64,000 bases of DNA, taken from Limnovirga soli. GTDB lineage: Bacteria; Bacteroidota; Bacteroidia; Chitinophagales; Chitinophagaceae. Under the pieces are notes generated by a model, which was given only the letters and a program-made list of their open reading frames with translations, was not told where the DNA came from and searched no databases. The position numbers and the translations under genes are program-made. Shown piece by piece: positions 1-64,000 of this stretch. Every line of letters starts with the position of its first letter. Within the stretch, counting starts at the first letter, position 1. Location: positions 248,001 through 312,000 of the forward strand of contig NZ_WHPF01000004.1 of the NCBI RefSeq assembly GCF_013106755.1, in the 5' to 3' direction.

Positions 1-20
1 ATTCTTTCATGAGTAATTAT

Positions 21-404
21 TTATTTGTTTGAATGTAAGGCAACCGCATTGCCTTCGGTATCTAAAAAAAATGCCATAAAGCCAATATCATCGCTAATCT
101 TTGTTTTGGGCATCAACACCTGTCCGCCTGCAGCAGCTATATTGCCAAGAGCTGCAGACAAATCAGGATTGCCATTCAGGTAAATTTTGGCACCACTGGC
201 GCTGGGTTGGTGCATACTGCTTTCTACCAGGGCGCCAGATACTTTGCCATTCATATTTTCTGATGGAAAGTAAGCCATTTTTCGGCCCATCATTTCCTGT
301 AATGGCATTTCAATATTAAATACTTTTTCATAAAAATCTTTTGCACGGTTAATATCCAATACAGATATTTCAAACCAGTTGAGTGCATTGGCTGTGGCTG
401 TCAT
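21..404 (-). CDS. VOC (glyoxalase/bleomycin-resistance-like) family protein
   Basis: This 127-residue protein has the layout of the vicinal oxygen chelate (VOC) fold. An N-terminal NWFEISVLDINRAKDFYEKV segment is typical of the first beta-alpha-beta-beta-beta module. A second module follows with a Gly-rich turn (AAAGGQVL) and a closing FFLDTEGNAVALHS strand. Members may be glyoxalases, dioxygenases or binding proteins, and the sequence does not decide the substrate. It is cytoplasmic, with no signal peptide. The gene reads away from the next gene to the right, and a copy of the intergenic repeat lies in the gap. Family assignment is firm, function is open. Confidence 0.85.
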   Translation of the reverse strand: MTATANALNWFEISVLDINRAKDFYEKVFNIEMPLQEMMGRKMAYFPSENMNGKVSGALVESSMHQPSASGAKIYLNGNPDLSAALGNIAAAGGQVLMPKTKISDDIGFMAFFLDTEGNAVALHSNK

Positions 405-532
405 TTTTTTTATTTGTTTTATTGTTATAAAATGAGTGTTACATCATTATTACGAACAGCCTTTGTATCACTGGACAAATATGTAAATATATTTTTTTTT
501 GAGCCCGGCAAAACAACTTATAAGGGGCATTC

Positions 533-551
533 TTGCGTCGCACTCTTGTAC
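533..551 (+). repeat. Interspersed core repeat, copy 1 (forward)
   Basis: Exact core TTGCGTCGCACTCTTGTAC in the divergent gap before the gene at 898. A GAGCCCGGC boundary lies about 30 bases upstream. The sequence following the core (GGTTGGAT, then GGGACTTTTAC) is shared with copy 28 near 55.7 kb. Confidence 0.9.
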
Positions 552-649
552 GGTTGGATTGTGTATGGGACTTTTACAAAGCCAAAAGAGCACGGTTTAA
601 AATTAAAATCGTGTCACAAATTCATATTACTATAAACCTTAGCCAAAAA

Positions 650-710
650 CGTGATAAATCACGGGGTGCGTGATTTATCACAGACCAAATTGCGTGATAA
701 ATCACGCTTT
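650..710 (+). promoter_or_regulatory. Three CGTGAT(AA/TT)ATCACG motifs with alternative hairpins
   Basis: CGTGATAAATCACG is at 650-663, CGTGATTTATCAC at 669-681 and GCGTGATAAATCACGC at 692-707. The middle copy is the reverse complement of both outer copies. It can therefore pair either with copy 1 (13 bp stem, 5-base loop) or with copy 3 (14 bp stem). Copy 3 is also a dyad on its own and is followed by TTTTT, giving a terminator-like end. The same motifs could instead be three operator half-site pairs for a dimeric regulator. It lies about 190 bases before the secreted protein gene at 898. Confidence 0.5.
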
Positions 711-897
711 TTGGTGTTACCAGGATATATAAATTTGTTGAAGCGATTTCAAACTATTTTATTTAAAAGATTGACGCATTAAACAATACAAATTGTATTA
801 TTAAAGTTTGTGTATTAGCAATGGTTTTAAAATATATTTTATTAAATGATAGGATCTATCCTTAAGTTAGTAGCAATTTTAAAGAAAACATCTCTAT

Positions 898-1809
898 ATG
901 AAAATTAGACTTTTAGTATCGATTTTAGCATTTGCACAAATTGTTTTTGCACAGACAGATAAACTCTCAAAAGTATCAGGTACAAAATGCAGCTTAGTTG
1001 CGCCAAGTGGTTTTGTTGCAGCAACAAGTTTTAGTGGTTTTCAAAATATTAAAAATGGTGCATCTATAGTAATTAACGAACTTCCAACACCTTATCAATC
1101 TCTTGTTGAAGGCTTTACAGCAGAAGCTTTAAAATCAAAAGGTATGATTCTGGTAAAGAAAGAAACTATTGACTTCAATGGCGCAAAGGCTACACTAATA
1201 AATCTTACCCAATCAGCCAATGGGACGACTTACTTAAAACAGATGCTGGTTTTTGGAGACACAAAAAATACTGTTATAGTAAATGGCATATATCCAGAAG
1301 CGTCAAAAGAAATTGGTGCAAAAATTAAGGAGGCTTTATTATCGACTGTTTATTCCAATTCGCAAACTGATAAGCCACTTGAGGCTTCAACTTTTGGAAT
1401 TGACGTTAAGGATACAGATTTCAAACTTCTAAAAAATATGTCAGGTAGTTTTCTTTACTCTACTGATGGAAAATTTCCTTCTGAAAAGCCAACTTTAATT
1501 GTGGGTAACTCTATAGCAAAAATTGCTAGCCAAAATCAAAAGAAATATTCGGAAGAGAGACTTAAAAAACTTCCTGGAGGAGAACTTAGTGTTATCAAGG
1601 AAATTAAAGAAATATCCGTTGACAATTTAAAAGGCTATGAGATTGTTGCTGATGGAAAAACAAAGGATGATAAGCCTGTATTAGTGTATCAAGTAATGCT
1701 CTTTAATGACAAAGGAGACTATTACATAATTGTTGGGCAAGCCAAAGATGAGTTTCAGAAAAATTTGGCGGCATTCCAAAAAATTACCCAAACATTCAAA
1801 CGCATGTAG
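898..1809 (+). CDS. Secreted protein of unknown function with two similar halves
   Basis: The 303-residue product begins with a clear Sec signal peptide (MKIRLLVSILAFAQIVFAQ), so it is exported to the periplasm or envelope. The mature part divides into two comparable halves, about residues 30-150 and 165-300. Each ends in a pattern like YLKQMLVFG...NTVIVNG or VYQVMLFNDKGDYYIIVGQ followed by a helix. This resembles the DcrB/PsbP-like fold, which is an inference from pattern only. Codon use is noticeably more AT-rich than in uvrA next door, suggesting separate ancestry. It converges with uvrA and has no obvious operon partner. Confidence 0.75.
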   Translation: MKIRLLVSILAFAQIVFAQTDKLSKVSGTKCSLVAPSGFVAATSFSGFQNIKNGASIVINELPTPYQSLVEGFTAEALKSKGMILVKKETIDFNGAKATLINLTQSANGTTYLKQMLVFGDTKNTVIVNGIYPEASKEIGAKIKEALLSTVYSNSQTDKPLEASTFGIDVKDTDFKLLKNMSGSFLYSTDGKFPSEKPTLIVGNSIAKIASQNQKKYSEERLKKLPGGELSVIKEIKEISVDNLKGYEIVADGKTKDDKPVLVYQVMLFNDKGDYYIIVGQAKDEFQKNLAAFQKITQTFKRM

Positions 1810-1952
1810 ACTAAACTGCTATCGACATAGTTTGACTGCTACTGTTGGTGTCCGCGTTGCGCTTCCGGTGGCGTCCCCGACAACGGTAAACGAAATTAAA
1901 CTTCCATAATCAATTTATTCGCTTCGGTAAAAGCCCAATAGATAATCCAACC

Positions 1953-1971
1953 GTACAAGTGAGTGACACAA
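1953..1971 (-). repeat. Interspersed core repeat, copy 2 (reverse, GTGACACAA variant)
   Basis: GTACAAGTGAGTGACACAA, a diverged core that shares its exact changes with copy 23 at 46588. It lies in the convergent gap between the gene ending at 1809 and uvrA. Confidence 0.7.
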
Positions 1972-2038
1972 CGATGCTCCATAGCCATTCTATTGCTTGC
2001 TTACTAATAAACAAATGATTTGCCTTGCTGATTTTACT

Positions 2039-4888
2039 TTATAAAAACCTGGCGGTATGGCTGTTTTTTTGCTTTTTTAATTCGGCCGGGGTGCCCGCAA
2101 ATACAAGGCTGCCGCCACCATCACCTGCTTCGGGGCCGAGGTCTATTACCCAATCGGCATTTTTAATTACATCGGTATTGTGTTCAATTACAATAATAGA
2201 ATGCCCCTGCTCAATTAACGCATGAAAGGAGGCGAGGAGTTTATTGATATCGTTAAAATGCAGCCCCGTTGTTGGCTCGTCGAAAATAAAAAGTATATGT
2301 CCGCTGGCTTTATTTTTACCCAGAAAAGAAGCCAGTTTTACCCGCTGCGCTTCGCCACCACTTAGTGTATCGCTGCTTTGTCCAAGTTTGATATAACCAA
2401 GACCCACATCCTGTAATGGCTGCAGGGCTTTGGCCAGGTTTTTTTCTGCCGCAAAAAAGGCAATGGATTCATCTACACTCATTTCCAGTACATCAAAAAT
2501 GCTTTTGCCTTTGTATTGTACTTCTAATACTTCTTCTTTAAATTTTTTGCCGCCACAAACTTCGCAGGTTAAATGTACATCGGCCAAAAATTGCATTTCT
2601 ACAACCTGTTCGCCTTCGCCTTTACAGGCATCGCAGCGGCCGGCATCCACATTAAAAGAAAAGTGCTTGGGCAAAAAGCCACGGATTTTTGATAAGGGTT
2701 GCGAGGCATATAATTCCCTTATTTCATCGTAGGCTTTTATATAGGTTACAGGGTTACTGCGGGATGATTTACCAATAGGGTTTTGGTCTATCATTTCTAC
2801 CTGAGTAATATAACTGGTATCTCCGGCAATGGCTTTATGAAAGCCAGCTTTGTCGCCAAATTCGCCGGTAAGCTGACGCATAACGGGATAAAGTATTTTT
2901 TTTACCAGCGTGGTTTTCCCACTGCCGCTAACACCACTTACCACGCATAACATGTTCAGCGGAAAATCTACCGTAATATCTTTAAGGTTATGGTGGCGGG
3001 CACCTTCAATACGTATATATCTGTTAAATGGCCTTTGCACTTTGGGTACACTTACGGTTAATTCTCCCGTGAGATACTTACCGGTAAGGCTATTGGGGTT
3101 ACTGATGATAGCATTATAGTTGCCTGTGGCAGTCACTTCTCCGCCCAGGTAGGAGGCCAGTGGCCCCATATCGATTATATGATCAGCATTGCGCATCATC
3201 ATTTCATCGTGCTCTACCACTACCACGGTATTGCCTTCATCCCTTAACTGTTTTAATACCGTTATTAATCGTTCTGTATCCCTTGAATGCAAGCCGATGG
3301 ATGGCTCATCCAGAATATACAATGAGTTGGTTAAGTTGCTGCCCAAACTGCGTGTAAGTTGTATACGCTGGCTTTCACCACCACTTAAAGTATTGGCTAA
3401 GCGGTTAAGGGTTAAATAGCCAAGACCAACATCCAGTAAGGTTTGCAAGCGCTGGTTTATTTCTATTAATATACGTTTGGCCACCGTGGCATCATGATCG
3501 GATAATTTGATATTGTTAAACCATTGCTTTTGGTCTTTTACCGGCATTTCGCAGAGTTCGCCTATATGCTTTTGGTGCACTTTTACATACAGTGCTTCCT
3601 TACGCAGGCGGTAGCCTTTACAATCGGGGCAATTGGTTCTGCCGCGGTAGCGGCTTAACATTACCCGGTATTGTACCTTATACAGGTTTTGTTCTACTTC
3701 TTTAAAAAAGGCATTGATACCATCCAGTTTTCCGGCACCTTCCCATAACAGGTTGTATTGTTCTGTGGTTAAATCGGCAATTGGTTTATGAATAGGAAAT
3801 TTGTAGGCTGCTGCATTGCGCATAAAATACTCCCGCCATTCGCCCATTTTTTCTCCTTTCCAAGGGGCAATGGCACCATCAAAAACGCTTAACCTTTTGT
3901 CGGGAATTACCAAATCGGCATCTATACCCAAAACCTGACTAAAACCTTCGCAGGTAGGGCAGGCGCCATAGGGATTATTAAAAGAAAACAAGTTGGGTAC
4001 AGGTTCTTCGAAACTTAGGCCATCCAATTCAAATTTATTGCTAAAGTGAATATGCTTTTTACCATCTACTTCAATATACATTTCACCTTCGCCTTCGTAA
4101 AAGGCTGTGCCAATAGAGTCTGATATACGGTGAATATCTTCTTCGTCAAATGCTTTGGTAATAATGCGGTCTACCAGCACATAGGCAGGTTCTTTACTTT
4201 TTTTGGTAGCTATTTTGTCTTTAAGTGCTTTATCGGTAAGTTCAAGCAGGTCTTCAATTCTCACCGGTTCCTGGTCCAGGTATAAGCGGGAGAACCCTTT
4301 TTGTACCAAAATGTTTAATTCTTCCCTTGCCTCTCTGTTGGCATGTTGTTTAAATGCAACCAGTATTACTACTTTGCTGCCATGGGCTAATTGGCTGATG
4401 TGTTGCATTACATCGGCTACATCATCTTTTTTTACTTCCCGGCCACTTACCGGCGATATAGTGTGCCCGGCACGGGCAAATAACAACCTCAGGTAATCAT
4501 AAATCTCCGTCATACTACCCACCGTACTACGGGGGGTACGGGTAATCACTTTTTGTTCAATGGCAATGGCAGGGCATAAACCTTTTATATAGTCTACATC
4601 GGGTTTTATCATGCGGCTCATAAACTGCCGGGCATAAGCGCTTAAACTTTCTGCATAGCGGCGCTGGCCTTCGGCAAATAAGGTATCTATGGTTAAGGAA
4701 GATTTTCCGCTGCCCGAAACACCGGTTACAACAATCAATTTGTTTCTGGGAAAAGCAACGGTAACATTTTTAAGATTATGTACCCGGGCCCCGTGCACCA
4801 CAATTTCATCGGCCCCGCTTTTGTAGACATTATTCGACTTTTTTGTAGAAATCTTTTCTGCTCCGCTTGTATTTGTCATTTTTTGCAT
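2039..4888 (-). CDS. uvrA: Excinuclease ABC subunit A
   Basis: UvrA is the damage-recognition ATPase of nucleotide excision repair; it loads UvrB onto DNA. The 949-residue length is normal. There are two ABC modules: Walker A GVSGSGKS at 56-63 with signature [11 protein letters not shown] near 500, and Walker A GVSGSGKT near 653 with signature [11 protein letters not shown] near 840. The UvrB-binding insert follows [20 protein letters not shown]. The C-terminal zinc module is intact (CDAC near 750, CEVC near 773). The first module keeps only its second pair (CPTC near 308); the first Cys pair is absent, as I recall for Bacteroidota UvrA. It is transcribed divergently from the sigma factor. 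Confidence 0.95.
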
Positions 4889-5084
4889 TGTCTATTACTA
4901 ACAAAGCAAAATCAATTTTGATTAATTCACAATTTTTTTACATTTTGCATGAGTAATAGTAAATTAATAATTCTATTTTCACATTCACTTCACAAAAACG
5001 ACACGTATAAGTTAAATTTTACTCATAACCATTTACTGCAACAATAACAGTTTAACCGGTTTGCTTAACCATAAATTAGCAGGT

Positions 5085-5666
5085 ATGAGTAACATTATTG
5101 AATTTAACGACACCCAATTAGTCATTGCTTTTCAGGAAGGTAATTCCAACGCACTTGAAGTGCTTATTAACCGCTATAAAGACAAACTCTTTAGCAGCAT
5201 CCAGTTTATTGTAAAAGACAAATACCTGGCCGAAGACCTGTTTCAGGAAACTTTTGTGCGTATTATTGATACCCTGCGCAGCAGGCGTTACAATGAGGAA
5301 GGTAAGTTTTTACCCTGGGCCATGCGTATTGCGCACAACCTGTGTGTAGATCATTTTAGAAAAGTAAAACGCACACCACCCATTGTTACCAGCGATAATA
5401 AAGATGTATTTGAACTGGTAGTAGTGGCCAGTGAAAATGCAGAACAAAAGATGATGCGCCAACAGGGGTACGACAGAATGCATACCATGCTGGCTGCCTT
5501 ACCCGATGAGCAAAGAGAAGTTATTGTACTACGCCATTTTGGTGATATGAGCTTTAAAGAAATTGCCACATTAACTGATTGTAGTATTAACACAGCTTTA
5601 GGACGTATGCGTTACGGATTAATTAACTTGCGTAAGATGATGTTAGAAAAACAACTCAGTATTTAA
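5085..5666 (+). CDS. RNA polymerase sigma factor, ECF/sigma-70 family
   Basis: This 193-residue protein directs RNA polymerase to a subset of promoters. Region 2 spans roughly residues 15-95, with AEDLFQETFVRI matching region 2.2 and FLPWAMRIAHNLCVDHFRK matching 2.3-2.4. Region 4 lies near 130-185 (LPDEQREVIVLRHFGDMSFKEIA with a helix-turn-helix). There is no long region 1 or 3, so it is an ECF-type factor. The ATG at 5085 is preferred over an in-frame TTG at 5061, which would add eight residues. No anti-sigma gene is adjacent, which is unusual for an ECF factor and suggests control by other means. Confidence 0.92.
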   Translation: MSNIIEFNDTQLVIAFQEGNSNALEVLINRYKDKLFSSIQFIVKDKYLAEDLFQETFVRIIDTLRSRRYNEEGKFLPWAMRIAHNLCVDHFRKVKRTPPIVTSDNKDVFELVVVASENAEQKMMRQQGYDRMHTMLAALPDEQREVIVLRHFGDMSFKEIATLTDCSINTALGRMRYGLINLRKMMLEKQLSI

Positions 5667-5680
5667 TCCAATTAATATAT

Positions 5681-5741
5681 TGTCATCCCAAAGTGTTACC
5701 TGCACTTTTTTGCTTGCCAGCATGGGTTCTTTGGGATGACA
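5681..5741. terminator. Perfect 13-bp inverted repeat after the sigma factor
   Basis: TGTCATCCCAAAG at 5681-5693 and its exact complement CTTTGGGATGACA at 5729-5741 enclose 35 bases. It starts 14 bases after the sigma factor stop. The position suits a transcription terminator, but there is no T-run directly after the right arm, and the long outer arms also resemble the ends of a tiny MITE-like element. Confidence 0.5.
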
Positions 5742-5812
5742 GCCTAATACAGGCCTTGCTTTGCAGGGCTTTTTTTATGGGCCAAACCTTAGATGCATTT
5801 ATTGGGCTTTAC

Positions 5813-5937
5813 TTGCGTCGCACACTTGTACCGGGGGAATACTATGCAGCAAAAAATAATATTTCGGTTACAAATTATTGATAATAAAGCCTTTTTACTG
5901 CCCGGCCTTTATCCAAACCCTGAAGAGTGCGACGCAA
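5813..5937. repeat. Interspersed core repeat pair, copies 3 (forward) and 4 (reverse)
   Basis: Copy 3, TTGCGTCGCACACTTGTAC, is at 5813-5831. Copy 4, GAAGAGTGCGACGCAA, is at 5922-5937, the distal end of its core being altered. Matching GGGCTTTAC and GTAAAGCCCC flank the outer sides, so the pair forms an inverted structure of about 135 bp between the sigma factor and the ureohydrolase. The interior contains TATGCAGC and CCCGGCC boundary motifs. Confidence 0.88.
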
Positions 5938-6073
5938 GTAAAGCCCCATATACATTCTATTGCCCGGTACAATAGATTAAATTAACCTTTGCAATGGCAG
6001 TTTAAACAATAAAATCAAGGCTTTTAGCAAATAAGGGTTTACCTTGCATGCCGTTTTAACGTTATTAATAGTT

Positions 6074-6319
6074 ATGAGAGACCTTTCTAAATTTGATCCC
6101 AACGGCGCCAGCAACCCCAACAATAATATTTTTGGACTTCCCTTTACGGAAGAAGAAGCAAAAGTGGTTATACTTCCTGTGCCATGGGAGGTAACTGCCA
6201 GTTATGGTGCAGGTACGGCCCGCAGTCCGGATCATATTTTTAAAGCCAGTATGCAGGTAGATTTATTTGATGCCTATGTACCCAATGGCTGGAGACGCGG
6301 TTTTTTATGCGTGAGATAG
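6074..6319 (+). CDS. Ureohydrolase (arginase/agmatinase family), N-terminal part of a split frame
   Basis: This frame encodes the N-terminal 75 or so residues of an arginase/agmatinase-family protein, including VVILPVPWEVTASYGAGTARSPDHI, which is typical of the family's first strand and loop. It then reaches a stop at 6317-6319. The remainder of the protein continues in the -1 frame from 6307. If one T were added to the T6 run at 6301-6306, the two parts would fuse into one protein of about 349 residues, a normal family length. I chose the ATG at 6074 over a TTG at 6044. The cause may be a sequencing indel, a true mutation or programmed frameshifting. Confidence 0.75.
   Translation: MRDLSKFDPNGASNPNNNIFGLPFTEEEAKVVILPVPWEVTASYGAGTARSPDHIFKASMQVDLFDAYVPNGWRRGFLCVR
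6301..6307 (+). other. T TTT TTA slippery heptamer at the ureohydrolase frame break
   Basis: In the upstream frame the codons read GGT TTT TTA TGC, so the heptamer T TTT TTA is in the phase required for -1 slippage. After slipping, the next codon is the ATG at 6307 that opens the downstream frame. The same heptamer type drives HIV-1 gag-pol frameshifting. A homopolymer indel at T6 explains the break equally well. Confidence 0.5.
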
Positions 6320-7122
6320 ATAAAAAAGTGCTGATGAAAAGTGATTACTTACGCAAAGAAGCCGAGTTGTATATTGATTATATTTCTAAAGGTGCCAATG
6401 TGGATGATAATAAATTCATGACCAAGAGCCTGAAAGAAATTAATGAAGGTGGTAAAATGCTGAATAACTGGGTGTACGAACAAACCATTCAGCTTTTGGA
6501 TAATGATAAACTGGTGGGTATTGTTGGCGGAGACCACAGCACTCCACTTGGTTTTTATAAAGCACTGGCCGAGAAATATAAAAGCTTTGGCATTTTACAG
6601 ATTGATGCCCATTGCGATTTACGCAAATCGTACGAAGGGTTTAAATATTCACATGCTTCGGTAATGTATAATGCTTTAGAAACCTTCCCGCAAATAGATC
6701 GTTTGGTACAAGTGGCAGTTAGAGATTATTGTGAAGAAGAATGGAATTATATATGTAACAGCGATTATAGGGTAATTACTTTTTTTGATGAACAACTAAA
6801 GCATCGCCAATTTGAAGGGGAAAGCTGGAGCAGGATTGCTGATAGTATTGTAGAAAAATTACCACTGAATGTGTATATTAGTTTTGATATAGATGGGCTG
6901 GATAGAAAGCTTTGTCCCAATACAGGTACACCTGTAGTGGGCGGTCCAGATGCAGAACAGGTGATTTACTTATTTAGAAAAGTAATAGAAAGTGGCCGCA
7001 AGCTGATTGGATTTGATTTGGTAGAAGTAGGTATTGGTGAGCACAATTACGATAGTAATGTTGGTGCCAGAATATTATGGAGAATGTGTAATTTATTGAT
7101 TAAAAGCAATGTAAATGCCTGA
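6307..7122 (+). CDS. Ureohydrolase (arginase/agmatinase family), catalytic part
   Basis: This 271-residue frame holds all the hallmark manganese-site motifs of the ureohydrolase superfamily: GIVGGDHS, IDAHCDLR and SFDIDGLD, followed by TGTPVVGGPD. Such enzymes hydrolyse arginine, agmatine, formiminoglutamate or related guanidino compounds to urea or formamide, and the substrate is not decided here. It lacks the N-terminal strand, which is encoded in the other frame just upstream, so by itself it is probably incomplete. Its stop overlaps the start of the next gene by eight bases, indicating translational coupling with the membrane protein and radical SAM genes. Confidence 0.88.
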   Translation: MREIDKKVLMKSDYLRKEAELYIDYISKGANVDDNKFMTKSLKEINEGGKMLNNWVYEQTIQLLDNDKLVGIVGGDHSTPLGFYKALAEKYKSFGILQIDAHCDLRKSYEGFKYSHASVMYNALETFPQIDRLVQVAVRDYCEEEWNYICNSDYRVITFFDEQLKHRQFEGESWSRIADSIVEKLPLNVYISFDIDGLDRKLCPNTGTPVVGGPDAEQVIYLFRKVIESGRKLIGFDLVEVGIGEHNYDSNVGARILWRMCNLLIKSNVNA

Positions 7123-7681
7123 GCAGGTTTATAAGATTGTTATACCCAATGAAAGGTTTAAATATTTATCATCTTTCCAGATATTTATTCTGGGGATTAA
7201 TGCTATATGTATTTCGTTAATTGCTTATCTGCATAACAAGCCACTTAATTTTATTTGGGCTGTTTTATTGGTTATAAGTATTGTATTTATTTTAAAAAAA
7301 GAACACTTAATGCAGTTTCCTTTTTTTAAGAAAACTAATCTGGTTGATTCTGGTTTTTTATGGGCTATTTTTGGTTGGTTATTCTTATTGGAATTCTGGG
7401 TGGCATTGGCCGTAACTGTGGTAGGTTTATTACAGGGCCTTGTTAAAAAGCAGTTTGAATTTGTATTTCGCGATAAAGAAATTCATCTCCGTATTTTTCC
7501 TCAGCGCAGAATCAGGTGGCAGGACCTGAACAATGTTGTTTTAAAAGATGGCTTATTAACCGTTGACTTTTTAAGCAATAAAATTATTCAGGGTGAAGTT
7601 ATTCCCGGCGAATCGGATTATACATCTGAAGAAGAATTTAATCAGTTTTGCCAATCTCATTTTACAAGAAAAGATATTTAA
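7115..7681 (+). CDS. Membrane protein of unknown function
   Basis: I do not recognise a named family. The 188-residue product has about four hydrophobic segments (roughly residues 20-40, 45-60, 80-92 and 94-112), followed by a soluble C-terminal domain of about 75 residues. The soluble part reads KQFEFVFRDKEIHLRIFPQRRIRWQDL and resembles the strand pattern of small PH-like domains seen in bacterial membrane proteins; this is inference. Its start overlaps the ureohydrolase stop, and the radical SAM gene begins eight bases after its stop. The three are very likely co-transcribed. Confidence 0.7.
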   Translation: MPEQVYKIVIPNERFKYLSSFQIFILGINAICISLIAYLHNKPLNFIWAVLLVISIVFILKKEHLMQFPFFKKTNLVDSGFLWAIFGWLFLLEFWVALAVTVVGLLQGLVKKQFEFVFRDKEIHLRIFPQRRIRWQDLNNVVLKDGLLTVDFLSNKIIQGEVIPGESDYTSEEEFNQFCQSHFTRKDI

Positions 7682-7689
7682 TTGTTGGT

Positions 7690-8988
7690 ATGCTAACACA
7701 ATCACCATTTTTATTATACTCAGATAGTAAAGGCAATATTTTTGAAGACAAAACCTTATATGCCGTTGGCCGAGAAGGTTGGGATGCCTTTCCTATACCC
7801 GAAGAAGAATGGATAGAATTACCTGATGGTGGCAATTTATACGAATTGCCGGGCCGTAAGGGTATTGGCATAGATGTGCTAACCGGTGATATGCGTTTAT
7901 GCGAAAAAGGTTGGGCCGTTGCAGCTTTTATTCCCCCGGCACATACCGGGTTATATTTATCGGCTTACGAAACCGAACCCAATGCGCCTACTTTGCCATT
8001 GTTTTGTTACACTGCTGCCGGCTGGCATGATAATAAATTTTATGTTCCTGCCGTACGAATTGAGCAGGATATCAGACAGGAATGTGCAGGATATGACGAT
8101 AAAAAGATTCAATCGGGGGCGCAAATGTTGTTAACGCAATATCCGCATAACAGGCTGGTAAAACACCTGATGGAAAATTGTTGTTTAACCTATACCTGTC
8201 CTGCCGCCCGTAATTTTTCCCTTGGCCGGTGGGAATGCCCGGTGCCTTCTTCCCCTGCATGTAACGCTAATTGTATTGGTTGCATCTCTTTTCAGCCGGA
8301 GGAAGAAACCATTGTTTCTACCCAAGATAGGTTAACTTTTAAACCTACCGCCGAGGAAATTGCAGAATTTACGGTACCTCATCTAATAGAAGCACCATTC
8401 CCTATTATTAGTTTTGGGCAGGGCTGCGAAGGAGAACCCTTACTGATGTGGGAAACTATTCGGGAAGCAATTATTGAAATTCGCAAACACACCCAACGGG
8501 GTAGCATCAACATTAATACAAATGGATCTAAACCCGATGCTGTTAAAGCATTATGTGAGGTTGGTTTAAATAGTATAAGGGTAAGTATGAACTCTGCCAG
8601 AAAACATATTTATACGCCTTATTACAGACCAAATAATTACCAGTTTGATGATATTGTAGAAAGTCTGAAAGTGATGAGTAGTTTTGGTGGCTGGACAAGC
8701 ATTAATTATTTTGTTTTTCCTGGTATGACTGATACTGTTGAAGAATATGAAGCATTAAGGCAGCTGATAATCGATACCGACTTAAAAATGATTCAATGGC
8801 GCAATTTCAATATAGACCCGGATTGGTATCTCGGAAAAATTGGCATTGCCGAAACCGGCGAATTATTAGGTGTAAAACAATTAATGGAATTGCTGCAGGA
8901 GGAGTTTCCTGCACTTAAATTTGGTTATTATAACCCACCAATGGAAAGGCAAACGGGCAATTACGAAGCTGATTTTGCGCATTATTAA
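7690..8988 (+). CDS. Radical SAM protein
   Basis: The 432-residue product has a Cys motif CNANCIGC (Cys191, Cys195, Cys198), the CxxxCxxC signature that binds the 4Fe-4S cluster used to cleave S-adenosylmethionine. It sits well inside the protein, after a long N-terminal domain of about 185 residues rich in aromatic residues. Following strands (PIISFGQGCEGEPLL, SININTNGSKPDAV, SIRVSMNSARKHIY) fit the partial TIM barrel. The reaction is unknown. I chose the ATG at 7690 rather than 7648, since the longer form would overlap the preceding gene. It is the last gene of the ureohydrolase set. Confidence 0.85.
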   Translation: MLTQSPFLLYSDSKGNIFEDKTLYAVGREGWDAFPIPEEEWIELPDGGNLYELPGRKGIGIDVLTGDMRLCEKGWAVAAFIPPAHTGLYLSAYETEPNAPTLPLFCYTAAGWHDNKFYVPAVRIEQDIRQECAGYDDKKIQSGAQMLLTQYPHNRLVKHLMENCCLTYTCPAARNFSLGRWECPVPSSPACNANCIGCISFQPEEETIVSTQDRLTFKPTAEEIAEFTVPHLIEAPFPIISFGQGCEGEPLLMWETIREAIIEIRKHTQRGSININTNGSKPDAVKALCEVGLNSIRVSMNSARKHIYTPYYRPNNYQFDDIVESLKVMSSFGGWTSINYFVFPGMTDTVEEYEALRQLIIDTDLKMIQWRNFNIDPDWYLGKIGIAETGELLGVKQLMELLQEEFPALKFGYYNPPMERQTGNYEADFAHY

Positions 8989-9182
8989 TTTCCGGCAACT
9001 ATTCAACTATTGTAATTTGGCTAGCCAAAGAGAAGCATTCATGTGCAATTTTGCATGATCTCCATTGTTATCTTCATCCCGGAAACAAATCTTTGTCAGG
9101 TTCAAAACAGGTTTAATCTTTTAAAACTCATATGTGTTAAACCCCTGTATTCTTCATCAATGCTTTTTTATAATATTGTTAC

Positions 9183-10097
9183 ATGATAAAAATTCCGCCA
9201 TACCTAAAAAAGGGCGATACCATTGGCATTGTTTGCCCGGCCGGTTTTATGCCGGCCGAAAAAGCAGCAGCCTGTATTAACACCTTGCAGCAATGGGGCT
9301 TTAAGGTTAAAACGGGTAACACGTTGGGCAGTCAATTTCATTATTTTTCCGGCACTGATGAAGCCCGTTTGGCCGATTTACAACAAATGATTGATGATGA
9401 TACCGTTAAGGCCATCCTTTGCGGAAGAGGTGGCTATGGGGTTACCCGTATCATTGATCAACTTAATTTTAAACGTTTTGCCAAAAAGCCAAAATGGATT
9501 ATTGGCTATAGCGATATCACTGTATTGCATGCCCATCTGTATAGTACATTACATATTGCTTCCTTACATTCGCCCATGGCCGGCGCCTTTAACGATGGAG
9601 GTAGTAATAATGAGTTTGTTGGCTCGCTTCGTAAAGCCTTATTGGGTAAACCGGCAAGGTATACCTGCGCAGCGCATGCAAACAACAGGGCCGGCACGGC
9701 TACAGCCCAAATAGTGGGAGGTAACCTTTCGCTGGTAACCCATTTGCTGGGCTCTGCCAGGGCGTTTACCACTACGGGTAAAATACTTTTTCTGGAAGAT
9801 GTGGGTGAATATATTTATACCATCGACCGCATGATGATGCAACTGCTACATGCCGGTAAACTGGATAAACTGGCCGGACTAATTATTGGTGGCTTTACCG
9901 AAATGAAAGATACCACCATACCTTTTGGCGACGAGGTATATAATATAATTGCCGATAAAATAAAGCATTTTAAATACCCTGTTTGTTATCAGTTTCCGGT
10001 AAGCCATACAAATGAAAATTATGCTTTAAAAACAGGCGTTGTTCATCAGTTAATCGTAGGTAAAAAAGTAACGCTAAAAGAAATTGTTACCGCATAA
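9183..10097 (+). CDS. LD-carboxypeptidase (peptidase family S66)
   Basis: Family S66 enzymes cleave the L-Lys/mDAP to D-Ala bond in muramoyl tetrapeptides during murein recycling. The 304-residue length is normal. The three catalytic residues are recognisable: Ser110 in GYSDIT, Glu205 in LFLEDVGE and His275 in PVSHTNENYALKTG. GRGGYGVTRIIDQL precedes the serine loop, as in LdcA. There is no signal peptide, which suits a cytoplasmic recycling role. The gene stands alone between two gaps, and the following gap carries a facing pair of the interspersed repeat. Confidence 0.92.
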   Translation: MIKIPPYLKKGDTIGIVCPAGFMPAEKAAACINTLQQWGFKVKTGNTLGSQFHYFSGTDEARLADLQQMIDDDTVKAILCGRGGYGVTRIIDQLNFKRFAKKPKWIIGYSDITVLHAHLYSTLHIASLHSPMAGAFNDGGSNNEFVGSLRKALLGKPARYTCAAHANNRAGTATAQIVGGNLSLVTHLLGSARAFTTTGKILFLEDVGEYIYTIDRMMMQLLHAGKLDKLAGLIIGGFTEMKDTTIPFGDEVYNIIADKIKHFKYPVCYQFPVSHTNENYALKTGVVHQLIVGKKVTLKEIVTA

Positions 10098-10206
10098 TTA
10101 TAGGAAGATAAAGTGTTAGCGCATAGTGCGTTTTTACAATTGAATATTATTTAATAAACAGCATTCAATTTTTTTACCCGGCTATCTGCGCTCTGCTCAG
10201 CACCGC

Positions 10207-10293
10207 TTGCGTCGCACTCTTGTGCTGTAGAATGCTCATCTGCTGTTTAAGAAAAGCTTATACATGTTCCCAAAGTACAAGAGTGCGACGCAA
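10207..10293. repeat. Interspersed core repeat pair, copies 5 (forward) and 6 (reverse)
   Basis: TTGCGTCGCACTCTTGTGC at 10207-10225 faces GTACAAGAGTGCGACGCAA at 10275-10293. A CCCGGC boundary lies upstream, and GTAAAGC then GTGGCTAATA lie downstream. The arms could fold into a long hairpin between the carboxypeptidase and the asparaginase-like gene. Confidence 0.9.
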
Positions 10294-10351
10294 GTAAAGC
10301 CGCCCTTTGATTTGCAGTGTGGCTAATAAAACAGCAATCTATAATCTGCAG

Positions 10352-10359
10352 TATATTTG
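10352..10359 (+). promoter_or_regulatory. Candidate -7 box TATATTTG
   Basis: TATATTTG fits the Bacteroidota TAnnTTTG -7 consensus and lies 26 bases before the ATG at 10386. I see no well-placed -33 TTTG partner, so this is tentative. It supports the short start of the asparaginase-like gene over the longer frame that would run back to 10317. Confidence 0.4.
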
Positions 10360-10385
10360 TTATTGCAAAACCAAAAACGTGTATC

Positions 10386-10877
10386 ATGGCAATCAGAATA
10401 TTTATTACAGGTGGCACATTTGATAAAGAATACAATGAACTGAAAGGTGAATTGTTTTTTAAGGATACGCATATGCCAGAGTTATTGAAACTTGGCCGTA
10501 ATAAGGTGGAAGTGGAAATACGCACTTTGATGATGATAGATAGCCTTGAAATGAGCAACGACGACAGAGAACTGATAGCCAGGCAATGCAATAATGCCGA
10601 TGAAGATAAAATTATTATTACCCATGGCACAGATACAATGGCCGATACAGCAGCGGTTTTAGCCAGAGATGTGAAAGACAAAACCATTGTACTTACCGGC
10701 GCCATGATTCCCTATAAATTTGGTAGCTCCGATGGGTTGTTTAACCTGGGTAGTGCATTGGCATTTGTACAAAGTTTGCCCAAAGGTGTTTATGTGGCCA
10801 TGAATGGCCGTTATTTTCATTGGGATAATGTTAGAAAAAATAAGCAAACCGGTTCTTTTGAAGAAATACATAAATAG
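10386..10877 (+). CDS. Asparaginase-like protein, N-terminal domain only
   Basis: At 163 residues this matches only the N-terminal catalytic domain of L-asparaginase; the usual enzyme is about 330 residues with a second domain. It has the first threonine motif (ITGGTFDK, residues 6-13), the second (ITHGTDTM) and the LTGAMIPYKFGSSDG segment. Stand-alone N-terminal domains of this kind are known in several phyla, so this need not be a truncation. The stop is clean and the C-terminus (GRYFHWDNVRKNKQTGSFEEI) is typical of the short form. Whether it hydrolyses asparagine is uncertain. Confidence 0.85.
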   Translation: MAIRIFITGGTFDKEYNELKGELFFKDTHMPELLKLGRNKVEVEIRTLMMIDSLEMSNDDRELIARQCNNADEDKIIITHGTDTMADTAAVLARDVKDKTIVLTGAMIPYKFGSSDGLFNLGSALAFVQSLPKGVYVAMNGRYFHWDNVRKNKQTGSFEEIHK

Positions 10878-10954
10878 CATGTCTGTTGTAAAATAGCAGC
10901 ATATTACATACAGAATGGTTAACTTTAAAACTACTGTTGTTAAAGCAGGTAAAT

Positions 10955-11767
10955 ATGTTACAGGGATTGCTGCTTACTATTAATCCAACCATACTATACA
11001 TTGCCATTGGCTATATAGCTGTTGTGGTGCTTGCCTACTTTATACAGGAGCGGTTTATATTTAAGCCCGAAAAACTTTCCAGCGATTTTACCTACAAATA
11101 CGATATTCCTTTTAAAGAGCTTTTTTTTGAAATAGAACAGGGCGTAAGCATCAACGGATTACATTTTTATTGCAACAAACCCAATGGATTAATTCTGTAC
11201 CTGCATGGCAATACCCGCAGTATAAAAGGTTGGAGCAAATATGCAAAAGATTTTTACCGGTATAATTATGATGTAGTGCTTATAGATTATCGCGGATTTG
11301 GCAAAAGCACCGGTAAGCGCAGCGAAAAAGACATTTTAAAAGACATACAGTTTGTATATGATACTTTGGCTGTGATGTATCATGAACATCATATACTGGT
11401 GTATGGCCGTAGCATGGGTAGTGGTTTTGCAACAAAAATTGCTGCCGATAATAAGCCCAGGTACCTGATTATAGATTCGCCTTATTTTAGTTTTAAAAAA
11501 GTTGCTGAGCGTTATATTCCCTTTTTGCCACACCAATGGGTATTGAGGTATCATTTGCGTACCGATAAATGGATTACCAAAGTAAACTGCCATACCTATA
11601 TTATTCATGGTACCAAGGATTGGTTAATACCTATTAGCCATAGCGAGCAATTGCAGCAACTTAACCCACATAAAATTACCCTGATACGCATTCATGGTGG
11701 CGGACATAATAACCTGCCTTCTTACCCAGAGTACCATAATTTTATCAGGGATATTTTATTGTATTGA
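10955..11767 (+). CDS. Membrane-anchored alpha/beta hydrolase (first of a tandem pair)
   Basis: The 270-residue protein starts with one N-terminal transmembrane helix (about residues 10-28, ILYIAIGYIAVVVLAYFI) followed by an alpha/beta-hydrolase domain. The oxyanion region is LYLHGNTRS, the nucleophile is Ser153 in YGRSMGSG, and the acid and base are probably in HGTKDWLIP and GGGHNNL. It resembles the BEM46/ABHD13-type family. The ATG at 10955 is preferred to an in-frame TTG at 10937. The next gene encodes a paralogue of the same length 24 bases downstream, so the pair is a tandem duplication in one operon. Confidence 0.88.
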   Translation: MLQGLLLTINPTILYIAIGYIAVVVLAYFIQERFIFKPEKLSSDFTYKYDIPFKELFFEIEQGVSINGLHFYCNKPNGLILYLHGNTRSIKGWSKYAKDFYRYNYDVVLIDYRGFGKSTGKRSEKDILKDIQFVYDTLAVMYHEHHILVYGRSMGSGFATKIAADNKPRYLIIDSPYFSFKKVAERYIPFLPHQWVLRYHLRTDKWITKVNCHTYIIHGTKDWLIPISHSEQLQQLNPHKITLIRIHGGGHNNLPSYPEYHNFIRDILLY

Positions 11768-11791
11768 TATTTGCACCATAACAACAGCAGC

Positions 11792-12604
11792 ATGCGTAAC
11801 AAAATAAGAAAATGGGTAGTGGTAATTGTGGGTCTGTATATTGTAATTGGTGCTGCACTGTATTTTTTTCAGGATAAGCTGTTGTTGCATCCAACACCGT
11901 TGGCGGCCAATTATCAGTTTCATTTTCAGCAAGCTTTTACTGAGATAAACCAGCCTTACGATCATACTACCAGTTTTAATATTATCCGTTTTGCAGCCCA
12001 GGGTTTGGTTCGCCATGGTGCGGTAATTTATTTTCATGGTAATATGGAAAATATAAACCACTATGCTGCATACGCACCGAATTTTACCAAAAATGGTTAT
12101 GATGTTTGGATGATGGATTACCCGGGTTATGGTAAGTCAACCGGCCCGCTAAATGAAGCAATCTTATATACAGAAGCACTGCAGGTGTATAAAATGGTAA
12201 GGGGCGCAGGCTATGCTACGGATAGCATTATTATATACGGAAAGTCATTGGGTACGGGCATTGCAGCCCAATTGGCCAGTATAAGAGATTGTAAAAAATT
12301 AATCCTGGAATGCCCCTATTACAGTATAGAACACCTTGCTGGTGCATATGCATGGATGTATCCGGTATCGTGGATGTTGCATTATCATTTACCCACCTTT
12401 CAAAACCTTCAAAAAGTTACAGCACCTGTTATTATTTTTCATGGTACCAAGGATGGTACGGTGCCCTTTAGCAATTCCTTGTTATTGCAATCTACCGTAT
12501 TTAAAAAGGGTGATACGCTGTTTCCTGTAAATGGTGCAGACCATAATAATATTTTCGATTTTACACAAGCCCGGCAATTGCTGGATAGTGTGTTAATACA
12601 ATAA
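11792..12604 (+). CDS. Membrane-anchored alpha/beta hydrolase (second of a tandem pair)
   Basis: This is a 270-residue paralogue of the preceding gene, with the same plan. A single N-terminal transmembrane helix (WVVVIVGLYIVIGAALYFF) precedes a hydrolase domain with IYFHGNMEN, nucleophile Ser152 in YGKSLGTG, HGTKDGTVP and a terminal GADHNN. The corresponding motifs in the upstream copy differ at many positions, so the duplication is old. The substrate is unknown; related proteins act on small esters or lipids. The start is the ATG at 11792; a TTG at 11771 would extend it back by seven residues. Confidence 0.88.
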   Translation: MRNKIRKWVVVIVGLYIVIGAALYFFQDKLLLHPTPLAANYQFHFQQAFTEINQPYDHTTSFNIIRFAAQGLVRHGAVIYFHGNMENINHYAAYAPNFTKNGYDVWMMDYPGYGKSTGPLNEAILYTEALQVYKMVRGAGYATDSIIIYGKSLGTGIAAQLASIRDCKKLILECPYYSIEHLAGAYAWMYPVSWMLHYHLPTFQNLQKVTAPVIIFHGTKDGTVPFSNSLLLQSTVFKKGDTLFPVNGADHNNIFDFTQARQLLDSVLIQ

Positions 12605-12659
12605 ATACAATTATTGGCCCGGCAGAAAACCAAAAAGCAGCTTTACTTGCCACAGTTTA

Positions 12660-12898
12660 CCCCGATAATTTCGGGGCTCGGTTCAGGGTTCGGAGCTTTG
12701 GGCGGCAGGCGGGGAGTGATGTTTATTACGCCATTTCTGCCGCCATTATAACAAACCGTACAAGAGTGCGACGCAAGTAAAGCCCCAACAAAAACAACTG
12801 CCGGGTACAAAAAAATCAGCAGATAATACTTCAATTGGCCATAATAAGACTTGCTTGTCATATGCTACTTACCAACTTGCAATGCTGGCTAGTAGCAT
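12660..12898. other. Gap with two small dyads around repeat copy 7
   Basis: The 413-base gap 12605-13017 has no gene that I can support. CCCCGATAATTTCGGGG (12660-12676) can fold as a six-base-pair stem and may end the hydrolase transcript, although no T-run follows. ATGCTACT at 12862-12869 is complementary to AGTAGCAT at 12891-12898. Repeat copy 7 lies between them. Confidence 0.4.
12758..12776 (-). repeat. Interspersed core repeat, copy 7 (reverse)
   Basis: Exact core GTACAAGAGTGCGACGCAA followed by GTAAAGCCCC, with the GCCGGGTACAAAAA boundary about 30 bases on. Confidence 0.9.
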
Positions 12899-13023
12899 GA
12901 ACAATTTGTGCATCGCAGATACCAATAGTAAAATAGCTTAGGTAAGCCCACCAAAAATTAACCATGTACATTATAGTATACGCTAACCAAAAAACTATTA
13001 AATTTAAGTATTAAACCGTGCTT

Positions 13024-13524
13024 ATGATTGTTATTATATTGCTTGCACTCATCTTGCTGCTATTGTTGTATTTCTTTATTATAAAACCTTTATTTATGTC
13101 ACAAGTATTAACCCATTACCACTTCAGGGTTGAATGGGGTGGAACCAACATTGGCTTTACGGAAGTATCAGGACTTGATATTGAAGTAGAAGCTATTGAA
13201 CATAGAAATGGCAGCTCGCCGGTGGATAGTGTTGCTAAAATTCCCGGTCTGCGTAAATATGCCAATATTACCCTTAAGCGGAATATTAGTGCCGGAGATA
13301 GCGACTTTTTTGATTGGATTAACACCAAGCTGATGAGCACTATCGAGCGAAGAGATGTAGTAATTTCCCTGCTTGATCAGGAACATACTCCAGTGATTAC
13401 CTGGCGGGCAAGAAATGCTTTTCCCATACAATACCGTGGTCCGGTGCTGCAATCCTGCGATGGCGGTATAGCCACAGAAACCCTTGTGTTGGCGCATGAG
13501 GGGCTAATAGTGGAAAACGTTTAG
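13024..13524 (+). CDS. Phage tail tube-like (T4 gp19 family) protein with N-terminal membrane helix
   Basis: From residue 25 on (SQVLTHYHFRVEWGG, then TEVSGLDIEVEAIEHRNG and PGLRKYANITLKR) the protein closely matches the T4 gp19-like tail tube proteins of contractile injection systems. Such proteins normally begin at the internal ATG (13096 here). Upstream in the same frame is an uninterrupted, very hydrophobic stretch of about 20 residues, so the full product of 166 residues would be membrane anchored. No sheath, baseplate, spike or AAA gene is nearby. Alternative starts are a GTG at 13018 and the ATG at 13096. Its role is unknown; it is not evidence of a working injection system. Confidence 0.8.
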   Translation: MIVIILLALILLLLLYFFIIKPLFMSQVLTHYHFRVEWGGTNIGFTEVSGLDIEVEAIEHRNGSSPVDSVAKIPGLRKYANITLKRNISAGDSDFFDWINTKLMSTIERRDVVISLLDQEHTPVITWRARNAFPIQYRGPVLQSCDGGIATETLVLAHEGLIVENV

Positions 13525-13608
13525 TATCTGTTTATTTTACCTTGCTATAACGGGCACTTTAGGATTAAACAGGATAATTTATGTTTACACCTTATCCTGC
13601 TTGCAAAA

Positions 13609-13647
13609 AAACAGCCGAACAAAGTATTTGCATTTGTTCGGCTGTTT
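13609..13647. terminator. Bidirectional terminator between convergent genes
   Basis: AAACAGCCGAACAAA (13609-13623) and TTTGTTCGGCTGTTT (13633-13647) form a perfect 15-bp stem with a 9-base loop. A-rich sequence precedes the left arm and the right arm ends in Ts. It lies between the tube-like gene and the GH3 gene, which converge, and can serve both. Confidence 0.85.
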
Positions 13648-13660
13648 GCTATAATACAGG

Positions 13661-15910
13661 TTATTGTGCGTAGGTAAATCGGGCTTTTTTAGTGCCTATC
13701 ATTAGTTCAAAATCTCCTGGTTCGGTTACTGTTTTTAATTGTGCATTTACAAAGGCGAGATCATTTTTATTAATAGTGAAACTTACCTGCTGGCTTTCGC
13801 CGGCCTTTAGTGTTATCTTTTTAAATGCCCTCAATCTTTGCATATTTGGTGTTATGCTGGCAAACAAATCATGCGAGTATAATTCTACTGTATGCTTGCC
13901 ATCAATTGCTCCGGTATTTTTTACTGTAACCGATACTGTTAGGTTTTCTTCACCTTTTAGGATGGTGTTGCTTAGGGTGATATCGCTATATTCAAAACTG
14001 GTATAGCTTAAACCCCAACCAAAAGGAAACAAAGGCATATAGCCGGTTTTAATATTGTCGTTAAACACTTCTCTTACATCTTCAGTTGGTTTGCGGTCGT
14101 ATAATACCATTTCGCCCATACTACGCGGATAGCTGAATGGCAAAATGCCGTTGGGGTTATAATCGCCAAACAATACATCGGCAATGGCTTCTGCTGTTTT
14201 CTTTCCACTCCAGTAAGCCATTAATATACCTTTCATAGCAGGTGCTATTGAAGTAATAAAACGAGGCCTTCCTTCGGTAAGCACCAATATTACCGGTTTG
14301 CCTGTTAATGCAGCCGCCTGTGCCAATTGCAATTGTTCTTCTGGTAAGGCCAACTCTGTAGTATTGCCCGGACTTTCAGCATATGCATTTTCGCCCAAGC
14401 AAAGGATGATAACATCCACATTTGCTGCCGCTTTTTTTAACTGACTGGCATCAAAGTTTACTACATTGTCAAAGCCCTTGCCGGTAGTCGTTACTATATT
14501 GGCAGCACCTACTTTCTCTGTAATGGTTTGTAGAATTGTTTTACTGTCTGCAGGATACCATTCTTCCTGATTGCCTTGCCAGGTATAACTCCAGCATCCG
14601 TTCATAGCGCTGATGCTTTGTGCACCAGGGCCGGCTACCAGCACTTTTGTATTTTTAGAAAGGGGTAATACTTTGTTGTCGTTTTTTAATAGGGTCATGG
14701 CTTCTCTGGCTGCATCAAGTGCCAGTGCCTGATAGGCTGGTTTGCCAAAATTGGCTACTGCAGCATCTTCAGGATAGGGGTTGTCAAACAAACCCACTTT
14801 CATTTTTAAGGTTAAAATTCTGCGTACAGCATCATCAATACGGCTCATAGGTACTTCTTTATTTTTTACAGCCTCCAACAATAAATCATAAAATGAAAAA
14901 TCGTTGGGTACCATGCTCATGTCAATACCGGCATTAATGGCCATGGCAACTGCTTCACGTGGCGATGCTGCCACATTATGGCGGTCGTTCAGGCGTTTTA
15001 TATCTTCCCAGTCAGTTACAATTAATCCTTTAAATCCAAGCTCAGTGCGCAATACATCGGTAAGTAAGTATTTGCTGGCATGTACTGGCTCACCATTTAT
15101 TTCGCTGGAGTTAATCATAATACTTGATGAACCAGCTTTTACCGCTTCGCGAAACTGGGGTAAATAATATTCACGCATTTCAATTTCGGGCATATAAATC
15201 GGCGTTCTGTCTTTACCTGTTCTGGAGGCAGAATAGCCCAAATAATGTTTCATACAACTGGCTACAGCGGTTATATTTTTTAAACCATCTTCTTCATAAG
15301 CTTTTATTCCGGCCGCGCCCATGGTGGTGCCAATAAAAACATCCTCACCATAGGTTTCGGGGAAACGTGACCATAGGGGTTGGCGGCCGCAATCCAATAC
15401 AGGTGCAAAGTTCCAGCGCACACCCGATGCCCTTAATTCATTGGCCGTAACCTTTGCTGCGCTTGCAACCAGTTCTGTATTTCTGGTTGCAGCCATGGCT
15501 ATATTCTGAGGAAACAAGGTGGAGTTAAGAGTGTAGGTTTGTCCGTGTATCGCATCCAATCCGTAAATCACCGGAATTTTTAATCGGGTATTTTTTGTTT
15601 CATCCTGTATCTCGGTCATCATGTTACGCCAGGTATCTACACTTAAAGCATGTGCGGTAGTGTTTAAAATAGAGCCCACTTTGTAATCGTTAATAGCTTT
15701 TTTTAAAGCAGCAGGGTCCAGGCTGCCATCCTGATTACCACCCCCACCTTTTGCTACTACGGCAAGGGTTACTTCTGTCATTTGACCCACTTTTTCTTCC
15801 AGGGTCATTTGTTTAATAATCGTTTCTATTTTTTGTTTTTCTGCTGGCGTTTGTGCCAAAGCCAATTGGAAAATGGCAAGGCAAATAGCAATGCTGACAA
15901 GCTTTTTCAT
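13661..15910 (-). CDS. Glycoside hydrolase family 3 beta-glucosidase, secreted
   Basis: A 749-residue GH3 enzyme of the BglX type, likely periplasmic, with signal peptide MKKLVSIAICLAIFQLALAQ. The (beta/alpha)8 domain has LKIPVIYGLDAIHGQ and the Lys-His pair MKHYLGYSASRTGKDR. The catalytic nucleophile is Asp300 in GLIVTDWEDI. The alpha/beta sandwich domain follows, with ILCLGENAYAESPGNT, and a fibronectin-III-like domain closes the protein (residues about 650-745). It removes terminal beta-linked glucose or related sugars from oligosaccharides. It is a single gene convergent with the tube-like protein. Confidence 0.95.
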   Translation of the reverse strand: MKKLVSIAICLAIFQLALAQTPAEKQKIETIIKQMTLEEKVGQMTEVTLAVVAKGGGGNQDGSLDPAALKKAINDYKVGSILNTTAHALSVDTWRNMMTEIQDETKNTRLKIPVIYGLDAIHGQTYTLNSTLFPQNIAMAATRNTELVASAAKVTANELRASGVRWNFAPVLDCGRQPLWSRFPETYGEDVFIGTTMGAAGIKAYEEDGLKNITAVASCMKHYLGYSASRTGKDRTPIYMPEIEMREYYLPQFREAVKAGSSSIMINSSEINGEPVHASKYLLTDVLRTELGFKGLIVTDWEDIKRLNDRHNVAASPREAVAMAINAGIDMSMVPNDFSFYDLLLEAVKNKEVPMSRIDDAVRRILTLKMKVGLFDNPYPEDAAVANFGKPAYQALALDAAREAMTLLKNDNKVLPLSKNTKVLVAGPGAQSISAMNGCWSYTWQGNQEEWYPADSKTILQTITEKVGAANIVTTTGKGFDNVVNFDASQLKKAAANVDVIILCLGENAYAESPGNTTELALPEEQLQLAQAAALTGKPVILVLTEGRPRFITSIAPAMKGILMAYWSGKKTAEAIADVLFGDYNPNGILPFSYPRSMGEMVLYDRKPTEDVREVFNDNIKTGYMPLFPFGWGLSYTSFEYSDITLSNTILKGEENLTVSVTVKNTGAIDGKHTVELYSHDLFASITPNMQRLRAFKKITLKAGESQQVSFTINKNDLAFVNAQLKTVTEPGDFELMIGTKKARFTYAQ

Positions 15911-16074
15911 AAAGTATTTTAATTGGGTTTTAAAATGGCAATAAAGGTAGTACCAATTTTGGTAAAAAAGGGTTTCATAATGTCATAGTGACACAATGAT
16001 TATTATCAGTTAAAAAAGTATTGATTTGAGCACGGGAATTACTAGCCAAACAAAGGACGACGATTGCACATTCG

Positions 16075-16093
16075 TTGCGTCGCACTCTTGTAC
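16075..16093 (+). repeat. Interspersed core repeat, copy 8 (forward)
   Basis: Exact core TTGCGTCGCACTCTTGTAC in the 264-base gap between the GH3 gene and the ABC permease; both genes are on the minus strand. Nothing else is recognisable in that gap. Confidence 0.9.
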
Positions 16094-16174
16094 GTTCCGA
16101 TCCTTTATTGAACTCTGCTAAAGCAAAAGGCTAATCCAAATCTAAGTATTACCTGAAGCTGTATTGATACCGAA

Positions 16175-17743
16175 TTATAAATGCCTGATCTCGTATTTTC
16201 TTATTGTAAATCCGGTAATAATTAACCCCGAAATCATTAAAAGCATCAGACTTAAATAAGCTGAACTATTATTTAGTGCACCAAAATAATCGGCAAATGG
16301 TATACTGTTCAGGTTGGTATAGGTTATAGCAAAAAACAATATCTCGAATAGTTTTTTACCTCCGGTAAGTATGCCCAGCGCCGCTGCCAATAACACAATA
16401 AATATGGCACCTGCAAGCAGGTAAATCACCGGCATAAATTCACCACCTGCCAGGTAGCGCACCATAAGCGGGAGCGCAAGTCCGGCCATTAAAATAATGC
16501 CGGCTATAATTTGCGAAGGCAATAATCTTTCAATAGGCTTGTAGCTGGCATAGGTAAAATAATGTATCCGGTTAGTTTTTTCTTTTGTGGTAAGATCACT
16601 AAGGCGGCCCACCTGTAAAAACCAAAGTGCCGGCAATACAAATTGATGGGCAATGTTTAGTGTGGTAAATAGTAAAGCAATCATACCCCCAATATTTAGT
16701 ACCCAAAACCATTTTGGCCCTTTACGAAAAAGCATCAGCAATTCTGTTTTAATAAATGGCAGTATACCATAATCTGTGCTGATAGCAGGTAAGGCAGCAA
16801 TTTTAATATCCTGTAATAGATTACCTGCAGGCAAATTTTCGGTAAGATTTTTTTTCTTCTTTTTTACTTTTATCACCGCTTTAGCATCAAATCGGTTAAA
16901 AAACAAAGAAGCTATAAAAACCAATGCCACACTCAACGCCACCCAAATCAACCTGCTTACAATATATAGTGCTGGCCAGGGCATTCCATTAAATACAAAA
17001 GTTTTTAATTCCTTCTTTGCACTAAAATTAAACCCAATAGAAGAAACGGTTGCTTTTGCATCAAAATGCTGTTGTACAAAGCTTTCCATACCCATGGTTA
17101 CCACTTTTACACCAAATGGGTCAAGAATCATTTTTAGGGTTGATCCGCCGCCGGGCAAAATATTGGCCGTAATAATGCCAAAAAGGAAAAAGAAACTCAT
17201 ATAATGCAGGGCCAGCCACCTGCCCAGAAACACTTCTGAAACAATAGCAAAAGCAGCAATAAAAAATATGGCTGGCAGGGTAGTAAGCAGGTAGGGTAAT
17301 ACAAACTGGACTATATTAAAATCAGCCCCGTTGCTGCGGACAAAGAACAGTATAATACCCATGGCAAAAACAATTCCGGTAATGGTGAGCAGTACCAAAA
17401 AATTACTCAGCATTTTAGACAACAGGTATTTAAAATTGCTGATTTGAGTGGTGGCAATAATCATCCCCACTTCGGTTTCAATATCTTTTTTAATACTGTT
17501 GTTTACCAGGTAAAAACCAATGAGTGAAAGGAATATGCTGGTCATAATCGCGGTAACATATCCAATCCATGTAGCATTATTTTCGCCCACATAGTTGCCA
17601 ATTTTAACGGTACTGTAATTGGCATCTGCTGCGGGTAAAAAAGTATAAGCCAAATACAGGCTAATGGCAAGTGTAACCAGAAATGCATAACTTCTGGTGC
17701 GTTGCAGGTAATCTCCTTTTATTATACTTTTAAATAAAATCAT
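16175..17743 (-). CDS. ABC transporter permease (ABC-2 type)
   Basis: The 522-residue integral membrane protein has about 12 hydrophobic segments in two sets of six, separated by a soluble stretch near residues 265-345 containing VKVKKKKKN. The first segments (RSYAFLVTLAISLYLAYTFL, TAIMTSIFLSLIGFYLVNNS) and the conserved IKKDIETEVGMIIATTQISN helix fit ABC-2 family exporters. The internal duplication means one polypeptide may supply both membrane halves. It is downstream of an ATPase gene on the same strand and probably pairs with it. The substrate is not predictable; drug, lipid or peptide export is plausible. Confidence 0.85.
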   Translation of the reverse strand: MILFKSIIKGDYLQRTRSYAFLVTLAISLYLAYTFLPAADANYSTVKIGNYVGENNATWIGYVTAIMTSIFLSLIGFYLVNNSIKKDIETEVGMIIATTQISNFKYLLSKMLSNFLVLLTITGIVFAMGIILFFVRSNGADFNIVQFVLPYLLTTLPAIFFIAAFAIVSEVFLGRWLALHYMSFFFLFGIITANILPGGGSTLKMILDPFGVKVVTMGMESFVQQHFDAKATVSSIGFNFSAKKELKTFVFNGMPWPALYIVSRLIWVALSVALVFIASLFFNRFDAKAVIKVKKKKKNLTENLPAGNLLQDIKIAALPAISTDYGILPFIKTELLMLFRKGPKWFWVLNIGGMIALLFTTLNIAHQFVLPALWFLQVGRLSDLTTKEKTNRIHYFTYASYKPIERLLPSQIIAGIILMAGLALPLMVRYLAGGEFMPVIYLLAGAIFIVLLAAALGILTGGKKLFEILFFAITYTNLNSIPFADYFGALNNSSAYLSLMLLMISGLIITGFTIRKYEIRHL

Positions 17744-17802
17744 TTGGTTGCTTTTTTAATTCAGCATTGGTAGCTGTTTTTTTGTTGAATAGCATTACCG
17801 GT

Positions 17803-17821
17803 GTACAAGTGTGCGACGCAA
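17803..17821 (-). repeat. Interspersed core repeat, copy 9 (reverse), inside the ABC operon
   Basis: GTACAAGTGTGCGACGCAA in the 119-base gap between the ATPase and permease genes, followed by GGAAAGCTG and a CCGGCTCAAAAAA boundary. It is one of the copies placed between two genes of the same likely transcript. Confidence 0.9.
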
Positions 17822-17862
17822 GGAAAGCTGTATACTTGTACCACAGTCCGGCTCAAAAAAAG

Positions 17863-18732
17863 TTATGAGGCATTGCTTTTTGTGAGAAATAAATATGCGT
17901 CTTCCAGCGAGGCATTGCAAGGAGTTGAACCCTCAGTTGGATTATTGCTGATATAACGCAGCCTTGTTTTATCTTTTTGCCTGATGCTGTTTACTACCAG
18001 ATGCCTTGTTTTAAATTCGCTTACCTCATTGCCGCCAATTACGGTTTCAAACACTTTGCCGGCAACGGTTTGTATTACTTCTGGTTGAGTACCTTTTGTA
18101 ATGAGTTCACCACTTTTCATGATGGCAACTTCATCTGCAATGGTTTCAATATCCGAAACAATATGTGAGGAGAGAATGATGATGCAGTTTTCTGCCAGCT
18201 CGCTTACCAGGTTGCGGAAACGCACCCTTTCTTCGGGGTCTAATCCAACGGTAGGTTCATCAAAAATCAATACTTTGGGCTCATTCAGTAGTGCCTGCGC
18301 AATGCCTATGCGTTGTTTCATACCGCCGCTATAAGTGCCAATTGGCAACTTTGCAGCTTCGGTAAGGTTTACACCTTCCAGCAACATATCAATGCGTTGG
18401 CGAAGGTTGGCGCCACCCACGCCTTTCATGGCGGCGATATATTCCAGAAATTCATACGCATTAAGATTGGGATATACACCAAAATCCTGTGGTAGGTAGC
18501 CCAGTACTTTTCTTATATAGTTGGGATTTTTTACAATATCCTGCCCATCCAGTGTTAGCGTTCCCGAACTGGGCTGACTAATAGTGGCAATAATTTTCAT
18601 CAGGGTAGATTTACCGGCTCCATTAGGCCCCAGCAATCCCAATATGCCATTACTTATTGAAAGCGAATAATTGCTTAACCCAAATTTTTCTTTATTGTAT
18701 TTCTTCGAAACGTTGTTAATATCCAGTACCAT
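17863..18732 (-). CDS. ABC transporter ATP-binding protein
   Basis: A 289-residue ABC ATPase that powers the permease encoded next to it. Walker A is GPNGAGKST with Lys41, the signature is YSGGMKQRIGIAQALL, Walker B is VLIFDEPTVGLD, and the switch His is in ILSSHIVSD. The C-terminal 75 residues (from about 210) form the extension common in ABC-2 exporters. It is probably a homodimer in the inner membrane complex. A repeat element lies in the short gap before the permease, so the two may be transcribed together through it. Confidence 0.93.
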   Translation of the reverse strand: MVLDINNVSKKYNKEKFGLSNYSLSISNGILGLLGPNGAGKSTLMKIIATISQPSSGTLTLDGQDIVKNPNYIRKVLGYLPQDFGVYPNLNAYEFLEYIAAMKGVGGANLRQRIDMLLEGVNLTEAAKLPIGTYSGGMKQRIGIAQALLNEPKVLIFDEPTVGLDPEERVRFRNLVSELAENCIIILSSHIVSDIETIADEVAIMKSGELITKGTQPEVIQTVAGKVFETVIGGNEVSEFKTRHLVVNSIRQKDKTRLRYISNNPTEGSTPCNASLEDAYLFLTKSNAS

Positions 18733-18924
18733 AGCATTGGTTTATATTGCAAAGTATTATTATTTGCATCAAGCTTGTAAGGTTAATGGTAACAATGGAA
18801 AATAAGCTGCATAATTAGTTGTTATTGGGTTATGTGCGGTTTTTGGATGTATAATTTGGGCGGTTTTATATACTTTTATGTCCTACTTTTTTGGGCCCGA
18901 CAGCAAAGCATTTTTCAGCTTTAC

Positions 18925-18943
18925 TTGCGTCGCACTCTTGTAC
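18925..18943 (+). repeat. Interspersed core repeat, copy 10 (forward)
   Basis: Exact core preceded by CTTTAC, with a GGGCCCGAC boundary about 30 bases upstream and CAGCAGC downstream. It lies in the gap downstream of the efflux pump gene and upstream of the ABC ATPase gene. Confidence 0.9.
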
Positions 18944-19030
18944 GTTCGGGTTATACAGCAGCTTTTAATACACGCATAATGTAGGGCTAATAAATATGAC
19001 CTTTTGAAGAATAAAAATATTAAACCAGCA

Positions 19031-20275
19031 TTACATAGTGCTCATCATTTCTACCTCTTCTTCCAGCATCGTTGCTTTGCTGATATTGCGAATAATAATT
19101 TTGCTGCCTAAATGAAAAACAGTAAAAGCGGTAATGGCACAGAAGGTCATTACCCCACTCATGGGTAATGCAGTATTGTTTTGCAATAAGCCTACAATGG
19201 CAGAAGCGCAGGCGCCAATGGTCATTTGAATGGCACCAATTAATGCAGAAGCATTACCGGCATTTTTAGCCAGTGGCGCCAATGCCAATGCAGTTGCATT
19301 TGGGAATATGAATCCCTGACAAACCAAAAAGAAAAATACGCAAACCACCGTTAGCAATAAATTACTAAAACCCAACATTGTTAAAGCCACAAAGCAAATA
19401 CCAATAATACTTTGGCATAGGGTGGCGGCCTTTATAATTTGTTCACTGCTATAATATTTTAACACCAGATTATTAACCTGACTGGCACCAATTAAACCTG
19501 CGGCTATAATGGCGAATATCCATCCAAACTGTGCTTCACTTACCTTAAAAATTTCCATAAATACATGTGGGGCACCGCCTATATAAGCATACAAACCGGA
19601 ATAGGAAATAGCACCGGTAAGTGCGTAGGTAATAAAATGCGGGTTTACCATAACAGAAGCATAGTTCTTTACAATCAACCTGGGTTTTAAAGAATAACCG
19701 GGGTCGGGTTGTTTACTTTCGGGTAAGTAAAAATAGGCGCCGGAAAGTATAATCAGCACTATAAAAATAAGCATGGCAAACACATAACGCCAACCCAGCA
19801 AAGCAGTTATATAACCACCCAATGTTGGTGCAATAATGGGCGATACAGAAACTACCAGCATTAACAGGGAAAATACTTTGGCATTTTCTTTAACATCAAA
19901 CAAATCCCTTACCATGGCCCTTGCAGCTACCATACCCACACAGCCACCAATTGCCTGAAACAACCTGAGTATTATTAGCATATTAACTGATTGTGCAAAT
20001 GCACAACCCACTGAAGCCAGGAAATAAATAAATAAACCGGCATATAGTGGCTGTTTACGGCCATAACGTTCAAGTAGTGGGCCGTAGAGTAACTGCCCAA
20101 ATGAAATGCCAATAAAAAAACTGGAAAGCGATAACGTAACATTTGCAACCTGGGTATGCAGGCTTTTCGCAATGGCGGGAAATGCCGGCAGGTACATATC
20201 AATGGATAAAGGGCCGATAGCTGTAAGTAGCCCCATGATCAAAATAACTTTAAATGGCTTGTTGGTACTATTCAT
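19031..20275 (-). CDS. Bcr/CflA family drug-resistance MFS transporter
   Basis: The 414-residue protein has 12 predicted membrane helices. Its first helix region, MGLLTAIGPLSIDMYLPAFPAIAKSL, is diagnostic of the Bcr/CflA drug-proton antiporters. The loop after helix 2 is GPLLERYGRKQPLYAG (MFS motif A) and helix 4 contains RLFQAIGGCVGMVAARAMVRD. Family members export bicyclomycin, chloramphenicol or sulfonamides, and also cysteine; the actual substrate here is unknown. It lies just downstream of the metallo-beta-lactamase gene on the same strand, 82 bases away, and the two may be co-transcribed. Confidence 0.92.
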   Translation of the reverse strand: MNSTNKPFKVILIMGLLTAIGPLSIDMYLPAFPAIAKSLHTQVANVTLSLSSFFIGISFGQLLYGPLLERYGRKQPLYAGLFIYFLASVGCAFAQSVNMLIILRLFQAIGGCVGMVAARAMVRDLFDVKENAKVFSLLMLVVSVSPIIAPTLGGYITALLGWRYVFAMLIFIVLIILSGAYFYLPESKQPDPGYSLKPRLIVKNYASVMVNPHFITYALTGAISYSGLYAYIGGAPHVFMEIFKVSEAQFGWIFAIIAAGLIGASQVNNLVLKYYSSEQIIKAATLCQSIIGICFVALTMLGFSNLLLTVVCVFFFLVCQGFIFPNATALALAPLAKNAGNASALIGAIQMTIGACASAIVGLLQNNTALPMSGVMTFCAITAFTVFHLGSKIIIRNISKATMLEEEVEMMSTM

Positions 20276-20357
20276 GCTGGTATAAAGGTAGGTTGGTGTC
20301 CCCTATTGAAATAATGATTTTCAAACCAATTGCTACCCATTTCAAATAATTGAATTA

Positions 20358-21230
20358 TTATTTAGGTTGCTCCTCATATTGTTGTTGCAGGTCAGTTAAG
20401 GCTTCCAAATAACCGGCATGATCCATAAAAGCTGCGGGATTATAAGCACCACCCGCCTTATATTTTTGGTGCAAATTAAACTGGCTGGCATGTGATGCCA
20501 GCCAAATATCGAAAATAATATTTTTCATTGCAGCAAGTGTATAGGCATAGTCGCTGGCAATGGTGGGATAGTTGCTAATGGTATTAAATGGCCTGTCGGT
20601 AATAATGCTAGGCATATTGGCAATTAACACCTTGTATGTTTTTTGCTCGTCTTGCACAGTAAATAAATAGCTGCACGAGCCTTTGGTATGGCCGGGATGA
20701 TGCAATATGACCAGCTGCATATTGCCTAATGCAATAGTATCTCCATTCTGTAATAATTTATCTGGTTGTATGGGGGTAAAGGTGGTGCCATACTTGCCCA
20801 ACTCATAATCGGTTTGGCCACCGCTTGCCAATACATCGGCTTCTTTTGCATCGGCCATAAATTGTGCACCTGTTGCTTTTTTTATTGCGGCCATGGCGCC
20901 CATATGGTCGTAATGAGCCTGAGTGGTAAGGAGTATTTTGGTATCTGCCAATTGAAAGCCCAGGCTTTTAATATTATTTTTTATTTGTGTGGCTGATGCT
21001 GCCAGCCCGGTATTGATAAGTATATTTCCCTGCGGGGTGGTGATGAGATAACAGGCCAGGTCGTAAGTGCCTACATAATACAAATTGCCTGCAATACGAA
21101 ATGGCGGAAAGGGTTTTGACCACTCCGGATGATTGCCTTTGGGCTCTTGTACTTTTTGTGCATCTACTGATGTAGCAGGTAAAAAAAAGATAATGGCCCA
21201 CATGGTATTTCGCAATACTTTCTTGCGCAT
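20358..21230 (-). CDS. Subclass B3 metallo-beta-lactamase, Gln-variant zinc site
   Basis: A secreted 290-residue protein (signal peptide through about residue 24, ending VDAQ). It has the B3 metallo-beta-lactamase plan: NILINTGLAAS, then Q104-A-H106-Y-D108-H109, H181 in HHPGHTKGS and H247 in WLASHASQF. In classical B3 enzymes the first ligand (standard position 116) is His; here it is Gln, as in GOB-type enzymes. All other zinc ligands are present, so hydrolysis of penicillins or carbapenems in the periplasm is plausible but unproven. The C-terminal FMDHAGYLEAL helix is also typical. The gene precedes a Bcr/CflA efflux gene. Confidence 0.88.
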   Translation of the reverse strand: MRKKVLRNTMWAIIFFLPATSVDAQKVQEPKGNHPEWSKPFPPFRIAGNLYYVGTYDLACYLITTPQGNILINTGLAASATQIKNNIKSLGFQLADTKILLTTQAHYDHMGAMAAIKKATGAQFMADAKEADVLASGGQTDYELGKYGTTFTPIQPDKLLQNGDTIALGNMQLVILHHPGHTKGSCSYLFTVQDEQKTYKVLIANMPSIITDRPFNTISNYPTIASDYAYTLAAMKNIIFDIWLASHASQFNLHQKYKAGGAYNPAAFMDHAGYLEALTDLQQQYEEQPK

Positions 21231-21319
21231 AGATTGTAGTTTAAATAAAATTGAATGGTCAAATATATTTGCTTTTTTTGGCCATGCCCAATTGCCTTTT
21301 GCTGCATAGGGTTAGGAAC

Positions 21320-21338
21320 GTACAAGTGTGCGACGCAA
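21320..21338 (-). repeat. Interspersed core repeat, copy 11 (reverse)
   Basis: GTACAAGTGTGCGACGCAA. The unit is well delimited here: GCTGCATA at 21301 on one side and GCCCGGCTAATA ending near 21374 on the other, about 70 bases. It lies between two divergent genes. Confidence 0.9.
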
Positions 21339-21412
21339 GCGGTGCTGATACATGTGCTCAATGCCCGGCTAATAACAACAGATTGCGTATATTTCCATAA
21401 AATATTCAGGCT

Positions 21413-22462
21413 ATGAAGCGATTTACTTACCCTTTGCAACGGCTAATTGCATTACCTGTTTTCTTGCTTTTAATTATTGGTACAGTTACCCAAGCTGTAG
21501 CCCAGACTGCACCAAAGCGGGTATTGCTGGCTTTGTCTAAGGCAGATAAAATGTTGTCTATAGTAGATCCTGCAACGCTTAACATTCTTGTGCGTATTCC
21601 CGTTGGCGAAGACCCGCATGAAGTGGTAGCTTCTACTGATGGTACAACCGCCTATGTGTGTATTTATGGCGGTGGCAGCCTGCACGAGATAAATGTGATT
21701 GACCTGGTTGCACAAAAACCATTGCTGAATATTGATACAAGGCCGCTTTATGGTCCACACGATATTACTTTTGTTCAAGGAAAAGCATGGTTTACAGCCG
21801 AAGGCTCTAAAGCCATTGGCCGCTACGACCCTGTTAGCGGAAAGCTTGACTGGAGCATGGGAACAGGACAGAACCGCACACATATGATTTATGTTAGTGC
21901 CGATGCTAAAAGTATTTACACTACCAATGTATCATCGGGTACGGTAAGTATTTTGGTAGATACCATTTTGCTGCCAGGAAAAATGGCACCACCTAATGCC
22001 AGGCCCAGACAAGAATGGTTGCAAACAATTGTGCCAACTACAAGGGGATCGGAAGGATTTGATGTATCGCCCGATGGAAAAGAATTGTGGACGGCTTCCG
22101 GTGAGGATGGAACTATTTCTATCATTGATGTACCTGCCAAACTACTGGCCCAACAAATTGATGCCAAAGTAAATGGTGCCAACCGTTTAAAATTTACACC
22201 CGATGGTAAGTTGGTTTTTATTTCCAGTTTGCAAACAGGCGAATTAACCATTTATAATGCCAACACGCGTCAGCAAATAAAACGTTTAAAAATTGGCAAA
22301 GGCGCTGCCGGTATTTTAATGGATCCCGTTAATGCACGTGCTTTTGTAGCCTGTTCGGCCGATAATTATATTGCCATTATCAATCTTGCCACATTAGAAG
22401 TAAGCGGGCATTTGGATGTAGGCGGCGTGCCTGATGGACTTGCATGGGCGGTGCAGCCTTAA
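21413..22462 (+). CDS. Secreted YncE-like beta-propeller protein
   Basis: A 349-residue exported protein (signal peptide MKRF...ALPVFLLLIIGTVTQAVAQ). The mature part is made of repeated propeller blades with patterns such as LSIVDPATLNILVRIPVGEDPHEVVASTDGTTAYV and GFDVSPDGKELWTASGEDGTISIIDV. This is the seven-bladed YVTN/YncE-type repeat. Such proteins bind partners or cofactors in the periplasm; no catalytic residues are identifiable. It stands alone, between divergent and convergent neighbours, each gap carrying an interspersed repeat. Confidence 0.87.
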   Translation: MKRFTYPLQRLIALPVFLLLIIGTVTQAVAQTAPKRVLLALSKADKMLSIVDPATLNILVRIPVGEDPHEVVASTDGTTAYVCIYGGGSLHEINVIDLVAQKPLLNIDTRPLYGPHDITFVQGKAWFTAEGSKAIGRYDPVSGKLDWSMGTGQNRTHMIYVSADAKSIYTTNVSSGTVSILVDTILLPGKMAPPNARPRQEWLQTIVPTTRGSEGFDVSPDGKELWTASGEDGTISIIDVPAKLLAQQIDAKVNGANRLKFTPDGKLVFISSLQTGELTIYNANTRQQIKRLKIGKGAAGILMDPVNARAFVACSADNYIAIINLATLEVSGHLDVGGVPDGLAWAVQP

Positions 22463-22516
22463 AAAAATAAGCCATTATTTTATTAGCCCGGCGGAAGTTG
22501 TGTATTGCAACTTTAC

Positions 22517-22535
22517 TTGCGTCGCACACTTGTGC
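22517..22535 (+). repeat. Interspersed core repeat, copy 12 (forward)
   Basis: TTGCGTCGCACACTTGTGC with a TTAGCCCGGC boundary about 30 bases upstream, CTTTAC directly before, and TATGCAGC downstream. It lies in the convergent gap between the propeller and lipoprotein genes. Confidence 0.9.
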
Positions 22536-22606
22536 TTAGGTAATGCTATGCAGCATTAAAAAGTCAGTTTAAATGGCAGGATAAAATGGTAAATATTTTC
22601 CTATTT

Positions 22607-23188
22607 CTAAAAATACCTTACTGGCCTAAGACCATAGGAATAAATTTTCAAGGATTTTACCTGTTGTCCATTACCAAAATTCTGAAACCAGGCTTTAGAA
22701 ATATTTACTTCTGTTGAGCTCCAATAGGCGTATGGTTTAAAACGGCCTATCAGGTCTTTATGCAAAAACATTTCATTCAGTTCATCTTTCGAAGGCAAAA
22801 ACCAATCAGAAAAACCATTGACAGCATATTCTTTTATCTCAAGTGCGGCATAATCCTCTGGTGCATCAACTGGGTCGCCCTGAACTTGAAAAATTCTTTG
22901 GGTATTAATAGCGCCAGTGCCGGGATTGGCGGCAATAGCATGGGTAATCGTATCGGTATAGGCCCATACTGCCGGCTCTTCCAGATCATCCTCAGCAGCA
23001 ATTATACCATGTTGGCCGCCACGGTTTATATAAAATATAATCCCGCCACCAAAATGCTCCCCAATATAATGATTAGTGGTTATGGCCGATGCCGTATTTG
23101 CTGGCACTGCAGGCACTGCAGCTTCTTTTGAACAAGCTGCCACAAGTAAAATGCAGCATACGGTTGTTAAAGTAAATATTTTTTTCAT
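22607..23188 (-). CDS. Lipoprotein with DUF1566 (Lcl-type) domain
   Basis: From the ATG at 23188 the product is 193 residues, beginning with a lipoprotein signal (MKKIFTLTTVCCILLVAACSK, lipid-anchored Cys in VAAC). An upstream in-frame start at 23218 would place ten residues before the signal and is less likely. The mature part has GGGIIFYINRGGQHGIIAA and the diagnostic NGFSDWFLPSKDELNEMF and YWSSTE segments of the DUF1566/Legionella collagen-like C-terminal domain. It is probably exposed on the cell envelope, possibly binding sugars or matrix. The gene reads toward the propeller gene. Confidence 0.85.
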   Translation of the reverse strand: MKKIFTLTTVCCILLVAACSKEAAVPAVPANTASAITTNHYIGEHFGGGIIFYINRGGQHGIIAAEDDLEEPAVWAYTDTITHAIAANPGTGAINTQRIFQVQGDPVDAPEDYAALEIKEYAVNGFSDWFLPSKDELNEMFLHKDLIGRFKPYAYWSSTEVNISKAWFQNFGNGQQVKSLKIYSYGLRPVRYF

Positions 23189-23410
23189 AAATTTATTTTC
23201 TTGGCTAAAAATCAACATTTCTTAAAACCAATGCTAAGCAACTGCCTTTCTCTGTGGGGTGTAATAAAATATTTCGCAGCCCTAATTTACCAAATATTGC
23301 TATTGTTCTTATTTATAGTTTTGTACATGCGTTTTGTTTATATCTAATAAACGTTATCAGGAGAGTAATTTTAAGATTAGCTGAAATAGGATAACATCTT
23401 TTCTTATAAT

Positions 23411-23437
23411 GTACTTGTAGCTTAGCCTCACAAGTAC
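23411..23437. other. Small dyad in the 23.2-23.5 kb gap
   Basis: GTACTTGT (23411-23418) and ACAAGTAC (23430-23437) form an 8-bp stem with an 11-base loop. The 23219-23542 gap otherwise holds nothing I can identify. Confidence 0.35.
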
Positions 23438-23542
23438 CTCATAGCAAAATATTTTATAATTCCCTGGCGCTGCACCATGCACCGGAATTTAACAAAATGC
23501 AAATAGAAAGTTTATTGAGGACATGAACCTTGGCAATAAATA

Positions 23543-23755
23543 TTATCCCTTTCTGTTGTCCCATTCTGCTTCTTTTCCAAAGTGCTTTTTCGAATTGGCT
23601 TTAATAAATTCTTCGGCTTGTTTAATGGTCATAACATCAAAGCCTTGATATTGTGAAACTGCCGGATTTGAACGATAAATATAAAAGTCAGATAGGTCAG
23701 CTAACTCGAGGTGGTGAATATTAAGGCTTGTTGTTTGTATTTTCAGTATCTCCAT
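23543..23755 (-). pseudogene. Truncated GNAT acetyltransferase, N-terminal fragment
   Basis: The 70-residue frame matches the first strand and helices of RimJ/RimL-type GNAT acetyltransferases (LELADLSDFYIYRSNPAVSQYQGFDVMTIKQAEEFI, then FGKEAEW). A normal member is about 170 residues, and the acetyl-CoA-binding motif lies in the part that is missing. The frame ends at a stop soon after FGKEAEWDNRKG, and the sequence beyond it, read in any frame, does not resume the family. I read it as the remnant of a deleted gene. Confidence 0.7.
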
Positions 23756-23885
23756 TATTTAAATTTCTGGGGGCTATTATTTGTGGGGATTGCTTTTTCG
23801 CTCTGGTCAATGTCTTCACCAACCCTGGCAGTAAGAGAATCTTCAACCGGATTAAAATAGTAAACGAAATGATACAGGATTTTCA

Positions 23886-24557
23886 TTATCTCATTTCTGT
23901 AATAAAGATATTTTTGTACCACACCTTTGTTTTACCGCCACCATGAATCTGTAGGCCTATCAGGCCTTCTTGCGGAATGAAATTATTAGTTTCTGTATAG
24001 TTCACGGTTTGTACGCCGTTTAAAAATATTTCAATATGATTGCCCATAGCGTGTACCTCAAAATCATTCCAGTCATCGGGTTTAAGCAACTTTTTTATTA
24101 ACAGGGAATCTGTACCTGCCAGTGTTTTATTTCGTCTTGATTCATCATAAAGGCTTGCCCAATAACCGGGACCCAAATCGGCCTGGTATCCAACCATTTC
24201 ATACGAAGAATCAACCATTTTCATGCTGCGAAATTGCACACCGGCATTCATAAACCCTTCTTTACAAACCAACTTGAATTGCAGCGTTAATATAAAATTG
24301 CTGTAACTCTTTTCTGTTGTGAGAAAAAAATTGTGGGCCACCGTCACTTCAAGTGAGCCACCTGAAATAGCAGTATTTTCTAAATGCCATGTGTTACCAG
24401 TATCTCCGTCCCACCCGCCAAACGTTTTTCCGTCAAAAAGCTTTACAGTTTTTTCTTTAGCAGCCTTGTTACTAGCTACCTGGCCATCTGCCGGCGGGTG
24501 AACAAAAAGGGAAAAACATGCAAACATGCAGTATAAACAGTATTTCATATAGCGCAA
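23886..24557 (-). CDS. Secreted DUF1080 (3-keto-disaccharide hydrolase-like) protein
   Basis: A 223-residue exported protein with an N-terminal signal (MRYMKYCLYCMFACFSLFVHPPADGQ) and one DUF1080 domain with a concanavalin-like fold. Recognisable elements are KLFDGKTFGGWDG at the start, FMNAGVQFRS in the core, PDDWNDFEVHAMGNHIEIFLNGVQTVNYTE and IPQEGLIGLQIHGGG. Family members include 3-keto-glycoside hydrolases. No partner glucoside 3-dehydrogenase gene is adjacent, so the substrate remains open. A second DUF1080 gene is at 53281. Confidence 0.88.
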   Translation of the reverse strand: MRYMKYCLYCMFACFSLFVHPPADGQVASNKAAKEKTVKLFDGKTFGGWDGDTGNTWHLENTAISGGSLEVTVAHNFFLTTEKSYSNFILTLQFKLVCKEGFMNAGVQFRSMKMVDSSYEMVGYQADLGPGYWASLYDESRRNKTLAGTDSLLIKKLLKPDDWNDFEVHAMGNHIEIFLNGVQTVNYTETNNFIPQEGLIGLQIHGGGKTKVWYKNIFITEMR

Positions 24558-24686
24558 GATTTAAAAACAAAGAACGGGTTATAATCCAAATTACCCAATT
24601 TTTAATCTTTTCACTCTGGTTCGTGGCTCCACAAACTTTTTCGCTTACATCTACGCAGCAATAAAAGCCCCATTAATGGTCTAACC

Positions 24687-24705
24687 GTACAAGACTGCGA
24701 CGCAA
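24687..24705 (-). repeat. Interspersed core repeat, copy 13 (reverse)
   Basis: GTACAAGACTGCGACGCAA (one mismatch to the usual core), with GCAGCAATAAAAGCCCC before it and a TGCCGGGTACAAAAA boundary after it. Confidence 0.88.
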
Positions 24706-24918
24706 GTATAGCTACATGGAAAACCAATGCCGGGTACAAAAACAATGACTTAATTTCCTTGATTAAAAACGCTATTATTAGCAGTGCCAAAAATACAAAA
24801 TAAACTTGCGCAATACCACCATGGTTAGGGTGCATTAGCAGTGAAATTGTAATTTGGTAAGGCGACTAAGAAGCTAGGCAATAGGCTGAGCCCGGCACTA
24901 CCTATTATGGCAGCCTGC

Positions 24919-24933
24919 TTGCGTCGCACTCTT
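24919..24933 (+). repeat. Interspersed core repeat, copy 14 (forward, partial)
   Basis: TTGCGTCGCACTCTT followed by CAGG instead of GTAC, so the distal part is missing. A GAGCCCGGC boundary lies about 30 bases upstream. Copies 13 and 14 are oriented away from each other, unlike the facing pairs. Confidence 0.82.
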
Positions 24934-25568
24934 CAGGTTCCTGGTCAATAATCGGAAAGGCGAAATCACGGCACTCGCAAAATATAAAATATACGTTTAC
25001 TTTGGCAAGGATGAGGCAAACAGCATTTATTGTAAACCCCAGAACGGTTACTGCTCTTCGGGAAGCCAATTGATGCATTTATGCCAAATACAAATTTGCG
25101 AGCTGCCGCAAAAGGACTTATGAAATTTAGTGATGAATAATAGATATTTATATTAGCGGCAAGAAATTCAGCTTGCAGAAATCAGATGTATATTGTAACT
25201 AAAACTAAAAAATAAATATAAAGAAATATCGATATTTGATTTTTTAGCAGTTCAACTTCGTTACATATATTTTGCCTTCTTTGGTTTACTCACTTGTGCA
25301 ATCTAAGCTTTATTGAGTTAAGCCATTTTTTTAAGGCTAAGGTTTATCAGAAAAGGTAAGTTAATTCATTTGTATTATAGGTTTAGGCACACATCTTTGC
25401 GTTTCTTTTTTTGATTACAAAGCAATCGGAGCAATTGACATTCTTTACCAACTTGTGAGCTAACCTTTCGATTGGTTAGTTTTCATAGGTTATAAAAATT
25501 ATTATCCTTAGTTTAGGGTAGTAATTATCTAGGGAAATGGACAAAGTATCATTCGTTTCTCTGTTTAG
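24934..25568. other. Gap with a possible decayed coding remnant and an AT-rich leader
   Basis: Directly after repeat copy 14, about 24940-25135 can be read in one forward frame without stops for roughly 60 codons, but it has no start and no family I recognise. The rest, to the adhesin-like gene at 25605, is AT-rich. It holds only a small dyad, CTAACC (25460-25465) with GGTTAG (25474-25479). I see no supported gene. Confidence 0.3.
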
Positions 25569-25604
25569 TTGCAACTCATCTTTATTATTAATAATTATCA
25601 GCAT

Positions 25605-28600
25605 ATGCCAAGTAGAGTAAAATTCATTAAAAAGGGATTTATCCTGCTATATTTTTGTTTATTGTTCAGGCAGCAAATAAATGCTCAAAGCACAGATTTT
25701 CAACTACCGGCTCCTATTGGTGGACAAACAATTACGTTAAAAGTATTGACTAACGGCAACTATGTAATTGCAGATCCTTATTTTAATGATGGATCTATTC
25801 CACAGGTGGGTGTAGTTTTTCTTTATGATGGTTTAACCAATACATTAATCAGTACACTTAAAGGAACCACTGCCTACGACCTGATAGGGTTGTCGGTAAC
25901 CGCCTTAAGCAATGGCAATTATGTTGTTAGCAGCCCCTATTGGGATAATGGCAATATTATAAATGCAGGGGCTTTTACCTGGTGCAATGGTACAACCGGT
26001 CTAAATGGGGTGGTAAATATTAACAACAGTTTGGTGGGTAGCTCTAAAGATGATTTAGGAGCTTCAATCTACCCTTTAAGCAATGGCAATTATATTTTAC
26101 GTTGCAACTCTTGGGATAATGGTGCAATTACCAACGCCGGTGCTGTAACCTGGTGCAATGGAGCCACAGGGATAACCGGTGTTGTGAGTAGTAATAATAG
26201 CCTGGTGGGCAGCCACATTGATGATTATATCGGGTCTGACATAGTACTTCTAAAAAATAGTAACTACATAATAATTAGTCCCAATTGGAAATGGGATGGT
26301 GGTTATGGTGCGGTAACATGGGGAAGCGGTACTGAGGGGGTAAAGGGCGAGATAGGTAGCAATAATAGTCTTTTAGGAAGAAGTGAGGGTAGTATCGGAT
26401 CAGAAATATTCGTATTGAATAATGATAACTATGTGGTTTTGAGCAATCATTGGAAAAGCGACTCTGTTAATGAAGCTGGTGCAGTCACCTGGGGTAGCGG
26501 CACAAATGGAGTAAGCGGCTATATAGACGTGAACAATAGCCTCGTAGGTATAGGTGAAGGAAATCCCAACATAATACCGCTTACTAATGGCAATTATGTG
26601 GTAATGAGCCCACAATGGCGTAAATTAAAAGATGGAATAGAAAATGTTGGTGCGGTTACCTTCTGCGACGGTTTTACTGGCACTAGTGGGGTGATCAACA
26701 GTAACAATAGTCTGGTAGGTGCTGATTTTGCTTCAGAATTAGGTAACAGTGTGATCGCCCTATCCAATGGAAATTATGTGGTAAATACCCCTCTCTGGGA
26801 CCTAGACACGATAAAACTTGTGTTTAATGGAACCAAATATGACACCATAAAAGTCCGGATAGAAAATGTTGGTGCCGTTACATGGGGTAGCGGTACGGAA
26901 GGTATACATGGTGTTATATCCAAATACAATAGCCTGGTAGGAACTCAGGCAAATGATTTAGTTGGCCTCGGCATAATTCCACTAAGAAGCGGGGATTATG
27001 TCACGATCAGCTCGTTATGGAATAATGAAACTATACCGAACGCAGGAGCGGTAACTTTATGCCCCGGAAACGCAAGTGTAACGGGTGAAGTTAACAAATT
27101 CAACAGTGTTGTAGGCAGCACAGCTTATGATCATGTTGGCAATGGAGGCGTTGCTGAACTCACCAATGGCAACTTTGTTGTTAGCAGCTATAGTTGGGAT
27201 AATAGTACAACAGGCACTGTTGATGCAGGTGCAGTTACCCTGTATAATGGCTTGAAGCCTTTTAAGGGAGAAGTAATTGAACTATATAGCCTCGTGGGTG
27301 ACAAAACCAACGGCAATGTGGGCAGTTATGTAACACCTTTGACCGATGGAAATTTTGTAGTTTCCAGCCCCGCTTGGGATAACATTGCAGGCGCAGTAAC
27401 CTGGTGCGATGGGTTTTCTTTTTTAGGGGCAACTGTAAATAACTTAAACAGTCTTGTAGGCAGTGCAGCCAACGATAGGGTGGGCTATAAAATAGTGCCT
27501 CTTTCAAATGGAAATTATATAGTTGCAAGTCCTTTTTGGGATAATGGTGCATTAAATGATGCGGGTGCAGTTTCCTTCGGAGGCTATGGATTCGATTTAA
27601 CCGGGGCAATATCCAAAAACAATAGTTTGGTTGCAAACGAGGCTGGAGCGTGGTTAGGGTATAATGGATTAAGGACGCTTAGTAACGGCAATTATGTAGT
27701 AGAATACCCTGATTGGGATAATGGCACAATCATCAATGCCGGTGCTGTAACCTGGGGTAACGGGTTGACCGGCACATCTGGAGATATTAGCAGCAGCAAT
27801 AGTCTTGTAGGTAGTTCAATAGGTGAAAGGGTGGGAATTAGTGTTGTTGCGCTTACTAACGGCGATTACATTGTAAAAACTGCAGGCTGGGATAATGGAG
27901 CAATTTCTGATGGTGGCGCCGTGTCTTTTGTTAGTGGTATAAATGGTCTAACCGGAACCATTAACTCCTGCAACAGTGTATTAGGCACAACCATCGGTAG
28001 TGGTAGTAAAACGGTGAGTGAATTTAATTACATTTATAATTACCTGCTGGTTGTTCGACCACTGGATAATATAATGACGAGATATGACCAGGCAGATGCA
28101 ACACTTGCATCTGCTAAAGCAAACAACTCGGTAAATATAGCCGGCAATGGAGACCTGCCCTTATTAAGCAATGATTGTAAATTGATTGCAACAATAGAAA
28201 CTGGTGTTAGTAATGGAACATTAAGTGGTACAGTTAATAGTAAGTTATGGATAGATGGAACGCAGTCCGCCAAATATGCCAAACGCCATTATGAAATAAC
28301 ACCTGCATCAAATGCATCAACTGCTACTGCCAGAATTACATTGTATGCAACCCAATCTGAGTTTAATGATTATAATAATCAAATACCTTCTCCTACACTT
28401 TTAATGCCGACCAATAGCAACGATAATCTGGGTATTGCGAACCTTAGAATTGAAAAACGCGGTGGTACCGGCGACGAAAATGGTTCTCCTGATTCTTACC
28501 AAGGCCCCAAACAAATTATTGACCCAGCTGATAAAGATATTGTTTGGAATAATATTCAAAACAGATGGGAAATAAGTTTTGAAGTAACAGGGTTTAGTGG

Positions 28601-29144
28601 CTTTTTTATCACCACCGGTTCAATTGTTTTAGCAACTAATTGGTTATCCTTTACAGGCAATCTAAATGGCGAGAAGCATGCGATTCTAAATTGGAAGGTA
28701 CAGGAGCAGGCTGTTGCCAGATATGAAATTGAAAAGAGCATAAATTCTTTTCAATTCAGTAAAATAGGAGTTCTAAATAGTAAAGGCGAGGGTGTAAACT
28801 CTTATTCATTTATGGAAAGCATGGTACTTTCAGGCGAGGGTTATTATAAAATAAAGCAAATAGATAAGAATGGCAATTACACCTATTCACGCATAGTAAA
28901 ATTATTCGCAAATGAGAATCCCCTTTTGTCCATCTTTCCAAATCCTGCAAATGATAAGGTAACATTATTGGTTGATAAGGCTTTGTTGAATAAAAAAATT
29001 GTCCTCACAGATCTTTGTGGTAAGCCATTGCAAGTATTAACTATTAATGAATTATCACTTAATATTAAAATAGGTAACTATGCTAATGGTGTATACATAT
29101 TGAATTTTGAAGATGGAACCAGAAGAAAAATTCTTAAACAATAA
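25605..29144 (+). CDS. Large secreted repeat protein with T9SS C-terminal sorting domain
   Basis: A 1,179-residue exported protein that is probably surface attached. After a signal peptide (ending RQQINAQ) come about 13 tandem units of 50-70 residues. Their consensus is near L(S/T)NGNYVV-SP-WDNG-I-NAGAVTW-NG-TG--G-(V/I)---NSLVGS, spanning roughly residues 45-800. A linker follows, then a beta-sandwich stretch (LSFTGNLNGEKHAILNWKV), then a C-terminal domain with IFPNPANDKVTLLV and YANGVYILNFEDGTRRKI, diagnostic of type IX secretion cargo. The repeats resemble those of large adhesins in other bacteria. I start at the ATG at 25605 instead of a TTG at 25569. The ligand is unknown. Confidence 0.85.
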   Translation: MPSRVKFIKKGFILLYFCLLFRQQINAQSTDFQLPAPIGGQTITLKVLTNGNYVIADPYFNDGSIPQVGVVFLYDGLTNTLISTLKGTTAYDLIGLSVTALSNGNYVVSSPYWDNGNIINAGAFTWCNGTTGLNGVVNINNSLVGSSKDDLGASIYPLSNGNYILRCNSWDNGAITNAGAVTWCNGATGITGVVSSNNSLVGSHIDDYIGSDIVLLKNSNYIIISPNWKWDGGYGAVTWGSGTEGVKGEIGSNNSLLGRSEGSIGSEIFVLNNDNYVVLSNHWKSDSVNEAGAVTWGSGTNGVSGYIDVNNSLVGIGEGNPNIIPLTNGNYVVMSPQWRKLKDGIENVGAVTFCDGFTGTSGVINSNNSLVGADFASELGNSVIALSNGNYVVNTPLWDLDTIKLVFNGTKYDTIKVRIENVGAVTWGSGTEGIHGVISKYNSLVGTQANDLVGLGIIPLRSGDYVTISSLWNNETIPNAGAVTLCPGNASVTGEVNKFNSVVGSTAYDHVGNGGVAELTNGNFVVSSYSWDNSTTGTVDAGAVTLYNGLKPFKGEVIELYSLVGDKTNGNVGSYVTPLTDGNFVVSSPAWDNIAGAVTWCDGFSFLGATVNNLNSLVGSAANDRVGYKIVPLSNGNYIVASPFWDNGALNDAGAVSFGGYGFDLTGAISKNNSLVANEAGAWLGYNGLRTLSNGNYVVEYPDWDNGTIINAGAVTWGNGLTGTSGDISSSNSLVGSSIGERVGISVVALTNGDYIVKTAGWDNGAISDGGAVSFVSGINGLTGTINSCNSVLGTTIGSGSKTVSEFNYIYNYLLVVRPLDNIMTRYDQADATLASAKANNSVNIAGNGDLPLLSNDCKLIATIETGVSNGTLSGTVNSKLWIDGTQSAKYAKRHYEITPASNASTATARITLYATQSEFNDYNNQIPSPTLLMPTNSNDNLGIANLRIEKRGGTGDENGSPDSYQGPKQIIDPADKDIVWNNIQNRWEISFEVTGFSGFFITTGSIVLATNWLSFTGNLNGEKHAILNWKVQEQAVARYEIEKSINSFQFSKIGVLNSKGEGVNSYSFMESMVLSGEGYYKIKQIDKNGNYTYSRIVKLFANENPLLSIFPNPANDKVTLLVDKALLNKKIVLTDLCGKPLQVLTINELSLNIKIGNYANGVYILNFEDGTRRKILKQ

Positions 29145-29454
29145 GGTAAATTAGAATAACTTTTGGGCATAAAGATTAACATCAGTCGTTTTTCACATTC
29201 TTTGCAATCCTTCTAGATATTTGTCCAACACTGATATTTTTTAGATTATTGGTATAATAATCAAATAACCCCAAATTTTCTTGGTGTTAATAAATGCATA
29301 TTTTATTCTTCTTATTAAAACATGTTGTATTAAAAAATATCTCGCCCCCGTTGACTAAAATCATTAATCGAAAATATATCCCAATAAGTGTTTTTCGACC
29401 TAATAATAAAAGGATTTTTATAAATGATATGAACCGTCATAATTATTCACAAGT
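29145..29454. other. AT-rich gap between the repeat protein and the esterase
   Basis: About 310 bases without a supported gene, without the interspersed repeat and without a clear terminator. It is the gap where promoter elements for the esterase gene should lie, but I do not see a confident one. Confidence 0.3.
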
Positions 29455-30579
29455 ATGAGAAAAATATTAATTCCTGTATTATTGTTATTGGCGATTGCTG
29501 CTAAGGCCCAACCTCCAAGACCTTCACCAACACCAAACGATACGTTGCAAGCGATAAGAGTTGTTGGCGATGGCATAGTGCTATTAAGCATTTATGCACC
29601 CAAAGCAACTTCGGTTACCGTACTGGGCGATTTTTTAAAGGAATACAAACCACTAGCACTAAGTAAAGCCGATAACGGCGTATGGTCTGTAACTATAACT
29701 GATCTTTTACCTGATGTATATACCTACGATTTTACAGTTGACGGTATAAAAACATTTGACCCTAAAAACCCGCAATACAAAGAAGGAGAAAATGGCTTAT
29801 CAAATATTTTTGAATTAACCGGTACAGAGGCCGATTACTGTGCTGTAAAAAATGTACCACATGGCAAAGTGGAAACAGTTTGGTTTGCCTCTGCCGTAAT
29901 GGGCAATACCTGCCGTATGCATGTGTATACACCACCGGGTTATGAGAAAATGAAGGGCAATTTGCCTACCCTGTATTTACAACATGGCGGTGGCGATAAT
30001 GATGCCGCGTGGACAACCGCAGGGAAAGCCAATTTTATTCTTGACAATTTATTGGCCGAAGGAAAAATTACTCCTATGGTTATTGTAATGCCCATGGGGC
30101 ATCCATCTCCGGGTTTTCATATGGAACCCGGAATAGATGCAGATCCTTATTACAAACAGTTGTTTACCGATATAATGCCTTATATAGAATCGCACTACAA
30201 GGTTTCTGTAAAGCGAAATGATAAGGCCTTTGCCGGTTTATCCATGGGTGGTATCCAGGCGTTGAATATTGCTTTGTTTGCACCGGAAAAATTTGGTTAT
30301 GTGTTGCCCCTTAGCACTGGTTATTTCCCTGCACAGCTAAAATCGCTGGAAGATAAATACAGTGCTGTTTTAAAAAATCCTGCCATTAATACCTTACAGC
30401 TTTTTTGGATAGCCATGGGTGGTGAAAAAGATATTGCTTATCAAAATGGGTTAAATGTAAATGCCCTGTTTGATAAGTATGGCATTAAATATACTACTAA
30501 TACCTATGCAGCTGCTCATACATTTATTACCTGGCGGCATAACCTGTATGAATTTGCGCCTTTATTATTTAAAAAATAG
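29455..30579 (+). CDS. Secreted esterase with N-terminal E-set/CBM48-like domain
   Basis: The 374-residue exported protein (signal MRKILIPVLLLLAIAAKAQ) has two parts. Residues 30-125 form a carbohydrate-associated immunoglobulin-like domain (IYAPKATSVTVLGDF, GVWSVTITDLLPDVYTYDFTVDG). Residues 135-374 form a family-1 carbohydrate esterase domain with LPTLYLQHGGGDND, nucleophile Ser in FAGLSMGGIQAL and a C-terminal His in HTFITWRHNLYEF. Proteins of this build act as feruloyl or acetyl esterases on plant xylan side chains. That substrate is inferred from the family. It stands alone before the monooxygenase operon. Confidence 0.9.
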   Translation: MRKILIPVLLLLAIAAKAQPPRPSPTPNDTLQAIRVVGDGIVLLSIYAPKATSVTVLGDFLKEYKPLALSKADNGVWSVTITDLLPDVYTYDFTVDGIKTFDPKNPQYKEGENGLSNIFELTGTEADYCAVKNVPHGKVETVWFASAVMGNTCRMHVYTPPGYEKMKGNLPTLYLQHGGGDNDAAWTTAGKANFILDNLLAEGKITPMVIVMPMGHPSPGFHMEPGIDADPYYKQLFTDIMPYIESHYKVSVKRNDKAFAGLSMGGIQALNIALFAPEKFGYVLPLSTGYFPAQLKSLEDKYSAVLKNPAINTLQLFWIAMGGEKDIAYQNGLNVNALFDKYGIKYTTNTYAAAHTFITWRHNLYEFAPLLFKK

Positions 30580-30705
30580 CCAGCAATACCTTTTGCGTGA
30601 TTACAGTTTAGATTATAGTTGAATAAAAATGTACAGAACTGTTGAATAAGATTATTTTTAGGTGTGCCTTTATAAGTAAATCGGTTAAAGGTAAACAGTG
30701 CAGAT

Positions 30706-31959
30706 ATGAAGGAAAATAGCATTATTATTGTTGGTGCTGGTATTGGCGGACTTACCACCGCACTTAGCCTGCATGCAAAAGGTTTTAAGGTTGAGGTATA
30801 TGAATCAGCCAGGGAAATAAAACCTTTGGGGGTGGGTATTAATTTATTGCCTCATGCAGTTAGGGTATTAACCAATTTGGGTATTCAACCTCACCTTCAG
30901 GAAGTGGCAGTAGCCACCAAAGAATTGGTTTATTATAACAAATTCGGGAAAAGAATATGGCAGGAACCCCGCGGTAAATTTGCCGGTTATAACTGGCCTC
31001 AGTTTTCTATTCACCGTGGTACTTTTCAAATGCAGTTGTTGCAGGTGGCTAAAGAACTACTGGGCGAAGCAAATATTCATACAGGTCATTGTTTGCAATC
31101 ATTTAGTCAGAACGAAAACAAGGTAAAGGCAATCTTTATTGATAAAGAAACGGGTATTTTAAAAGCTGTTGCAGAAGCCGATATGTTAATTGGCGCCGAT
31201 GGCATTCACTCAATAGTACGTAAACATTTTTATTCAGAGGAAGGCGCTCCTAAGTTTTCAGGAATTATTTTGCACCGGGGTACCACCATGGCTACGCCAT
31301 TTCTTTCCGGGGCTTCTATGATTATGGCGGGTAGTGCCAGTAAAAAATTTGTAGCCTATCCCATTTCTCCGGTTTTAGATGAAAATGGCCGGCAACTCAT
31401 AAATTGGATTGCAGATTTGAAAGTGAATCCCGAGGATAATATTATGCCCCAGGATTGGAACCGCAGGGCCGACAAGGATAAATTATTGCATGAATTTGGT
31501 ACCTGGCAATTTGACTGGTTGGATATCCCTGCCATCATTGGCAATGCTTCAGCCATTTATGAATTTCCGATGAGCGACCGCGATCCATTACCCCAATGGT
31601 CATTCAGCCGCATTAGCTTATTGGGCGATGCGGCACATCCCATGTATCCTATTGGCTCCAATGGTGCTTCTCAGGCCATACTGGATGCGGAATGCTTAAC
31701 AGAATCATTGCTGCAGCATAATAATGCTGTACAGGCTTTGGAACATTATGCATCCATACGTTTGCCAGCTACCGCCAAAATTGTTTTGCAAAACAGGCAA
31801 ATGGGGCCTGAGCAGGTAATGCAGATTGTGGAAGATAGGGCGCCCAATGGGTTTGAACATTTGGATGATGTAATTAGCCGGGAAGAACTGGAAGCCATTG
31901 CGGCACGATATAAACAAATTGCAGGATTTGATAAGGATGCATTAAATCAAAAACAATAA
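30706..31959 (+). CDS. FAD-dependent monooxygenase (PhzS/salicylate hydroxylase-like)
   Basis: A 417-residue class A flavoprotein hydroxylase. The Rossmann motif VGAGIGGL is at residues 10-17, the DG motif at IGADGIHSIVRK and the GD motif at LLGDAAHPMYPIGSNGASQA. It uses NAD(P)H and oxygen to hydroxylate or decarboxylate an aromatic or similar substrate. It is most like the PhzS-type flavin-dependent oxidoreductases. The next gene begins three bases after its stop, so the enzyme is translated with a DUF3237 protein and a secreted hydrolase. The shared pathway is unknown but is likely catabolic. Confidence 0.9.
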   Translation: MKENSIIIVGAGIGGLTTALSLHAKGFKVEVYESAREIKPLGVGINLLPHAVRVLTNLGIQPHLQEVAVATKELVYYNKFGKRIWQEPRGKFAGYNWPQFSIHRGTFQMQLLQVAKELLGEANIHTGHCLQSFSQNENKVKAIFIDKETGILKAVAEADMLIGADGIHSIVRKHFYSEEGAPKFSGIILHRGTTMATPFLSGASMIMAGSASKKFVAYPISPVLDENGRQLINWIADLKVNPEDNIMPQDWNRRADKDKLLHEFGTWQFDWLDIPAIIGNASAIYEFPMSDRDPLPQWSFSRISLLGDAAHPMYPIGSNGASQAILDAECLTESLLQHNNAVQALEHYASIRLPATAKIVLQNRQMGPEQVMQIVEDRAPNGFEHLDDVISREELEAIAARYKQIAGFDKDALNQKQ

Positions 31960-31962
31960 AGG

Positions 31963-32427
31963 ATGAAAGCTCCTCAATTAGCATTTGCATTCGAAATAAA
32001 TATTATGGTTGCTCCTGGTCAAATGCAGGAGCTGGGCCTGACGGGTAAAGGTGTTAGAAGGGTAATTCCAATACTAGGTGGCAGCTTTGAGGGGCCTGCT
32101 ATTAATGGCACTATTGTACCCGGTGGGTACGACTGGCAATTATTGCGTAATGATGGGGTGGCAGAAATTGATGCCCGTTATTTGTTGCAAACCAACGATG
32201 GCGTTTTAATCACAATAGTAAATACCGGTTTGCGCCATGGCCCTGAGGAAGTAGTGCAAAAAATGGCCAGGGGAGAAGCAGTTGACCCTGATGCATATTA
32301 TTTTCGCACCATCCCGGTTTTTGAAACAGCAGATGCACGTTATGATTGGCTTACTAAAAATATTTTTATTGCCAATGGCATTCGTAAACCTGATCAGGTT
32401 ACTATTCAGGTTTGGAAAGTTGTATAA
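31963..32427 (+). CDS. DUF3237 family protein
   Basis: A 154-residue cytoplasmic beta-barrel-type protein matching DUF3237. Characteristic segments are GKGVRRVIPILGGSFEGPAINGTIVPGGYDWQ, EIDARYLLQTNDGVLI and YYFRTIPVFETADARYDWLTKNIFIANG. The family has no established reaction, though members often occur beside aromatic and steroid catabolic genes. It starts three bases after the monooxygenase stop, and the secreted hydrolase follows 18 bases later, so the three are an operon. A binding or isomerase role on the monooxygenase product is a guess. Confidence 0.88.
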   Translation: MKAPQLAFAFEINIMVAPGQMQELGLTGKGVRRVIPILGGSFEGPAINGTIVPGGYDWQLLRNDGVAEIDARYLLQTNDGVLITIVNTGLRHGPEEVVQKMARGEAVDPDAYYFRTIPVFETADARYDWLTKNIFIANGIRKPDQVTIQVWKVV

Positions 32428-32445
32428 AATTATAAATCAAATAGT

Positions 32446-33321
32446 ATGTGTAAGCGTTGTTTGTTTTTGCTGGTACTCATGGTATCAGTAGCCCATGCGC
32501 AAAAAGTAATAAACCTGTACAATGGGGCAGCACCCGGTTCAGAAAAATGGAGCTGGCGTGAGCAGGAGAATGTAAAAAACATGTTTCAAACGCCGGTAGT
32601 GTATAATGTTGTACAACCTACCTTAACCGTATTTCTTCCCGATCCTGCCAATGCTAATGGTACTGCAGTAATCGTTTGCCCCGGCGGTGCATTTCATACT
32701 TTATCAATAGAAAGTGAAGGCAATGAAGTAGCCAAATGGCTTAACAAAAAAGGTGTGGCAGCCTTTGTGTTAAGGTATCGGCTGGTGCATAGTGTTACTG
32801 ATGATCCGGTAAAAGAGTTGATACCTAAAATGGCCGATTTTAAAAAGCTCGATCAGGAAAATGATTCTGTGGTAGCCATGGCTATTGCCGATGGCAAAAA
32901 AGCGATTGAATATGTACGTCAAAATGCTGCAGCATATGGCATTAATCCACACCGTATAGGTATTATGGGTTTCTCCGCCGGTGGTACGGTAACCATGGGT
33001 GTTGGATTTACCTACACACCCGGCAATCGCCCCGATTTTTTAGCGCCTGTGTATCTGTATAAAACCGCTTTGGGCAATCCTGCCGTACCTGCTGATGCGC
33101 CCCCCGTTTTTATTTGCGCTGCCAGCGATGATCAGCTGGGGCTGGCAAAACACAGCACTACTTTATATAATCAGTGGCTCGATGCGGGTAAATCGGCTGA
33201 ATTGCATATGTATCTTAAGGGTGGTCATGGTTTTGGCATGCGAAAAAATAATATTCCAACCGATACATGGATTGAGCGCTTTGGCGATTGGCTTTCCCTG
33301 CAAGGTTTATTAAGCAAATAA
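32446..33321 (+). CDS. Secreted alpha/beta hydrolase (acetyl-xylan-esterase-like)
   Basis: The 291-residue product has a short signal peptide (MCKRCLFLLVLMVSVAHAQ) and an esterase/lipase domain of the BD-FAE/Axe type. The oxyanion segment is VIVCPGGAFHTLSIESEGNEVAKWL, the nucleophile is in IGIMGFSAGGTV, the acid is probably in FICAASDDQLGL, and the His is in YLKGGHGFGM. Relatives deacetylate xylan or cleave small esters in the periplasm. It is the third gene of the monooxygenase operon. Its exported location contrasts with the two cytoplasmic partners and suggests it releases the substrate they then use. Confidence 0.88.
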   Translation: MCKRCLFLLVLMVSVAHAQKVINLYNGAAPGSEKWSWREQENVKNMFQTPVVYNVVQPTLTVFLPDPANANGTAVIVCPGGAFHTLSIESEGNEVAKWLNKKGVAAFVLRYRLVHSVTDDPVKELIPKMADFKKLDQENDSVVAMAIADGKKAIEYVRQNAAAYGINPHRIGIMGFSAGGTVTMGVGFTYTPGNRPDFLAPVYLYKTALGNPAVPADAPPVFICAASDDQLGLAKHSTTLYNQWLDAGKSAELHMYLKGGHGFGMRKNNIPTDTWIERFGDWLSLQGLLSK

Positions 33322-33369
33322 AGTATAAATAATGTTGAGCCCGGCTATAGTGCTGCTATCAGGCATCCG

Positions 33370-33431
33370 TTGCGTCGCACTCTTCAGCGTTTAGCCCAAT
33401 CTTCGGCAAGGCGTACAAGTGTGCGACGCAA
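33370..33431. repeat. Interspersed core repeat pair, copies 15 (forward) and 16 (reverse)
   Basis: TTGCGTCGCACTCTT at 33370-33384 faces GTACAAGTGTGCGACGCAA at 33413-33431, with only 28 bases between. The outer boundaries also mirror each other: GAGCCCGGC starting near 33338 and GCTTGGCTC ending near 33465. The whole is an imperfect palindrome of about 125 bases between the hydrolase and the hydroxyacid dehydrogenase. Confidence 0.9.
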
Positions 33432-33482
33432 GTAAAGTTCAATAGTCTTACAAAAGCTTGGCTCATCTGCAAAAAAATAGTT

Positions 33483-34631
33483 ATGACAATAAAATACAAC
33501 AGCTCATATCCATCCATAGAAGATTTAAAGAAAAAAGCTCAACAAAAAATTCCCCGTTTTGCTTTTGAATACCTGGATGGTGGTTGCAACGAAGATGTAA
33601 ACCTGCATAAAAACACTACTGAATTAAGGCAGGTAGAATTAAAACCTTATTACCTGGAAAACTACCGTACACCCGATATGCGTACCGAATTGTTTGGCCA
33701 TGTATACGATGCGCCGTTTGGTATTGCACCGGTTGGTTTACAAGGGTTAATTTGGCCCGGATCGCCTGAAATACTGGCCCGTGCTGCATTTGAACACAAT
33801 ATACCTTTTGTGTTAAGTACCGTGTCAACCTCCTCTATTGAAAAAATTGGGGAAATCACCGAAGGCCGTGCCTGGTTTCAATTGTATCACCCCGCCGAAG
33901 CATCGGTAAGAGACAGTATAGTTAAACGTGCCGCTGCCGCAAACTACCCCGTATTGGTGTTGTTATGCGATGTGCCTTCCTTTGGTTTCAGACCAAGGGA
34001 TATTCGCAACGGGTTGGCCATGCCGCCGCGTATGACACTTAGAAATATTTTACAAATCATGGGTAAACCCCATTGGGCAATAAACACGTTAATACACGGG
34101 CAGCCTTCATTTGCCACCATGCAGCCATATATGCCCAAAGGTTTAAACATGAAACAGCTGGGTGCATTCATGAATAAAACATTCTCAGGCCGTTTAAATG
34201 AGGAAAGAATAAAGCCAATACGCGATTTGTGGAAGGGTAAAATAGTTTTAAAAGGTGTTGCCAGCGAAGAGGATGCCGCTATGGCATTAAAACTTGGGCT
34301 GGATGGCATTATCGTATCTAACCATGGAGGCAGGCAGTTGGATGCCGCTCAGTCATCCATCAAATCAATGCCCCCCATTGTAGAAAAATATAAGGGTAAA
34401 TTGACTATAATGATGGATAGTGGTGTACGCTCCGGCCCAGATGTGGCAAGGGTTTTAGCCAGCGGCGCAGATTTTGCCTTTCTTGGCCGTTCGTTTATGT
34501 ATGGTGTGGCGGCATTGGGTAAAGAGGGCGGTAATCATACCATTTCCATGTTAAAAACGCAATTGCAACAGGTAATGGAGCAGGTTTGCTGTACAACTGT
34601 AAAAGGTTTCCCTAATCATATTATTCCCTAA
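33483..34631 (+). CDS. FMN-dependent alpha-hydroxy-acid dehydrogenase (L-lactate dehydrogenase type)
   Basis: A 382-residue TIM-barrel flavoprotein of the LldD/glycolate oxidase family. FAFEYLDGGCNEDVNLHKNT and APFGIAPVGLQGLIWPGSPEILARAA fit the N-terminal FMN region. The catalytic base is His281 in SNHGGRQLD, followed by MMDSGVRSGPDVARVLASGADFAFLGRSF, which binds the phosphate. It oxidises an L-2-hydroxy acid to the 2-oxo acid. Its position just before the rhamnose genes suggests that it oxidises L-lactate formed from lactaldehyde in rhamnose breakdown; this is inference. It is separated from the first rhamnosidase by 233 bases that include a repeat copy. Confidence 0.9.
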   Translation: MTIKYNSSYPSIEDLKKKAQQKIPRFAFEYLDGGCNEDVNLHKNTTELRQVELKPYYLENYRTPDMRTELFGHVYDAPFGIAPVGLQGLIWPGSPEILARAAFEHNIPFVLSTVSTSSIEKIGEITEGRAWFQLYHPAEASVRDSIVKRAAAANYPVLVLLCDVPSFGFRPRDIRNGLAMPPRMTLRNILQIMGKPHWAINTLIHGQPSFATMQPYMPKGLNMKQLGAFMNKTFSGRLNEERIKPIRDLWKGKIVLKGVASEEDAAMALKLGLDGIIVSNHGGRQLDAAQSSIKSMPPIVEKYKGKLTIMMDSGVRSGPDVARVLASGADFAFLGRSFMYGVAALGKEGGNHTISMLKTQLQQVMEQVCCTTVKGFPNHIIP

Positions 34632-34675
34632 TCTTACATCATGGACCCGGCATAGCAAAATACTTGAAGCCTCCG

Positions 34676-34694
34676 TTGCGTCGCACTCTTATAC
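34676..34694 (+). repeat. Interspersed core repeat, copy 17 (forward)
   Basis: TTGCGTCGCACTCTTATAC, one base different from the usual core, with GACCCGGC upstream and TATGCAGC downstream. It lies between the dehydrogenase and the first rhamnosidase. Confidence 0.88.
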
Positions 34695-34864
34695 GTTCAG
34701 TAATTTATGCAGCTATTCAGCAAACTTCATTGCCTGGCTCATATTTGTCATAAACCAATAAAAATTATGTTTTCAGGATAGTACATGATGGTTACCAGTA
34801 TTTACTATAGTACTTTCATTAAATTCATCTAACGTTTCAATAAAATAAGCCTCAATTATTTGCC

Positions 34865-37561
34865 ATGAAGAAAATATTTATATCAGCTGCTGCCTTTTTG
34901 TGCATACTTGCGAGCAACGCACAGGTAAAAGTGCAGTACCTGCTAACTGAAAATCGCAACAACCCCATAGGTATTGATGTACAACAGCCACGCTTTAGCT
35001 GGCAATTGGCAAGTGACCAGAGAAATATCATGCAAACAGCTTACGAAATAGTTGTTTCCGGCGCCAAAGGGCCCATTTGGAAAACAGGAAAGGTAATGGG
35101 CGATCATTCTGTACAGGTACCATATGCAGGTCCGGCATTGGAAAGTACTAAAAAATATACCTGGCAATTAAGGGTATGGGATAACAGCGACAAGCCATCT
35201 GCATGGAGCGAACCTGCTTTTTTTCAAACGGCATTGGTTAAACCCGAAGATGGTAAAGCCAAATGGATAGAAGCCGGTTTTCAGGAAGATTCTGTTAACA
35301 GACCTGCTATTTTATTTCGCAGACAATTTGGATTAAATGGTAAAATAACCTCTGCAACGCTTTATATTACCGCACATGGTATGTACGAAGCACAGATCAA
35401 TGGTAAAAGAGTAGGCGATGCCTATCTGGCACCAGGTTGGACAAGTTACAATAAACGCCTGCAATACCAGGCTTATGATGTAACCAATATGCTAACCAGC
35501 GGCAATAATGTAATTGGCGGTATGGTAGGCAATGGCTGGTACCGGGGTTATCTTGCCTGGGAGGATAATAAAAATATTTATGGTAAAAAGCTTGGCCTGC
35601 TGGTACAGTTAGAAATTACTTATAGCAACGGGAAAAAAGAAACCATCATATCAGATGAAAAATGGAAATCATCAACCGGGGCCATAAAAAGTGTAGAAAT
35701 TTACCATGGCGAAACTTATGATGCAAGAGACGAAAAAATCGGCTGGTCTGCCACGGGCTACAATGATGCAGGCTGGAGTGGTGTTAACTTGCCTGCTGCT
35801 ACTTACGATAATTTAATAGTAGCAGAAAACGAACCGGTAAGAAAGCATGAAACATTTAAAGCTGTCAAACTAATTACCACCCCCGCAGGTGAAAAAGTGC
35901 TTGACTTTGGGCAAAATTTAGTTGGCTGGGTAATTGTAACAGCCAATGGAAAAGCAGGTGATAAGATAACCATTAAACATGCCGAAGTGTTAGATAAGCA
36001 GGGTAATTTTTATACAGAAAACCTGCGTGCAGCAAAAGCTACGGCTACTTATATTTTAAAGGGCGGTGGCGAAGAGCATTTTGAGCCTCACTTTACTTTT
36101 TATGGTTTCAGATACATTAAAATTGAAGATTATACCGGAGAAATAAACCCCGATAATTTTACCGCTGTAGCATTGTATTCTGATATGCAGCCCACCGGCA
36201 CATTTACATCTTCCAATGCTTTAATCAATCAATTGCAACACAATATTCAATGGGGGCAGCGGGGTAATTTTCTGGATGTGCCTACCGATTGTCCGCAACG
36301 GGATGAAAGATTGGGCTGGACAGGTGATGCCCAGGCTTTTTCCCGTACGGCTACTTTTAATTTTGGGGTAAATAATTTCTTTTCCAAATGGTTAAAAGAT
36401 GTAGCTGCTGATCAGGAACCCAATGGCAGTATACCTTTTGTAGTTCCCAATGTACTTGGCCATAATGCCGTTGCTTCTGCCGGTTGGGCTGATGTGGCCA
36501 CTATTATTCCATGGAATATGTACCTGGCTTATGGCGATAAAAAAATTCTGGAAACCCAATATCCCAGTATGAAAGCATGGGTAAAATATATGACCGACAG
36601 CAGCAAAAATGATTTATGGAATCATGGCTTCCATTTTGGCGATTGGCTCTTTTACCGCCCATTTGATGATAACGACGGAAGAGCTGCAGTAACAGATAAA
36701 TATTTAATTGCACAATGCTTTTACGCTAATTCGGTACAATTGTTAATCAATACTGCAAAAGTGTTGCATAATGCTGCAGATGAGCAAATGTATACAGCTT
36801 TATTACAAAGGGTAAAAGATGCTTTTGTAAAAGAATATGTAACGCCCAATGGCCGTCTTATTTCAGGTACACAAACCGCATATGTGCTGGCACTGAATTT
36901 TGATATGTTGCCCGAAAACTTAAGAGCCCAGGCTGCAGCAAGGCTGGTTGAAAATGTAGAAAGTTATGATACCCATTTAACCACAGGCTTTTTAGGAACG
37001 CCATATTTATGCCATGTATTAACCCGTTTTGGTTATAATGATCTTGCATATTCCCTGCTGTTACAGGAAGACTACCCCTCCTGGTTGTACCCGGTTAAAA
37101 TGGGCGCAACCACTATATGGGAAAGATGGGACGGACAAAAGCCCGACAGTAGCTTTCAAACACCTGGTATGAACTCTTTTAACCACTATGCCTATGGCGC
37201 TATTGGCGATTGGATGTATCGCAAAATGGTTGGGTTGGATACGTACGAAGATGGAGTTGGATACAAGCATATAAAAGTACAACCACATATCGGTGGCGGT
37301 TTTACCAATGCAACTGCCTCGCTTAAAACCTATTATGGTACAGTAAGCAGTGGCTGGAAAATACAGGGCAATACCACAATGCTTGATGTGGAAATTCCTG
37401 CCAATACCACTGCAACGGTTTTTATACCTGCGCCAAATGCAGCCGCCATTACTGAGGGTGGAAATGCATTACCCGCCAGCATAAAAGTGGACGGCTCAGA
37501 AAATGGATATGTGATGGTTAATATTGGCTCGGGCAGCTATCATTTTGCTGTAAGCAAATAA
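34865..37561 (+). CDS. Alpha-L-rhamnosidase, glycoside hydrolase family 78 (first)
   Basis: An 898-residue secreted enzyme with signal peptide MKKIFISAAAFLCILASNAQ. The plan is that of GH78: an N-terminal fibronectin-like domain (residues 25-125), a rhamnose-binding-like beta domain (RPAILFRRQFGLNGKITSATLYI and AQINGKRVGDAYLAPGWTSYNKR), a second beta domain, then an (alpha/alpha)6 barrel from about residue 460. The barrel has VPTDCPQRDERLGWTGDAQA with the proposed acid, and GATTIWERWDG. A C-terminal beta domain ends the protein. It removes terminal L-rhamnose from plant or microbial glycans. It is the first gene of the rhamnose region. Confidence 0.95.
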   Translation: MKKIFISAAAFLCILASNAQVKVQYLLTENRNNPIGIDVQQPRFSWQLASDQRNIMQTAYEIVVSGAKGPIWKTGKVMGDHSVQVPYAGPALESTKKYTWQLRVWDNSDKPSAWSEPAFFQTALVKPEDGKAKWIEAGFQEDSVNRPAILFRRQFGLNGKITSATLYITAHGMYEAQINGKRVGDAYLAPGWTSYNKRLQYQAYDVTNMLTSGNNVIGGMVGNGWYRGYLAWEDNKNIYGKKLGLLVQLEITYSNGKKETIISDEKWKSSTGAIKSVEIYHGETYDARDEKIGWSATGYNDAGWSGVNLPAATYDNLIVAENEPVRKHETFKAVKLITTPAGEKVLDFGQNLVGWVIVTANGKAGDKITIKHAEVLDKQGNFYTENLRAAKATATYILKGGGEEHFEPHFTFYGFRYIKIEDYTGEINPDNFTAVALYSDMQPTGTFTSSNALINQLQHNIQWGQRGNFLDVPTDCPQRDERLGWTGDAQAFSRTATFNFGVNNFFSKWLKDVAADQEPNGSIPFVVPNVLGHNAVASAGWADVATIIPWNMYLAYGDKKILETQYPSMKAWVKYMTDSSKNDLWNHGFHFGDWLFYRPFDDNDGRAAVTDKYLIAQCFYANSVQLLINTAKVLHNAADEQMYTALLQRVKDAFVKEYVTPNGRLISGTQTAYVLALNFDMLPENLRAQAAARLVENVESYDTHLTTGFLGTPYLCHVLTRFGYNDLAYSLLLQEDYPSWLYPVKMGATTIWERWDGQKPDSSFQTPGMNSFNHYAYGAIGDWMYRKMVGLDTYEDGVGYKHIKVQPHIGGGFTNATASLKTYYGTVSSGWKIQGNTTMLDVEIPANTTATVFIPAPNAAAITEGGNALPASIKVDGSENGYVMVNIGSGSYHFAVSK

Positions 37562-37657
37562 TAGCCAGTTAAAAATTATCTATTAAAACCTGTGGTGCAT
37601 AGCATTACAGGTTTTAATAATTATGGGCCAGACCATAGAATAGTTATCAGGCAGCAC

Positions 37658-37744
37658 TTGCGTCGCACTCTTGTGCTGCAGAATGGTTATGGGCTGTTAA
37701 CTCAAAGCTCAGTATGGTTCAGAACGTACAAGTGTGCGACGCAA
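37658..37744. repeat. Interspersed core repeat pair, copies 18 (forward) and 19 (reverse)
   Basis: TTGCGTCGCACTCTTGTGC at 37658-37676 faces GTACAAGTGTGCGACGCAA at 37726-37744. The outer side ends in GTAAAG and a GCCGGGTAAAAAA boundary. It lies between the two rhamnosidase genes and inflates the apparent upstream reading frame of the second one. Confidence 0.9.
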
Positions 37745-37792
37745 GTAAAGAATAATAGTAAACAACAGCCGGGTAAAAAAACTTATCGTAGC

Positions 37793-40549
37793 ATGAAAAG
37801 AAAAGTACTGTTTTATTTTTTTGTATTACTCTGCTCCATGCCGGCAACAGCACAAATACAGGTAGTTGCTGCCTTATGCGAAAACAAAGTGAATCCAATG
37901 GGCGTTGGTACCAGCGGTATTCATTTTGGGTGGGAGCTGGAAAGTGCTACCACAAATCAATACCAAACAGCCTATCAATTGGTAATTGCTTCTACTGCTG
38001 AAAACTTAGGCCGAAAACAATTTGATGTGTTTAATTCAAATAAGGTTGTCAGCAGCCAAAGTACCATGATAAATTTTACTGGACCTGCTTTGATGCCTGC
38101 ACATACCTATTACTGGAAAGTTGGTGTTTGGGATAAAAAGGGAAAAAGGATTACCTGGAGTGCTGCACAGCAATTTACCACCGGTCTTTTTACCACCGGC
38201 GATTGGCTTAACGCTAAATGGATTGGATATGAAACGCTAGCCGATTCGTTAAGAACAGCACCAGCCATACACGCCCCTTTTGCCGATTCTCTGGGCAATA
38301 AATGCCTGCAACGCCCCGTGGTGCCGATGTTTAGAAAGCAGTTTGCCATTGGTAAAAAACTACAATCTGCCACATTGTTTATTACTGGTTTAGGTCAGTA
38401 CGAAGTAAGTATTAATGGCGCTAAAGTGGGTAAGGCCTTTCTGGCACCTGGCTGGACCTATTTTGATAAAACAGTTTTGTATAATACCTACGATGTTACC
38501 AGCCAGTTGCAGCAAGGTAAAAATGCCATTGGTGCATTGGTAGGTAATGGTTTTTATAATATTAACCGCGAAAGGTATTTTAAAATAGTGTCGGCTTTTG
38601 GCATGCCACAAATGATATGCCGCCTGCAAATTGAATATGCAGATGGCAGTACCGAAAATATTGTATCGGATGAAAGCTGGAAAACCGCCCCATCGCCCAT
38701 TACTTTTAGCAGCATTTATGGTGGTGAAGATTATGATGCGCAGCTGGAACAATTTGGTTGGAATACCAATGTATTTGATGATAGTAAATGGAAAAATGCG
38801 CTGGCCGTAAAAGCTCCTTTGGGCAAGCTATTGCCCGAGCAGGATTATCCGGTTGTGCTAACAGATAGTTTTTTGCCACAAAAAATATGGAGAACAGATA
38901 CCGGGTTTTATGTGTACGACTTAGGTCAAAATATTTCAGGTATTGTACAATTAAAAATTAAAGGCAAAAAGGGAAAAACAGTAAAACTGGTACCAGCCGA
39001 ATTAGTAAAATCAAATGGTACCGCTAATCAGGATGCTTCAGGAGATCCTTTTTATTTTACCTATACCTTGCGTAGCAACGAAGAAGAAATTTGGCAACCC
39101 CGGTTTACCTATTATGGGTTTCGCTATGTACAGGTAGAAGGGGCATTGCCCGATACTGTTGCCAACCCTGATAACCTGCCCATTATAACCGGGCTTAATT
39201 CTTTACACAACAGAAATGCCAACCCGCAAAATGGTTCTTTTGCCTGTTCCAATGCTTTGTTTAACCGTATTTATACACTGATTAACTGGGCCATTAAAAG
39301 CAATATGCAAAGTGTGGTAACCGATTGTCCGCACCGCGAAAAATTAAGCTGGCTGGAACAGGATTATTTAATGGGTGCCGGCATTCACTATAATTATGAC
39401 ATATACAGTTTGTACAGGCAATTAGTAAACGATTTAATAGATGCCCAGTATGAGCAAGGTTTTGTGCCCGATATTGCCCCTGAGTTTGTGGTGTTTGATG
39501 GTGGCTTTTTGGATTCACCGGAGTGGGGCAGTAGTGCTGTTATTTTGCCCTGGCTTTTATACAACTGGTATGGCGATACTGCTATTGTACAAAAAGCATA
39601 TCCAATGATGGAGAAATATGTGGCTTATTTGGAAAGCAAATCAAACAACCACATTTTAACCCACGGATTGGGGGATTGGTTTGATTATGGTCCCAAAGAA
39701 CCTGGCGAAGCGCAGCTTACACCCAAAGCGCTTACTGCCACCGCCATTTATTATTACGATGTTAGCTTGCTGGGTAAAATGGCTGATGTACTGCATTACA
39801 CACAAGCGGCCAATGCATTAAGGCAACAGGCGCTGGCCATAAAGCAATCATTTAACCATACTTTTTTTAACCCAACAACAAAAGTATATGCCACCGGTAG
39901 CCAAACGGCAATGGCAATGCCATTACATGTTGGTTTGGTTGACGAATCAAATACCAAAGCTGTACTGCAAAATCTGGTTGACTCTATTTATGCCGGCAAT
40001 AAAGCCCTTACTGCGGGTGACATTGGCTTCCATTTTTTGGTAAAAGCATTAGACGATGGTGGCGCCTCGCAATTATTGTACGATATGAATAACCGGGATG
40101 ATGTACCCGGCTACGGCTTTCAGTTAAAAAAGGGTGCTACCGCATTAACCGAATCCTGGCCTGCCTTGGAGAATGTTTCCAATAACCATTTAATGTTGGG
40201 GCATATTATGGAGTGGTTATATAGCGGCCTGGCCGGCATAGGGCAGGAGGATAGCTCTACTGGCTATAAGATTATCAAAATAAGACCGCAACCTGTGGGT
40301 GATATTACTGCTGCCAATGGTAGCTTTCACACGCCATATGGTTGGGTTAGTACCAGCTGGACAAAAAACGAAAATGGCTTTGCGTTGCAAACACAAATAC
40401 CGGTAAATACCACAGCCAATATTTATGTGCCGGCCACTGCCACTTCCTCCATTTTTGTAAATGGAAAAAAGAAAAATGACGTGCCTATAAAAGACAATGC
40501 AGCTATTGTAACCACCGGCTCTGGCAAATATTTAATTGAAGTAAAATAA
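37793..40549 (+). CDS. Alpha-L-rhamnosidase, glycoside hydrolase family 78 (second)
   Basis: From the ATG at 37793 the product is 918 residues, with signal MKRKVLFYFFVLLCSMPATAQ. The frame stays open upstream to 37592, but that part is the translated repeat pair and is not coding. Domain order matches the first GH78: fibronectin-like, beta domains with INGAKVGKAFLAPGWTYFDKT, and a barrel with VVTDCPHREKLSWLEQDYLMG and GATALTESWPALENVSNNHLMLGH. The catalytic-region sequences (DCPHRE versus DCPQRD, TESW versus WERW) show that the two are distant paralogues, probably with different linkage preferences. It is exported and works with the intracellular rhamnose enzymes. Confidence 0.94.
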   Translation: MKRKVLFYFFVLLCSMPATAQIQVVAALCENKVNPMGVGTSGIHFGWELESATTNQYQTAYQLVIASTAENLGRKQFDVFNSNKVVSSQSTMINFTGPALMPAHTYYWKVGVWDKKGKRITWSAAQQFTTGLFTTGDWLNAKWIGYETLADSLRTAPAIHAPFADSLGNKCLQRPVVPMFRKQFAIGKKLQSATLFITGLGQYEVSINGAKVGKAFLAPGWTYFDKTVLYNTYDVTSQLQQGKNAIGALVGNGFYNINRERYFKIVSAFGMPQMICRLQIEYADGSTENIVSDESWKTAPSPITFSSIYGGEDYDAQLEQFGWNTNVFDDSKWKNALAVKAPLGKLLPEQDYPVVLTDSFLPQKIWRTDTGFYVYDLGQNISGIVQLKIKGKKGKTVKLVPAELVKSNGTANQDASGDPFYFTYTLRSNEEEIWQPRFTYYGFRYVQVEGALPDTVANPDNLPIITGLNSLHNRNANPQNGSFACSNALFNRIYTLINWAIKSNMQSVVTDCPHREKLSWLEQDYLMGAGIHYNYDIYSLYRQLVNDLIDAQYEQGFVPDIAPEFVVFDGGFLDSPEWGSSAVILPWLLYNWYGDTAIVQKAYPMMEKYVAYLESKSNNHILTHGLGDWFDYGPKEPGEAQLTPKALTATAIYYYDVSLLGKMADVLHYTQAANALRQQALAIKQSFNHTFFNPTTKVYATGSQTAMAMPLHVGLVDESNTKAVLQNLVDSIYAGNKALTAGDIGFHFLVKALDDGGASQLLYDMNNRDDVPGYGFQLKKGATALTESWPALENVSNNHLMLGHIMEWLYSGLAGIGQEDSSTGYKIIKIRPQPVGDITAANGSFHTPYGWVSTSWTKNENGFALQTQIPVNTTANIYVPATATSSIFVNGKKKNDVPIKDNAAIVTTGSGKYLIEVK

Positions 40550-40600
40550 AAGAACAAATGCATTATTTAGCCTGGCAGTTAGTAGTTTCAGCGGCTTCAC

Positions 40601-40619
40601 TTGCGTCGCACACTTGTAC
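40601..40619 (+). repeat. Interspersed core repeat, copy 20 (forward)
   Basis: TTGCGTCGCACACTTGTAC, with a TAGCCTGGC boundary upstream and TATGCAGC downstream. It lies between the second rhamnosidase and the Dabb gene. Confidence 0.9.
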
Positions 40620-40691
40620 TGTTGGTTCTTTATGCAGCAATAAAAAAGTTATTATAATTATAAATTAGGTAAACAGTATAAACATAAGAAT

Positions 40692-40988
40692 ATGATAAAG
40701 CATATGGTATTTTTTAGCCTGCATTATGCCAAAGGCTCAGCAGAAGTAAAACATTTTTTTGAAGGTGCGGCTACTTTGACTGCTATTGAAGGTGTTCAGC
40801 ATTTTGAAAGTCTGCAGCAAACCAGTAAGAAAAATGATTTTCAATATGGCTTGTCCATGGAATTTGAAAACGAAGCCATTTACAAAGCCTATAATAATCA
40901 CCCATTGCATGTGGCATTTATACAGCAATACTGGATACCCGGTGTGGCCGCATTTATGGAAATAGACCATGTGCCATTAGTATTTTAA
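40692..40988 (+). CDS. Dabb (stress-responsive alpha/beta barrel) domain protein
   Basis: A 98-residue protein of the dimeric alpha/beta-barrel (Dabb) family. It begins MIKHMVFFSL, has an internal FQYGLSMEFENEAIYKAYNNHPLHVAFIQQYWIP and ends near HVPLVF, all typical. Bacterial members are mostly uncharacterised, and some act as small catalytic or binding proteins in sugar or aromatic catabolism. It lies between the second rhamnosidase and the isomerase-like gene on the same strand, so a role in sugar metabolism is plausible. Start at 40692 is the first ATG. Confidence 0.85.
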   Translation: MIKHMVFFSLHYAKGSAEVKHFFEGAATLTAIEGVQHFESLQQTSKKNDFQYGLSMEFENEAIYKAYNNHPLHVAFIQQYWIPGVAAFMEIDHVPLVF

Positions 40989-41023
40989 GGCCGAGGTTGT
41001 TTACTGCTGCAATACTTGTTGCC

Positions 41024-41042
41024 GTACAAGTGTGCGACGCAA
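41024..41042 (-). repeat. Interspersed core repeat, copy 21 (reverse)
   Basis: GTACAAGTGTGCGACGCAA followed by GTAAAGCT, with GCTGCAATA before it and TTGGGTTCAAAAAA after it. The isomerase-like frame extends artificially back through this copy. Confidence 0.9.
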
Positions 41043-41096
41043 GTAAAGCTAAATTCGGCAACACATGTTGGGTTCAAAAAATTAAAACTACAGCAC

Positions 41097-42521
41097 ATGA
41101 ATACATGTAAAGTGGGCTTGTTTGGTATTGGCCTGGATACTTACTGGCCTCAGTTTGAAGGACTAAAAGAGCGGCTGGAAGCTTACTTGCAGGTGGTGGA
41201 GCAAAAACTTACTGCAATGCATGGTGCTGTAGTAAACGCCGGCCTTGTGGATACCATTGATAAAGCTTTTGAAACCGGCCTGCTGTTTAAACAACAGGAT
41301 GTTGATATTATTTTTTTACATGTTACCACCTATGCTTTGTCGGCAACGGTTTTACCTGTTGTTCAAAAGGCAAAAGTGCCTGTCATAATTTTAAACCTGG
41401 CACCTGAAGCGAATATAGATTATGCAATGTTCAATGCCCTGACTGACCGAACCACTATGACAGGTGAATGGCTGGCGCATTGCTCTGCCTGTTCTGTACC
41501 AGAAATTGCGAATGTGTTTAGTCGTGCAGGTATTCCCTTTAATCAGGTTACAGGCATGTTGCATAATGACCCCGGGTGTTGGAACGAAATTGCAGAATGG
41601 GTGCAGGCAGCCAATGTAGCGCATATAATGCAATATAACCGCATGGGTTGTATGGGCCATTATTATAGCGGTATGCTGGATATTTATACCGACCTTACCC
41701 AACAATACAACAGCTTTGGCGGACATATAGAATTGTTGGAAGTAGAAGAGCTGGCAACGCTACGCAAAGAGGTTACCGCCTCCCAAATACAAGAGCGTAT
41801 GCATTTGTTTAATATCAGTTTTGATGTACAGGATGATTGCCCGGCAAAAGAGTTGGAGAAAGCCGCAATTACTTCGGTGGCATTGGATAAACTGGTTGAA
41901 AAATACAAGCTGGGGTCTATGGCTTATTATTATAAAGGCACTGGGAATAAAGACAATGAAGAAGCGATTAGTTCCATAATTCTTGGTAACTCATTGCTTA
42001 CGGCAAGGGGTATACCTGTAGCAGGAGAATACGAAATAAAAAATGCACAAGCCATGAAGATTATGGACAGCTTTGGTGCAGGTGGTTCTTTTACTGAGTA
42101 TTATGCCATGGATTTTGCCAGCGATGTAGTATTGATGGGCCATGATGGTCCGGGCCATATTGCCATTGCAGAAGGTAAAACTAAAGTTCGGCCATTACAG
42201 GTATTTCATGGAAAAGTGGGCAAGGGTTTATCTGTAGAAATGTCGGTAAAAAACGGGCCGGTTACCTTACTTAGTGTAGTAGAAAAAAAAGGCGGCGGAT
42301 TACAATTACTGGTGGCAGAAGGTACCTCTGTAGCAGGGCCCATTTTGCAAATTGGCAATACCAATAGCCGCTATAGCTTTCCGATAGGCGCCCGCAAATT
42401 TGTAAACAGCTGGAATAGTTATGGGCCTGCCCACCATTGTGCAGTTGGGGTGGGGCATATTTATTCAAAAATTGAAAAGCTGGGTAAATTGCTGCAAATA
42501 GAGGTGATAAGAGTGTGCTAG
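41097..42521 (+). CDS. L-fucose/L-arabinose isomerase-like protein
   Basis: From the ATG at 41097 the protein has 474 residues. It has the fold signature of the fucose/arabinose isomerase family: an N-terminal Rossmann-like start (KVGLFGIGLDTYWPQFEGL), AKVPVIILNLAPE, DSFGAGGSFTEYYAMDF and the metal-region MGHDGPGHIAIAEGKT, ending with CAVGVGHIYSKIEKL. Such enzymes interconvert aldoses and ketoses. A dedicated RhaI is encoded at 46983, so this one may act on another sugar released from the same glycans, such as fucose or arabinose, or may not be catalytic. It lies on the same strand as the rhamnose genes. Confidence 0.82.
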   Translation: MNTCKVGLFGIGLDTYWPQFEGLKERLEAYLQVVEQKLTAMHGAVVNAGLVDTIDKAFETGLLFKQQDVDIIFLHVTTYALSATVLPVVQKAKVPVIILNLAPEANIDYAMFNALTDRTTMTGEWLAHCSACSVPEIANVFSRAGIPFNQVTGMLHNDPGCWNEIAEWVQAANVAHIMQYNRMGCMGHYYSGMLDIYTDLTQQYNSFGGHIELLEVEELATLRKEVTASQIQERMHLFNISFDVQDDCPAKELEKAAITSVALDKLVEKYKLGSMAYYYKGTGNKDNEEAISSIILGNSLLTARGIPVAGEYEIKNAQAMKIMDSFGAGGSFTEYYAMDFASDVVLMGHDGPGHIAIAEGKTKVRPLQVFHGKVGKGLSVEMSVKNGPVTLLSVVEKKGGGLQLLVAEGTSVAGPILQIGNTNSRYSFPIGARKFVNSWNSYGPAHHCAVGVGHIYSKIEKLGKLLQIEVIRVC

Positions 42522-42735
42522 CTTAATTTTTATTTTATGGTGGTGAGTTGCTGCTTTTTATTAAAAGTATAAGTTTTCGGATAATAATCCTGAGTATACT
42601 GTGTAGATAAAGCCCTATACTTTGGTTATGCCGGCTATAAAAATGGCAAATTTATCAAGACAGTACATGACAGTTGCCAGACATGGAGTTACTATTTTTA
42701 CCACCTGTTCTTGCTATATAGAAAATCAATACAAC
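42522..42735. other. Gap before rhaT
   Basis: About 214 bases before the rhaT start, without a copy of the interspersed repeat. The frame of rhaT remains open back to 42622, but the conserved RhaT N-terminus begins only at 42736. I see no confident promoter. Confidence 0.3.
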
Positions 42736-43827
42736 ATGGAGTCAATACTCGGCGTTATTTTTCATTTTATCGGCGGCTTTGCATCGGGAAGTTTTTACAT
42801 GCCTTATAAGAAAGTAAAAGGCTGGCATTGGGAAAGCTTCTGGATTGTTGGCGGGATATTTTCCTGGTTTATTGTGCCACCTGTTGCAGCCTATTTAACC
42901 ATTCCAGGTTTTATGGATATTATCAAAGGCGCCGGAGGAAGTACCATTGGCATTACTTATTTTTTTGGCGTGCTATGGGGCATTGGGGGCTTAACTTACG
43001 GGTTAGGTGTTCGTTATCTTGGCGTATCGTTGGGCAGTAGTATTATACTTGGTTTATGTATGGTTTTTGGGGCCATCATACCATCAGTTTATTATGATCT
43101 TTTTCCCAAAGAAGGGAAAGATACTTTTAGCATGCTGGTAGGTTCGGGCTGGGGACTTACAGTGTTGGCTGGACTGGCAGTATGTATATTGGGCATTACT
43201 ATTTGTGGTAAGGCAGGTATGATGAAGGAAAAGCAATTGTCTGCCGCCAATACTACCGATCCTCATGGTGCCGACACCAAAACAGAATACAAATTTGCCC
43301 TGGGTATGTTTGTGGCCATAGTGTCGGGTGTGTTAAGTGCCTGTTTTAATTTTGGATTGGAAGCCGGTAAGCCCATGGCCGACCTTGCCAATGAATTATG
43401 GAAAGACGGCAACCCTAATCAGGGTAATTTCTTATACCAGAACAATGTAACCTATGTAGTGGTTTTATGGGGTGGGCTAACCACCAATCTTATCTGGTGC
43501 ATGATCTTAAATGCACGCAATAAAACCTTTGGCGATTACACAAATAAAAAATCGCCATTACTTACCAATTATATTTTTTCGGCATTGGCGGGCACTACCT
43601 GGTTTTTGCAATTCTTTTTCTATGGCATGGGCGAAAGTAAACTGGGCAATGGTGCCAGCAGCTGGATTTTGCATATGGCATTTATTATACTTACCGCCAA
43701 TATGTGGGGACTAGTATTAAAAGAATGGAAAGGCGTAAACAAAAAAACAATCACTACCATTATAGTGGGTATTTTAACTATTATTGTTTCAGTGCTATTG
43801 GTAGGGTATGGGAATGCGATAAAGTGA
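42736..43827 (+). CDS. rhaT: L-rhamnose/proton symporter
   Basis: RhaT imports L-rhamnose with a proton across the inner membrane. From the ATG at 42736 it has 363 residues and about ten hydrophobic helices. The N-terminus ILGVIFHFIGGFASGSFYMPYKKVKGWHWESFWIVGG is the family hallmark; GTTWFLQFFFYGMGESKLG and the final hydrophobic segment are also typical. Upstream in-frame ATGs, the first at 42622, would add an unrelated leader and are rejected. It sits between the isomerase-like gene and the S23-family gene, and the rest of the rhamnose operon follows on the same strand. Confidence 0.93.
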   Translation: MESILGVIFHFIGGFASGSFYMPYKKVKGWHWESFWIVGGIFSWFIVPPVAAYLTIPGFMDIIKGAGGSTIGITYFFGVLWGIGGLTYGLGVRYLGVSLGSSIILGLCMVFGAIIPSVYYDLFPKEGKDTFSMLVGSGWGLTVLAGLAVCILGITICGKAGMMKEKQLSAANTTDPHGADTKTEYKFALGMFVAIVSGVLSACFNFGLEAGKPMADLANELWKDGNPNQGNFLYQNNVTYVVVLWGGLTTNLIWCMILNARNKTFGDYTNKKSPLLTNYIFSALAGTTWFLQFFFYGMGESKLGNGASSWILHMAFIILTANMWGLVLKEWKGVNKKTITTIIVGILTIIVSVLLVGYGNAIK

Positions 43828-43832
43828 TGGGC

Positions 43833-43868
43833 AGCTATTGGCCAATAGCTTTTAGCTGTTAGCTTTTG
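43833..43868 (+). repeat. Left imperfect inverted repeat of the S23 cassette
   Basis: CAGCTATTGGCCAATAGC followed by TTTTAGCTGTTAGCTTTTG. It mirrors, with a short indel, the reverse complement of the stretch at 44237-44273 on the other side of the S23-family gene. Confidence 0.65.
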
Positions 43869-43888
43869 GTCTATAAAAAACAAATAAT

Positions 43889-44251
43889 ATGAAGAATTAT
43901 AAGGAACTTATTATTTGGCAAAAGGGTATTGAAATTGTGAAAAGGATTTATGGCTTTGCAAATAAATTTCCGGATGAAGAAAAATTTGGGATAGTAGCAC
44001 AAATGACCAAGGCAGCAGTTTCAATTCCGGCAAATATTGCAGAGGGAAGCAGTAGAAACAGTGATAAAGATTATGTCAGGTTTCTTCAAATTTCTTTGGG
44101 GTCTGTCTTTGAAGTACAAACATATTTGATTATCGCTAAAGAAATGAACTGGTTAATGGTGGAAGAAATAAAGGATATAGAAACGTTATTAGAAGAAGAA
44201 ATAAAAATGATTCATCGATTTATAAATACTTTAAACAAAGCTAATAGCTAA
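43889..44251 (+). CDS. Four-helix-bundle protein, S23/23S-rRNA intervening-sequence family
   Basis: A 120-residue all-helical protein matching the S23 (IVP) family: YKELIIWQKGIEIVKRIYGFANKFPDEEKFGIVAQMTKAAVSIPANIAEGSSR, then DYVRFLQISLGSVFEVQTYLIIA. Relatives are encoded in intervening sequences of some 23S rRNA genes and occur as scattered free genes in Bacteroidota. They form pentameric bundles, and some relatives are accessory proteins of diversity-generating retroelements (Avd). It lies inside the rhamnose operon and is flanked by AGCTATT-type inverted repeats, which suggests insertion as a small mobile cassette. No reverse transcriptase is nearby. It has no evident role in sugar use. Confidence 0.88.
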   Translation: MKNYKELIIWQKGIEIVKRIYGFANKFPDEEKFGIVAQMTKAAVSIPANIAEGSSRNSDKDYVRFLQISLGSVFEVQTYLIIAKEMNWLMVEEIKDIETLLEEEIKMIHRFINTLNKANS

Positions 44252-44273
44252 TGGCTAATAGCTGAAAGCTTTC
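44237..44273 (-). repeat. Right imperfect inverted repeat of the S23 cassette
   Basis: AAAGCTAATAGCTAATGGC followed by TAATAGCTGAAAGCTTTC. Its reverse complement begins with CAGCTATTAGCCATTAGC, closely matching the left copy. It overlaps the S23 gene end and stops four bases before the rhaD ATG. Confidence 0.65.
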
Positions 44274-44276
44274 ATT

Positions 44277-46397
44277 ATGAGTACAATACCAACCCAATTC
44301 AAACACGTAAGCTACCTGTGGGATGATGCAAAAGCCGCTGAACTGGCAGGCGATGAAGTAGCTTTACTCGTTTACCGATCTAATTTATTAGGTGCAGATT
44401 TGCGCCTGACCAACTATGGTGGTGGCAATACATCCTGCAAAGCCATGGCCAAAGACCCTATTACCGCACAAGAAACTGAAGTTATGTGGGTAAAAGGAAG
44501 TGGTGGCGATTTGGGCACCATGAAACGTAATGGCCTTGCCGCCCTATATGTTGAGCGCCTTCGCAGTTTAAAAAATATTTACCGTGGCCTTGCTTTTGAA
44601 GATGAAATGGTAGAATTATTCAACCATTGTATATACGATCTTTCTTCAAAAGCGCCATCTATTGATACGCCTTTGCATGGTTTTTTACCATTTAAACATA
44701 TTGATCACCTGCACCCCGATGCAGCCATTGCCATTGCGGCGGCAAAAGATGGTGAGCAAATTACCAAAGACTTATTCAAGGGAACTATTGGCTGGGTAAA
44801 ATGGCAAAAACCGGGTTTCGAACTGGGGTTGATGTTAAAACAATGCCTGGATGAAAATCCCGGTATCCGCGGAATTATGCTTGGCTCTCATGGTTTATTT
44901 ACCTGGGGTGATACAGCTTATGAAAGCTATATCAATACCCTTGAGGTAATTGAAACCTGTGCCCAATATTTGGAAGATCATTACGGCAAAAAAGGCCCCA
45001 TTTTTGGCGGACAAAAAATAAACGCTTTGCCAAAAGAAGAAAGGCTTGCAAAAGCTGCTACACTGGCGCCTGTTTTAAGAGGCTTCTGCTCTTCACAAAC
45101 AAAAATGATTGGCCATTTTACAGATGATGACAGGGTATTGCAGTTTATTAATTCAAATGATTTGGATAGGCTGGCACCACTTGGAACAAGCTGCCCCGAC
45201 CATTTTTTGAGAACCAAAATTTCTCCGTTGGTATTAAATCTTTCAACTGATGAAGATGTTACCAATACCACCGCAATAAAAGAAAAAATTGCACCCTTAT
45301 TTTTAGAATACAGGGCTATGTATGCCGATTATTATAATAGTTGCAAACATCCAAACAGTCCGGCTATACGCGATGCCAACCCTGTAATTATTCTATACCC
45401 CGGTGTAGGTATGTTTAGTTTTGCAAAAGACAAACAAACTGCAAGGGTAGCTGCTGAATTTTATATCAATGCCATTAACGTAATGCGCGGCGCCGAGGCG
45501 GTAAGTGCATATACCTCGTTGCCCCGGCAGGAAGCTTTTAATATAGAGTACTGGCTATTGGAAGAGGCCAAACTGCAACGCATGCCCAAGCCAAAATCAT
45601 TAAGTGGCCGTATCGCATTAATTACCGGCAGTGCCGGAGGTATTGGCAAAGCCATTGCAAAACGTTTTGCAGATGAAGGTGCCTGCATCATCATCAACGA
45701 TATTAATGAAGAACGGATGCAAACCGCCATGCAGGAGTTTCAGCAACTATATGGCCGCGATACGGCTGCTGCTACTCTGTTGGATGTTACCGATAGTGCC
45801 TCTATAGAAAAAGCATTTGCCGCCGCTGCATTGGCATTTGGCGGCGTAGATATAATTGTAAATAATGCGGGTATCAGTATCTCCAAATCCATCACCGATC
45901 ATACGATTTCCGATTGGGATAAGTTGTATGATATTTTGGTTAAAGGGCAGTTCCTGGTATCGCAACAGGGCATTGCCACTATGCGTAAACAAGGGTTTGG
46001 AGGCGATATCATTAACATCGTTTCTAAAAATAGTGTAGTAGCTGGTCCTAATAATGCCGGCTATGGTTCTGCAAAAGCAGCACAGGCACATTTGTCACGA
46101 TTGCTGGCTGCAGAATTGGGTGGCGATAAAATTCGCGTTAACACCGTAAACCCCGATGCTGTTATTGCCGATAGCAATATTTGGGCAGGTGGCTGGGCCG
46201 AAGGGCGGGCCAAAGCATATGGTATAACGGTAGAAGAACTGCCGGCTTATTATGCAAAACGCACTTTGTTAAACGAAATGATTTTACCGGCCGATATTGC
46301 CAATGCCTGCTATGCGTTTGTGGGTGGTTTATTAAACAAATCAACCGGTAATACCCTTAACGTAGATGGGGGTGTGGCAATGGCATTTTTAAGATAA
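44277..46397 (+). CDS. rhaD: Bifunctional rhamnulose-1-phosphate aldolase/short-chain dehydrogenase
   Basis: A 706-residue fusion. Residues about 20-430 form a class II aldolase domain (NYGGGNTSCK, VMWVKGSGGDLGTM, GFLPFKHIDHLHPDA, GIMLGSHGLFTWG) that splits rhamnulose-1-phosphate to dihydroxyacetone phosphate and L-lactaldehyde. Residues about 440-706 are a short-chain dehydrogenase with ITGSAGGIGKAI, NNAGIS and the Tyr596/Lys600 pair in YGSAK, acting on the lactaldehyde. The fusion is a known family in Bacteroidota and some other bacteria. Its start is four bases after the S23 cassette end, so the cassette may have displaced the native leader. Confidence 0.93.
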   Translation: MSTIPTQFKHVSYLWDDAKAAELAGDEVALLVYRSNLLGADLRLTNYGGGNTSCKAMAKDPITAQETEVMWVKGSGGDLGTMKRNGLAALYVERLRSLKNIYRGLAFEDEMVELFNHCIYDLSSKAPSIDTPLHGFLPFKHIDHLHPDAAIAIAAAKDGEQITKDLFKGTIGWVKWQKPGFELGLMLKQCLDENPGIRGIMLGSHGLFTWGDTAYESYINTLEVIETCAQYLEDHYGKKGPIFGGQKINALPKEERLAKAATLAPVLRGFCSSQTKMIGHFTDDDRVLQFINSNDLDRLAPLGTSCPDHFLRTKISPLVLNLSTDEDVTNTTAIKEKIAPLFLEYRAMYADYYNSCKHPNSPAIRDANPVIILYPGVGMFSFAKDKQTARVAAEFYINAINVMRGAEAVSAYTSLPRQEAFNIEYWLLEEAKLQRMPKPKSLSGRIALITGSAGGIGKAIAKRFADEGACIIINDINEERMQTAMQEFQQLYGRDTAAATLLDVTDSASIEKAFAAAALAFGGVDIIVNNAGISISKSITDHTISDWDKLYDILVKGQFLVSQQGIATMRKQGFGGDIINIVSKNSVVAGPNNAGYGSAKAAQAHLSRLLAAELGGDKIRVNTVNPDAVIADSNIWAGGWAEGRAKAYGITVEELPAYYAKRTLLNEMILPADIANACYAFVGGLLNKSTGNTLNVDGGVAMAFLR

Positions 46398-46440
46398 AGG
46401 CAATTTATGAAGCGGGCTTTTGTGCTTTGCTACTCATTAC

Positions 46441-46606
46441 TTGCGTCGCACACTTGTACTATGGAATATAATGCAGCTTTTACCGAAGCGTAGTTTCTGC
46501 TATACCTGGTACAGAGAATATTATAAACGAGTTACAAAAGTTACCCGGTTTATGTTGTATTTAAAAAAGCCCATAAATGGTTGGAACGTACAAGTGAGTG
46601 ACACAA
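46441..46606. repeat. Interspersed core repeat pair, copies 22 (forward) and 23 (reverse variant)
   Basis: TTGCGTCGCACACTTGTAC at 46441-46459 faces the variant GTACAAGTGAGTGACACAA at 46588-46606. The second has the same altered core as copy 2 at 1953. They lie between rhaD and rhaM, inside the rhamnose operon. Confidence 0.85.
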
Positions 46607-46657
46607 CCACAGCTGCAAAAAGAATCAATTGTTTGTCCCCAAAAAATAAAATTCACC

Positions 46658-46972
46658 ATGCACCGTATAGCATTTAAAATGAAACTTTTTACAGGTTGCG
46701 AAGCCGAATACAAACGCAGGCATGATGCACTTTGGCCCGAATTGCAACAATTGCTTAAAGATGCGGGCATAAAAGAGTATTCTATTTTTTTAGACGAAGC
46801 AACTAATATATTATTTGGTTACCTTACCATATTCGACAAATCAGCTTTAGACGATTTGCCCAATGCACCTGTAATGAAAAAGTGGTGGGCCTATATGAAA
46901 GATATAATGGAAACCAACGAAGATTTTTCACCGGTAAACATACCATTGCAGGAAGTTTTTTATTTGCCATAA
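46658..46972 (+). CDS. rhaM: L-rhamnose mutarotase
   Basis: RhaM speeds the interconversion of alpha- and beta-L-rhamnose, supplying the anomer used by the isomerase. From the ATG at 46658 it is 104 residues, the usual length. HRIAFKMKLFTGCEAEYKRRHDALWPELQQLL contains the catalytic His region, and WWAYMKDIMETN near the end fits the family. An upstream GTG at 46598 would add 20 residues encoded by the repeat copy and is rejected. It begins a close set with rhaI, 10 bases downstream, and rhaB. Confidence 0.92.
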   Translation: MHRIAFKMKLFTGCEAEYKRRHDALWPELQQLLKDAGIKEYSIFLDEATNILFGYLTIFDKSALDDLPNAPVMKKWWAYMKDIMETNEDFSPVNIPLQEVFYLP

Positions 46973-46982
46973 ACAAGATTGT

Positions 46983-48257
46983 ATGCAATTAGACAAAAGT
47001 GCTATTGAGGCACACAACGAATATCTCATAAAAGATCATGAGCGCAGGTTTAATTATATTGCCGCAGAGGTACAGGATGTAGAGGCATTGCTGCAAAAAC
47101 TCATCGATTTTCAGGTAGCCATTCCCAGTTGGGCATTGGGTACAGGTGGCACCAGGTTTGGCCGTTTCCCCGGTGGTGGTGAACCCCGTAACCTGGAAGA
47201 AAAAATAGAAGATATTGGCTTGCTGCATGCATTAAATAATAGTAGCGGCGCCATATCATTACATATTCCCTGGGATATACCGGAGAATGCCACACATATA
47301 AAAGCACTGGCAGCACAGCATGGCCTGCAATTCGATGCCATGAATTCAAATACATTTCAGGATCAGCCGGGGCAGGCATTTAGCTATAAATATGGCTCTA
47401 TGCAGCATGTAAACAAAGCTGTTCGCCAGCAGGCAATAGATCATAATATTGAAGTGATTAAGTATGGACTGGATTTGGGCTCCACCTCACTAACCGTATG
47501 GCTTAGTGATGGCTCTTGCTTTCCTGGTCAGTTAAACTTTAGAAATGCTTTTCAAAATACATTGGAAAGTTTGCAGCAAGTATACAGTGCATTACCTGAT
47601 GACTGGAAAATGTTTGTTGAGTATAAGGCTTTTGAACCCAATTTTTATTCCACTACAGTTGGCGATTGGGGGCAATCATTATTATACGCCAGTAAATTAG
47701 GCAGCAAAGCCTATACGCTGGTAGATTTGGGCCATCATTTACCCAATGCCAATATTGAGCAGATTGTGGCTTTATTATTAATGGAGGGCAAGCTAGGCGG
47801 TTTCCATTTTAACGACAGCAAATATGGCGATGATGATTTAACCGTGGGCAGCATAAAGCCTTATCAGTTATTTTTAATTTTTAATGAACTGGTAGAAGGG
47901 ATGGATGCCAGGGGCATGAAACATGCCACTGACCTGGGTTGGATGATTGATGCCAGCCATAATGTAAAAGATCCGCTGGAAGATTTACTCCAATCAGTAG
48001 AAGCCATAATGATTACCTATGCACAGGCTTTGTTGGTAGATAGAAAAAAGCTCGCCGAAGCGCAGTTAAATAATGATGTGGTTACCGCACAGGAAATACT
48101 GCAACAGGCATTTAGAACCGATGTAAGGGCGTTAGTAGCAGCAGCGAGGTTAAGAAGCGGTGGTGCATTAAACCCCTTAGCCTTTTACAGGCAACATGAT
48201 ATAAGAGCTGGTTTAATAAATCGTAGAGGTAGTAAATCAATGGCAACAGGATTGTAA
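46983..48257 (+). CDS. rhaI: L-rhamnose isomerase (Pseudomonas stutzeri type)
   Basis: A 424-residue xylose-isomerase-like TIM-barrel enzyme that converts L-rhamnose to L-rhamnulose. ALGTGGTRFGRFPGGGEPRNLEEKIEDIGLLHALN is characteristic of the RhaI branch, which differs from the E. coli RhaA branch. Candidate metal ligands are Glu in FVEYKAFEP, Asp/His in TLVDLGHHLPN, and His/Asp in GGFHFNDSKYGDDDLT. The stop TAA overlaps the rhaB start by one base (TAATG), indicating coupled translation. It is cytoplasmic. Confidence 0.93.
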   Translation: MQLDKSAIEAHNEYLIKDHERRFNYIAAEVQDVEALLQKLIDFQVAIPSWALGTGGTRFGRFPGGGEPRNLEEKIEDIGLLHALNNSSGAISLHIPWDIPENATHIKALAAQHGLQFDAMNSNTFQDQPGQAFSYKYGSMQHVNKAVRQQAIDHNIEVIKYGLDLGSTSLTVWLSDGSCFPGQLNFRNAFQNTLESLQQVYSALPDDWKMFVEYKAFEPNFYSTTVGDWGQSLLYASKLGSKAYTLVDLGHHLPNANIEQIVALLLMEGKLGGFHFNDSKYGDDDLTVGSIKPYQLFLIFNELVEGMDARGMKHATDLGWMIDASHNVKDPLEDLLQSVEAIMITYAQALLVDRKKLAEAQLNNDVVTAQEILQQAFRTDVRALVAAARLRSGGALNPLAFYRQHDIRAGLINRRGSKSMATGL

Positions 48258-49627
48258 TGACTAAAACCCCCACCATAGCCATATTTGATATTGGTAAAAC
48301 CAATAAAAAATTATTGTTGTTTGATGAACAGTACAATGTAGTATTTGAGCAAAGTATACAATTACCCGAAACTACAGATGAAGATGGCTTTCCCTGCGAG
48401 GATATTGCTTTGCTCACCCAATGGGTAAAAGACAGTTTTAATGCTGTTTTGCAAATGCCGGCATTTACCCTAAAGGCGGTGAATTTTTCGGGCTATGGTG
48501 CCAGCTTTGTGTATATAAACAAGGAAGGAAATATTATAGCCCCGCTGTATAATTATTTAAAAAGCTATCCTCCGCTATTACTTGAAAAATTTTATACAAC
48601 GCATGGTGGCGAAAGCCTTTTTGCAAAGCAAACCGCTTCTCCTGTGTTAGGTAGTTTAAACTCGGGCATGCAGGTATACCGCTTAAAACTGGAGCAGCCC
48701 GCATTATTTGCCCAGGTAGCATTTGCGCTACATTTACCGCAATACTTAAGTTATATACTTACCTCCAAACCGGCTACCGATATAACCAGTATTGGTTGCC
48801 ATACCAATCTTTGGAACTTTCAAAACAAATGCTATCACGAATGGCTGGCAAAAGAAAAGATATTACCTGTGTTTGCCCCAATAATGCCCGCAACAACTGC
48901 GGTGCCATTTACCAATAATGATAATGAATATATTGCGGGTATTGGTTTGCACGATAGTTCAGCAGCCCTCATCCCTTATCTGGCCAGTTTTAGTGAACCC
49001 TTTATTTTATTGTCAACCGGTACCTGGAGCATCAGTTTTAACCCATTTAACCATGAAGCATTAAGCGATGTGGAATTACATCAGGATTGCCTTTGCTATA
49101 TGTCGTACATGGGTAATCCCATAAAAGCCTCAAGGTTATTTGCCGGGCATGAGCATGAAGAGCAGGTAAAGCGGCTGGCAGCCCATTTTAATAAGCCCTA
49201 TAATTATTTTACCACGGTGGTTTGCGATAAGCAAATACTCAGCCGCTTGCAACAGAAAAAAAATACGGTTATGCAGTCGGCTGGAAGTGCACAGGTAGCT
49301 TCCTCGGCCTTTGCAAAACGTGATTTGCAATTGTTCAATACGTATGAAGCAGCGTATCACCAATTAATTGCTGATATTATGTTGCTGCAGGTGCATGCTA
49401 TCAAACTGGTATTGGCCAGCACCAAAGTAAAGCGCATATTTGTAGATGGCGGGTTTAGCAAAAATCCTATTTATATGCATTTGCTGGCAAAGGCATTTCC
49501 ACGCATAACAGTGTATGCAGCTACTGTAGCACAGGCTTCAGCATTAGGTGCCGCCATGGTATTACACGAGCACTGGAATACAAAAGCATTGCCCAATAAT
49601 TTAGTTCAACTGCAGCAATACCCTTAA
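48257..49627 (+). CDS. rhaB: Rhamnulokinase (FGGY family)
   Basis: A 456-residue FGGY carbohydrate kinase that phosphorylates L-rhamnulose at C1 with ATP. The phosphate-1 motif is AIFDIGKTNKKLLLFDE, the adenosine region contains LLSTGTWSISFNPF, and RIFVDGGFSKNPIYMHLLA matches the second FGGY motif. It is translated from an ATG that overlaps the rhaI stop. As the last gene of the rhamnose set it hands rhamnulose-1-phosphate to the RhaD fusion. Rhamnulokinase is preferred to other FGGY substrates because of these neighbours. Confidence 0.92.
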   Translation: MTKTPTIAIFDIGKTNKKLLLFDEQYNVVFEQSIQLPETTDEDGFPCEDIALLTQWVKDSFNAVLQMPAFTLKAVNFSGYGASFVYINKEGNIIAPLYNYLKSYPPLLLEKFYTTHGGESLFAKQTASPVLGSLNSGMQVYRLKLEQPALFAQVAFALHLPQYLSYILTSKPATDITSIGCHTNLWNFQNKCYHEWLAKEKILPVFAPIMPATTAVPFTNNDNEYIAGIGLHDSSAALIPYLASFSEPFILLSTGTWSISFNPFNHEALSDVELHQDCLCYMSYMGNPIKASRLFAGHEHEEQVKRLAAHFNKPYNYFTTVVCDKQILSRLQQKKNTVMQSAGSAQVASSAFAKRDLQLFNTYEAAYHQLIADIMLLQVHAIKLVLASTKVKRIFVDGGFSKNPIYMHLLAKAFPRITVYAATVAQASALGAAMVLHEHWNTKALPNNLVQLQQYP

Positions 49628-49710
49628 GTCTTTCTCCAATAATATATCCAGGTAATTAGACAACTGTCTGCAATTTGAAGCCAGGCATTGGTTTGCATGG
49701 CCGGCTTTAC

Positions 49711-49729
49711 TTGCGTCGCACACTTGTAC
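49711..49729 (+). repeat. Interspersed core repeat, copy 24 (forward)
   Basis: TTGCGTCGCACACTTGTAC with GGCCGGCTTTAC directly upstream. It lies in the convergent gap between rhaB and the M1 peptidase; nothing else in that gap is recognisable. Confidence 0.9.
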
Positions 49730-49918
49730 TGCAGATGATTAGGCAACAAAATAAAGGTAATCAGGGTGGCAATCGGCAGGCTTTTAGCAAAAAAATCTTA
49801 TTTAAAAACAATACATGTAGTGATAAAGATAGGAGGGGGTGTAAATGTAAATAACCAGCACAACGCCGGTTAAAAAAGAACAGCCACCGCTAATCAACGG
49901 CAGCTGCAATGCTTCTTA

Positions 49919-51799
49919 TTATTTTATAGAAAAGTAATTATCCTGCTCATTAGCGTCCATAAAAATACCTCCGTCCAACTGTATGGAACTTATTTTCCTT
50001 TTTGTGGCAATACTTACGCTGGTCTGCAATTGATTTATGGCCCAAATAGCCGGTGTTTGATGAAAAGATTCTTTGGCGCCATCATCATAAGTACCAATTA
50101 TATCAACGGGGGCCGGCATGCCTCCAATATTTTTTAAGCTGATCTCGTAACCCTTTTTATTTGGCCTGGCATCACTAATTGCCAGATCGATATAATTATT
50201 GCTAAAAAACCAGCTGCTCCAGAACCAGTTTAAATTTTGGCCTGCCACATCGTTATAGGTATAAAAGAAATCCCATGGTATTGGGTGTTTTCCATGCCAG
50301 CGGTCCATATAGGCATGTAGGCATTTTTTAAATAGGGCATCGCCCAGCAAGTCTTTCATGGCCAGGTAACCAATAGATGCTTTTCCATATTCGTTATTGG
50401 AGAATCCCCTTCCGGTTAGAGCATCACCCGGTGTTATAATAGCAATATCTTCCTCTGCAGAGGGATCGTTTATCCAGCTAGCGATTCGAAACTGTTTATA
50501 CAACTCTTCTGCAGCTTCTGCACCCAGGTCTTCCCTGCCAATCAAAATTTCAAAGGTGGTAGCCCAGCCCTCATCCATAAAGCCAAAGCGGGTTTCGTTA
50601 ATGCCCATATAAAATGGCATATAGGTATGTGCAATTTCATGTTCAGCAACAAATCTTGAAAAAAGTGTATCACTATACGATTCATCATTCGCCATCATAG
50701 GATATTCCATTCCTGCATAACCCTGAAATACAGTTGTTTTTTCATAGGGATATGGCACTCCCGGCCAATTATGCGATAACCAGTTTAGTGAGTGTCTGGC
50801 ATATTGTGCTACATAATGGTAATCAGATGCCGTATCGTTATAAGCTGCATTGGCCACGGCCCTGCGGCCGGTAGCATCGTCAACCACAACACTGCAACCA
50901 TCCCATACAAAATGGTCGCTTAAACCAAAAGCCATATCGGGTATATCTGTTGCTGTAAACTGCCAGCTATTTATTGCATTTTGGCTGGTTACATTTTTAG
51001 CCAACAGATCTTGCTGCGTTACAATACGCACCGTTTCATCTGAAATAAACGACTGTTTAAAACGCTGCAAAATGGCAGGCTGTAAAAGCGTTTCCGGGTG
51101 TTGTAATGTGCCGGTACCCCAAACTAAATAATTTTTTGGTGCATTAATGGTAACCGTATAATCATTAAAATCGCTGTAGAATTCATGGCTATCCATAAAG
51201 TTCATTCTATCCCAGCCATTATAGTCATCATATACCGCCACACGGGGATAAAAATAGGCCAGAAAGTAGGTGGTAGAATCTATCATGCCTTCACGGCCAC
51301 TTTGTTTTGAAATTTCATAGTGCCAGTCAAATGACAGTTGTACTGAATCGTGCGGGGCAAGCGGTTTGGGTAACCTGAAACGCTGCCAGGTAAAAACAGA
51401 TTCATCGTCATCCCACGCTGTTTTTTTGCTATTTACTGCAAATGCATCTATGTGCATGCCACTGGTAAGGTAATCTTCGGCTGCACCCCCGTTTCGCGGA
51501 GCGCCTGGTTTGTGGATATTGAGAAAAAGTTTTATTACGGGCGACTTTAGCGTATCGGGACTATGGTTGATATAACTTATTGTTTCACTGCCTTTAATGG
51601 TTCTGTTAGGCGGCAGGGCATTGATGGTGATAGTATAGCGGCCATGGTTTTGCCAGTAATGGGGTCCGGGTTTTCCATCTTTGGAACGGGTGCCTTTATT
51701 ATATGCCTGTTGTATATTCCTGGGCATGTATAAATCCTGGGCAAAGGTTGAATTAATGCTTATAAAAGCCAATAAAAAAAATAGTGTAATGCGGTACAT
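49919..51799 (-). CDS. Secreted M1 family metallopeptidase
   Basis: A 626-residue exported peptidase with signal MYRITLFFLLAFISINSTFAQ. The zinc site is HEIAH with His387, His391 and Glu410 (18 residues between the second His and Glu). The exopeptidase GAMEN equivalent is GYAGMEYPMMAND just upstream. An N-terminal beta-saddle domain (RYTITINALPPNRTIKGSETISYIN) precedes the catalytic domain and a C-terminal beta domain closes the protein. It is probably an aminopeptidase acting on peptides outside the cytoplasm. The gene stands alone and converges with rhaB. Confidence 0.92.
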   Translation of the reverse strand: MYRITLFFLLAFISINSTFAQDLYMPRNIQQAYNKGTRSKDGKPGPHYWQNHGRYTITINALPPNRTIKGSETISYINHSPDTLKSPVIKLFLNIHKPGAPRNGGAAEDYLTSGMHIDAFAVNSKKTAWDDDESVFTWQRFRLPKPLAPHDSVQLSFDWHYEISKQSGREGMIDSTTYFLAYFYPRVAVYDDYNGWDRMNFMDSHEFYSDFNDYTVTINAPKNYLVWGTGTLQHPETLLQPAILQRFKQSFISDETVRIVTQQDLLAKNVTSQNAINSWQFTATDIPDMAFGLSDHFVWDGCSVVVDDATGRRAVANAAYNDTASDYHYVAQYARHSLNWLSHNWPGVPYPYEKTTVFQGYAGMEYPMMANDESYSDTLFSRFVAEHEIAHTYMPFYMGINETRFGFMDEGWATTFEILIGREDLGAEAAEELYKQFRIASWINDPSAEEDIAIITPGDALTGRGFSNNEYGKASIGYLAMKDLLGDALFKKCLHAYMDRWHGKHPIPWDFFYTYNDVAGQNLNWFWSSWFFSNNYIDLAISDARPNKKGYEISLKNIGGMPAPVDIIGTYDDGAKESFHQTPAIWAINQLQTSVSIATKRKISSIQLDGGIFMDANEQDNYFSIK

Positions 51800-52062
51800 A
51801 GCGTTTATTTAGGCTGGTAAGGTATTAAGAAAACAAATTTGTTGGCCATACTTGTGATAAAAGGCTGTATGGCTGGATACAGGTTTTTTTATTTAACTAA
51901 TTGGTATTGAATTGGTTTTTATAACACCACTGTGGAATTGTTTTTTGGCAGATATTAAAGTTTTATTAAATGCGGAAATTTGCAAATGGTAAAAACCTTC
52001 ATATAAATTAATGTTGTAACTTAAATCTTGAAACTGATTGCTGAATAGAGAACCTTTTGCCA

Positions 52063-52077
52063 AAGTGTGCGACGCAA
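52063..52077 (-). repeat. Interspersed core repeat, copy 25 (reverse, partial)
   Basis: AAGTGTGCGACGCAA; the GTAC end is replaced. A GCCCGGCTAATA boundary follows about 30 bases on. It lies in the divergent gap before the cupredoxin gene. Confidence 0.85.
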
Positions 52078-52162
52078 GTACTGCTACATTCATGTTTCTA
52101 TGCCCGGCTAATAATTGTATTTAAATATATTTCTACACATTCTAAAACCAACATTAACGATT

Positions 52163-53044
52163 ATGAAAAAGTCATTACTTTTTGTCATGCTCCTAAGTTT
52201 TGTTTTGGGTACATCCAAAGCAACTATTATTACTATTAAGGTATCAGATTTTCAATTTAAACCTAAAACGGTAAATGCCGTGGTGGGCGATACCATTCAA
52301 TGGCAATGGAAAAATGGTATTCACAATACCGTTTCCTTAACCATTCCTTCCGGCGCACCTGCATGGAATGCTGCTATGGATTCTGCACACAAAAAATTTA
52401 AGTATATTCTACAGGTATCGGGTGTGTACAAGTACCAATGCACTTTTCACTTTACTGTAATGAAAGGTACCATCAATGTATCGCCTTCATTGGCAGCTGG
52501 TTTAAACAGTTTTGCTATCAGCGATTATAATGCTGAGGCCCTGTTAAACTGGAAAACAGCTTCTTCAAAAGAAGTGTCTTATTTCTCTGTTCAAAAAAGC
52601 GATGATGGAGAACATTTTTCTGAAATTGCCAAATTAAAACCAACAGCTGCCAACACATTTAGTACGGCCGATAAAACGCCATCCTCAAGCAAATATGTGT
52701 ATTACCAAATTGATATGGTTGATACCAAAGGCAACCACCAGTTATCGCCCATTCAAATGTATGTTAATAATAAAGTGGCGGCTTCCAAACTGGTTACCAG
52801 CCTTAGTCCAAATCCGCTCACAAAACCCGGCCATTTAATGTTACAGTTTAATGCCGATAAAGATGGTGAGATGCTGGTTAAACTATACAGCCAAAACGGC
52901 AATTTTATTAAGCAGGCAAAAATGAATGCCACCAAAGGCATTAATAACGGGCATTTTCATATTGGTGAAATGGCACCCGGAGCTTATTATATAGTTTGCA
53001 CACTCGGTAATATTACCGAGAAGCATACCGTAATTATGAAGTAA
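52163..53044 (+). CDS. Cupredoxin-domain protein with T9SS C-terminal sorting domain
   Basis: From the ATG at 52163 the product is 293 residues with signal MKKSLLFVMLLSFVLGTSKA. Residues about 22-105 form a plastocyanin-like domain: VSDFQFKPKTVNAVVGDTIQWQWKNGIHNTVSL gives the first copper His, and YKYQCTFHFTVMKGTI gives the Cys, His and Met ligands. A linker beta domain follows, then a C-terminal region with SLSPNPLTKPGHLMLQFN and GAYYIVCTLGNITEKHTVIMK, typical of type IX secretion cargo. It would be an outer-surface copper electron-transfer or copper-binding protein. An intrinsic terminator follows at 53063. Confidence 0.88.
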   Translation: MKKSLLFVMLLSFVLGTSKATIITIKVSDFQFKPKTVNAVVGDTIQWQWKNGIHNTVSLTIPSGAPAWNAAMDSAHKKFKYILQVSGVYKYQCTFHFTVMKGTINVSPSLAAGLNSFAISDYNAEALLNWKTASSKEVSYFSVQKSDDGEHFSEIAKLKPTAANTFSTADKTPSSSKYVYYQIDMVDTKGNHQLSPIQMYVNNKVAASKLVTSLSPNPLTKPGHLMLQFNADKDGEMLVKLYSQNGNFIKQAKMNATKGINNGHFHIGEMAPGAYYIVCTLGNITEKHTVIMK

Positions 53045-53062
53045 ACAATTGATTACACTAAT

Positions 53063-53098
53063 AAAAAAGAGCTATCTATACAGGTAGCTCTTTTTTTT
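53063..53098 (+). terminator. Intrinsic terminator after the cupredoxin gene
   Basis: AAAAAAGAGCTA (53063-53074) pairs with TAGCTCTTTTTT (53085-53096), and the T-run continues to 53098. The loop is 10 bases. It begins 18 bases after the stop codon. Confidence 0.9.
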
Positions 53099-53145
53099 AT
53101 TAAAGCATTTAAGGGCCAGGCTGTTTAGGCACTATTTAACTTTAC

Positions 53146-53164
53146 TTGCGTCGCACACTTGTGC
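53146..53164 (+). repeat. Interspersed core repeat, copy 26 (forward)
   Basis: TTGCGTCGCACACTTGTGC with CTTTAC before it and a GGCCAGGC boundary upstream. It lies beyond the terminator, before the DUF1080 gene. Confidence 0.9.
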
Positions 53165-53280
53165 ACTATAACATTCGGCAGCTAAGTACAAATGGACTAT
53201 TAGTTACTATGGATAACTATGAGCCGCTTTCAGTTAAATATTGCCATCGTTATTGCGTATAAATCATTTACCTTTCCTTT

Positions 53281-54072
53281 ATGAAATACATGCTTACCAC
53301 ACTACTTGTTGCCTGTTTATTTTTTAGTGCCAACGCCCAATATAACGGCAAATGGAAACAACTGTTTAATGGCAAAAACCTGCATGGCTGGCACCCCAAA
53401 ATTAGCGGACATGCCTACAACGAAAACTTTGGTAATACCTTTAGCGTAGAAGATGGTGTAATGAAAGTACGTTATGATGCCTATGATTCTTTTAACAACC
53501 AGTTTGGCCATATTTTTTATAAAAATCCCTATTCCTATTATCTTATTGCAGTAGAGTATCGCTTTGTGGGCACGCAGGCCAAGGGCGGGCCAGGGTGGGC
53601 ATATAAAAACAGTGGTATCATGATTCATTGCCAGTCACCGGCCACCATGCAAAAAGACCAGGATTTCCCTATTTCCATTGAAGTGCAATTGTTGGGTGGC
53701 GACTCTACCGGTCAGCGCTCCACCTGTAATTTATGTACACCAGGCACTAATGTTGAAATGAACGGCAAGCTTTTTACAGATCATTGCATCAACTCCAGCT
53801 CAGCCACCTTCCGTGGTGATGAATGGGTAAGGGCCGAAGTATTGGTATTGGGCGATTCTATTGTAAAACATATTGTAAATGGTGATACCGTTTTAACCTA
53901 TAATAAACCCCAAATGGGTGGTGGCGTAGTAAGCAATTACGATGCTGCAATAAAAAAAGACGGACAGCTATTATCATCGGGTTATATATCGCTGCAAAGT
54001 GAAAGCCACCCCATAGAATTTAGAAAGGTAGAAATTATGGATTTGGAAAAATACTATAAGAAAAAGCAATAG
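53281..54072 (+). CDS. Secreted DUF1080 (3-keto-disaccharide hydrolase-like) protein
   Basis: A 263-residue exported protein with signal MKYMLTTLLVACLFFSANAQ and one DUF1080 domain. Features are WKQLFNGKNLHGWHPKI, YKNSGIMIHCQSPATMQKDQDFPISIEVQLLGG and DEWVRAEVLVLGDSIVKHIVNGDTVLTY, ending SGYISLQSESHPIEFRKVEIMDL. The family includes 3-keto-glucoside hydrolases and laminarinase-fold sugar-binding proteins. It converges with a GH1 beta-glucosidase gene. It is more distant from the DUF1080 gene at 23886 than a recent duplicate would be. Confidence 0.9.
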   Translation: MKYMLTTLLVACLFFSANAQYNGKWKQLFNGKNLHGWHPKISGHAYNENFGNTFSVEDGVMKVRYDAYDSFNNQFGHIFYKNPYSYYLIAVEYRFVGTQAKGGPGWAYKNSGIMIHCQSPATMQKDQDFPISIEVQLLGGDSTGQRSTCNLCTPGTNVEMNGKLFTDHCINSSSATFRGDEWVRAEVLVLGDSIVKHIVNGDTVLTYNKPQMGGGVVSNYDAAIKKDGQLLSSGYISLQSESHPIEFRKVEIMDLEKYYKKKQ

Positions 54073-54136
54073 TGTTTAATGCGCCCATTTTTTTACAAGT
54101 AAAACTGTATTTATACTGCCCAGCCATGGGCTAACC

Positions 54137-54155
54137 GTACAAGAGTGCGACGCAA
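54137..54155 (-). repeat. Interspersed core repeat, copy 27 (reverse)
   Basis: GTACAAGAGTGCGACGCAA followed by GCGGTGCTG, as in copy 11. It lies in the convergent gap between the DUF1080 and GH1 genes. Confidence 0.9.
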
Positions 54156-54197
54156 GCGGTGCTGCGCAGTGTTACAAGAGTTGGGTACCCACAAACC

Positions 54198-55559
54198 CTA
54201 GCTATGTTGTAAAAAATCCCTAAACCAATAGCCGGAGTTTTTGATGGTTCTTAGCTGGGTATTAAAATCTACATGTATTAATCCAAAGCGGGTTTTATAG
54301 CCTTCGGCCCATTCAAAATTATCCATCAGGGTCCAGGCAAAATAGCCTTTTACATTCATGCCTTCATGTTTGGCCTTTAACAGTGCCTGCAGGTATTGCT
54401 GATGATAGTTAATACGCTCTGCATCGTTTACCACACCATTTTGCAACTTGTCTTTAAAAGCCGCACCACTCTCGGTAATAAAAATTTCTTTTACATTACC
54501 ATATAGCCAAAATCGTTTTATGATGCGGTAAAAACTATCAGCATTAATTTCCCAGCCCATAGCGGTATGGGGCACTTTGCGGGTAACGGCTTTTACTTCG
54601 CTGGCCTGTATAATGGGCATAAGCGCATTGTATTTAACCACTACCGGAAAATAATTTTGCAGCCCAATAAAATCAAAATTAAAATGCATACGTTCGGTAT
54701 ATTTCCAGGCATGGTTATGCATTTCCAGTTTTTCCATAAACTTAAAATCGTCCCGTGGATAACCGCGGCCAAGGGCAGGTTCTATAAACAGCCGGTTGGC
54801 TAAAATATCTACTCTTTTAGCAGCTTGTTTATCTTCTTCGGTATCGGTAAATGGTATTATTTCGCTGCACGAAAAAGTAGTACCAATATGTGCATTTGGA
54901 ACCAGCGCCCTTAATACCCTGCCACCCTCTGCAGTTGCCATAACGGTGTGGTGAATGGCGGGTAAAAAATTGGCCAAACCAGTTTTGCCCGGTGCATGTT
55001 TACCCAGCATATAACCCAATGATGTAAAGCCGGCCGGCTCGTTCATCACTATCCAGTTTTTTACTTTATCGCCATACTCTTCCGCGCAAACGGTTACAAA
55101 ACGGGCAAACCATTTAATAATGTTATGATTGGTCCAGCCGCCCTCTTTTTCTAACGCCTGCGGTAAATCCCAATGATATAAAGTAATATAAGGTGTAAGA
55201 CCAAGTTGAATACATTCATCAATTACTTTATGGTAAAAGGCAAGACCCTCTTTATTGGTGCGGCCCATGCCTTCGGGCAATACCCGGCTCCACGATATCG
55301 AAAACCTAAACACCGAAAAACCCAGTGCCTTGGTAAGTAGTAAATCATCCTTATAGCGGTAATAAAAATCGCAGGCATGGGTGGGTTTGCCGCCCTCTTT
55401 AATTTTGCCCTGGCGGCGGGCAAATACATCCCAAATAGAAGGGCCGCGGCCATCTACATTCCAGGCACCCTCATTTTGCTGGGCAGCCATGGCTACCCCC
55501 CAAAGAAAATCTTTTCCAAAAGCACTGGCAGTAATCGTGTTTTTTAAATAGGCACACAT
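54198..55559 (-). CDS. Glycoside hydrolase family 1 beta-glucosidase
   Basis: A 453-residue cytoplasmic TIM-barrel enzyme without a signal peptide. FLWGVAMAAQQNEGAWNVDGRGPSIWD is the family start; the acid/base is Glu174 in VMNEPAG and the nucleophile is Glu363 in FITESGAAF. FSISWSRVLPEG and YFAWTLMDNFEWAEGYKTRFG are also diagnostic. It hydrolyses beta-glucosides or related disaccharides. The family start normally reads AAYQxEGA; here it is AAQQNEGA, a Tyr to Gln change in the glycone-binding loop, which may alter specificity. Confidence 0.94.
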   Translation of the reverse strand: MCAYLKNTITASAFGKDFLWGVAMAAQQNEGAWNVDGRGPSIWDVFARRQGKIKEGGKPTHACDFYYRYKDDLLLTKALGFSVFRFSISWSRVLPEGMGRTNKEGLAFYHKVIDECIQLGLTPYITLYHWDLPQALEKEGGWTNHNIIKWFARFVTVCAEEYGDKVKNWIVMNEPAGFTSLGYMLGKHAPGKTGLANFLPAIHHTVMATAEGGRVLRALVPNAHIGTTFSCSEIIPFTDTEEDKQAAKRVDILANRLFIEPALGRGYPRDDFKFMEKLEMHNHAWKYTERMHFNFDFIGLQNYFPVVVKYNALMPIIQASEVKAVTRKVPHTAMGWEINADSFYRIIKRFWLYGNVKEIFITESGAAFKDKLQNGVVNDAERINYHQQYLQALLKAKHEGMNVKGYFAWTLMDNFEWAEGYKTRFGLIHVDFNTQLRTIKNSGYWFRDFLQHS

Positions 55560-55668
55560 GTTTTACAAAGCTGGTGTAAATGAATATTATTTCAATGTTA
55601 AACTATTATTACCAATGTGTTGTGTTTATGCAAAATGAGCCGAGCTGCAAAACAAGGATGAAGCCTGG

Positions 55669-55687
55669 TTGCGTCGCACTCTTGTGC
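55669..55687 (+). repeat. Interspersed core repeat, copy 28 (forward)
   Basis: TTGCGTCGCACTCTTGTGC followed by GGTTGGATAG and GGACTTTTGCCGCAG, closely paralleling the flank of copy 1. A GAGCCGAGC boundary lies upstream. Confidence 0.9.
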
Positions 55688-55862
55688 GGTTGGATAGTTG
55701 ATTGGACTTTTGCCGCAGCGGAGATGGAGGCAGATAACTATTGTGATATTGACCAACATCTGTGATGCTTTTTAATTTATGAGCGTCAACAAAATTGGCT
55801 TTAATTCTTATCTTCAACCATAACAAGGAATCAACTTTATTTGTAACCCGGCCTTTGAGGCC

Positions 55863-56300
55863 ATGATGGCATTTGTTATGTATACTTCCTTTCTGAATAT
55901 CAAACAAAAAATTGCACTTCATTCCTTCGGTTATGTTTTAATTTTATTGCTTCTTCTTTTTGGTTCGATGGCTGTAGATGAAATACCAATTGCCATGTAT
56001 TCAATTATTGGCTTGTTAACCGTTAAAATATTGGAAATCATTTTTAGCCGCAGAAAATATCTCTCTTCTATTGTGGAGAATGATGTTACTATCACCATCA
56101 ACTATTATAACAGAATATTGGTTGGAAATTCCATTACAATCGAAAAAAGAGATGTAGAGGTTGTTTATATTAAAGAAGTTAATTGGTGGTATGGTAAAAT
56201 AGATAAAATTAATTTTTCAAACGGAAAACAAGATTTCACCTTTTGTTGCATTGATAAAAAGGTAAAGGGGATTGCCCTTGCAATTGTTGAGGAATCATAA
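55863..56300 (+). CDS. Small membrane protein of unknown function
   Basis: No family recognised. The 145-residue product has two hydrophobic segments (about residues 18-36 and 40-57), then a basic loop (FSRRKYLS) and a soluble beta-rich tail (DVTITINYYNRILVGNSITIEKRDVEVVYIKEVNWWYG). This layout, two helices plus a small beta domain, is common in envelope-associated proteins of unknown role. GGCCTTTGAGGCC, a 5-bp dyad, ends directly before the ATG, so a start at the in-frame ATG at 55878 is also possible. Moderate confidence that it is real. Confidence 0.6.
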   Translation: MMAFVMYTSFLNIKQKIALHSFGYVLILLLLLFGSMAVDEIPIAMYSIIGLLTVKILEIIFSRRKYLSSIVENDVTITINYYNRILVGNSITIEKRDVEVVYIKEVNWWYGKIDKINFSNGKQDFTFCCIDKKVKGIALAIVEES

Positions 56301-56406
56301 TTGATTATAAAAATGCAATCATTGCCAAATTTGTTGACCAGCTGAAAATCTTTTAAACTAACAGCCAATAGAAGCACCCAAAAACCTAAAATACCTTAGA
56401 ATAGAT

Positions 56407-56414
56407 TAATTTTG
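56407..56414 (+). promoter_or_regulatory. Candidate -7 box TAATTTTG
   Basis: TAATTTTG matches the Bacteroidota TAnnTTTG consensus, 28 bases before the ATG at 56443. No clear -33 element was seen. Tentative. Confidence 0.4.
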
Positions 56415-56442
56415 GCTTGATACCAACCGAAAAAAAGCCATC

Positions 56443-56988
56443 ATGAAATTTTACCTTTTAGTCCTTACCTGTTGCCTGAGTTTGCATACATATGCTCAGG
56501 TAAACAAACCAAAAAAGCTACAAGCCGGAATAGAATTGGATGTGCTTCCATACGCTACTGGTGGCTATTTTGGAGCCGGCTGGTTGGGTAAAGATGTGTG
56601 GCGGGTAAGGGCACTCACTGCTTTTGTAAAAAAGCCTGACTGGTCAACCAAAAAAGAATTCTCCAATCACCAGATACATGCCTATGCATTGGTGGTAGAC
56701 CGGTTTTTAAAAAAAGATTGGAAAGGCTGGTGGGCCGGTGCTGGTGTAGTATACTGGAACAGCACTATTCAAACGGATGCAAAAATACAAACCGCCCAAT
56801 TTAATAACCTGCTATTGAATGGAAGTATTGGCTATAATATTACCCTTTGTAAACATGTGTATCTCTCGCCGTGGGCCAGTTTAAATTTAAAACTGGCTGG
56901 TGATAAAAACGTACTGGTTGATAATAAAATCTATACCCTCCCAACCATAAACTCGGAAGCCTCTTTAAAATTGGGTTATACTTTTTAA
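56443..56988 (+). CDS. Exported protein, possible small outer-membrane beta-barrel
   Basis: The 181-residue product has signal MKFYLLVLTCCLSLHTYAQ. The mature chain alternates polar and hydrophobic residues in strand-like runs (IELDVLPYATGGYFGAGWL, VWRVRALTAFVKK, GWWAGAGVVYWNS, LNGSIGYNITLCKHVYLSPWASLNLKLAG) and ends SLKLGYTF, a terminal Phe typical of outer-membrane beta-barrels. An eight-stranded barrel is inferred; no named family is recognised. A lipoprotein gene follows on the same strand. Confidence 0.7.
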   Translation: MKFYLLVLTCCLSLHTYAQVNKPKKLQAGIELDVLPYATGGYFGAGWLGKDVWRVRALTAFVKKPDWSTKKEFSNHQIHAYALVVDRFLKKDWKGWWAGAGVVYWNSTIQTDAKIQTAQFNNLLLNGSIGYNITLCKHVYLSPWASLNLKLAGDKNVLVDNKIYTLPTINSEASLKLGYTF

Positions 56989-57155
56989 ATTTGTTTTCCA
57001 TTTTATGATATGCGCAATAGCATGGATATTGGAAATGATTAACCAGATTTGGGGGCATGGGAATCTGAGCGATAAAAGTTGAGCAGATATTTGCCTGTGT
57101 GCAAGGCGGGTACAACGTTACCAACTAATTATTTGTAAATTGAATAAACAAAATT

Positions 57156-57656
57156 ATGCGAGCACTACTTTTTATATTGTTGATAAGCGCCATTTGCCTT
57201 TCCTGCAAAAAGGGTGCTGTAATAGAAAATCAGACTGGTGAAAAACTGGAGATTTATTTGCTGAAATCTTACCGGTTGGTTACAGGTAAATGCCAGATAG
57301 ATGAAGGTACTGCCGTTTTGCAGGACACGGCAATGGTAAAAAATCAAGACATATTAGAATACTTTCAGGCAGCATATCAATTTACATTGTCTGACAATTC
57401 AATAAAGCAATTGAAAGCGTTGAATGATGGGACACCATTTGCGGTAGCTGTTGATAAAAAGGTAGTTTACTTTGGTATTTTAAAGCCCTCTTATTCAAGC
57501 TCCACCTGTGCTAATTCAATTACAATGGATTACGTGGGGGGATATAACAAAGTAACCATGAATCTCGGCTATGCCGGAACTGATATCAATATAGACGACC
57601 AACGTAATAATTCATTATTAATAACAACACTTTCCAATCAGGGAAAGTTGAGATAG
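57156..57656 (+). CDS. Lipoprotein of unknown function
   Basis: A 166-residue product with a lipoprotein signal (MRALLFILLISAICLSCKKG, lipid-anchored Cys17). The mature part has three further Cys-containing or polar strands (GKCQIDEGTAVLQDTAMVKNQDILEYFQAAYQFTLSD, YSSSTCANSITMDYVGGYNKVTMNLGY) and no recognised domain. It is probably anchored in the envelope. It follows the beta-barrel-like gene by 167 bases. There is no evidence for a specific role. Confidence 0.68.
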   Translation: MRALLFILLISAICLSCKKGAVIENQTGEKLEIYLLKSYRLVTGKCQIDEGTAVLQDTAMVKNQDILEYFQAAYQFTLSDNSIKQLKALNDGTPFAVAVDKKVVYFGILKPSYSSSTCANSITMDYVGGYNKVTMNLGYAGTDINIDDQRNNSLLITTLSNQGKLR

Positions 57657-58138
57657 CGTTCGGCATTGAGATGAATATTGCCGGAAAGCAGAGTGGGCAC
57701 GGCACCTTTCGCAATTGGTTTCTTGTTCAAAAAGGTTTGTGGGGTTGGGAAGCTAGCCTGAATTTATTTAATCTGTACCACAAATTCCAGCCAAGGTATG
57801 CAGCTATTCATTTAGCAGCCATATGTACTTCTACCTTTACAAATGCAATTATTAACAAATGAAGTGCATAACACTACACACTCACCAGGAGGCCCGGTAA
57901 CGAGTTAGGAGTGACGGCCACATTTTTTAATTTCCACCTCGATAAAAGCTGCATAAAGTACCTGCAGCACAAGAGTGCGACGCAACGAATGTTTGATGCC
58001 TTAGGTTTTGCCGGGCCAATACTGAAATGCTTTCTTATCAGGGATATTCACCATTCTTACTTTTAGCCACCAATATTTACACCTGTCATTTATTATCTTT
58101 CCAAAACAATTCACCCCCACTGATAAAATTTAACCTGT
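57657..58138. other. Gap before the tricorn-like protease
   Basis: About 480 bases without a gene I can support; a short open frame at 57671-57862 shows no family or start signal. Repeat copy 29 lies at 57967. Confidence 0.3.
57967..57985 (-). repeat. Interspersed core repeat, copy 29 (reverse)
   Basis: GCACAAGAGTGCGACGCAA, with GCTGCATAA before it and TTGCCGGGCC after it, which delimits a unit of about 70 bases. Confidence 0.88.
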
Positions 58139-61100
58139 ATGAAAAAGATGATGATGCTGTATGGTATGGCATGCTGCCTGTTGTTTTTAAAAGCAAGCGC
58201 ACAAATTGATGCCGGACTATTTCATTACCCCGATGTATCGCAAACACAAATTGTTTTTACTTATGCCAATGATATTTGGGTGGTACCCAAAGCCGGCGGT
58301 ATGGCGGCTAAATTGAGTTCACCTACCGGCGTGGAAGTGTTACCCAAATTTTCACCCGATGGACAACAAATAGCATTTGGAGCCGTATATGATGGCAACC
58401 GTGATATTTATGTAATGCCGGTTAATGGAGGCATACCTGCAAGAATTACTGAACATGGTTATCCTGAGCGTATTGTTGACTGGACAAATGATGGCAAAAG
58501 CATTTTGTTTGCATCACGAAGGGAGAGTGGTAAGGCCAGGTTTAACCAGTTTTTTATGGTGCCGGCCAATGGTGGAGCAGAAACAAAATTGCCATTGGCT
58601 TATGCTGAATATGGCAGTTATTCGCCCGATGGTAAACAAATGGCGGTGGTTATATTATCTCAGGCTACCAGTAACTGGAAGCGTTACCGCGGTGGGATGA
58701 ATGGAGATATACGCCTATACAATTTTGATAAACAAGTACAGGAAAACATTAGTGCCACCAGCGATGCCGATGATGAATTTCCCATGTGGCATGGCAACTA
58801 CATTTATTTTTTAAGCGACCGCGGCCCCGAAGTAAGAATGAATTTGTGGCGCTATGATATTGCTAAAAAAAGCTTTGAACAATTAACCAGATTTACAGAT
58901 TATGATGTGCATTTTCCATCACAGGGGCCAGATGATATTGTATTTGAAGGCGGTGGTAAACTCTATATTTTTTCATTTGCCAGTCAGCAAGCGAAAGAAG
59001 TAAAAGTTACTGTTGTAACGGATGAGGCTTTATTAAAGCCCAAAACCATTGCAGTAAATGATTATGTGCAACACGCTTCCATAAGTGCGGATGGAAAAAG
59101 GGTGTTGGTAGAAGCAAGGGGAGATATTTTTTCGGTGCCTGCGGAAAACGGGTTTGTTAAAAACCTTACCATGACTCAGGGCGTAGCTGAACGATTTCCT
59201 TCCTGGTCCCCTGATGGAAAAACAATTGCTTATTGGAGCGATAAATCTGGTGAATATGAACTTTGGGTAATGGAAGCCGGTAAAGAGACCAGTGCCCGCA
59301 AACTTACAGATTATGGGGCCGGTTACCGCTATGCATTATCCTGGTCGCCGGATAACAAGAAGCTGGCATTTATTGATAAGGCTGGTAAAATTAAAGTGTA
59401 TGATATGGCCACCGGCATTACTGCTGATGTGGATCAGGGATTGTTTTTTTCTCATGGTAATATGGAGAATTTTAGTTTCAGCTGGTCGGCAGACAGCCGC
59501 TGGCTGGCTTATAGCCGCGATTTGGAAAACCAACATTTTGCCGCTTTTATTTACGATACAAAGGATAAAAAAGCCCGTCAGGTAACCAGCGGTTTTTATA
59601 GTTGCAGCAATCCCGTATTTGATACGGAGGGGAAATATTTGTTTGTGCTTACCTCGCAAACCTTTCAGCCTTATTATAGTGACGCAGATAATACATTTAT
59701 TTATGCCAATAGTAGTCAGTTAGCGGCTATAGGATTACAAAAAACTACTCCCTCTTTATTATTCCCCAAAAATGATACGGTAGCAGTTACCGCAGAAGAA
59801 AGGCCAGTAGTAAAGGAAGAGACTAAAAAGAAAACGGATAAGCCAGTTGCCGAAGAAAAGAAAGCAGATTCAAATGCAGTAGGTATTGATTTTGAAGGGA
59901 TGGAGCATAGAATGGAACTACTACCTGTTACACCCGGCAACCTGGGTGTATTAAATGTGATTGCAGGTAAGGCGGTGTACATACGCTACCCCAATACAGG
60001 TGCACCAGAAGGGCCTGCCACCATTAAAATGTATGATATAGAAAAACGGGAAGAAAAAACCATGCTGGAAGCTGATTACTATATGTTGAGTGCTAATAGA
60101 GAGAAAATGCTGGTGGCTAAATCAGGAGCATGGGCGGTAATATCGCCCGGCGAAGGCGCCAAATTTGATAAGCCTTTACGCCTTAACGAAATGCAGATGA
60201 CCGTTGATCCCATGCTGGAATGGAAACAGATTTTTACCGATGCCTGGCGTATTGAAAGAGACTATTTCTACGATGCCAATATGCATGGCGTAAACTGGCA
60301 GCAAACCAAAGTAAAGTATATGAAAATGCTGGAAGGCGCTGCCACCAGAGAAGATGTTGATTTTATTATTGGAGAAATGATTGGGGAATTAAACTCCTCC
60401 CATACCTATCACTACGGTGGCGACTTTGAGAAAATAAAATTTGAGCAAACCGGTTATATTGGTATTGATTGGGAACCGGCAGGTGAATATTATAAAGTGA
60501 AAAAAATAATTCATGGCGCCGAATGGGATGCCGAGGTAAGATCGCCATTAGACTTGCCAGGTATTACCATCAAAGAAGGGGATTATATTTTGGCCGTAAA
60601 TGGTATACCCATTACCACCAATAAAGAGCCCTTTGCTGCATTTCAGGGGCTGGCCAATAAAACGGTGGAGCTCACTTATAACTCAACCACTACTTTTGAA
60701 GGTGCTAAAAAAGCAATCATAAAAACCATGGCAGATGAATACCGGTTGCGCAACCTGGCCTGGATTGAAGCCATGCGCAAAAGGGTAGAAGTAGCTACCA
60801 ATGGCGAGGTAGGCTATATTTATGTGCCAAGCACAGGGCTTGATGGACAGAACGAGCTTATGCGCCAGTTTAATGCCCAATGGAATAAAAAAGCACTGAT
60901 TATTGATGAACGTTTTAATGATGGCGGCCAAATTCCCGATCGGTTTGTAGAAATGCTAAACCGTACTCCGCTTTCCTTTGTAGCCACCCGTGATGGTAAA
61001 CCATGGCAATTGCCAGCTTATGCCAACTTTGGCCCTAAAGTAATGTTGATAAATGGCTGGAGCGGTAGTGGTGGCGATGCCTTCCCCGATTATTTTAAAA

Positions 61101-61405
61101 AGAAAAACCTGGGGCCATTAATTGGTACTCGCACCTGGGGAGGATTAATTGGCATCAGCGGTTATCCTGATATGGTAGATGGCGGCGGCATTACAGCTCC
61201 CTCATTCCGAATTTATAATCCGGATGGTACGCAGTTTAGAGAAGGCTATGGTGTTGACCCCGATATAGAAGTGCCCGAAGATTTAGGAGCGATGGCAAAA
61301 GGTATTGATCCTCAGCTAGAAAGAGCAATCACCGAAATAAAAAATTTACTTAAAACCAAGGGCTTTACGGCACCGCCGGTGCCACCGGTTGAAAAGAGAA
61401 ATTAA
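58139..61405 (+). CDS. Tricorn-like S41 family protease, exported
   Basis: A 1,088-residue protein with signal MKKMMMLYGMACCLLFLKASAQ. Residues about 25-330 and 340-545 are WD40/TolB-like propellers (VLPKFSPDGQQIAFGA, RFPSWSPDGKTIAYWS). A Lys/Glu-rich linker (EERPVVKEETKKKTDKPVAEEKK) follows near 560-585. Residues 685-1075 hold the catalytic part with a PDZ domain (ITIKEGDYILAVNGIPIT) and the S41 core: His755 in SSHTYHYGGD and nucleophile Ser977 in WSGSGGDAFPDYF. These match tricorn protease His746/Ser965. It is a tail-to-peptide protease probably acting in the periplasm. Confidence 0.93.
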   Translation: MKKMMMLYGMACCLLFLKASAQIDAGLFHYPDVSQTQIVFTYANDIWVVPKAGGMAAKLSSPTGVEVLPKFSPDGQQIAFGAVYDGNRDIYVMPVNGGIPARITEHGYPERIVDWTNDGKSILFASRRESGKARFNQFFMVPANGGAETKLPLAYAEYGSYSPDGKQMAVVILSQATSNWKRYRGGMNGDIRLYNFDKQVQENISATSDADDEFPMWHGNYIYFLSDRGPEVRMNLWRYDIAKKSFEQLTRFTDYDVHFPSQGPDDIVFEGGGKLYIFSFASQQAKEVKVTVVTDEALLKPKTIAVNDYVQHASISADGKRVLVEARGDIFSVPAENGFVKNLTMTQGVAERFPSWSPDGKTIAYWSDKSGEYELWVMEAGKETSARKLTDYGAGYRYALSWSPDNKKLAFIDKAGKIKVYDMATGITADVDQGLFFSHGNMENFSFSWSADSRWLAYSRDLENQHFAAFIYDTKDKKARQVTSGFYSCSNPVFDTEGKYLFVLTSQTFQPYYSDADNTFIYANSSQLAAIGLQKTTPSLLFPKNDTVAVTAEERPVVKEETKKKTDKPVAEEKKADSNAVGIDFEGMEHRMELLPVTPGNLGVLNVIAGKAVYIRYPNTGAPEGPATIKMYDIEKREEKTMLEADYYMLSANREKMLVAKSGAWAVISPGEGAKFDKPLRLNEMQMTVDPMLEWKQIFTDAWRIERDYFYDANMHGVNWQQTKVKYMKMLEGAATREDVDFIIGEMIGELNSSHTYHYGGDFEKIKFEQTGYIGIDWEPAGEYYKVKKIIHGAEWDAEVRSPLDLPGITIKEGDYILAVNGIPITTNKEPFAAFQGLANKTVELTYNSTTTFEGAKKAIIKTMADEYRLRNLAWIEAMRKRVEVATNGEVGYIYVPSTGLDGQNELMRQFNAQWNKKALIIDERFNDGGQIPDRFVEMLNRTPLSFVATRDGKPWQLPAYANFGPKVMLINGWSGSGGDAFPDYFKKKNLGPLIGTRTWGGLIGISGYPDMVDGGGITAPSFRIYNPDGTQFREGYGVDPDIEVPEDLGAMAKGIDPQLERAITEIKNLLKTKGFTAPPVPPVEKRN

Positions 61406-61406
61406 C

Positions 61407-61437
61407 AAAAAGGCTGGTTTATTACCAGCCTTTTTTT
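61407..61437 (+). terminator. Intrinsic terminator after the tricorn-like gene
   Basis: AAAAAGGCTGGT and ACCAGCCTTTTTTT form a stem with a 5-base loop and a T7 tail, two bases after the stop codon. Confidence 0.92.
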
Positions 61438-61494
61438 ATGTTTTTGGGTAATTGTTTTATGTGCCCGGCTTGGGAGAAGTTACATCAACTTTAC

Positions 61495-61513
61495 TTGCGT
61501 CGCACTCTTGTAC
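61495..61513 (+). repeat. Interspersed core repeat, copy 30 (forward)
   Basis: Exact core TTGCGTCGCACTCTTGTAC with CTTTAC before it and a TGCCCGGC boundary upstream, just past the terminator and before the end of mqnD. Confidence 0.9.
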
Positions 61514-61551
61514 AGTATAACATTTTGCAACTTCTATTAAAAGTGGATTGG

Positions 61552-62388
61552 TTAGTCAACAAAAATAGTAGAGGTGTCCATATTTGTTGCAGGGTAAAGC
61601 TGCTGGTATACACCTAATAAAGTTGAAACCGCTTTTTTGCCTGCATCACCCAATGCAACTGAGTAATTATTTACATATAGGTTAATATGTTGTTTCATCA
61701 CGGCTACGCTCATTTCCTGTGCATGTTTCTGTACGTATGGTGCCAGTTCTTCGTGGTTGTTGGCAAAAGCATATTCCACACTCTGTTTAATCAGGGCATC
61801 CAACTCTTTCATTACGTTTTGTGGCAAATGTTTGCCTGCAACAATACCTCCCAGCGGAATGGCTGCGCCGGTGGTTTGTTCCCAATATTCGCCCAGGTCA
61901 ATTATTTTATACAAGCCTTTATCTGCATAGGTAAACCTGTTTTCATGTATAATAACACCTGCATCAACTTCACCTGTTAAAACGGCGCTTTCAATTTCAT
62001 GAAACACTTTAAAATGCTTATTCGTAGCATTAGGAAAAGCCAAGGAGAACAACATATGCGCCGTGGTGTTTACACCAGGTACTGCAATTGTTTTATGGTT
62101 TATTTCTTCAGGTGGTATGGCTGTTTTGGCAATTAATAAGGGGCCCACACCCTTGCCTAAAGCGCCGCCACTATGTAAAACTTTGTACTTGTCTAGTACC
62201 AGCGGCAGTACCCCATAACTAATTTTTGAAACATCCAGTTTGCCCTCAATAGCCCATTGGTTAAGTGTTTGCACATCTTCCAGTACAACATCAAAACTAT
62301 AGTCACCGGTATCAATTTTACCGTTAACAAGTGCGTCAAAAATAAAAGTATCATTCGGACATGGAGAAAACCCCAGCGTAAGTTTCAT
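61552..62388 (-). CDS. mqnD: 1,4-dihydroxy-6-naphthoate synthase (menaquinone, futalosine pathway)
   Basis: MqnD converts cyclic de-hypoxanthine futalosine to 1,4-dihydroxy-6-naphthoate in the alternative menaquinone pathway. The 278-residue length is normal. LTLGFSPCPNDTFIFDALVNGKID, GKLDVSKISYGVLPLVLDKYKVLHSGGALGKGVGPLLI and VDAGVIIHENRFTYADKGL are hallmark segments of this periplasmic-binding-protein-fold enzyme. It is cytoplasmic. It lies 11 bases downstream of mqnB on the same strand, so the two form an operon. The mqnA, mqnC and mqnE genes are not in the window. Confidence 0.94.
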   Translation of the reverse strand: MKLTLGFSPCPNDTFIFDALVNGKIDTGDYSFDVVLEDVQTLNQWAIEGKLDVSKISYGVLPLVLDKYKVLHSGGALGKGVGPLLIAKTAIPPEEINHKTIAVPGVNTTAHMLFSLAFPNATNKHFKVFHEIESAVLTGEVDAGVIIHENRFTYADKGLYKIIDLGEYWEQTTGAAIPLGGIVAGKHLPQNVMKELDALIKQSVEYAFANNHEELAPYVQKHAQEMSVAVMKQHINLYVNNYSVALGDAGKKAVSTLLGVYQQLYPATNMDTSTIFVD

Positions 62389-62399
62389 AAATAGTTCAA

Positions 62400-63077
62400 T
62401 TAATCAGGGCAGAATGTGGTTAACAAACATTCCAAATACAATAAAATGGTTTCGTTCAGGTTGGTAAGGGCTTCTTTCATTTGCCAGTTGGCCTTATTAC
62501 GTTCCCCAACATAATTGCTGATGGCCCTTATCTGTATAAAAGGAATATTCATTTCGGTACATACAAAATGAAGGGCAGCACCTTCCATGCTTTCTATATG
62601 GGGGCCATATTTTTCTTTTAGGTGTACAATTCTTTGCTGGCTGGTGGATATTTCATTTACGGTTAAACCGGTAACCGCATCCATGCCAAGCAGGTTAAAT
62701 TGCTTTAGTTGTAGGTTGGGTAAGCTGCAGTTTATAAACGGTGAATCATTTGGTTGCTGTAGTTGCATATCAAACAAATCCTTCCAGCCACCATTTTCTT
62801 CTACACCGGTATCGCCCAGTATTTCATTGGCTACCACTACTACTTTGCCTAGTGGCATATCATTTTTAAAACTGCCGGCAATGCCTGTTTGAATCACCAA
62901 GTCAGGTTTTTCCTGATATAGGCAAGTCATTAATTTTACCGCATAGGGTAGCATGCCCACACCACCTGCATGAAAAATCACCTGTAAAGGCTTATTTGTT
63001 TTTGCCAAAACAGTATTGATGATTTCGCTGGATTGCAGCCACTCACCCTTTGTTGCAGCGGATATGATTACTTTCAT
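62400..63077 (-). CDS. mqnB: Futalosine hydrolase (menaquinone pathway)
   Basis: MqnB removes hypoxanthine from futalosine to give dehypoxanthine futalosine. The 225-residue protein has the purine-nucleoside-phosphorylase fold: VIFHAGGVGMLPYAVKL, DLVIQTGIAGSFKNDMPLGKVVVV, and IESMEGAALHFVCTEMNIPFIQIRAISNYVG, with the Glu and Asn positions of nucleosidase active sites. It is the first gene of an operon with mqnD. Its start faces the tetrahydropterin synthase-type gene, so both promoters lie in the 152-base gap. Confidence 0.93.
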   Translation of the reverse strand: MKVIISAATKGEWLQSSEIINTVLAKTNKPLQVIFHAGGVGMLPYAVKLMTCLYQEKPDLVIQTGIAGSFKNDMPLGKVVVVANEILGDTGVEENGGWKDLFDMQLQQPNDSPFINCSLPNLQLKQFNLLGMDAVTGLTVNEISTSQQRIVHLKEKYGPHIESMEGAALHFVCTEMNIPFIQIRAISNYVGERNKANWQMKEALTNLNETILLYLECLLTTFCPD

Positions 63078-63199
63078 GCAATTGCAAATTTCGGTGATAT
63101 TTAATAAATAAAAATCTATTTATGTTTTATCCCCCATATTTAGGTAGGCACAACAATTCTGTATGCATCGCTTTGCTAAGCCATTTATTTTTCAATTAT

Positions 63200-63207
63200 T
63201 ACCTTTG
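63200..63207 (+). promoter_or_regulatory. Candidate -7 box TACCTTTG
   Basis: TACCTTTG matches the Bacteroidota TAnnTTTG consensus, with TTTG at 63172-63175 as a possible -33 partner (24 bases between, slightly long). Transcription would begin about 15 bases before the ATG at 63230, which argues against the TTG start at 63218. Confidence 0.5.
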
Positions 63208-63229
63208 CCAAAATTGATTGAAGTATAAA

Positions 63230-63640
63230 ATGGTTTACCTAACACGTTTAGAGCATTTTAATGCCGCACATAAATTATACAACCCCGGTTGGAGTAAGGA
63301 GCAGAATGATATGGTGTTTGGGGTTTGTGCCAATGAAAACTGGCATGGCCACAATTATGACCTTTATGTAACCATTAAAGGCGAACCTAACCCAGATACC
63401 GGCTTTTTAATGGATGTGAAAAAGCTGAAAATACTGATTAAAGAACAGGTAATTAATAAGGTAGATCATAAAAACCTTAACCTGGATGTAGATTTTATGC
63501 AGGGTAAAATGTGCAGTACCGAAAACCTTGCCATGGGTATTTGGCAGCAGCTGCAACCACATTTACCACCCCAGGTTAGCCTGCATTGTATTAAACTGTA
63601 CGAAACAGCCCGCATTTATGTTGAATATTTTGGCGATTAA
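63230..63640 (+). CDS. 6-pyruvoyl-tetrahydropterin synthase/6-carboxytetrahydropterin synthase family protein (first)
   Basis: The 136-residue enzyme family acts on dihydroneopterin triphosphate in queuosine or pterin synthesis. Zinc ligands are His14 (FNAAH), His39 and His41 (WHGH), with catalytic Cys33. The spacing His-25-His and Cys-6-His matches the mammalian enzyme. FLMDVKKLKILI and the final ETARIYVEYFG are also typical. It is either QueD or a related pterin enzyme; the substrate is not decided by sequence here. The ATG at 63230 is preferred to a TTG at 63218. A close paralogue begins 180 bases downstream. Confidence 0.93.
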   Translation: MVYLTRLEHFNAAHKLYNPGWSKEQNDMVFGVCANENWHGHNYDLYVTIKGEPNPDTGFLMDVKKLKILIKEQVINKVDHKNLNLDVDFMQGKMCSTENLAMGIWQQLQPHLPPQVSLHCIKLYETARIYVEYFGD

Positions 63641-63703
63641 AACATTTTGCTTCCCGCTATGTTATAATGGCCAATACCTTACTTGCTGCATGTAATTACT
63701 ACA

Positions 63704-63722
63704 GTACAAGAGTGCGACGCAA
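63704..63722 (-). repeat. Interspersed core repeat, copy 31 (reverse)
   Basis: GTACAAGAGTGCGACGCAA followed by GTAAAGC, with GCTGCATG at 63685 and GCCGGGTACAAAAA near 63746, a unit of about 70 bases between the two pterin-type genes. Confidence 0.9.
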
Positions 63723-63820
63723 GTAAAGCATCGTATTGGTATAAAGCCGGGTACAAAAATTATACAATTAGGTTGGTGAAAAATTAGCACCTGTATATGA
63801 GCGTGCCTGCTTAATTTTAA

Positions 63821-64000
63821 TGAGTATGAATAATAAAGTTGCCGTTTACCGGAAAGAACATTTTAATGCAGCACACCGGCTTTTTAATGCCACATGGAGC
63901 GATGCTACCAATGCAGCTGTGTTTGGTAAATGCAGTAATCCCAATTACCATGGTCATAATTACGAACTAATTGTAAAACTGGTGGGCGAGCCCGATGCCA
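63821..64000 (+). CDS. 6-pyruvoyl-tetrahydropterin synthase family protein (second), cut by window end
   Basis: The first 60 residues of a paralogue of the preceding gene. Zinc ligands His19, His44 and His46 and catalytic Cys38 are all present with the same 25-residue spacing, and the FNAAHRLFNATWSD start mirrors FNAAHKLYNPGWSK of the upstream copy. The C-terminal half lies beyond the window. The ATG at 63821 was chosen; an in-frame ATG two codons later is the alternative. Tandem copies could be one QueD and one pterin or biopterin enzyme, or a recent duplication with division of labour. Confidence 0.9.

Follow-up and report, generated by a model that had tools for sequence, protein, structure and literature searches.

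Tube proteins are generally regarded as components of injection machines. A lone tube gene, whose product carries its tube domain behind a hydrophobic helix, is found in the window, by which we mean the whole stretch of 64,000 nucleotides from Limnovirga soli analysed here (G000:C34:248001-312000; genome of 5.48 Mb in 77 contigs, 100% complete). Its frame runs on the + strand from ATG 13024 to the stop codon TAG 13522-13524 (coding part 13024-13521), and residues 1-24 of the product, counted from ATG 13024, are MIVIILLALILLLLLYFFIIKPLF. The parts of the gene and its borders are listed in Table 1.

Table 1. Features of the lone tube gene and its immediate surroundings (window positions)
Feature	Position	Strand	Basis
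In-frame TAA, upstream bound of the open frame	13012..13014	+	Sequence
N-terminal extension of 24 residues with hydrophobic helix; Lys-Pro C-terminal of helix	13024..13095	+	14 aligned orthologues, codon pattern, model
AAAA at -13 to -10 of inner ATG, start-signal-like	13083..13086	+	A counts, synonymous-draw test, F. johnsoniae starts (available text of PMC6847099)
Inner ATG (residue 25), presumably the tube protein's original start	13096..13098	+	Met in 24/24 ATG-started extensions, also L080/L044
Tube domain with gp19 fold, of the inner-tube type (Alg1) of extracellular contractile injection systems (eCIS)	13096..13521	+	Profile, structure matches, model
Perfect 15-nt inverted repeat with 9-nt loop, between tube gene and convergent glycosidase gene	13609..13647	.	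Read in sequence

We found that residues 32-161 match the Pfam profile PF06841 (Phage_T4_gp19), scoring 129 bits (cut-off 28.2; E 1.4e-37). The protein also passed TIGR02241 (102.1 against a cut-off of 62.4), and the NCBIfam equivalogs stayed under their cut-offs (CIS1_fam, 38.1 of 220; CIS5_fam, 80.6 of 260). The profile match and the frame itself bear out the sequence-only reading of this locus, which had placed a gp19-like tube domain behind a hydrophobic segment of about 20 residues, with the usual tube-protein start at residue 25. Among solved structures, the AlgoCIS tube (7adz, E 2.1e-47) and the Anabaena CIS tube (7b5h, E 1.2e-42) come nearest. An AlphaFold model built on an alignment of 28 rows (pLDDT 84.8, pTM 0.68) consists of a tube barrel and a helix at residues 2-30, which as a modelled helix is no proof of membrane insertion; Foldseek with this model placed the same two eCIS tubes on top, with 7adz_1a the best and Hcp and T4 weaker. 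Alg1, the AlgoCIS tube protein of Algoriphagus machipongonensis (7adz), has the same tube fold as the window protein, at 51% identity and a TM-score of 0.76 over the target. According to the available text of its description (PMC8894135), however, Alg1 is encoded in a cluster, has a short N terminus and forms 22 stacked hexameric layers, whereas the window gene is alone and encodes a putative membrane helix.

The description of the protein as phage tube-like holds for the fold family, which the window tube shares through PF06841 with T4 gp19, other phage tail tubes and Hcp of type VI secretion, but not for kinship with phages. Phage relatives are at most 30% identical to the window tube, and the Hcp and T4 structure matches rank below the eCIS ones. 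The tube is matched by 6 of 50,697 phage records, all of Streptomyces phages (28-30% identity), by one viral locus in IMG/VR (29% identity) and, weakly, by one PHROG (PHROG 4542, tail tube, E 1.8e-7). On these comparisons, the window tube is closest to eCIS inner tubes of the Alg1 type and not to phage tails. A phage or prophage origin is not supported by this low identity or by the neighbouring genes, which encode hydrolases and a GH3 enzyme. Plasmid carriage was likewise rejected: among 72,556 plasmid records, 103 matched the window tube, the best at 47.8% identity and none at 60% or more. We also rejected membership of a known defence family, as no PADLOC family matched at E<=1.

Upstream of the tube gene lie two alpha/beta hydrolase genes, and downstream lies a convergent family-3 glycosidase (GH3) gene; 414 nt separate the end of the upstream ORF from the first start codon of the tube frame. 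No contractile-injection gene is close to the window tube gene, and no sheath, second tube or baseplate gene stands alongside it. As far as the neighbours tell, the tube gene is alone in its transcription unit. The inverted repeat downstream of it, which is missing from the output of the repeat search and the terminator scan and was checked directly in the sequence, is perhaps a terminator shared by the tube and glycosidase genes. Across the genome, no match to Phage_sheath_1 (PF04984) was found and neither Baseplate_J nor GPW_gp25 was detected; a 391-aa sheath protein used as query likewise had no match in this genome among the matches listed. The claim of orphan status thus holds for the surroundings of the gene and, for these sheath and baseplate families, for the genome as a whole.

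The window genome contains a single gp19-like gene besides the window tube (C9:56424-56825; whole genome searched), and the 20 kb read around it hold no CIS neighbours. This second lone tube (L003, 9904-10371, - strand) is 39% identical to the first, lacks the extension and adjoins a gene that reads as DNA-methyltransferase-like; similar lone copies occur in L092 and L093. The window tube gene is absent from both same-genus genomes, and a search for the corresponding empty site was unsuccessful: G001 has a close glycosidase homologue among other neighbours and a hydrolase pair that ends near a contig end, and in G002 the hydrolase pair is followed by other genes. Orphan tube genes shared neighbours only within one genus and none across genera. 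The window hydrolases are related tandem genes (10937-11767 and 11771-12604, both +), and the pair recurs in G001, G002 and G083. We also observed a dispersed repeat, CAAG[A/T]GTGCGACGCAA, with 28 window copies at <=1 mismatch and 0 in shuffles (for example, at 10207-10222, 12761-12776 and 16075-16090). One of the window copies precedes the tube gene, and exact copies are also present in loci of G001, G002, G083 and G006.

In a survey of the Chitinophagaceae, the window tube matched at least 123 of 394 genomes. We read 96 tube loci, comprising 61 cluster tubes (with a sheath gene or another tube gene no more than 3.5 kb away), 30 distinct orphans and five others (the truncated TM gene L087, two duplicates and two distant paralogues). 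L087 was left out of the extension counts because its contig starts inside the extension, and L062 has just 1.2 kb of upstream sequence. The 30 orphans are of the same type as the window gene: 14 have a TM helix (17-residue hydropathy 3.1-3.6), 11 have a short basic helix (one of which, L080, begins at GTG) and five have neither (L065, from a Niabella aurantiaca record, L066, L086, L171 and L172). By contrast, none of the 61 cluster tubes has an extension, and only 5-10 residues separate their first ATG from the tube core. By these counts, orphan tubes carry the extension as a family trait. In the wider phylum, at least 87 of 395 genomes matched, and among 30 N termini read the extension was present in the window protein, in G006 of the same family and in G700 of another family; a search of 10 genomes of the genus around G104 gave no further orphan of the window type. 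The 28 aligned rows, which include 4 cluster tubes, have 18 invariant columns. Orphan tubes differ strongly from cluster tubes at few residues (positions 32, 89, 137, 141 and 143), the clearest orphan-specific changes being Phe to Tyr at 32 and the loss of Lys 143, which is kept in 60/61 cluster tubes; interpreting these differences would require ring coordinates.

Conservation of the frame points to translation of the extension. The 17 codons 5' of the inner ATG are open in 25/25 extended orphans, as opposed to 6/61 cluster tubes (Fisher 2e-16), and in 1/5 other orphans. Among pairs of TM rows, which share members and are not independent, codon position 2 was the least changed in 11/11, and in-frame identity (11-19 of 22) was above that of both other frames in 11/11. 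Basic-helix pairs (n=5) also had in-frame identity above that of the other frames, with position 2 the least changed in 2/5. The extension of L063/L064 has a pS of 0.68 and a pN of 0.08, and its synonymous sites are not unusually conserved. Right-aligned pairs with unlike linker lengths gave similar pN and pS (L068/window, 0.55 and 0.47) until they were re-anchored at the inner Met. In L073-L075, the extension has 0 synonymous differences at 29 sites, with a core pS of 0.32-0.40. The 108-nt extension in these three species (L073 8807-9328, -; L074 7869-8390, +; L075 8605-9129, -) is the same or 1 base apart, and conservation fades over the 40 or so nucleotides that precede the outer ATG. On this sequence evidence, the extension is conserved and translated in the TM lineage. 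The N-terminal membrane helix that had been read from the window gene is thus corroborated by 14 orthologues in which the hydrophobic extension aligns and by the open frame. Conservation extends to the 25 of 30 orphans in which the extension is open and membrane-seeking and fails in the five that lack it; the suggested repurposing of a tube subunit is likewise supported.

The charges that flank the helix bear on its orientation. Positive charge lies C-terminal of the helix in 14/14 TM rows, and the N-flank is neutral or negative in 12/14 and positive in L070 and L076. Read for the marks of a signal peptide or a lipobox, the window protein has no basic N-region and no Cys C-terminal of the helix, where positive charge is found. 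Taken with the positive-inside rule, the charge C-terminal of the helix would place the tube domain in the cytoplasm and the helix in the inner membrane; the predicted topology of L070 and L076 is ambiguous because of their positive N-flanks. Among the basic helices, 8/11 have a hydrophobic moment above 95% of composition shuffles (not L081, L084 and L173).

The inner ATG retains features of a start codon. In F. johnsoniae, A at -14 to -11 (above all at -12 and -13), -3 and -6 is associated with efficient initiation, with A at -3 a positive determinant, according to the available text of PMC6847099. We found A at -12 of the inner ATG in 24/24 rows, compared with 53/61 cluster-tube starts and 8/24 outer ATGs, and at -13 in 20/24, compared with 38/61 and 8/24. 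At -3 (9/24) and -6 (6/24), A was scarcer than at cluster-tube starts (42/61 and 38/61, respectively). To allow for the encoded amino acids, we compared each context with draws of synonymous codons that followed local usage. Scored by a matrix built on cluster-tube starts, 8/20 non-redundant rows had p<0.05 (combined Fisher 1e-7); when the matrix was built on 162 unrelated starts in the neighbourhood, 8/19 rows did so and 11/19 were singly not significant. The same level was reached by 6.2% of 289 in-frame control ATGs (MWU 3e-6) and 7.4% of 1,520 early hydrophobic windows (MWU 2e-6). The near-copies L064, L074, L075 and L078 and the GTG-started L080 were left out of both tests, and L173 is absent from the 162-start-matrix test only. 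The start-context score was higher at the inner than at the outer ATG in 19/20 non-redundant rows, and outer ATGs also outscored random in-frame ATGs. We found no RNA structure around either start of the window gene (z +1.0) and no Rfam family matching it. Leaderless translation from a fixed-distance Bacteroidota promoter 5' of the outer ATG was rejected, as no consistent element was found, and sigma-70-like sites were no more numerous than in shuffles.

Because the inner ATG is kept and its context is richer in A than the amino acids need, 13096 may serve as a start besides 13024, and use of one start need not preclude use of the other. Use of both would best explain the inner-start facts, although the scarcity of A at -3 and -6 of the inner ATG and the five orphans without an extension count against two products. 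There is an appreciable but minor chance that only the membrane-anchored form is made, the inner Met being an ordinary linker residue that chance or structure has preserved, and the richness of its context in A a product of Lys and Asn codons. Translation of the extension in the TM lineage and the scarcity of A at -3 and -6 fit this alternative, and in basic-helix rows the Met directly follows the helix and could be part of it. It accounts poorly, however, for a Met in 24/24 rows (and in L080 and its copy L044) while the adjoining linker residues vary, for a synonymous-draw test that is significant for the group with amino acids allowed for, and for the lack of synonymous differences in the L073-L075 extension against the pS of the core. 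The converse alternative, in which only the inner start is used, would make the product an ordinary soluble tube subunit and the hydrophobic stretch a leader that is either untranslated or used separately. It draws on the stronger inner context in 19/20 rows and on the five orphans without an extension; the frame open in 25/25, the conservation of the stretch at the protein level and its membrane-seeking character in both lineages make it quite unlikely.

A tree of the core (92 rows, 138 columns) left many forks unresolved; L085 and L090, from the same contigs as L065 and L066, and the distant paralogues L092 and L093 were left out. One branch (support 89/90) unites 23 orphan rows, of which 15 are TM, 4 basic-helix and 4 without extension. 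The remaining seven basic-helix rows branch off close to it, though weakly supported; L172, which has no extension, groups with cluster tubes, and the sister of the window tube is L067 (99/89). The TM and basic-helix labels each require four changes on the tree, and starred branches force 2 and 1 of these changes; anchors were likely, though not provably, gained or lost repeatedly. The core is under purifying selection in both sets of close relatives (L063/L064, pN 0.02 and pS 0.26; L073-L075, pN 0.06-0.08). A lone gene from a multi-gene machine that is absent from same-genus genomes might be taken for the decaying relic of a lost eCIS cluster, but we rejected this as scarcely credible: core pN is far below pS, the 23 orphan rows stand apart from cluster tubes, all 25 extended orthologues read are open, and a shared new extension is not decay.

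We also searched the orphan-tube genomes for other CIS parts. The sheath query matched 6/25 of them and 5/5 eCIS genomes. Five of the six matches are single genes without CIS neighbours, in four contexts (L127 and L128 are alike), and three are Pfam-confirmed; the sixth, in G006, is a 160-aa frame. The lone sheath genes (L127 8959-10443, L128 3902-5386, L129 8947-10122, L130 9177-10388 and L131 8950-10530, all -) encode 391-526 aa, and their host genomes hold the orphan tube elsewhere. Baseplate_J was found in 0/25 orphan-tube genomes and 3/5 eCIS genomes, and gp25, for which CIS and type VI secretion are not told apart, in 7/25 and 5/5. With a sheath in just 6/25 orphan-tube genomes, a sheath is not needed wherever an orphan tube occurs. 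It is very unlikely that the orphan tube acts with CIS parts encoded elsewhere, such as these lone sheaths. A sheath is more frequent in orphan-tube genomes than in family genomes without a tube match among the matches listed (at least 23/271; Fisher 0.024), but this statistic ignores lineage, 19/25 genomes, including that of the window, have no sheath match, and Baseplate_J is missing from all 25, although its model also misses 2/5 eCIS genomes.

The distribution of complete clusters suggests a further alternative, in which the anchored tube domain blocks foreign tubes, of eCIS or related kind, by capping them or assembling with them. It would also poison an eCIS of the host itself, so that the two would not share a genome. 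An eCIS cluster is present in 0/25 orphan-bearing genomes, two of which are <80% complete, versus at least 60/369 others (Fisher 0.02, lineage ignored; 394 genomes). The sporadic presence of the gene, illustrated by its absence from both same-genus genomes, its varied context and its long branches are consistent with such a decoy. We nevertheless consider it unlikely, as the exclusion takes no account of lineage and builds on a minimum count, the PADLOC profiles gave no match and several orphan genomes carry a sheath gene.

The orphan status, the tube fold, the extension translated in the TM lineage and the start-like inner ATG are attested by the sequences themselves, and they lead us to an explanation to which we give about an even chance: an eCIS-derived lone tube whose one gene yields anchored and soluble products that form membrane-tethered rings. 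The single tube gene, of eCIS descent, would probably give rise to two proteins. One, long and starting at ATG 13024, would be anchored in the inner membrane through its N-terminal helix and expose its tube domain to the cytoplasm; the other, short and soluble, would start at the old ATG 13096. Both forms would co-assemble into rings or short tubes, which the long subunits would fix to the cytoplasmic face of the membrane. As for what the rings do, our first guess is a membrane scaffold or gate, and the main alternative guess is interference with foreign contractile tubes. As part of the same explanation, and at the same even odds, the Chitinophagaceae would have turned a lone tube of eCIS descent into a membrane-associated protein.

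Two known systems also link contractile injection to membranes. The thylakoid-anchored CIS of Anabaena (PMC8894136; tube All3324, 7b5h) resembles the window protein in tube sequence and membrane association, but it is a complete machine, whereas here the putative anchor is on the tube subunit itself and no machine was found. CisA of Streptomyces coelicolor is, like the predicted long form, a bitopic membrane protein, and it is tied to a CIS; according to the available text of PMC12237407, it lacks a tube fold, has an unstructured cytosolic N terminus and a C-terminal domain in the periplasm, and is encoded inside a CIS cluster. We found no paper describing an orphan, lone or membrane-bound tube protein in the open-licence PMC literature.

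A broader proposal, which we put forward as tentative and somewhat doubtful, is that domesticated lone eCIS tubes are widespread, with two proteins per frame, one membrane-anchored and one soluble, forming rings or short tubes on the inner side of the cytoplasmic membrane without sheath or baseplate, as a membrane-tethered gate, scaffold or trap for foreign tubes; TM and basic amphipathic anchors would then be two solutions for reaching the same place. If this is true, lone, selected, membrane-anchored tubes in many genera would represent a second life of the tube fold in bacteria and a simple case of the domestication of an injection part. The dual start, if true, would add another case of internal initiation through an A-rich signal, the Bacteroidota stand-in for the Shine-Dalgarno sequence.
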